From a virus: a stretch of DNA of 20,738 nt. Every line of letters starts with the position of its first letter. Position 1 is the stretch's first letter. Where the stretch lies: the IMG/VR virus record IMGVR_UViG_3300045999_008662, positions 1 to 20,738 of that record, one strand, 5' to 3'. The notes under the pieces were generated by a model. It was not told the DNA's origin and ran no database searches. It was given only the letters and a program-made list of their open reading frames with translations. Of this stretch, positions 1-20,738 are shown one piece after another. The translations under genes were made by a program, and so were the position numbers.

Positions 1-2
1 CA

Positions 3-107
3 AATTCAGAATCTTTTGCTCAAGGTGATGCTATTTCTATTCAAGCAATCAACAACGCAGCAACCAATTCAGGTACAATTGTATCACTTCAAATCGGTAG
101 TTTATGA
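3..107 (+). CDS. C-terminal end of a probable phage structural protein (partial)
   Basis: Frame 3 is open from the window edge to a TGA at 105-107 and encodes 34 residues rich in Ser, Ala, Asn and Gln, ending GTIVSLQIGSL. That composition fits the beta-rich C-terminus of a tail or fibre protein, but no family can be named from so little. Its stop is coupled to the next start (ATGA at 104-107). The start and most of the gene lie outside the window. Confidence 0.55.
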   Translation, partial: NSESFAQGDAISIQAINNAATNSGTIVSLQIGSL

Positions 108-277
108 TAGTAGAATTTCAGAATGGTATTTTTTATCTTAATTCTCAAGATGAGCAGTTAGGAATTATACACGCAAAAATGATTGAGGACTTTAAAGATA
201 AAAGTAAATTAGAGTACTTTAAGCAATTACTTGACAAGGACTCAAACACAGCATTTTCAATTTATAATAAGTTATAA
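104..277 (+). CDS. Small hypothetical protein, 57 aa
   Basis: ATG at 104 overlaps the upstream stop as ATGA, and the gene ends with TAA two bases before the next ATG at 280, the usual spacing of real genes in this window. The product begins MIVEFQNGIFYL and continues as a charged helical segment (HAKMIEDFKDKSKLEYFKQLL). It has no membrane segment or signal peptide. I do not recognise a family. It lies between a structural gene and small membrane proteins, so a role in late or lysis functions is possible but unproven. Confidence 0.6.
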   Translation: MIVEFQNGIFYLNSQDEQLGIIHAKMIEDFKDKSKLEYFKQLLDKDSNTAFSIYNKL

Positions 278-279
278 CA

Positions 280-546
280 ATGATTAAAGACGGATTAGAA
301 TTACTAAAAAAATACGGTGCAAAAGATTTGTTTTTTGTTGTTGCAATAGTGTTTCTTTACAATATGAATGCAAAGAACGAATTGAAAATTGAAACCATTG
401 AAGCTAAATTATACGACTGTTTAGAAGACAAATCGCAAATTAATCGAAGTGTAAAACAACCGATTGAAAACAACTATCCACTACTAGCAATTTTACCAAA
501 TGAAAAAAATAATTTACGACACACTCGCACCAAAAGGAACATTTGA
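280..546 (+). CDS. Small single-pass membrane protein, 88 aa
   Basis: Residues about 14-28 (AKDLFFVVAIVFLYN) form one hydrophobic segment after a short positively charged N-terminus, followed by a soluble tail containing KLYDCLEDKSQI and PIENNYPLLAILPNE. That arrangement recurs, as far as I know, in small Bacteroidetes-phage proteins near lysis genes, with no established function. The last 47 bases overlap the next gene in another frame, so the two are probably translationally coupled. A role as a holin or antiholin partner of the neighbour is inference only. Confidence 0.65.
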   Translation: MIKDGLELLKKYGAKDLFFVVAIVFLYNMNAKNELKIETIEAKLYDCLEDKSQINRSVKQPIENNYPLLAILPNEKNNLRHTRTKRNI

Positions 547-697
547 GCAGAAGCGAGTAGCATCGTTTACAGCGTTTTGGGTTGCTGTTGGAGTTGCTTT
601 GTGTGGATTTCATTATGATATAGTATTGATTTTCATAGGGTATTCAGCAACAGCGATAGGTTTAAATGTTTGGAATAAGAAAATAGATAAACAATAA
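500..697 (+). CDS. Two-segment membrane protein, holin-like, 65 aa
   Basis: A hydrophilic N-terminus (MKKIIYDTLAPKGTFEQKR) is followed by two hydrophobic segments at about residues 22-37 and 39-57 and a basic C-terminus (NKKIDKQ). This size and topology match class II phage holins, which form inner-membrane lesions that release or activate the lysin. There is no diagnostic motif, so the call rests on topology only. The start lies within the preceding membrane-protein gene. The likely lysin is 4.3 kb downstream at 5034, so the two are not in one obvious operon. Confidence 0.6.
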   Translation: MKKIIYDTLAPKGTFEQKRVASFTAFWVAVGVALCGFHYDIVLIFIGYSATAIGLNVWNKKIDKQ

Positions 698-701
698 TTA
701 C

Positions 702-709
702 TATATTTG
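702..709 (+). promoter_or_regulatory. Bacteroidetes-type promoter -7 element
   Basis: TATATTTG matches the TAnnTTTG consensus of the Bacteroidetes primary sigma factor. A terminator follows at 743-772, so initiation here would give only a very short RNA unless readthrough occurs. I see no clear -33 TTG at ideal spacing. Confidence 0.4.
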
Positions 710-742
710 TAAACTTTCATATTAGTTTTTTTAGGTTAATTG

Positions 743-772
743 AGCCTATCATTCATTTGGTAGGCTTTTTTT
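743..772 (+). terminator. Rho-independent terminator
   Basis: The stem AGCCTATC (743-750) pairs with GGTAGGCT (759-766) with one G-T wobble and an 8-nt loop, and is followed by a T run to 772. It closes the membrane-protein genes and separates them from the RNA gene whose -7 element starts two bases later. Confidence 0.85.
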
Positions 773-773
773 A

Positions 774-781
774 TATATTTG
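774..781 (+). promoter_or_regulatory. Promoter -7 element of the tmRNA-like gene
   Basis: TATATTTG (774-781) matches TAnnTTTG. It sits directly after the terminator at 743-772, and initiation about 6-8 bases downstream (near 787-789) would begin just before the acceptor piece of the tmRNA-like RNA. Confidence 0.65.
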
Positions 782-836
782 CATAGTTAAACTGTTAGTT
801 TATATTTGGACGAGGGTTCGACTCCCTCCACCTCCA

Positions 837-899
837 CAAGTGTTGTCAAGCACTAAGTGAAAGTTAGGCAAAGCACAAACCTTTCACTTATTTATATTA
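837..899 (+). other. Intervening segment of the permuted tmRNA, two hairpins
   Basis: This segment joins the acceptor piece to the coding piece and would be removed when each is processed. It folds into AGTGTT/AGCACT (839-844/849-854) and a perfect 10-bp stem TAAGTGAAAG/CTTTCACTTA (854-863/881-890) with a 17-nt loop. In known permuted tmRNAs the spacer is excised by tRNA-processing enzymes. Here RNase P would be expected to cut before G900. Confidence 0.7.
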
Positions 900-951
900 G
901 GGGGTGTACTTGGATTTTGACAGATGTAATAGGTTAAACACAAAATTAAAC

Positions 952-996
952 GGAAACGTTATCGAAATGTATCCACAAATTAGAGCAACTGCCTAA
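952..996 (+). other. Candidate tmRNA tag reading frame
   Basis: Reading from a GGA resume codon at 952 gives GNVIEMYPQIRATA and then TAA (994-996). Host Bacteroidetes tags, as I recall, also begin with Gly and are of the GE(N/T)NYALAA type, so the start is plausible while the end (ATA rather than LAA) differs. No convincing PK1 pseudoknot is seen upstream (924-951), so the exact resume codon is uncertain. Confidence 0.5.
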
Positions 997-1012
997 ATTG
1001 TAGAACGAAATT

Positions 1013-1042
1013 AAGCCACGAATAACAGTAGTGGCTTTTTTT
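1013..1042 (+). terminator. Rho-independent terminator of the tmRNA-like gene
   Basis: AAGCCAC (1013-1019) pairs with GTGGCTT (1031-1037), with an 11-nt loop and a run of seven T from 1036. The loop contains TAACAGT (1023-1029), complementary to ACTGTTA (791-797) at the start of the same transcript. Confidence 0.88.
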
Positions 1043-1050
1043 ATGCGTTT

Positions 1051-1120
1051 ACCGTTCATCATTGATATTTACCGTTCATCACAATAGGTTGAAATAAATA
1101 AAATAAGTAGCTTATATTTG
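1051..1120 (+). promoter_or_regulatory. Tandem-repeat promoter, copy 1
   Basis: Two direct repeats start exactly 20 bp apart: ACCGTTCATCATTGAT (1051) and ACCGTTCATCACAATAG (1071). The shared core with its upstream TTT is TTTACCGTTCATCA. The -7 element TATATTTG (1113-1120) lies 42 bp after the start of the second repeat, and a TTG at 1089-1091 may serve as the -33 element. The same architecture recurs at 2081-2150 and 7126-7195. An activator or phage sigma/anti-sigma binding site is inferred. It drives the small-gene operon starting at 1140. Confidence 0.75.
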
Positions 1121-1139
1121 TTCAACTAAAAAAAACAAT

Positions 1140-1322
1140 ATGAAACTAGACAAAGATCAAATTATCAGAATTATTTGCACATATGAGCAAGAGTTGATAA
1201 ACAACTATGTAGAAAATAGAGACGCATTTGGATCGGCTGATTACAGCACACAAAGAGCAGTTGAGAAATGGTTAGTAGTTGAAGAGTTAATGCAACGATT
1301 AGAATTAAAAATTAATGATTAG
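1140..1322 (+). CDS. Small hypothetical protein, 60 aa
   Basis: This is the first gene after the tandem-repeat promoter; its ATG at 1140 follows the A-rich leader AAAAAAAACAAT, nearly identical to the leader of the ERF gene at 7210. The product is predicted mostly helical and acidic (MKLDKDQIIRIICTYEQELI and a C-terminal segment VEKWLVVEELMQRLELK). There is no membrane segment or recognisable family. It overlaps the next gene by 8 bases. Four small genes in series suggest an accessory operon of host-takeover type, but that is inference. Confidence 0.65.
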   Translation: MKLDKDQIIRIICTYEQELINNYVENRDAFGSADYSTQRAVEKWLVVEELMQRLELKIND

Positions 1323-1644
1323 CGAAATGAAAAACGAAACAATCCAAGAGAAAATCGCACGACTAACGTTAGTTGAACGAAATTCACTTTATAAGCAATG
1401 CGACATTTGTAAAGGCGATGCGACAATAGTGGTAAATGCAGACTTTAATGAAAATCCAATTTACGACGAAACGAAAAACTGCCCTTATTGTTCAACTGGA
1501 TTAGTTGGTAACAAAGAAGTGATTGAAGAGCGAATGTTTGAGTACGAATGTTTAATTGTAGACATAAATACAAGAATCAAACGTTTGCAAGAATTAGCAA
1601 ATGAAGTTGAGGAGCATAGATATTTTTTAAGAAAGAGGTTATGA
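1315..1644 (+). CDS. Zinc-ribbon-like small protein, 109 aa
   Basis: Cysteines C29-x2-C32 and C56-x2-C59 (CDIC and CPYC) form a four-Cys treble-clef or zinc-ribbon pattern, followed by a long charged helix (about residues 68-109) of coiled-coil character. Such proteins bind DNA, RNA or partner proteins; none of these is shown here. An alternative ATG at 1327 (MKNETIQ) would trim four residues and leave the zinc site intact. The end overlaps the next start (ATGA at 1641). Confidence 0.7.
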   Translation: MISEMKNETIQEKIARLTLVERNSLYKQCDICKGDATIVVNADFNENPIYDETKNCPYCSTGLVGNKEVIEERMFEYECLIVDINTRIKRLQELANEVEEHRYFLRKRL

Positions 1645-1871
1645 AAACAATCACAATCACACTAACTTGCGAAGATTCTCATTACCTTACTTTGGTACTA
1701 GAAAAAGCATCACAGCAAATTAAACAAGGTGGCGAAAAGGGTAGTTTTACCTCTCAAGGAATCCAGGTAAATTACACGGTCGAAACTATCGATTGCGCTA
1801 AACCCGAAAGAGAAGTAAGAAGGGAAATGATCAACGGAGTTATTCACGAAATTGTAAAAAGTAAAATATGA
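1641..1871 (+). CDS. Small hypothetical protein, 76 aa
   Basis: ATG at 1641 overlaps the upstream stop as ATGA, and the end overlaps the next gene in the same way. The sequence starts with a beta strand (MKTITITLTCED), then a helix (YLTLVLEKASQQIKQG), another strand (GIQVNYTVETI) and a basic C-terminal helix (EREVRREMINGVIHEIVKSK). This suggests a compact alpha/beta fold. I do not recognise a family. Confidence 0.65.
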   Translation: MKTITITLTCEDSHYLTLVLEKASQQIKQGGEKGSFTSQGIQVNYTVETIDCAKPEREVRREMINGVIHEIVKSKI

Positions 1872-2101
1872 AAACCTACCTATTAAAAACAGAAACCAAC
1901 GGCAAAGCTAACTATAAGATAGTTGATAAAAGCCACGATTTACCAAAGGGCACAAAGTATTTTATCCCTTACCGTCCTTGCATCTACAAAGGATTTGAAT
2001 GTGCGATAATTACAGAACATTTAAACTATTATGTGATAGTATTTGAGGGGAGTGAGATTAAGGTAACGAGTAACGAAATAACCACTTATCATCAACATTA
2101 A
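1868..2101 (+). CDS. Small hypothetical protein, 77 aa
   Basis: This is the last gene of the 1140-2101 operon, coupled to the gene before it by ATGA. The product is largely beta (MKTYLLKTETNGKANYKIV; YYVIVFEGSEIKVTS), soluble, with no known motif. Its final codons coincide with the first 20-bp repeat of the next tandem-repeat promoter (2081-2100), so the coding end and a regulatory site overlap. Function unknown. Confidence 0.65.
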   Translation: MKTYLLKTETNGKANYKIVDKSHDLPKGTKYFIPYRPCIYKGFECAIITEHLNYYVIVFEGSEIKVTSNEITTYHQH

Positions 2102-2150
2102 CCGCTCATCACAATAGCATAAAAGCGAATGAAGATAGTTAGTAAATTTG
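2081..2150 (+). promoter_or_regulatory. Tandem-repeat promoter, copy 2
   Basis: The repeats ACCACTTATCATCAACATTA (2081-2100) and ACCGCTCATCACAATAGCAT (2101-2120) are adjacent 20-bp units. The -7 element TAAATTTG (2143-2150) starts 42 bp after the second repeat, as at copy 1. No TTG is present at the -33 position, which suggests the repeats replace it. Transcription would start near 2157 and produce the small RNA and perhaps the tRNA. Confidence 0.7.
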
Positions 2151-2156
2151 AAGAAG

Positions 2157-2244
2157 AAATTAAACAAGGGTCTGCGACCTAACCCCTCCGAAGTTGAAAC
2201 CTGGGAAGTTAAAACTGACGTGAACGATAAAGGAGGGGTTTTTT
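2157..2244 (+). ncRNA. Probable phage small RNA with terminator
   Basis: Between the tandem-repeat promoter and a terminator there is no ORF of note, only a structured stretch. A short hairpin GGTC/GACC (2169-2172/2176-2179) is followed by a 9-bp stem AACCCCTCC/GGAGGGGTT (2181-2189/2232-2240) that encloses a 42-nt loop and ends in a T run (2239-2244). A dedicated promoter giving an RNA of roughly 85-90 nt is the simplest reading. It may also serve as leader of the downstream tRNA if termination is incomplete. The 5' end is inferred from the -7 element. No Rfam family is recognised. Confidence 0.55.
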
Positions 2245-2291
2245 AAAACTTACGGTGCAAGTTGAATTAATAGTATTGATTTAAAACCGTA

Positions 2292-2376
2292 GAAGTGGTG
2301 GTGTAATTGGTAACACGTCCCTAATTTAATATGGTGTATACCAGGGTTAGTACAGGTTCGAATCCTGTCCACTTCA
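2292..2376 (+). tRNA. tRNA-like gene with enlarged anticodon loop
   Basis: The acceptor GAAGTGG/CCACTTC (2292-2298/2369-2375) pairs perfectly. The D-arm is GTGT/ACAC with loop AATTGGTA, and the T-arm is ACAGG-TTCGAAT-CCTGT (2352-2368). The anticodon stem is CCCT/AGGG (2319-2322/2343-2346), but its loop is 20 nt (2323-2342) instead of 7. The loop contains GGT-GTAT-ACC (2333-2342), which could stack on the stem and leave a 10-nt bulge. No U33-consistent anticodon can be assigned, so the isotype is undetermined. CCA is not encoded. An upstream hairpin TACGGT/ACCGTA (2251-2256/2286-2291) abuts the 5' end and may guide processing. It could be a tRNA with a short insertion, a degenerate tRNA or a tRNA mimic. 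Confidence 0.7.
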
Positions 2377-2389
2377 CGAATTAATAAAC

Positions 2390-2428
2390 AACCCCCGAAG
2401 CCTGATTTATCACGAATTGAGGGGGTTT
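2390..2428 (+). terminator. Terminator-like hairpin after the tRNA
   Basis: AACCCCC (2390-2396) pairs with GGGGGTT (2421-2427) around a 24-nt loop, followed by only a short T run. It could end the tRNA transcript, though the weak tail makes readthrough into the gene at 2455 likely. Confidence 0.5.
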
Positions 2429-2454
2429 AACAAGTAACAATTAAACAAATAAAT

Positions 2455-2706
2455 ATGAACACTTACCACATCACAATCGGCTCATTAGCTCTAATCGGAA
2501 CGGGGTTTTCGATTCTGTTAACTTTGAAATACATCACTTTGAAAACATACTACAAACGTAAGTGCGAACGTTACGATGCGTTGAACGAGCAACTTGCAAC
2601 AGCGAATGATATGCTTAGAGATTTGTTTGCAGAAGACAAAAGAAAGAACGCTAAATTGTTAGCTAAAAATCAAGAAATTCAACAACTTAAAGAACAAGCG
2701 AAATGA
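2455..2706 (+). CDS. Membrane-anchored coiled-coil protein, 83 aa
   Basis: Residues about 6-28 (ITIGSLALIGTGFSILLTLKY) form one membrane segment, followed by a basic juxtamembrane stretch (YYKRKCERYD) and a heptad-rich helix to the end (LNEQLATANDMLRDLFAEDKR and following). The layout of an N-terminal anchor with a coiled coil resembles i-spanin-like proteins, but there is no periplasm-targeting proof and it is not next to an o-spanin gene. The stop overlaps the next ATG (ATGA at 2703). Function unknown. Confidence 0.65.
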   Translation: MNTYHITIGSLALIGTGFSILLTLKYITLKTYYKRKCERYDALNEQLATANDMLRDLFAEDKRKNAKLLAKNQEIQQLKEQAK

Positions 2707-2912
2707 CAGCAGTAGAATGGTTGGTTGAGCAACTTTCAAAAAATGAATTATTTAATATAATGAAAGGAAGATTAAATGAAAAACATAATAATTTTATTAA
2801 GATTGAAGAATTAATTAATGAGGCAGAACAAATGGAGAAGCAAGATAAGCATTCAGAATATATGCGTGGATGGAAAGATGGATATAGTAAACAAGAACTT
2901 AAACCTGAATAA
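2703..2912 (+). CDS. Small hypothetical protein, 69 aa, paralogue of the next gene
   Basis: The N-terminus MTAVEWLVEQLSKN closely matches MKQTAVEWLFEQLDIS of the adjacent gene at 2914, and both carry an EMEK/QMEK segment and end in KPE. This TAVEWL family is common in Bacteroidetes phages, usually in several copies and without known function. The product is helical and highly charged. The coding sequence is more AT-rich than its upstream neighbours. It is coupled to the gene before it (ATGA). Confidence 0.65.
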   Translation: MTAVEWLVEQLSKNELFNIMKGRLNEKHNNFIKIEELINEAEQMEKQDKHSEYMRGWKDGYSKQELKPE

Positions 2913-2913
2913 A

Positions 2914-3141
2914 ATGAAACAAACAGCAGTAGAATGGTTATTTGAGCAATTAGATATTTCACAAGGGTATGAAAGTGCTATTGAAATATTAGACAAAGCC
3001 AAAGAAATGGAGAAAAATAATACTGATAATAAAGTTATTCACTTTGCAGAATGGTTAACTAAAAAACATACATCTACATTAATTACTTTGTATGAACATT
3101 TTGAAGAAGAATACTACAACGAAACCTTTAAACCAGAATAA
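2914..3141 (+). CDS. Small hypothetical protein, 75 aa, paralogue of the gene before
   Basis: An in-frame ATG exists at 2818, but the start at 2914 is chosen because it follows the upstream stop directly and because residues TAVEWLFEQLD then align with the paralogue at 2703. The product is acidic and helical (EILDKAKEMEKN; HFEEEYYNE). It ends PE like its paralogue. The pair reads as a recent-to-moderate tandem duplication that has diverged in the middle. Function unknown. Confidence 0.65.
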   Translation: MKQTAVEWLFEQLDISQGYESAIEILDKAKEMEKNNTDNKVIHFAEWLTKKHTSTLITLYEHFEEEYYNETFKPE

Positions 3142-3142
3142 A

Positions 3143-3379
3143 ATGAGTAACGAAAGACACCTAAGAGAAATTATCCAAAAACAAGCGGATAAACTCAAAG
3201 AATTAGAAGCGGATTACAATGACGAATTTATTAAAGGGCAAATGAAATCGAAAGAGATTGAAAAGCTAAACAGAATACTTTACTATTTCGATACTAAACT
3301 GAAAAATAACGCTGAATATCAAGAATTGAAATCGGATCTAATTGGCGGAAATGAAGAACAAATCAACTTTGAGGTATGA
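3143..3379 (+). CDS. Coiled-coil hypothetical protein, 78 aa
   Basis: ATG at 3143 lies just after the previous stop; the frame extends further upstream to 3092 but only across the paralogue gene. The product MSNERHLREIIQKQADKLKE and following is nearly all helix with heptad spacing of Leu/Ile, and the C-terminal end is acidic. It overlaps the next start by four bases (ATGA at 3376). No family recognised. Confidence 0.6.
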   Translation: MSNERHLREIIQKQADKLKELEADYNDEFIKGQMKSKEIEKLNRILYYFDTKLKNNAEYQELKSDLIGGNEEQINFEV

Positions 3380-3726
3380 AAGCAACAGAATTAAGAATTG
3401 GTAATTACATTGATTATACAACCGAAAGGGAAATTGTAACAATGCAAACTACTTATGAATACATAAGGTTAATTCACAACGGAAATAAGAATTTTAAACC
3501 TATCCCACTAACTGAAGAATGGTTGTTGAAGTTTGGGTTTAAAGACTTAGGAAACGGAAAGTTTTCGGGGGGATTTAAAAACATGTTTAAAATAAGTTCT
3601 CATCAATTTGGTATAGATTTCTATTATGGTGGAATTGACCCTTATTATATAAAGCCTCATTATGTTCACAATTTGCAAAACCTATATTTCGCATTAACTA
3701 ACCAAGAACTAACACTAACAAAATGA
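3376..3726 (+). CDS. Conserved Bacteroidetes-phage hypothetical protein, 116 aa
   Basis: The sequence has the recurring pattern MKATELRIGNYI ... KPIPLTEEWLLKFGF ... YVHNLQNLYFALTNQELTL, which I recognise as a family found very often in Bacteroidetes phages and prophages, without a demonstrated role. It is soluble, with mixed alpha/beta character and several aromatic residues in the middle. It is coupled on both sides by ATGA overlaps in the run from 3143 to 5037. Confidence 0.75.
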   Translation: MKATELRIGNYIDYTTEREIVTMQTTYEYIRLIHNGNKNFKPIPLTEEWLLKFGFKDLGNGKFSGGFKNMFKISSHQFGIDFYYGGIDPYYIKPHYVHNLQNLYFALTNQELTLTK

Positions 3727-4169
3727 AACCAAACTACAAACATTTAAGCGTGCTCCTACTGGGTGCGCTTTACATCGTTGGAATGTTGTATTTCCTTTAT
3801 GGTTGCAGCGCAAACTACCACTTCACTAAATTCCTAAACAAAGGCGGTAAAATCGACACAACCGAACGAGTTGTAACGGTCGAAAAGACTATTAAAGTAA
3901 ACGGCAAAGATTCAATTATATTCGTTCAGATGCCTTTAAACTGCCCCGAAGTACAAATACCACCGACACGCACCGAAATACGCTACAAATACAGATTAAA
4001 GCGTGATTCAATTGAAACGGTGCGTTATGTAACTAAATGGAAAACGAAAGAAATTATTAAGGTTGCAAAAACTGAAAACAAATCGAACTGGTTAACGTGG
4101 TTGTTAGTTGGTTTTGGAATTGCGCAAGGTTTAAGATTAGTATCGATTTTAATACAAAAAAGATTATGA
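3723..4169 (+). CDS. Putative unimolecular spanin (lipoprotein plus C-terminal membrane segment), 148 aa
   Basis: The N-terminus has a basic start, a hydrophobic stretch (residues 9-26) and LYGC at 25-28, which fits a lipobox with C28 as the lipidated residue. A soluble middle follows (about 29-120), rich in Lys, Thr and beta-prone segments. Residues about 123-144 form a second hydrophobic segment and the protein ends basic (IQKRL). An outer-membrane lipoprotein joined to an inner-membrane anchor is the topology of u-spanins, which fuse the two membranes at the last step of lysis of Gram-negative hosts. The probable lysin is 0.9 kb downstream, supporting a lysis cluster. The function is inferred from topology, not from a family match. 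Confidence 0.55.
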   Translation: MKPNYKHLSVLLLGALYIVGMLYFLYGCSANYHFTKFLNKGGKIDTTERVVTVEKTIKVNGKDSIIFVQMPLNCPEVQIPPTRTEIRYKYRLKRDSIETVRYVTKWKTKEIIKVAKTENKSNWLTWLLVGFGIAQGLRLVSILIQKRL

Positions 4170-4957
4170 TTATAGGCTGGTTTAGTTGTGGTGTAACTTC
4201 GGCAGTAGCTTGTAAGTTAGCAATTGAAAAATACGGAGTTGATGAAGTTGAATTATTTTATATGCAAATAGATTCAGCACACGAAGATAATAAAAGGTTT
4301 ATCGAAGATTGCGAAAGGTGGTACGGTAAAAAAATAAACATAGTTCGTTCTGAAAAATACAAAGACCAATTTGATGTAATTGAAAAAATACGTTACATAA
4401 ACGGAGTAAACGGTGCGCCTTGCACGTTGCATTTAAAAAAGAAAGTAAGGTATAAAATTGAAAAAGATTATATTTTTGACGGTCAAATATTTGGTTTTGA
4501 ATACGAAAAAAAAGAAATAAATAGAGCTATTCGATTTATGCAACAGTACCCAGAAGCAAAATCATTATTTCCTTTAATAGATAGAAAAGTTACTAAAAGT
4601 CAATGCGCTGAATTATTACTAAAAAACGGCATACAACTACCTAAAATGTATGAATTAGGATTTCACAACAATAATTGTATAGGTTGCGTAAAAGGTGGAA
4701 AAGGTTATTGGAATCACACAAGAAAACATTTTCCAGAACATTTTGAAAGAATGTCAGAACTTGAACAACAGATTGGAGCGAGTTGCATAAAAGGAAAGTT
4801 TTTAAAAGATTTAGGTAAAAATGAAGGTAAACATGAACCGCCAATAGTTCCCGATTGTGGAACGTTTTGTGAGATTGAATTTGCAGATATTATTGACCCT
4901 CAAACAGAACAAATAATGGCTGGATATTTAACAATGAAACAATTAAAACTATTCTAA
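4166..4957 (+). CDS. PP-loop / PAPS-reductase-like adenine nucleotide alpha-hydrolase, 263 aa
   Basis: The start at 4166 (ATGA overlap with the upstream stop) is preferred over an in-frame start at 4097 inside the previous gene. Residues 7-13 (SCGVTSA) follow a first beta strand and match the modified PP-loop SGGxxS that binds ATP in the PAPS-reductase family. C86 sits in GAPCTLHLKKK, the place where family members bind a substrate or cluster. There are more cysteines at C171-x2-C174, C207 and C231-x3-C235, suggesting a metal or Fe-S site. Phage members are usually annotated as phosphoadenosine phosphosulfate reductases, though many probably act in nucleic-acid modification or thiolation. No partner sulfur-transfer gene is visible here, so the substrate is unknown. 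Confidence 0.75.
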   Translation: MIIGWFSCGVTSAVACKLAIEKYGVDEVELFYMQIDSAHEDNKRFIEDCERWYGKKINIVRSEKYKDQFDVIEKIRYINGVNGAPCTLHLKKKVRYKIEKDYIFDGQIFGFEYEKKEINRAIRFMQQYPEAKSLFPLIDRKVTKSQCAELLLKNGIQLPKMYELGFHNNNCIGCVKGGKGYWNHTRKHFPEHFERMSELEQQIGASCIKGKFLKDLGKNEGKHEPPIVPDCGTFCEIEFADIIDPQTEQIMAGYLTMKQLKLF

Positions 4958-5037
4958 TGAACCTCCGCAACCTACTATACGAATTTTTAATAACTTTGAT
5001 TATCACTTACATTATTTACTTAATATTTTTGAAATGA
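4957..5037 (+). CDS. Tiny membrane peptide, 26 aa
   Basis: The ORF starts in the upstream stop (TAATG at 4955-4959) and ends in the next start (ATGA at 5034-5037), so it fills the space exactly. The peptide MNLRNLLYEFLITLIITYII and following is almost wholly hydrophobic with short basic ends: one membrane segment at about 9-25. It sits directly before the lysin gene, where a holin or holin regulator would be expected, but nothing beyond topology supports that. Confidence 0.5.
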   Translation: MNLRNLLYEFLITLIITYIIYLIFLK

Positions 5038-5603
5038 AACCAACAATTGACCAAATTATCAAAGCAATGGAAAAAATCGGAGCGGTTGTATTCCGTGAAC
5101 CGTTTTCAATTAACCTTTTCGGAGTGCGAACAAACGAAAATACAGCGGACACGTTCAACGATTGGGGCGGGGCATTCTATTGGGACGACAAAGGAAAAAG
5201 ACACGAATTAATTATTCCAATTACAACCGATGCAGGAGTCTTTTACAGATTGAAGCCAATGAATAAATTAGGAACTGCAATTGTAGTTCACGATAAACAG
5301 TATCGCGGTTGTTATCAGTTAATGGATAACGGGCACATGAAGCAAAAAGCATTTAGGCAAATTAAACCGATGCTTTACTGGAGGGATAACGATAAGGATT
5401 CGCAACTTGAAATCGGTGGAAAAATTTACGAAGAAATAGCATTTACTAACTTTCATTATATGGGTAAAGGGAATAAAGTAGGTAATTGGAGCGCAGGTTG
5501 TCAAGGCGCATCTGTTGCTAATATGAATCGTTTGTATGCGTTTGTTGAAGTACAAAAAGGACATGTTTATTCTTATACACTATTACACGAAACGACACTA
5601 TAA
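5034..5603 (+). CDS. Probable endolysin, L,D-transpeptidase/peptidase-like (HxnSxGC), 189 aa
   Basis: Residues 139-157 (NFHYMGKGNKVGNWSAGCQ) carry H141, S153, G155 and C156, the His ... Ser-x-Gly-Cys signature of YkuD-like L,D-transpeptidases that also appears in lysin-like proteins of Bacteroidetes phages. C156 would be the nucleophile and H141 the catalytic base. The N-terminal part (residues 1-35) begins with a helix (TIDQIIKAMEKIGA) and contains INLFGVR. Length and domain content suit a cell-wall-acting enzyme; whether it cuts or exchanges peptide bonds cannot be told from sequence. No signal peptide is seen, so export would depend on a holin. A strong terminator follows, making it the last gene of its unit. 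Confidence 0.75.
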   Translation: MKPTIDQIIKAMEKIGAVVFREPFSINLFGVRTNENTADTFNDWGGAFYWDDKGKRHELIIPITTDAGVFYRLKPMNKLGTAIVVHDKQYRGCYQLMDNGHMKQKAFRQIKPMLYWRDNDKDSQLEIGGKIYEEIAFTNFHYMGKGNKVGNWSAGCQGASVANMNRLYAFVEVQKGHVYSYTLLHETTL

Positions 5604-5630
5604 ATTCGGAGTTGAACGCCTGAATTTCGA

Positions 5631-5655
5631 CCGCTTAGAAATAGGCGGTTTTTTT
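5631..5655 (+). terminator. Strong rho-independent terminator after the lysin gene
   Basis: CCGCTTA (5631-5637) pairs with TAGGCGG (5642-5648, one wobble), closed by a GAAA loop and followed by seven T. Confidence 0.92.
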
Positions 5656-5677
5656 ATTTTCAATTATTTTTAATAAA

Positions 5678-5712
5678 AAGTACTAATAATTAAAAAATAG
5701 TACTTATATTTG
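5678..5712 (+). promoter_or_regulatory. Promoter with inverted-repeat operator
   Basis: AAGTACTA (5678-5685) and TAGTACTT (5698-5705) are a perfect 8-bp inverted repeat, with the AGTACT cores 20 bp apart (two helical turns). The second arm abuts and overlaps the first base of the -7 element TATATTTG (5705-5712). A dimeric repressor bound here would block the polymerase. This looks like an early, repressible promoter for the genes from 5735 on; the regulator is not identified. Confidence 0.7.
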
Positions 5713-5734
5713 TAGACACTTTAAAACAAACGAA

Positions 5735-5935
5735 ATGAAAGCAACTGAAATGATTAACGCAGAAATGAAAAGAAGAACTGATTTAGTAGAATGTTTAGAA
5801 TTTAGAACTAAATGTGTTGAAGTAGCTAAAAAATTAGGAATAACAGCTGAAGAATGGAATAAAAACAAAGTAGGTATACTTTTATTTATGGCTAATGAAT
5901 TTTGCGCAATTGAAAACAAATTAAACAAAGCATAA
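5735..5935 (+). CDS. Small hypothetical protein, 66 aa
   Basis: This is the first gene after the AGTACT operator promoter, with a leader of about 20 nt. It is helical throughout, with MKATEMINAEMKRRTDLVEC and KKLGITAEEWNKNKVGILLFMANEF; the GITAEEWN stretch resembles the second half of a small DNA-binding fold, but no helix-turn-helix can be defended. A short hairpin terminator follows at 5941. A role in early regulation would fit its position; that is inference only. Confidence 0.6.
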   Translation: MKATEMINAEMKRRTDLVECLEFRTKCVEVAKKLGITAEEWNKNKVGILLFMANEFCAIENKLNKA

Positions 5936-5940
5936 CTAAC

Positions 5941-5962
5941 AAGGGGTGTAAAAACCCCTTTT
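5941..5962 (+). terminator. Weak terminator or attenuator
   Basis: AAGGGGT (5941-5947) pairs with ACCCCTT (5954-5960) around a 6-nt loop, followed by only four T in all. With no promoter visible before the genes at 5976 onward, partial readthrough is likely, so it may limit downstream expression. Confidence 0.65.
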
Positions 5963-5975
5963 AAAACTAAACACA

Positions 5976-6056
5976 ATGGAAGGAAAAATCGTATACTTAT
6001 TAATTCTTTATTCAATAGCAGCAACTATTAAAATTTTAACACTTAAATCCAAATGA
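5976..6056 (+). CDS. Tiny membrane peptide, 26 aa
   Basis: ATG at 5976 follows the hairpin at 5941, and the stop overlaps the next start (ATGA at 6053-6056). The product MEGKIVYLLILYSIAATIKI and following is one hydrophobic segment (about 5-23) with a basic tail. It has the same layout as the peptides at 4957 and 6180 but no clear sequence similarity. Function unknown. Confidence 0.5.
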   Translation: MEGKIVYLLILYSIAATIKILTLKSK

Positions 6057-6211
6057 AAAACGAAAGAAACGCAGGACGAAAACCAGTACCTGATGGTGTA
6101 CTTGTCAAAACAACAGTACCAAAAAACAAGGTAAAAAAACTAAAAAATTATTCAAAAGAACTTATTAAAGAATACAACGATGAAACTAGACCCACGAATC
6201 CAATTCCTTAA
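6053..6211 (+). CDS. Small basic, possibly ribbon-helix-helix protein, 52 aa
   Basis: Coupled to the previous gene by ATGA and overlapping the next by 32 bases. NAGRKPVPDGVLVKTTVPKN, followed by the basic helix KVKKLKNYSKELIKEYN, resembles the short GRKP...VP proteins seen in many Bacteroidetes phages, where a beta strand precedes two helices as in ribbon-helix-helix repressors. The second helix is short here, so DNA binding is only a suggestion. It is near the operator promoter at 5678, so it could be its regulator. Confidence 0.55.
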   Translation: MKNERNAGRKPVPDGVLVKTTVPKNKVKKLKNYSKELIKEYNDETRPTNPIP

Positions 6212-6302
6212 AGACCCTATTGTTATATTTTGCATAGTAGCACTATTGACACTAACGGCAATCTATTTGTATAACGAACATCCTGAAAAATTACCGATAT
6301 GA
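6180..6302 (+). CDS. Tiny single-pass membrane protein, 40 aa
   Basis: ATG at 6180 lies within the previous gene and the stop overlaps the next start (ATGA at 6299-6302). The product has a polar N-terminus (MKLDPRIQFLKD), a membrane segment at about 13-31 and a short acidic/basic tail. No family recognised. Confidence 0.5.
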   Translation: MKLDPRIQFLKDPIVIFCIVALLTLTAIYLYNEHPEKLPI

Positions 6303-6538
6303 CACAAGAACAAAAATTATTAGCAGTAGTTGGTTTATTACCAGTACTCGCTGATTTATTAGAAGATATTGAACTATTCAGAAACTCAAAAAAGTACGCT
6401 AACTTGTTCTTAAATGAAGTTAGACACGTTGATAATAGAATAATCAAAGACGCAGAACTAGAGGCGCAATCGCAACAAGTGAACATACAACGCGCGTTTT
6501 TACAATGGTTGAAAACTGAATTTGTAGCGGAAAAATAA
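6299..6538 (+). CDS. Helical hypothetical protein, 79 aa
   Basis: Coupled to the gene before (ATGA). The first half contains the amphipathic segment LLAVVGLLPVLADLLEDIEL, followed by charged helices (NEVRHVDNRIIKDAELEAQS). It is probably soluble and oligomeric. A position shortly before SSB-like and annealing genes suggests, without proof, a place in early DNA metabolism. No family recognised. Confidence 0.6.
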   Translation: MTQEQKLLAVVGLLPVLADLLEDIELFRNSKKYANLFLNEVRHVDNRIIKDAELEAQSQQVNIQRAFLQWLKTEFVAEK

Positions 6539-6562
6539 GTAATCAAATAAAAACAAAATAAA

Positions 6563-6766
6563 ATGAGTTCAATAAGTTTTGAATGCGATGTTACGCAATT
6601 TGACGTAATTCCACCAAAAGAAAATAATGAAAATATCTTTGTATTAAATCCAAAATGTTTAATCATCAACTTTATGGATAACGAAGTAATAATGCTACAA
6701 TCCGAAATAGAAAAAGAAGACGCTATTAAGTTAGCTAAATTAATTTTATTCACGTATAACCAATAA
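6563..6766 (+). CDS. Small hypothetical protein, 67 aa
   Basis: A 24-nt gap with an A-rich leader (ATAAAACAAAATAAA) precedes the ATG. The product is acidic: beta-prone first half (SSISFECDVTQFDVIPP; NIFVLNPKCLIINFMDNEVI) and a C-terminal helix (KEDAIKLAKLILFTYNQ). It ends just before the SSB-like gene and is probably co-transcribed with it. Function unknown. Confidence 0.6.
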   Translation: MSSISFECDVTQFDVIPPKENNENIFVLNPKCLIINFMDNEVIMLQSEIEKEDAIKLAKLILFTYNQ

Positions 6767-6775
6767 AACAAATAT

Positions 6776-7126
6776 ATGTTTAAATTAACAGGAACGCTCA
6801 AAGTAGCGAAAGAAACACAAGTTGTAAGTGAGAAATTTAGTAAAAGAATTTTCGTAATTACAGACGAATCGCAGTATCCTCAAGATATTGAATTTCAATT
6901 AACACAAGATAAATGTAATCTATTGGACGCTTTTAAAGTAGGTAACCAATTAGAAGTTAGCTTTAATTTGCGAGGGCGTGAATGGACTTCACCCGCTGGA
7001 GAAGTAAAGTATTTCAATACGCTTGAAGCGTGGAGACTTGAACGATTAGACGGTAACGGTGAAAGTATCCAGGACAAAGCACCAACGACACCTGCACACG
7101 AGGAAGAGTCGGATTTACCTTGGTAA
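6776..7126 (+). CDS. ssb: Single-stranded-DNA-binding-like protein (DUF3127-type OB fold), 116 aa
   Basis: The N-terminal domain (about residues 1-90) reads as an OB fold: FKLTGTLKVAKETQ, KRIFVITDESQYPQDIEFQL, VGNQLEVSFNLRGREWTSPA, YFNTLEAWRLERL. That order of strands matches the small SSB-like family of Bacteroidetes (DUF3127). A linker with Pro/Thr follows and the protein ends EEESDLPW, an acidic hydrophobic tail like the DIPF tail with which SSBs recruit partner proteins. It likely coats single-stranded phage DNA during replication and recombination and works with the ERF protein at 7210. Its last base is the first base of the next regulatory repeat. Confidence 0.8.
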   Translation: MFKLTGTLKVAKETQVVSEKFSKRIFVITDESQYPQDIEFQLTQDKCNLLDAFKVGNQLEVSFNLRGREWTSPAGEVKYFNTLEAWRLERLDGNGESIQDKAPTTPAHEEESDLPW

Positions 7127-7195
7127 CCACTTATCATTGATTTAAACCGTTCATCACATAACCAAGTTTTGAACGGTTATTTAAAAGTAAATTAG
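7126..7195 (+). promoter_or_regulatory. Tandem-repeat promoter, copy 3
   Basis: ACCACTTATCATTGATTTAA (7126) and ACCGTTCATCACATAACC (7146) are spaced 20 bp apart. A -7-like TAAATTAG (7188-7195) starts exactly 42 bp after the second repeat, as in copies 1 and 2, although its third T is an A. Here a third half-site in reverse, GAACGGTT (7171-7178), is a perfect 8-bp inverted repeat with AACCGTTC (7145-7152). The promoter would serve the ERF operon; the ATG at 7210 follows an A-rich leader like that of copy 1. Confidence 0.7.
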
Positions 7196-7209
7196 CAAAA
7201 AAAAACAAT

Positions 7210-7725
7210 ATGGAAACAAAAAACATTTATCAGAAATTACACGAGGCGAAACTCGAAATCGGAAAAGTAGCGAAGAACGCTAAAAACCCGCATTTTAAAA
7301 ACACTTATGCCGATTTAAACGCATTAATTGAAGCTGTTGAACCGATACTACTTGAAAAGGGTTTATTATTGTTACAACCAATTAAAGACGGCAAAGTATT
7401 CACCGTAATAACAAACGTTGAAGATGCAACCTTTGTAGAAAGCGGAATTGATTTAACTCCGGGACTTACAGCCCAGGCGCTCGGTAGTCAAATTACCTAT
7501 TTTCGTCGTTACACTTTGTCAAGCCTTATGACCTTACAAGCGATTGACGACGACGGGCAACAAGCTTCGCAACCTATTAAAGTTCAAAAGATTGAATGCG
7601 ATGCGCCAACGTTTGAAACTATTAAGCAAGCTATTTTAGACGGCAAACGTACGATTGAACAAGCTAAGGAAAAATTTATATTTACAGGAACGCAGAATAT
7701 TGAACTTTTAAACCTTAAGAAATGA
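7210..7725 (+). CDS. erf: ERF-family single-strand annealing protein, 171 aa
   Basis: The N-terminal domain has the ERF signature: KNPHFKNTYADLNALIEAVE (26-45), a hydrophobic strand region (GLLLLQPIKDGKVFTVITNV), and GSQITYFRRYTLSSLMTLQA (92-111) followed by IDDDGQQ. ERF proteins form rings on single-stranded DNA and anneal complementary strands, promoting recombination and genome circularisation in phages such as P22. The C-terminal tail (about 125-171) is shorter than in P22 Erf. The gene lies directly after the SSB-like gene but has its own promoter, and its stop is coupled to a 31-aa ORF at 7722. Confidence 0.85.
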   Translation: METKNIYQKLHEAKLEIGKVAKNAKNPHFKNTYADLNALIEAVEPILLEKGLLLLQPIKDGKVFTVITNVEDATFVESGIDLTPGLTAQALGSQITYFRRYTLSSLMTLQAIDDDGQQASQPIKVQKIECDAPTFETIKQAILDGKRTIEQAKEKFIFTGTQNIELLNLKK

Positions 7726-7817
7726 ATTTAGCAGACATCGAAGCGTTCTGGAACAATCGAGGACACTTTAACATTGAATTATATTTGAATTATTTACGAG
7801 CTAAAAACAACAAATAA
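7722..7817 (+). CDS. Tiny hypothetical protein, 31 aa
   Basis: The start overlaps the ERF stop (ATGA) and the stop is one base before the next ATG at 7819, which supports it as real coding sequence. The peptide is MNLADIEAFWNNRGHFNIEL and following, polar with a helical C-terminal half. A TATATTTG at 7780-7787 lies in its codons and could act as a promoter for 7819, but has no clear -33 partner. Confidence 0.45.
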   Translation: MNLADIEAFWNNRGHFNIELYLNYLRAKNNK

Positions 7818-7818
7818 T

Positions 7819-8031
7819 ATGGAAAACCTAGCAAAAATTTCAATAGTTCCTATGGACTATGACGAAAGAAAAGAAAGAGTTATTGAAGCAATAATAACTT
7901 ATTTAAATTATGATTCTGTTTCAGATGAAAGATGGCACAGCCCTTTTAGTGAAGAACGACAAGTAAAAGTTCGTAAAGATGCTGAAAAGATAGCAGAAAT
8001 AGCATTAGATTATTATAAATTAAACCTTTAA
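7819..8031 (+). CDS. Small hypothetical protein, 70 aa
   Basis: A start one base after the previous stop and a 11-nt gap to the next gene fit the operon. The product is charged and mostly helical (DYDERKERVIEAIITYLNYD; RQVKVRKDAEKIAEIALDYY). It has no membrane segment or metal-binding pattern. It lies between the ERF gene and another recombination-region gene. No family recognised. Confidence 0.6.
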   Translation: MENLAKISIVPMDYDERKERVIEAIITYLNYDSVSDERWHSPFSEERQVKVRKDAEKIAEIALDYYKLNL

Positions 8032-8042
8032 AACAAATAAAT

Positions 8043-8510
8043 ATGGAACACTTAGAACAGGTCGATATTGACCAACAAGCAAAACAACACGATTACGAAA
8101 CAGCGCAACCGAACGTAATCGAAAAAACAACACAAGGCATTAACGCAATAGTTGAAGCCGTTGAAAATGGAGTTGTAAATCCCTTAGATGCGTTTGCATC
8201 TTTCAACAAACTAGAAAAGCTATTCAAGGAAGCAAAGGTAAAGATTGACGAACTGGCACGTGACGAAGCAGAAAAGTACACAGCGAAAACTTTTACTTTC
8301 GGAAACGTTGAATTTACACGTAAAGACGGTGCGAAGAAATTAAACTATTCAGAAGATTTACTTTACAGCAACTTGCAAGCACAATTGAAAGCACGTGAGG
8401 AACTTTTAAAGGTAGCGCAAAAATCCACTATTTACGATGATGAAGGAGTTGAAGTGCCGAAGGTTAGTATTTCACACAATAAAGATAGCTTGATGGTTAA
8501 ATTTAAGTAA
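8043..8510 (+). CDS. Hypothetical protein of the recombination operon, 155 aa
   Basis: A charged N-terminus precedes a helical stretch (GINAIVEAVENGVVNPLDAF and FNKLEKLFKEAKVKIDELARDEAEKY), a short beta section (AKTFTFGNVEFTRKDGAKKL), a second helix and a C-terminal strand region. The design recalls small nuclease-inhibitor or siphovirus Gp157-like helpers in recombination cassettes, but I cannot place it in a family. It is the last gene before a strong terminator, so it closes the unit that starts at 7188. Confidence 0.6.
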   Translation: MEHLEQVDIDQQAKQHDYETAQPNVIEKTTQGINAIVEAVENGVVNPLDAFASFNKLEKLFKEAKVKIDELARDEAEKYTAKTFTFGNVEFTRKDGAKKLNYSEDLLYSNLQAQLKAREELLKVAQKSTIYDDEGVEVPKVSISHNKDSLMVKFK

Positions 8511-8529
8511 CACGATCTAAATTAATTAA

Positions 8530-8558
8530 CCCCTGCATTTAGTTGTAGGGGTTTTTTT
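8530..8558 (+). terminator. Strong rho-independent terminator
   Basis: CCCCTGCA (8530-8537) pairs with TGTAGGGG (8544-8551, one wobble) around a 6-nt loop and is followed by seven T. It separates the recombination operon from the repeat field. Confidence 0.9.
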
Positions 8559-8584
8559 ATGCGTTATTTTCGCAATATTCAACT

Positions 8585-8907
8585 AAAAAAGTAAAAGTAG
8601 AAAAGTTTAGAAAAGTTTTTGAGTGCAAACTTTTACTGTATTTTGTTCTGATATTCAATAAGTTACATCGAAAAGTAAAAGTTTTAAGTGAAAACTCAAC
8701 TCCTTATAATATAGCGTAACGTTCGGCAAAATATTTTTTTAAAATCCAATGCAAACTTTTACTTTTTGTAGTTAAGTAATTGATTAACAATATTTTAAGC
8801 AGTAAAAGTTTGAAAAATGAAGTTTTCCTATTAGTTTGTAAGTTGTTAAATATCAAATAGTTAAGTAGTAAAACTTTTTTATTAAAACTTTTCTAAACTT
8901 TTACTAT
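8585..8907. repeat. Iteron-like repeat field, candidate replication origin
   Basis: About 320 bp without a long gene carry copies of AGTAAAAGTTTG in both orientations: exact or near copies at 8626-8637 (reverse), 8674-8685 (direct, last base T), 8752-8763 (reverse), 8801-8812 (direct) and 8896-8907 (reverse, one end base different), plus partial units at 8589-8600 and 8867-8878. The 14-mer TGCAAACTTTTACT occurs twice (8624, 8750). The field is bounded by a perfect 19-bp inverted repeat, AAAAGTTTAGAAAAGTTTT at 8601-8619 and its complement at 8884-8902. Iterons next to a helicase gene and a terminator-isolated, AT-rich position fit an origin. A cluster of regulator sites is the alternative. Confidence 0.6.
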
Positions 8908-8928
8908 GTTTATATTAAAAATTGTTTT

Positions 8929-8936
8929 TATATTTG
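8929..8936 (+). promoter_or_regulatory. Promoter of the HNH-helicase operon
   Basis: TATATTTG matches TAnnTTTG and sits at the right edge of the repeat field, so binding of an initiator to the repeats could regulate it. Transcription would start near 8943, giving a 5' leader of about 110 nt. Confidence 0.6.
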
Positions 8937-8940
8937 TAAT

Positions 8941-9055
8941 GTTAAATGAAGTGGAAATCATAAGACATTTTAGTTGCATAAATCCTCATTCGGTGACTGC
9001 CCTTCCACTTGGCTAACTGAATGGGGATTTTGTATTTATTAAATTAAGTGGAAAA
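8941..9055 (+). promoter_or_regulatory. Structured 5' leader with alternative pairings and a 5-codon ORF
   Basis: An 11-bp stem AATCCTCATTC/GAATGGGGATT (8981-8991/9019-9029, one wobble) encloses a loop with TTCCACTT (9003-9010). That loop can pair either with AAGTGGAA at 8949-8956 or with the same octamer at 9046-9053, just before the ATG at 9056. Either pairing would form a pseudoknot, and the second would mask the ribosome entry region. A mini-ORF ATG AAG TGG AAA TCA TAA (8946-8963) contains the first octamer. A translational switch or a homing-associated RNA are possible; no known riboswitch is recognised. Confidence 0.5.
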
Positions 9056-9649
9056 ATGGAAGAAATTTGGAAGCCTTTAAGAGGTTTTGAGGATTATGCA
9101 AAAGTTTCAAATAAAGGGAATGTTTTAGTATTTGGAAGGTGGGTTAATAATAATTTTGGACAAAGATTTATGCCTGAAAAGCTATTAACTCAACATAAAA
9201 CTGGAGGTAAATATGTCTACAGATTTGTTACTCTTCATATTGATAATAAAAAACACAGCTTATTTACTGCAAGAATAGTTTACGAGACTTTTAACGATAT
9301 AAGTTTAAATAGAAAGTTTTGTGTTGTTCATAAAGATGGCAATATAGATAATTGCAATTTAGATAATATTAAAATAATTACACGTAGAGATAAACAAAAT
9401 TTAGTTCAAAATAAAACTGGATATAATGGAGTTTATAAAGCAAGTAATGGCGGATATAGCGCACAAATTGTTTTTGAAGGAAAAAGACTTACTGTTCACT
9501 CATCAATTTCAAAACAAGAATGTATGAAGATATACCAATTAGCAAAGTCTTTAATTAATAATTATGAAAAAGATAAAATTAAAATATTAGAAAACAGCAA
9601 GTTAAATAATAAAATAATTCAGAAACAAAATAAAATTCCTTTATTATGA
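9056..9649 (+). CDS. Free-standing HNH endonuclease (NUMOD4-HNH plus AP2-like domain), 197 aa
   Basis: Residues 3-26 (EIWKPLRGFEDYAKVSNKGN) match the NUMOD4 DNA-binding motif found at the start of phage HNH homing enzymes. An HNH_3-like core follows: the family's VHRLV segment is represented by FTARIVYETF (70-79), and VHKDGNIDNCNLDNIKIITR (91-110) holds H92 and the asparagines of the beta-beta-alpha metal fold. Residues 121-150 (TGYNGVYKASNGGYSAQIVF and on) resemble the AP2-like DNA-binding domain of such enzymes. It does not interrupt any gene here, so it is free-standing between the repeat field and the helicase. Coding is more AT-rich than in many neighbours, compatible with later arrival. 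Confidence 0.85.
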   Translation: MEEIWKPLRGFEDYAKVSNKGNVLVFGRWVNNNFGQRFMPEKLLTQHKTGGKYVYRFVTLHIDNKKHSLFTARIVYETFNDISLNRKFCVVHKDGNIDNCNLDNIKIITRRDKQNLVQNKTGYNGVYKASNGGYSAQIVFEGKRLTVHSSISKQECMKIYQLAKSLINNYEKDKIKILENSKLNNKIIQKQNKIPLL

Positions 9650-11082
9650 GTAAACAAATAGAGTTCTGGAGTTTTACTGAAAAGGGAGTTCCTTCGTTAA
9701 ACAATAAGTTATTTAAACACTTTCTTTCAGACAACAATTTTTATAAATATAAACCTACTAAAGATGCTTCAAGTTCATTCGTTATAATTCAAAAGAACGG
9801 TATATTTTTAGAAATTATAAACGAAGTTGATGTAAAGGATTTTGTTTTAGATTACATTGAAAATAATAATATTGAAGATAGGGTTTTTAATCTTATGTCT
9901 GGTAACTTAAAGTTTTTTAAACGAGAATTTCTATCAATGATAAACAGTATTGATATTGAAATATTTAAAGACGACCGTGATACAAGCTATTTGTTTTATA
10001 AAAATTGTATTGTTAAAACTACTAAGGATAAACGTGAATTGATTCAATACAACGACGTAAGCATTTCAATATGGAAAGACCAAATTATTAAACGTGATTA
10101 CACCGAATGCGACCACCATAGTTCACAATATCGTGAATTTATTTGGAAAATTAGCGGTGAAGATGTAAACAGATATAATACGTTTCAATCGATTATAGGT
10201 TACTTAATTCACTCTTATAAATCAAAGACTGATAATTTTGCAATTGTTCTAAACGATGAAATGATTTCAGACGAACCAAATGGAAGGAGCGGAAAAGGTT
10301 TGTTTTGGAATGCACTAAAGAACCTTAAGAAAGTTCAATCTATTGACGGAAAAACATTTAGTTTTGGAAAATCTTTTCCTTATCAAAGTGTTTCAACGGA
10401 TTGCCAAGTATTAGTGTTTGACGATATTATTAGAAACTTTCCATTTGAAAAACTATTTAGCGTAATTACGGAGGGTTTAACAATTGAGTATAAAGGAAAA
10501 GATGCGATTCATTTACCTATTGAAGAAAGCCCAAAGATTTTAATAACTACAAATTACACCGTTAAAGGCGATTCAGGTTCACACGAAGCACGAAAGTTTG
10601 AAGTTGAACTAAGCACTTTCTTTAATGCAAATAACACACCTAAAGATTATTTTAAGAATGAATTATTTAACGATTGGGACGCTCAAGAATGGGCACGTTT
10701 TGATAATTATATGATTGAATGCGTTAAGAAATACTTAACAAGTGGATTGGTAAAATCAGCACCTAAAAATTTAGGTATTAGAAAACTAAAAGACAAAATT
10801 GGAAATGAATTATTTACATTTGTTGAAACAATACAAAAAAATGATTGGATTTCAGTAAAGGATATTTATGATAAATTTATGTTAGCTTATCCAGAGTTAA
10901 AGAAGTTTGGATATACTCAAAATCGTTTAACAATTGGTTTAAGAGCTTATTTAGAATTTTATAAGATACCAAACGAGCAACGACAATCAAACGGAGTATT
11001 GAAGTTTTTTATAACTGAAAAGAAACAATCGACACCACCTATTGAAATTTGGGACGAACTAAATAAAAAAGCAGGATTATGA
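9646..11082 (+). CDS. SF3/D5-like replicative helicase, 478 aa
   Basis: The C-terminal half holds the superfamily 3 helicase motifs: Walker A GRSGKG at about residues 213-218, Walker B VLVFDDI at about 255-261, and motif C PKILITTNY at about 296-304 with its conserved Asn. The N-terminal half (1-190) is not recognisable as an active primase, with no clear catalytic acidic motif; such phage proteins often couple a primase-like or DNA-binding domain to the helicase. It probably opens the origin at the repeat field and drives fork movement. Its ATG overlaps the HNH stop (ATGA), so both genes share the promoter at 8929. The C-terminal part (about 380-460) may be a winged-helix or D5-type accessory domain. 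Confidence 0.85.
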   Translation: MSKQIEFWSFTEKGVPSLNNKLFKHFLSDNNFYKYKPTKDASSSFVIIQKNGIFLEIINEVDVKDFVLDYIENNNIEDRVFNLMSGNLKFFKREFLSMINSIDIEIFKDDRDTSYLFYKNCIVKTTKDKRELIQYNDVSISIWKDQIIKRDYTECDHHSSQYREFIWKISGEDVNRYNTFQSIIGYLIHSYKSKTDNFAIVLNDEMISDEPNGRSGKGLFWNALKNLKKVQSIDGKTFSFGKSFPYQSVSTDCQVLVFDDIIRNFPFEKLFSVITEGLTIEYKGKDAIHLPIEESPKILITTNYTVKGDSGSHEARKFEVELSTFFNANNTPKDYFKNELFNDWDAQEWARFDNYMIECVKKYLTSGLVKSAPKNLGIRKLKDKIGNELFTFVETIQKNDWISVKDIYDKFMLAYPELKKFGYTQNRLTIGLRAYLEFYKIPNEQRQSNGVLKFFITEKKQSTPPIEIWDELNKKAGL

Positions 11083-11408
11083 GTTCAATAAAACAGATAT
11101 TACAAGAAACAAGCGAAATCGAAAAAGCGTGGAAAAAACTCGATATGTCGTGGATTATGGAAACGCAATATAAACACAGCGGTTATTTCCTTAACGATAT
11201 TATTATTGAAGTTGAACGTAATTTAATAGCGAAGCAAAAAGAAGATTTGCCGAATGTTAAAACAATTCAGAAATTTGAGAAAACATTAAACCGCTTACTT
11301 TTGATTCAGGAATATTTTAATAAATCGCAATCTTACATTCGTGATTTGGAGTTACAAAACGAGCAGTTAAAACAAAAGTTTGAAGCATATAAAATAAACA
11401 TAAAATGA
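11079..11408 (+). CDS. Coiled-coil hypothetical protein, 109 aa
   Basis: Coupled to the helicase by ATGA. The protein is almost all helix: QILQETSEIEKAWKKLDMSW at the start and a strongly heptad-like end (LLLIQEYFNKSQSYIRDLEL, then QNEQLKQKFEAYK). It may be a structural or loader partner of the helicase or nuclease, but nothing shows this directly. No family recognised. Confidence 0.6.
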   Translation: MSSIKQILQETSEIEKAWKKLDMSWIMETQYKHSGYFLNDIIIEVERNLIAKQKEDLPNVKTIQKFEKTLNRLLLIQEYFNKSQSYIRDLELQNEQLKQKFEAYKINIK

Positions 11409-11542
11409 ACTATCTACAAAAAGCAGTTGAGCTACTGCACCCCCAGCCAATTTACTACACACCTAGTAATGTTAAAAAATATGTAAAGAAACATAAATTT
11501 GATTTCTTAATTCAAAACCCACCTTATGCCAACAACCTATAA
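11405..11542 (+). CDS. Small ORF, 45 aa, ending in an NPPY motif
   Basis: It starts in the previous stop (ATGA) and its last codons overlap the next ORF. The product MNYLQKAVELLHPQPIYYTP and following ends DFLIQNPPYANNL. The NPPY motif with its hydrophobic lead resembles motif IV of N6-adenine methyltransferases, and a true methyltransferase starts 115 bases later. It could be a remnant of a methyltransferase or chance. Coupled spacing supports translation. Confidence 0.4.
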   Translation: MNYLQKAVELLHPQPIYYTPSNVKKYVKKHKFDFLIQNPPYANNL

Positions 11543-11663
11543 ACTAACTTACGCCAACATCGAAACGTGGTATTTCCCTAATCGTGCTTTGTGCAATTGG
11601 AAGATAAAACAACTCAAAGCGAGTGGTAATTATTCACGTGAATTTAAAATTGAATTATGCTAA
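11526..11663 (+). CDS. Small hypothetical protein, 45 aa
   Basis: The start lies inside the previous ORF and the stop overlaps the methyltransferase start (ATG at 11657). The product MPTTYKLTYANIETWYFPNR and following is basic and aromatic, without a membrane segment. The 17-nt overlap upstream and 7-nt overlap downstream fit the coupled style of this region. No family recognised. Confidence 0.4.
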   Translation: MPTTYKLTYANIETWYFPNRALCNWKIKQLKASGNYSREFKIELC

Positions 11664-12283
11664 CAATAACCAACGAAGATAATATGCTTTTAATGGCACG
11701 TTATGAAGATAACTATTTTGATTTGGCTATTGTAGATCCTCCGTATGGGATAGGTGCAACCAAAAGAATGGGAGTAAATAAAAAAAAAGGATACAATCCT
11801 AAAAAATGGATAGGAGGACAATGGGATAACGAAACACCTACAAAAGAATACTTTACCGAGTTATTTAGAGTAAGTAAAAATCAAATTATTTGGGGGGGTA
11901 ATTACTTTGATTTACCACCTTCAAGGTGTTTTTATATTTGGGATAAATGTCAAAGAATTGACCAAGCAGATTGTGAAATGGCATGGACTTCATTTGATAA
12001 AAGCGCAAGAGTGTTTAATTTTCATGTAAGTAAATTAATTGGATTTATGAACCCAAGTAGATTTCACCCAACTGAAAAACCTATTGAATTATATAAATGG
12101 CTTTTAGAAAAAAACACCAAACAAGGAGACAAAATACTTGATACTCACTTAGGCAGTGGCTCAATTGCGATAGCATGCCACGATTACGGCTTTGACTTAA
12201 CAGCGTGCGAACTTGATAAAGAGTATTTCGATAAAGCAATGACACGAATTAATAACCACGTAGCACAACAAAAACTATTTTAA
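11657..12283 (+). CDS. DNA adenine/cytosine-N4 methyltransferase, beta-type order, 208 aa
   Basis: Motif IV DPPYG lies at residues 27-31 and the AdoMet-binding motif I at about 161-168 (DTHLGSGS), so the catalytic motif comes before the cofactor motif, as in the beta and related amino-methyltransferases. FHPTEKP at about 136-142 is the usual segment before motif I in this class. The product transfers a methyl group to an exocyclic amino group of A or C in a short target that cannot be read from the sequence. No cognate restriction enzyme is adjacent, so it is an orphan, probably protecting phage DNA from host restriction or marking it. Length is typical for small phage enzymes. Confidence 0.88.
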   Translation: MLTITNEDNMLLMARYEDNYFDLAIVDPPYGIGATKRMGVNKKKGYNPKKWIGGQWDNETPTKEYFTELFRVSKNQIIWGGNYFDLPPSRCFYIWDKCQRIDQADCEMAWTSFDKSARVFNFHVSKLIGFMNPSRFHPTEKPIELYKWLLEKNTKQGDKILDTHLGSGSIAIACHDYGFDLTACELDKEYFDKAMTRINNHVAQQKLF

Positions 12284-12826
12284 ATGAAACCATACACCCT
12301 TAAACAATTCATTGACTATTGCCACATGGTGGATTGTTTAAATACAATTATGCCAGCGTCAAAAGTTACGTTTAAAAAATACGACTTAGATAAAAAACGT
12401 ATTGTTAAAAAACGATTAGTTGAGGTTCGTGAAACGGAAAACGGAATACCTTACGAATTTGTTATTCAGAAAAAAGAAACTAAGAAAATACCAAACGCAA
12501 ACACTAACGAAATAACAAAACTAATCGTTGATTACTTACGTTACGTTTACGGTAGCAAGTCAATAAGACGAATTTCAAGCGAAGGGAAATATCGAGTTGG
12601 TATTGGTTACATACCTAGTTCAAATAAAGGAATGAGCGATGCGGAAGGTATGGTTAACGGAAAGTTTTTATCTTTGGAATTGAAGATAGGAAAAGACAAA
12701 CAACGTGATTCGCAAAAAGCAAGACAAATTGAAGTGGAAAACGATGGAGGAATTTACTACCTTTGTAAGTGGATCGACTTCGAAACGTTCCAAACTGAAA
12801 TACAGAATTTAATACCGATAGAATGA
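12284..12826 (+). CDS. VRR-NUC-type PD-(D/E)XK nuclease, 180 aa
   Basis: Residues 116-150 (GMSDAEGMVNGKFLSLELK and on) hold the nuclease core: D119, E132 and K134 as the D...ExK triad, followed by KDKQRDSQKARQIEVENDGG, in which S143-Q144 and the Gly-rich end match the VRR-NUC pattern. Such enzymes cut branched or flapped DNA and, in phages, often act in recombination or replication repair. The N-terminal 75 residues are lysine-rich and have no assigned domain. It starts directly after the methyltransferase stop, in the operon 9056-13439. Confidence 0.8.
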   Translation: MKPYTLKQFIDYCHMVDCLNTIMPASKVTFKKYDLDKKRIVKKRLVEVRETENGIPYEFVIQKKETKKIPNANTNEITKLIVDYLRYVYGSKSIRRISSEGKYRVGIGYIPSSNKGMSDAEGMVNGKFLSLELKIGKDKQRDSQKARQIEVENDGGIYYLCKWIDFETFQTEIQNLIPIE

Positions 12827-13029
12827 AAGCAAATAAAGTAGCAATTATTGACGTTTACGAAAATGGTATTTTTGTGCGTAAATTAGAATCTGTTTGGACA
12901 AATTTGCCCGATTTAGAATTACAATGTACCTTTGAAATAACTACTCAAAAATTAGAATGTAAAATACAAATTGACAAACAACTTTTTGATTTTATAGAAA
13001 ATGAAGTTATAAAATTTTTAACGATATGA
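12823..13029 (+). CDS. Small hypothetical protein, 68 aa
   Basis: Coupled on both sides by ATGA overlaps, between the nuclease and the terminase small subunit. Composition suggests a beta-rich fold (KVAIIDVYENGIFVRKLE; LECKIQIDKQLFDFIENEVI). It has no metal-binding or membrane features. No family recognised. Confidence 0.6.
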   Translation: MKANKVAIIDVYENGIFVRKLESVWTNLPDLELQCTFEITTQKLECKIQIDKQLFDFIENEVIKFLTI

Positions 13030-13439
13030 AAAAACCACACCCAACAAGAATATTCAAAGAACCCGAAGAACTTTTAAACGCGTGGATTGAATACAAAGAA
13101 CACGTTAAACAAGAATCTTTTAAGTGGGTTAAAGTTCACTTTGTAGGTAAAGACGGCGAACGAGTTGAAGAACCTCAAAAAGTACCTTACACTAAAGAAG
13201 GATTTGAGATATTTTGCTATAATAATTACGGTTGTGTTGGTCAATATTTTGACAATAAAGATAAGTTGTACAATGACTTTGTTGCTATCTGTTCGCGTAT
13301 AAAACAAGAAATTCGACAAGACCAAATAACGGGCGGTTTATTAGGGTTTTACAATCCAAGTATAACACAACGATTAAACGGATTGAAAGAATCAACAGAA
13401 ACAACTATTATCGAGCAACCACTTTTTCCAGATGAATAA
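13026..13439 (+). CDS. terS: Terminase small subunit / DNA-packaging protein, 137 aa
   Basis: The pattern RIFKEPEELLNAWIEYKEHV ... VPYTKEGFEIFCYNNYG ... ICSRIKQEIRQDQITGGLLG then FYNPSITQRLNGLKE matches the small-terminase / gp3-like packaging proteins that I know from Bacteroidetes phages. The helical N-terminus would recognise the packaging site, and the conserved GGLLGFYNP...RLNGLKE region lies at the C-terminal end of the core. It lies 1.5 kb upstream of the large subunit, with a sigma-like gene and small ORFs between. Its stop overlaps the next ATG (TAATG at 13437-13441). Confidence 0.8.
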   Translation: MKKPHPTRIFKEPEELLNAWIEYKEHVKQESFKWVKVHFVGKDGERVEEPQKVPYTKEGFEIFCYNNYGCVGQYFDNKDKLYNDFVAICSRIKQEIRQDQITGGLLGFYNPSITQRLNGLKESTETTIIEQPLFPDE

Positions 13440-13963
13440 TGGAATGGTTAGGGGAAGTTGCTAAACATCATAAGAATTATGTAAAAATAATTCATAGCTT
13501 CGGTGAGTATTTTTACGCTGAAGATTTGGTACAAGAAATGTATTTGCGATTAGACCGAAACAAGCGACCCGAAGATATTATTGTAAACGGAAAAATAAAC
13601 CAATACTTCATTCACTTAACCCTTAAATCTATATTCTTAAACTTTCTAAAAGCAAAAAAGCAAATATCTAAGATAAATAATTTACCTTTGGAAATTGCAG
13701 ACGTTGATAATAGTGAATTTTACGAAGCACAAAATAGATTTAGAGCAAAGATTAACGATGAAATAAACAAGTGGCATAGTTATGACCAGACACTATTTAG
13801 ATTGTATTTAACGGGTAACCATTCAATGCGAGATATTGCCAACGGAACGGATATAAGTTTGCGTTCAATCTTTGAAGTGATAGGGGAATGTAAAGAAAAG
13901 ATTAGAGTTAATTGTGGAGACGACTATTTAGATTTAATTAATAACGATTTAGAATTGATATGA
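13439..13963 (+). CDS. Phage sigma-70-like (ECF-type) factor, 174 aa
   Basis: Residues about 26-38 (YAEDLVQEMYLRL) match sigma region 2, in which EDLVQE binds the polymerase clamp. About residues 120-160 (DQTLFRLYLTGNHSMRDIAN and on to GTDISLRSIFEVI) match a region 4 helix-turn-helix. The length is that of small ECF factors, and no anti-sigma gene is seen nearby. Such sigma-like genes between the terminase subunits recur in Bacteroidetes phages, as far as I know. It could direct late transcription or a special promoter class such as the tandem-repeat promoters here, but no contact is shown. The stop overlaps the next start (ATGA). Confidence 0.75.
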   Translation: MEWLGEVAKHHKNYVKIIHSFGEYFYAEDLVQEMYLRLDRNKRPEDIIVNGKINQYFIHLTLKSIFLNFLKAKKQISKINNLPLEIADVDNSEFYEAQNRFRAKINDEINKWHSYDQTLFRLYLTGNHSMRDIANGTDISLRSIFEVIGECKEKIRVNCGDDYLDLINNDLELI

Positions 13964-14130
13964 GAAATGAAAAAGGACAATTTGTTGTTGGTAATAGTGG
14001 AAAACCACTTGGAGCAAAAGCTAAAATCAAAACTCAAGTGTTAAAAGCAATTATTAAAAGACTTGAAAAGGAAAACAAAAATCTTATAATAGAAAACGAA
14101 ATACTTAAAAATAAACTTGCTATAAAATGA
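13960..14130 (+). CDS. Small basic coiled-coil protein with DUF5681-like start, 56 aa
   Basis: The start overlaps the sigma-like stop (ATGA) and the stop overlaps the next start. The N-terminus MRNEKGQFVVGNSGKPLGAK matches the short basic motif of DUF5681-like packaging-linked proteins (G(Q)FxxGxSGNPxGxxK). The remainder is a heptad-rich helix with many Lys and Glu. A role linked to DNA packaging is plausible from motif and position, but the family function is not known to me. Confidence 0.6.
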   Translation: MRNEKGQFVVGNSGKPLGAKAKIKTQVLKAIIKRLEKENKNLIIENEILKNKLAIK

Positions 14131-14268
14131 ATAAAAAAGACATAAAAAAAGACCAAAGATTGACGATTAGAGCAACTGCAAATGAAGTGGAAAATATCAA
14201 AAAACAAGCTGAAAAAAAACGGATATAAAAGCGTTTCACAATTTATGATTGATAAAACAATAAACTAA
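14127..14268 (+). CDS. Ribbon-helix-helix protein, apparent frameshift at A8
   Basis: The 0-frame from 14127 gives a 33-aa product ending TAA at 14226-14228. Losing one A from the run of eight (14212-14219) instead gives a 46-aa protein whose C-terminal half reads EKNGYKSVSQFMIDKTIN, ending at 14268 one base before the next ATG (14270). The full sequence LTIRATANEVENIKKQAEKN plus GYKSVSQFMI is a typical ribbon-helix-helix DNA-binding fold: one beta strand, helix, Gly-Tyr turn, helix. The truncated form would lack the second helix. Causes could be transcriptional slippage at A8, +1 frameshifting, or a sequencing error in the run. It probably acts as a transcriptional regulator. Confidence 0.6.
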
Positions 14269-14269
14269 T

Positions 14270-14479
14270 ATGACACCAAAAGAGAAAGCAAAACAGTTAG
14301 TTGAAAAGTTTATTGAACACACTCAAGAATGGGATGAATTAGATGGATATGTTAACGATATTTATAGGGCAAAAAAATGCGCTTTAATTGAAATAGATGG
14401 TAGAATTGAAGAAGTAGAACATTGGTTACCTCGAGTTACATTTTTGAATGAAGTTAAACAAGAAATACAAAACTTATAA
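14270..14479 (+). CDS. Conserved Bacteroidetes-phage hypothetical protein, 69 aa
   Basis: The product MTPKEKAKQLVEKFIEHTQE ... RAKKCALIEIDGRIEEVEHW ... EVKQEIQNL matches a short helical family that recurs widely in Bacteroidetes phages, usually with the same MTPKEKA start and EVKQEI end. It has no known role. It is soluble and helical, and lies in the small-gene cluster before the terminase large subunit. Confidence 0.7.
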   Translation: MTPKEKAKQLVEKFIEHTQEWDELDGYVNDIYRAKKCALIEIDGRIEEVEHWLPRVTFLNEVKQEIQNL

Positions 14480-14482
14480 ATA

Positions 14483-14905
14483 ATGGCACGAAAAAAAGCA
14501 CAAGGATTAGGAGATACTATCGACCAAATCACAACAGCAACGGGAATCAAAGCACTTGTTAAATTTGTAGCAGGAGAGGATTGTGGTTGCGACCAACGAA
14601 AGGAAGCGTTAAACAAGTTATTTCCTTATTCAAAACCCAATTGTTTAAGTGAACAAGATTACAACTTTCTTAAGGAATTCTTTGAAGTTACAAGGGGTTC
14701 GGTTGTTCCAACGGTACAATATAGATTAAACCAAATTTACACAAGCACGTTTAATAAGAACGCTGAATTTACGAATTGTGGTAGTTGCTTGTTAGATAGG
14801 ATTAGTGAACTAAAAAAAGTATTCGAAGAGTATGTAAGACAAAACGATAATAACCCTGATATTTATACTGATTATGAAGACGTTACAAATCAAAAATTAA
14901 TATGA
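14483..14905 (+). CDS. Conserved cysteine-rich protein upstream of terminase, 140 aa
   Basis: Residues 20-48 read TGIKALVKFVAGEDCGCDQR followed by KEALNKLFPY, a pattern common in Bacteroidetes phages just before terminase large genes. The cysteines CGC (34-36), C54 and C99/C102 (NCGSCL) suggest a metal site. A helical C-terminus follows. Its conserved position suggests it may assist packaging or terminase assembly, but this is not established. The stop is coupled to a five-codon ORF at 14902-14919 that ends at the terminase start. Confidence 0.7.
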   Translation: MARKKAQGLGDTIDQITTATGIKALVKFVAGEDCGCDQRKEALNKLFPYSKPNCLSEQDYNFLKEFFEVTRGSVVPTVQYRLNQIYTSTFNKNAEFTNCGSCLLDRISELKKVFEEYVRQNDNNPDIYTDYEDVTNQKLI

Positions 14906-14919
14906 TTTACTTTAAGTAA
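14902..14919 (+). CDS. Five-codon mini-ORF before the terminase gene
   Basis: ATGATTTACTTTAAGTAATG contains ATG ATT TAC TTT AAG TAA. The start overlaps the upstream stop (ATGA) and the stop overlaps the terminase ATG (TAATG). It would let ribosomes terminate and restart at the terminase gene. Whether the peptide MIYFK itself matters is unknown. Confidence 0.3.
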   Translation: MIYFK

Positions 14920-16113
14920 TGTTTAAACGAACAACCGCAATAAATAGAATAAAAGCGATGAAGTCTCGTATCCGAGTGATACAAGGTGGGACTTCTGCCC
15001 TTTATCCCCTACTTAGTAATAGGTAGGGGAGATAATGCAGGGAAAACATACGCGATAATTCCTATATTGATAGACCGAGCAATCAAAGAACAACGTATAA
15101 AAATTACAGTTGTTGCAGAAACTTTACCTGCAGTAAAAGAGGGAGCGTTAGATATTTTCAAAACTATAATGGTTGAGACAAACCGTTGGATTGAAAACAA
15201 TTGGAACGCTTCAGCTTTGATTTATACTTTTACCAACGGCTCACGAATGCAGTTTAAATCATTCGATAGTGACGGTAAAGCAAAAGCAAGCGGAAAGCGT
15301 GATATTCTATTCCTTAACGAAGCAAACCATATTCCTTTTATTATTGCAGATGCTTTAATGATTAGAAGTTCAGAAACTTATATTGACTTCAATCCAGATA
15401 ACGAATTTTGGGTGCATTCTGAAATATTACCACAGCATAATGCAGAATTTCTATTGCTTACTTATTTAGATAACGAAGGTATTTCAAAGGAAACTTTGGA
15501 AGACTTAATGATTAAAAAAGAGAAAGCTAAAACTTCTAATTATTGGGCTAATTGGTGGAGGGTTTACGGCGAAGGTCAAATTGGAAACTTACAAGGGGTT
15601 GTATTTAGCAACTGGCAAACTATTGATACTATTCCAAACGAAGCACGTTTATTAGGAATCGGATTAGACTTTGGTTATACCAACGACCCGACAAGTGCGA
15701 TTGCAGTTTACAAATGGAATGATAAACGAATTGTTAAAGAATTGTTTTATCGTACTGGAATGCTTAACGGTGACATCGCAAACGCACTACCCAAAGATGC
15801 GGTTATTTATGCGGATTCAGCAGAACCGAAAAGCATTGAGGAAATACGGCGTAGGGGTTTACAAATTTACCCCGTAACAAAAGGCAAGGATTCAATTAAC
15901 TACGGAATTGATGTTATGCAACAGCAAGAATATTTAGTTACAAGCGACAGCACAAATCTAATTAAAGAACTTAGAGGTTATTGTTGGGACGTTGATAGAA
16001 CAGGAAAAACAACCAATAAACCGCAAGGGGGCAACGATCACGGGATTGACGCACTACGTTACCACGAAATGGAATCCATAAGCACGAATAAAGGCGTTTA
16101 CAACATTTATTAG
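14919..16113 (+). CDS. terL: Terminase large subunit, P-loop interrupted by a 40-nt hairpin insertion
   Basis: From ATG at 14919 the frame reads MFKRTTAINRI ... RIRVIQGGTSA, the usual N-terminus of a Bacteroidetes-phage large terminase up to the middle of the Walker A motif, and then runs into a stop at 15024-15026. The rest of the motif, AGKTYAIIPILIDRA, resumes at 15037 in the +1 frame and stays open to 16113. Skipping 40 nt restores GGTSAGKT and a 384-aa protein. The downstream part is intact: Walker B DILFLNEAN (coded near 15300), DFNPDN, and nuclease motifs GLDFGYTNDPT, YADSAEPKSIEEI and NDHGIDALRYH. A separate start at GTG 14986 would give a protein with RGDNAGKT instead of GGTSAGKT, a weaker P-loop. 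Terminase pumps DNA into the procapsid and cuts it. Bypassing, an assembly error or a pseudogene must be told apart. Confidence 0.85.
14997..15036 (+). other. 40-nt hairpin insertion in the terL Walker A codons
   Basis: TCCCCTACTTA (15005-15015) pairs with TAGGTAGGGGA (15020-15030, one wobble) over 11 bp, closed by a GUAA tetraloop of the GNRA class. The Ala codon GCC (14997) precedes it and the Ala codon GCA (15037) follows it, so codon-matched take-off and landing sites are available. An in-frame TAG lies in the 3' strand of the stem. The layout recalls the T4 gene 60 bypass gap. Confidence 0.75.
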
Positions 16114-16132
16114 ACTTTGTAGTTTAATAGGT

Positions 16133-16879
16133 ATGAGACTTGAAATAAACATACCAACATCAATTGCGGAAATACCACTTAGTGCATACCAAAAATTCGT
16201 TAACGTTTCTCAAAATAGTGACGATGAGGATTTTTTAATGGAGCAAATGGTGCAATGTTTCACTGGTTTAGAATTAAAATCAATCGCTAAAATGCGAATG
16301 ACTGATTTAACCGAACTAATAATTTCACTTACAAAAACATTAGAAGCTGAAGGAACGTTCCAACAACGATTTAAAATTAAAGATTTAGAGTTCGGTTTTA
16401 TTCCAAATTTAGAAGAGATTAGTTTTGGCGAATACGTGGATTTAGAAAAGTACTTGCAAGACGTTTCAACTTTTCATAAAGCAATGGCGGTTATGTACCG
16501 ACCTATTAAAGAAACATTTAAAGACCGTTATTCTATTCACGAATACAAAGGTAGTGATGAATACAGCGACTTAATGAAGTTCGCACCGCTACAAATCGTA
16601 AAGGGTGCGAATGTTTTTTTTTGGACTTTAGAAAAAGACTTATTGAAAGCTACCCTGACATTTTTGGAGACGGAGATGACAGCGGAAATCAAAACTCACT
16701 TAGTGAAAGAACTCAATTTGGAAAACAGTGGGGGTGGTATGGAAGCCTACACGTCCTCGCTCAAGGAAACATTACAAAATTCGATGAAATTACCAAATTG
16801 GGACTTAGAAAATGCCTCACTTTTCTCACGTTTACAAAACAGAGCGATGACTTACAACAACGAGAATTTAAACGCTTAA
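16133..16879 (+). CDS. Tail assembly chaperone, 0-frame product, 248 aa
   Basis: The start MRLEINIPTSIAEIPLSAYQ and the acidic helical body are those of the short tail-chaperone family common downstream of Bacteroidetes-phage terminases. Up to residue 163 it is shared with the frameshifted product. After the T9 run the 0 frame stays open for 85 codons, ending in SLFSRLQNRAMTYNNENLNA, so two different C-terminal halves overlap over 260 bases. Tail chaperones of the lambda G/GT type coat the tape-measure protein during tail assembly. Whether the 0-frame tail is functional or just an open reading frame by chance is unclear. Confidence 0.7.
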   Translation: MRLEINIPTSIAEIPLSAYQKFVNVSQNSDDEDFLMEQMVQCFTGLELKSIAKMRMTDLTELIISLTKTLEAEGTFQQRFKIKDLEFGFIPNLEEISFGEYVDLEKYLQDVSTFHKAMAVMYRPIKETFKDRYSIHEYKGSDEYSDLMKFAPLQIVKGANVFFWTLEKDLLKATLTFLETEMTAEIKTHLVKELNLENSGGGMEAYTSSLKETLQNSMKLPNWDLENASLFSRLQNRAMTYNNENLNA

Positions 16880-16887
16880 CGAAATGA
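16133..16887 (+). CDS. Tail assembly chaperone, -1 frameshift product, about 251 aa
   Basis: A -1 slip on T TTT TTT within the nine T of 16614-16622 joins residues 1-163 to the frame beginning LDFRKRLIESYPDIFGDGDD and ending at 16887. This frame holds FGKQWGWYGSLHVLAQGNIT and KFDEITKLGLRKCLTFLTF, which is the conserved C-terminal extension I recognise from phage frameshifted chaperones (the T part of GT). Its stop is coupled to the next gene (ATGA at 16884). The extension is expected to bind tail-tube subunits. It has no strong start of its own (only TTG at 16621), so it depends on the slip. Confidence 0.75.
16580..16622 (+). promoter_or_regulatory. Frameshift signal: terminator-like hairpin and T9 slippery run
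   Basis: TTCGCACC (16580-16587) and GGTGCGAA (16604-16611) form a perfect 8-bp stem with a 16-nt loop, two bases before nine T (16614-16622). It resembles an intrinsic terminator inside a gene. It could stimulate RNA polymerase slippage on the T run, ribosomal -1 frameshifting, or partial termination before the tail genes. Confidence 0.65.
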
Positions 16888-17423
16888 GTCAAGACCCAAG
16901 AGCGGAAGCACTTCAAAAGTTTGTAGACGGCGTTGTTAAACAAGCAAGAACGAATTTAACGAAACGTAAAAAGAACGCTTCTAAGAAACTTTATAATTCG
17001 ATTAAAGGTGAAAGTAAGGTTTACCAAAATTCTATCCGTGTAGGCTTTCAAATGGAAGATTACGGGTTCTTTCAAGACCAAGGGGTAAACGGAAAAAAGA
17101 AAAATCAAGGTAGTAGGTTTTCGTTTCGTGATAAAATGCCACCGCCGAGCGCATTGGATAAGTGGATAGTAAGAAGGGGAATTGCGCCACGAGATGCAAA
17201 GGGCAAATTGTTACCGAGAAAAACGCTTCAATTTATTATTGCACGTTCGATTTATAACAAAGGTATTAAACCCTCAAAATTCTTTAGCGATGCAATCGAA
17301 ACGAAACTTAAGAAATTACCAACTGAATTAATAAACCCCTATGTATTAACCGTCAGTAATATTATTGACATAGCAATAAAAGAAAATGTACGCAAGAACG
17401 CCGTTTTTAGTTCAAGTAAGTGA
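16884..17423 (+). CDS. Head-tail or neck protein, HK97 gp10-like, 179 aa
   Basis: The basic N-terminal half (residues 10-60, ALQKFVDGVVKQARTNLTKR and on) and the turn-rich middle (GFFQDQGVNGKKKNQGSRFS) match the pattern of minor tail / neck proteins of the HK97 gp10-like type. LPRKTLQFIIARSIYNKGIK lies further on. Such proteins join the tail tube to the portal neck. The end overlaps the next gene by 38 bases in another frame. The call rests on position and composition more than on a definitive motif. Confidence 0.55.
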   Translation: MSQDPRAEALQKFVDGVVKQARTNLTKRKKNASKKLYNSIKGESKVYQNSIRVGFQMEDYGFFQDQGVNGKKKNQGSRFSFRDKMPPPSALDKWIVRRGIAPRDAKGKLLPRKTLQFIIARSIYNKGIKPSKFFSDAIETKLKKLPTELINPYVLTVSNIIDIAIKENVRKNAVFSSSK

Positions 17424-18540
17424 GGCAGGGCAAACTGGTTCAAAAGTAGAATTGTTTATTAGTTTAACGTCTACTTTTCCTGCAACGCCAACTTACACAC
17501 TTGAAAAGAATAATCCAAGTAGCACGAATAACGTTACACGATACAACGTTACGCCGTTTGTTCGTGAATTTATTAGTAATACTTACCAAAACATTAGAAC
17601 GTTACCAAGTACAGCGACATTAACACCAAGTGGAGCAAGTGCATACATTAGAATTAAGCGATATAAAAACGTTTCAGGAACTTACACTTTATTAGATACA
17701 AGAACATACCGTTCTTTTGACGGTTATCGTGCTTATGTTGAGGGGAGCGGTGCATTTGTTACATTACCTTTCGCACCGTGGAATAATGAGTCATTAACTT
17801 TTAATAGTGCGTTTCCTTTGTTTCAGTACCCAACTGGAATGGTTTTTTACTATCCAAAAACAAGCGATACAACCGTGCCAAGTGGACTTTTATCCCCCGG
17901 TTATTTCACAGCGTTTATTGGAATTTCGGCTTACGTAAAATATATTTCTTTAGCAAACACAGCAAACACACAAACAACAAATATAGATGCAGTAAATCAA
18001 CGCTATTGCGATATTCCTTACATTTGGCAAAGTGCAACAACGCCGTCAAGTAATTATTATGCAGGTGGGAATATAGTTGAATTTTACAGCCCGACAAACG
18101 TGTTGCTTCAATCCTTTACTTTCAAGCCGTTAGCAGAATGCCGTTACACACCCGTAACGATTGACTTTATAAATAAGTTAGGAGCGTGGCAACGAGTATT
18201 TTTCTTTAAAGCGTCAATTGATAAAATCACAACAACAAGCGAAGATTATAATTTCCTTACAGCCGTTCCGGTAGTCAATCAATGGACTGTTTCAGACGGG
18301 CAAACAAGGCAAATGAATCGTAACGCACGAAGAAAAATAACGGTTAATTCAGGAAGCGTTGATGAAAACTTTAAATTTATCATTGAACAATTAATGTTAT
18401 CTGAAAGAATAATGGTTAATAATTTACCTGCAAAAATATTAACAAACGATGCTGATTTATTTAAAATAGTAAACAAGAAAGACTTGAACTATACACTTGA
18501 TTTTGAATTTGCTTATGACGAAGTTGCAACTGTTTATTGA
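17386..18540 (+). CDS. Tail structural protein, 384 aa
   Basis: The start MYARTPFLVQVSEAGQTGSK matches a family that I know from Bacteroidetes phage tail modules (MYARTPFLVxxxEAGQTGSKVELFI). The protein is Ser/Thr/Asn-rich and strand-rich, with many aromatic residues (YFTAFIGISAYVKYISL). It has no signal peptide or catalytic motif. It lies between the gp10-like gene and a large tail gene, consistent with tail or baseplate. Exact role unknown; it overlaps the next gene start at 18515. Confidence 0.7.
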   Translation: MYARTPFLVQVSEAGQTGSKVELFISLTSTFPATPTYTLEKNNPSSTNNVTRYNVTPFVREFISNTYQNIRTLPSTATLTPSGASAYIRIKRYKNVSGTYTLLDTRTYRSFDGYRAYVEGSGAFVTLPFAPWNNESLTFNSAFPLFQYPTGMVFYYPKTSDTTVPSGLLSPGYFTAFIGISAYVKYISLANTANTQTTNIDAVNQRYCDIPYIWQSATTPSSNYYAGGNIVEFYSPTNVLLQSFTFKPLAECRYTPVTIDFINKLGAWQRVFFFKASIDKITTTSEDYNFLTAVPVVNQWTVSDGQTRQMNRNARRKITVNSGSVDENFKFIIEQLMLSERIMVNNLPAKILTNDADLFKIVNKKDLNYTLDFEFAYDEVATVY

Positions 18541-20410
18541 GGGGGTTGAAGTTGATTTATTCAAAGACGAAATTGTAACGGTTAATAGTTCTGTTGCAAA
18601 CGTTCAAGATATTAGCAAGGTATTTAGCGACTTTTCGCAATCGTTTTTAGTTCCTGCATCACCACGAAACAACGCTATTTTTCAGCATTGGTACGAAAGC
18701 GATGTTGTGCCTACTATCGACCAAAATTTAAGACGTGACGCATTCATAGAAATAGAAACGATGCCGTTTAGAGTTGGTAAAATACAACTTAATGAAGCGG
18801 TAATTAAAGACGGTCAAGTAGTAAGTTATTCATTAAATTTCTTTGGAGCGTTGACTTCGCTAAAAGATAGGTTTGGGGAATTACAATTAAAAGATTTAGA
18901 TTATTCAAGTTTAAATTTCACTTACAACGGGCAAGCCGTTCAGGATAGACTTGAAGACGGCACAACAAGTTACAACGTTAGATTTCCTTTGATTTCGCCA
19001 AAACGTTTTTGGAATAATGTAACTGGCGATGTTGATAATATTTTTGAAGCTACAAAAGGAATTAGTTATAGAGAATTGTTTCCTGCCGTTCGTGTTTCTA
19101 AAATATTTGATTTTATAGAAGCTAAATTTGGAATTACTTTTAACAGTACATTTTTCAGTTCAACAAGATGGACGGATTTATATTTCAGAAATCAATTAGC
19201 GGAAACGTTTAATGTTTTATCAAATAAACATTTAGTTAGTTTTCCAAACGGTTCAGTCCCTGCACCTCAAAGTTCGCAAATTTCTATAAATTCAACAACG
19301 AGCGTAATTACAATAAAAGAGGAATATAGAACCGAAATTGAAATAATCAACCTTACAAGAAGTTCAGGTTCAGCAAAATTATTCGTTGAAGTTTTACGTA
19401 ACGATGTTTTATTTTCAACGACAACGGTTGAAACTGGAGTAACTGGTTTAACTATTTTTGTAACAGCGCCAAGTGTAGCAATTAATGATTATCAAATTTA
19501 TATTTATTCAGATGAATCAATAACCGTTAATTTCGATTTAAGGTTTACAGTATCTTATGAAGGTGGAGCACAATTTTTCGACAAAGCAATTGTAGATCCT
19601 ATTACTTTAGTTGTTAACGATATTTCGGGCGCTTTCAGTAGCACGATTAAAATAGCGGATTTCTTTTCAGCAATATTAAAAACGTTTAATTTGGTTTGCG
19701 TAGGAGAAAACGAAACGACATTTACAATCGAACCTTTGCAGGATTGGTATAATTTAGGAGGCGAAAAAGACATAACGAAATACGTTTTAAATTCAAGTGG
19801 AATAAAAAAAGTACCACTTTACAAACAAATTTCTTTTAGCTATAAAGAAAGTAAATCGTTTACAAATAAGAATTTTTTAAGTTTATTTAATCGTCAATAC
19901 GGAAATTTAGATGCAAGTTTCTTTTACGATGGTAGTGAATTTAAAATTGATTTACCTTTTGAAAATAATCAATTTGTAGAAATAGCAAACACTAATTTAT
20001 TTTGTTCTTATTGTATTGATGAAAATAATAGTAGTTACATTCCAGAACCTATGCTACTTTATTTTAGTGGAGAAACAACTTCAGCTTTTAAATTTAAAAA
20101 AGAAAGTACCGAAGTGAACATTACAGATTACGCACTTTTCAACAGCGTTAACACAACGGGGTTTTCACTTTGTTTCGGTAACGAGTTCAATATCGTAACT
20201 CAAGAAACCGAGCCTAATAGCCTTTATCAAACTTACTATGCAAATCATTTGGGTAACCTTTACGATTTGCAACAACGTTTGTTTTCATTTACAGCGATGT
20301 TACCTACTGGCGTACTTGCTAACTTGAAAATGAATGATAAAATAATAATCAAGGATAAGCGATATTTCAAGCACGTTAAACAATGGCGAAGTGAAAATGA
20401 ATTTAATTAG
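18515..20410 (+). CDS. Large tail / baseplate-like protein, 631 aa
   Basis: ATG at 18515 (MTKLQLFIEGVEVDLFKDEI) is preferred over the in-frame start at 18497 because the conserved-looking N-terminus begins here. The sequence is beta-rich with DISKVFSDFSQSFLVPASPR, PKRFWNNVTGDVDN and several Phe-rich segments typical of tail-tip proteins that form the baseplate hub or contact the host. ITINSTT-like and FSSTIKIADFFSAILKTFNL stretches recur in the second half. No enzyme motif is seen. Overlaps the 384-aa gene by 26 bases and the next gene by 14. Confidence 0.7.
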   Translation: MTKLQLFIEGVEVDLFKDEIVTVNSSVANVQDISKVFSDFSQSFLVPASPRNNAIFQHWYESDVVPTIDQNLRRDAFIEIETMPFRVGKIQLNEAVIKDGQVVSYSLNFFGALTSLKDRFGELQLKDLDYSSLNFTYNGQAVQDRLEDGTTSYNVRFPLISPKRFWNNVTGDVDNIFEATKGISYRELFPAVRVSKIFDFIEAKFGITFNSTFFSSTRWTDLYFRNQLAETFNVLSNKHLVSFPNGSVPAPQSSQISINSTTSVITIKEEYRTEIEIINLTRSSGSAKLFVEVLRNDVLFSTTTVETGVTGLTIFVTAPSVAINDYQIYIYSDESITVNFDLRFTVSYEGGAQFFDKAIVDPITLVVNDISGAFSSTIKIADFFSAILKTFNLVCVGENETTFTIEPLQDWYNLGGEKDITKYVLNSSGIKKVPLYKQISFSYKESKSFTNKNFLSLFNRQYGNLDASFFYDGSEFKIDLPFENNQFVEIANTNLFCSYCIDENNSSYIPEPMLLYFSGETTSAFKFKKESTEVNITDYALFNSVNTTGFSLCFGNEFNIVTQETEPNSLYQTYYANHLGNLYDLQQRLFSFTAMLPTGVLANLKMNDKIIIKDKRYFKHVKQWRSENEFN

Positions 20411-20699
20411 AGAGTTGGTAACTATTGCGCCCGATTGTGAATGTATAAAAGTTACCTATACCTTAGAAGGTGGAGAGCCTGTTACGGTGGAGGTGGAGAG
20501 TAGTGGGGAAATTAATAATAAACCTTATTATGAAATAGAAATTAGCGGAGAAACTTATATCTTAGTATGGACTAATTTAGGTTATTGGAAATTTCAGAGT
20601 GAAGGCTTACTTTCAGAAGACACCCCTTGCCCTTTCGGTACTTACACAATCGAAGAAGGTAGCATATTTTCAGCATTCAAAGTAGAACCTTGTTATTAA
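20397..20699 (+). CDS. Small hypothetical protein of the tail module, 100 aa
   Basis: ATG at 20397 is taken; a GTG at 20391 is also in frame. The start overlaps the end of the previous gene. The product is acidic and strand-rich (APDCECIKVTYTLEGGEPVT; PYYEIEISGETYILVW; SIFSAFKVEPCY) with four cysteines (C16, C18, C80, C99). It may be a small tail accessory. No family recognised. Confidence 0.55.
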   Translation: MNLIRELVTIAPDCECIKVTYTLEGGEPVTVEVESSGEINNKPYYEIEISGETYILVWTNLGYWKFQSEGLLSEDTPCPFGTYTIEEGSIFSAFKVEPCY

Positions 20700-20704
20700 A
20701 TATT

Positions 20705-20738
20705 ATGAGAATACACACAATTATACAACTTTTAAAAG
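20705..20738 (+). CDS. Start of a gene cut by the window end (partial)
   Basis: ATG at 20705 opens MRIHTIIQLLK and continues past the last base. It follows the previous stop by five bases, as in the rest of the module. No function can be given from 11 residues. Confidence 0.4.
   Translation, partial: MRIHTIIQLLK

Follow-up and report, generated by a model that had tools for sequence, protein, structure and literature searches.

The P-loop of the large terminase gene in the phage DNA analysed here is interrupted by a short insert which, judged from its own sequence and from those of its relatives, is probably a programmed translational bypass element with an anatomy like that of T4 gene 60. 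The window, i.e. the whole stretch of 20,738 nucleotides (nt) under analysis, is a 20.7-kb genome fragment from a tailed phage, taken from a virus record, and contains a block of packaging genes. The first open reading frame of the split gene (ORF1) begins with ATG at 14919 and encodes MFKRTTAINRIKAMKSRIRVIQGGTSA up to the Ala codon GCC (14997-14999), followed by LYPLLSNR and TAG (15024-15026). Homology to terminases restarts at the Ala codon GCA (15037-15039), after which ORF2 continues with GKTYAI to its stop codon at 16111-16113; the C-terminal part of the protein matches Pfam Terminase_3C (E 8e-13). The insert comprises 37 nt between GCC and GCA, or 40 nt if one Ala codon is counted, shifts the frame and carries a stop. 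The RNA from 14996 to 15040 has a minimum free energy (MFE) of -20.9 kcal/mol (z -4.97), and 0 of 200 shuffles were equally stable. The original prediction, which placed GGTSA up to 14999, AGKTYAI from 15037 and a frame-shifting, stop-containing insert with an 11-bp GUAA stem between them, was accurate in all these points; it lacked a second stem-loop at 14960-14995. The features of the locus are compiled in Table 1. In 14996-15039, the take-off and landing regions may base-pair (UGC/GCA) around a symmetric 6x6 internal loop, which closes the gap hairpin.

Table 1 Features of the interrupted large terminase gene in the window
Feature	Position	Strand	Description
ORF1	14919..15026	+	N-terminus of the large terminase, 27 codons through GGTSA, then 8 codons and TAG; read from the sequence
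5' stem-loop in coding sequence	14960..14995	+	14960-14967 pairs with 14988-14995 and 14968-14972 with 14978-14982; stops 1 nt before the take-off codon
Putative take-off codon GCC (Ala of GGTSA)	14997..14999	+	final codon before the break in P-loop homology; distance to the hairpin kept in all families
Putative bypassed gap, 37 nt	15000..15036	+	lacking in near relatives; gaps of 29-42 nt here in other relatives
Gap hairpin, 11 bp, GUAA loop	15005..15030	+	z -4.97; related Ala-type elements have compensatory changes
In-frame stop TAG	15024..15026	+	would terminate ORF1
Purine-rich GGGGAG, Shine-Dalgarno-like	15026..15031	+	5 nt 5' of the landing codon; seen in the sequence, candidate signal
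Putative landing codon GCA (Ala)	15037..15039	+	itself undecoded in the model; GKT... homology restarts immediately 3'
ORF2	15040..16113	+	remaining 357 codons of the large terminase, GKTYAI... onwards, with the RNase H-like nuclease domain at the C-terminus

The exact hairpin of the window was found in one other contig (L001), at the same site and in a different metagenome; around the gene, the two sequences share 91% identity. Of the 80 nearest terminases from viral contigs, 75 were classifiable, and an insert occupied the same place in 11 of these. An alignment with relatives lacking the insert had been proposed in the original prediction, and such relatives are numerous: many near ones have no insert and are 98-99% identical to ORF2 at the amino acid level. 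Since the same site is filled in many terminases and an identical insert occurs in L001, the insert of the window is not a product of chance. Around a second locus, L173, 18 of 72 terminases were filled. We then scanned for P-loop codons split by any 29-59 nt (two scans) or 24-54 nt (a third scan), leaving the sequence of the insert unspecified. With chance matches removed, every genuine interruption of the P-loop was a C-rich/G-rich (CCC...GGG) hairpin. The scans yielded 33 distinct P-loop pattern strings, two of them false, which fall into about 12 families. An interrupted P-loop is shared by 82 distinct 210-nt neighbourhoods from more than 30 metagenomes, a count that is free of the repeated contigs included in the other locus counts. 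All insert-bearing sequences are metagenomic contigs; cultured phages gave no match to 13 concatenated elements, and the 13 matches of a pattern scan of genome contigs were all due to chance. From the likeness of the terminases to those of Flavobacterium phages, the hosts are probably Bacteroidota.

All families are built on a common plan, in which a stem-loop within the coding sequence lies just before a take-off codon for Ala or Gly, a spacer of 4-6 nt leads to the C-rich/G-rich hairpin, and a landing codon comes last. The distance from the take-off codon to the stem was 4-6 nt in every family, and 5 or 6 nt in all but L039. In the Ala types, the last residue of GGTSA is encoded by the take-off codon, and decoding restarts after a second Ala codon; in the Gly types, the break lies one codon later and the G of GKT is duplicated, usually as GGA/GGA. 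Both types restore GGTSAGKT (or GGTSASKT). The landing codon normally encodes the same amino acid as the take-off codon, the pair being GGA/GGA in G29, G32, G33, G33b and G35, GGT/GGT in G38 and GCT/GCT in L039/L230. Unmatched pairs are GCC/GCA in the window and GCT/GCA, GGG/GGA and GGT/GGA elsewhere, and in most Ala families the two codons differ in the third base. The earlier suggestion that the flanking codons GCC and GCA possibly serve as take-off and landing sites is supported. In the Ala-type element of L226 (minus-strand match, 4006-4075) the pair is GCC/GTT, and a tRNA-Ala would need second-position wobble at GTT. The landing codon of the Gly types is fixed: GGA occupies this position in 56 of 57 filled genes (those with an insert) compared to 10 of 54 clade-matched empty ones, and the codon thereafter is AAA in 56 of 57 compared to 25 of 54. 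After take-off, the A site holds a sense codon, and a stop is the second codon after take-off in 7 of the 13 representatives and the sixth to twelfth in the rest (the ninth in the window).

The upstream stem-loop forms between the codons of QGGTSA and a segment lying about 40-55 nt 5' of the take-off codon, as in CGGAAG..CUUCCG (L056), CCGAA..UUCGG (L039), GCAGGUG..CAUCUGC (L173), GCUGAAG..CUUCAGC (L216) and GCGCUUG..CAAGUGC (L235). This structure is specific to insert-bearing genes, with a mean z of -4.1 in filled and -0.4 in empty genes when compared to protein-preserving recodings. In the window it is weak when taken alone (z -1.07, synonymous-codon null), as it is in L317 (z -1.39), so that the case for it in the window is made mostly by its family. 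In a gap-free alignment of the Gly types, the 5' stem-loop was paired at 94%; four of its pairs had both bases changed, and 0 of 500 shuffles were as good. In the Ala types, the gap hairpin, whose loop is GCAA in some relatives, was paired at 100% with two compensatory positions (C-G/U-A; A-U/C-G/G-C), and the inner part of the 5' stem-loop at 94%, the outer part being shifted in register in L039/L230. The 5' stem-loops could not be brought into a single alignment, since the register of pairing differs between Ala and Gly types. No 3' stem-loop was found after the landing codon, the values for the 60 nt past landing being -7.4 in filled and -7.8 in empty genes.

The observed gaps measure 29, 32, 33, 34, 35, 36, 37, 38, 39, 41 or 42 nt, and across the families all three frames of ORF2 relative to ORF1 are represented. 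This bears on the idea that ribosomes read through the stop and shift frame within the hairpin, so that the P-loop of the resulting terminase would be longer by about 13-15 residues. Such a product would suit the 39- and 42-nt families, where both ORFs share one frame, and the Ala types, where the landing frame 5' of GCA resembles a second P-loop strand (VVGGDNAGKT, LVIGRGDNAGKT) and the bases before GCA vary in a codon-like manner (GAY AAY). However, neither readthrough nor one frameshift accounts for gaps in all three frames, which rules out either event in its simple form, several families have stops in both frames, and the Gly families encode no second P-loop. The extra residues would, moreover, split a Walker A motif that is intact in all empty relatives. 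We consider this explanation quite unlikely.

In insert-bearing loci, the upstream part opens at an ATG about 27-30 codons 5' of the break, and ORF2 runs uninterrupted over 357-371 codons in almost every complete locus. Codon differences in ORF1 were of the synonymous and nonsynonymous type at 18:0 in the family of the window and 981:40 in G33, the excess being weaker in G29 and G32. As change is mostly synonymous, ORF1 of filled genes is translated, and both ORF1 and ORF2 are under purifying selection. ORF1 is basic, as is the same region of empty relatives. The 60 nt upstream together with the insert share 85-100% identity, and in most families 95-100%, compared to 69-90% for the downstream coding sequence, and empty genes have no such upstream peak. 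The peak fits selection on a signal made of RNA plus peptide, exchange of a cassette by recombination, or both.

These patterns also bear on two explanations in which the halves are never joined. If the insert inactivated the terminase, be it in decaying phages, through assembly errors or in helper-dependent elements, the broken frame would be accounted for, which is the sole point in favour of this idea; the open ORF2 in nearly all loci, the purifying selection on both ORFs and the spread of identical and diverged copies over more than 30 metagenomes make it extremely improbable. Decay and assembly error in particular are ruled out by recurrence with conserved frames. The view that the downstream gene is intact and not decaying, already taken in the original prediction, agrees with its 357 codons, their purifying selection and the recurrence of the arrangement. 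A second explanation is that a separate terminase protein is made from an internal start, which in the window would be GTG 14986 and give the P-loop RGDNAGKT. The frame is indeed open from this GTG, and the landing frame holds an ATG in L070 and a GTG in L180 and L407. Yet no ATG, GTG or TTG lies between the last stop and the P-loop in L173, L186, L317, L235 and L230, which excludes two separate proteins in these families, and in L112 and L039 a TAA just upstream closes the landing frame. The separate protein would also lack the strand ending in GGTSA, despite the conservation of ORF1 at the protein level. An internal start is therefore very improbable for the set.

A pair of close relatives, L436 (filled) and L268 (empty), is identical over 66 nt upstream and differs by a clean 36-nt insert. 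The precise absence of the insert between GCT and GGN in this pair would also be expected if the gap were removed, either from the RNA as a tiny element resembling an intron or from the DNA ahead of expression, so that the ribosome never meets it. Removal would give an identical joined product, and the pair of flanking hairpins could act as signals for processing. We regard it as unlikely, since no known bacterial intron class is so small, no intron-like Rfam family matches and the bulge-helix-bulge arrangement is absent, and since removal needs neither matched amino acids at the ends, nor a fixed distance from codon to stem, nor a stop as the second codon (7 of 13). The gap of 29-42 nt holds no catalytic core of group I or group II introns, and Rfam searches of the window matched a tRNA only. 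A known RNA family was considered for the insert as well, and none matched.

The recurrence of P-loop inserts with one design and differing sequences suggests that ribosomes most likely jump them, and the T4 gene 60-like anatomy (5' stem-loop, take-off codon with hairpin, stops in the gap and matched landing) points to bypassing as the most likely way of joining the two ORFs. The sequences show the break and its recurrence, protein-level constraint on both ORFs, the two RNA structures, the constant spacing and the fixed landing codon; that joining takes place on the ribosome, how efficient it is and which part each stem-loop plays are inferred. In the window, the ribosome would decode ORF1 up to GCC 14997-14999. 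With this codon in the P site, the hairpin starting 5 nt downstream would hinder the next decoding step, upon which the peptidyl-tRNA may release the message and the ribosome cross the 37-nt gap. The tRNA would re-pair at GCA 15037 and decoding restart at GGG, giving a single terminase of 384 residues whose P-loop has the normal sequence GGTSAGKT. The stem-loop further upstream would be unwound under the ribosome and may then refold behind it and help forward movement, as has been proposed for T4 gene 60. Some observations do not fit bypassing well. It does not predict the codon-like variation before GCA, and the third-base mismatches of the Ala types, landing on GTT in L226 and an A site filled by a sense codon are further points of this kind.

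A phage tRNA for the take-off codon was also looked for, and no Ala or Gly tRNA was found. The window carries a tRNA gene at 2292-2377 (+; Rfam tRNA, 51 bits) with extra nucleotides in the anticodon arm (CCCTAATTTAATATGGTGTATACCAGGG); ARAGORN assigns it no anticodon, and it possibly represents another small insert in a phage RNA gene. A tmRNA called by ARAGORN at 590-837 (+) has an implausible tag and no Rfam support and is probably a false call.

On a tree of 269 terminases, the presence of the insert changes at least 38 times, and well-supported branches require 17 of these changes. Identical downstream proteins form three sets that are each spread over more than one group. As read from this tree, the insert is often gained, lost or exchanged. 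Copies in other genes were sought among the collected loci, where only scattered, non-recurrent matches occurred. A search of all viral contigs with the G33 hairpin returned 39 contigs, every one with the hairpin in the terminase P-loop, and a scan for CTTTAKYCCCCT...AGGGG returned terminases only, apart from unrelated chance matches. The original prediction had proposed an element that copies itself into conserved sites; as copies were found only at the terminase P-loop, horizontal exchange is supported and self-copying to new sites is not. It had also tied the insert to an HNH endonuclease gene 5.9 kb upstream (9056-9649). No link to this gene as the source of the insert is visible, because L001 carries the insert but different DNA in that region.

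In several other loci an endonuclease gene is much closer. A NUMOD4/HNH_3 gene lies directly upstream of the interrupted terminase in L134, L070, L074, L230 and L039, L317 has a weak GIY-YIG match, below cut-off, at this position, and an HNH gene is likewise found directly upstream of the terminase in the empty relative L029. In L186 and L112, the gene directly upstream is DNA methylase-like and not an endonuclease. The arrangement recalls mobA, which adjoins T4 gene 60 (PMC2988022, PMC5009743), as well as the inteins of terminase P-loops (PMC5050341), and suggests that the insert may shield or mark a homing site. The element may spread together with about 60 nt of upstream sequence through recombination between terminase genes, perhaps aided by homing endonucleases in some lineages. 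We lean, by a little, towards the broader view of a diversified class of bypass elements, each element being a cassette that unites a 5' stem-loop and a gap hairpin with the take-off and landing codons. Phages would exchange these cassettes at the Walker A codons of terminase, as small inserts that are mobile or shield against an endonuclease. If this is true, bypassing would be a common route by which Bacteroidota phages express an essential gene. As gene callers overlook the first part of such genes, similar cases may hide as 'truncated' terminases.

Efficient bypassing in phages has been established for T4 gene 60 only, in addition to the mitochondrial byps, and other bacterial cases are suspected or doubtful (PMC5009743). 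With T4 gene 60, the terminase inserts share a short gap that splits two ORFs of one phage gene, GGA as take-off and landing codon (in the Gly families), an upstream coding stem-loop and a hairpin after take-off, a stop near the take-off codon, a purine-rich sequence before landing and a history with HNH endonucleases (PMC5009743, PMC11194080). The resemblance to T4 gene 60 and byps noted in the original prediction is borne out by a recurrent family with conserved RNA structure, but the take-off and landing codons of the window, GCC and GCA, are not identical, although those of most Gly families are. In contrast to T4 gene 60, whose gap is 50 nt, the gaps in terminases are 29-42 nt, the hairpin begins 4-6 nt past take-off, the A-site codon is a sense codon with the stop not immediately after take-off, and there is no 3' stem-loop after landing. 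They further comprise at least 12 sequence families at one gene site, use Ala besides Gly and probably belong to phages of Bacteroidota. Ribosome sliding on T4 gene 60 is highly processive up to roughly 56 nt (PMC11194080), and all terminase gaps are shorter. The byp elements in mitochondria of Magnusiomyces capitatus are likewise many short inserts that are hopped over; they occupy 81 positions in 12 genes under relaxed mitochondrial decoding and are seemingly independent of context (PMC5009743), whereas the terminase inserts occupy one site in one gene with conserved structures flanking the take-off codon.

Bypassing in a terminase gene has also been suspected for Streptomyces phage Hau3 and the prophage Strep C.1 (cited in PMC5009743). 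That case was attributed to a UUA codon and has a much shorter gap, and the review describes neither a hairpin family nor a P-loop insertion. In Bacteroidota, a hop of 29 nt, the length found in G29, was reported for plaA of Prevotella loescheii (cited in PMC5009743); plaA is a host adhesin gene, and the hop was never followed up. Mycobacteriophage inteins are mobile sequences that also sit in the Walker A motif of terminase (PMC5050341), but inteins are translated and then spliced as protein, while the inserts described here are 29-42 nt long and contain stops. Bypassing as such is known, and in a terminase it was suspected before (Hau3, PMC5009743). A dozen sequence families that share one codon pair and carry two co-varying structures did not turn up in the open-access papers searched. 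A dozen independent-looking elements at one codon pair provide comparative data that were previously missing for bypassing, and the families reveal which of the spacings, codons and structures are conserved and which may vary. The elements also connect bypassing with homing-type mobility at the P-loop of terminase, which is known as a hot spot for inserts.
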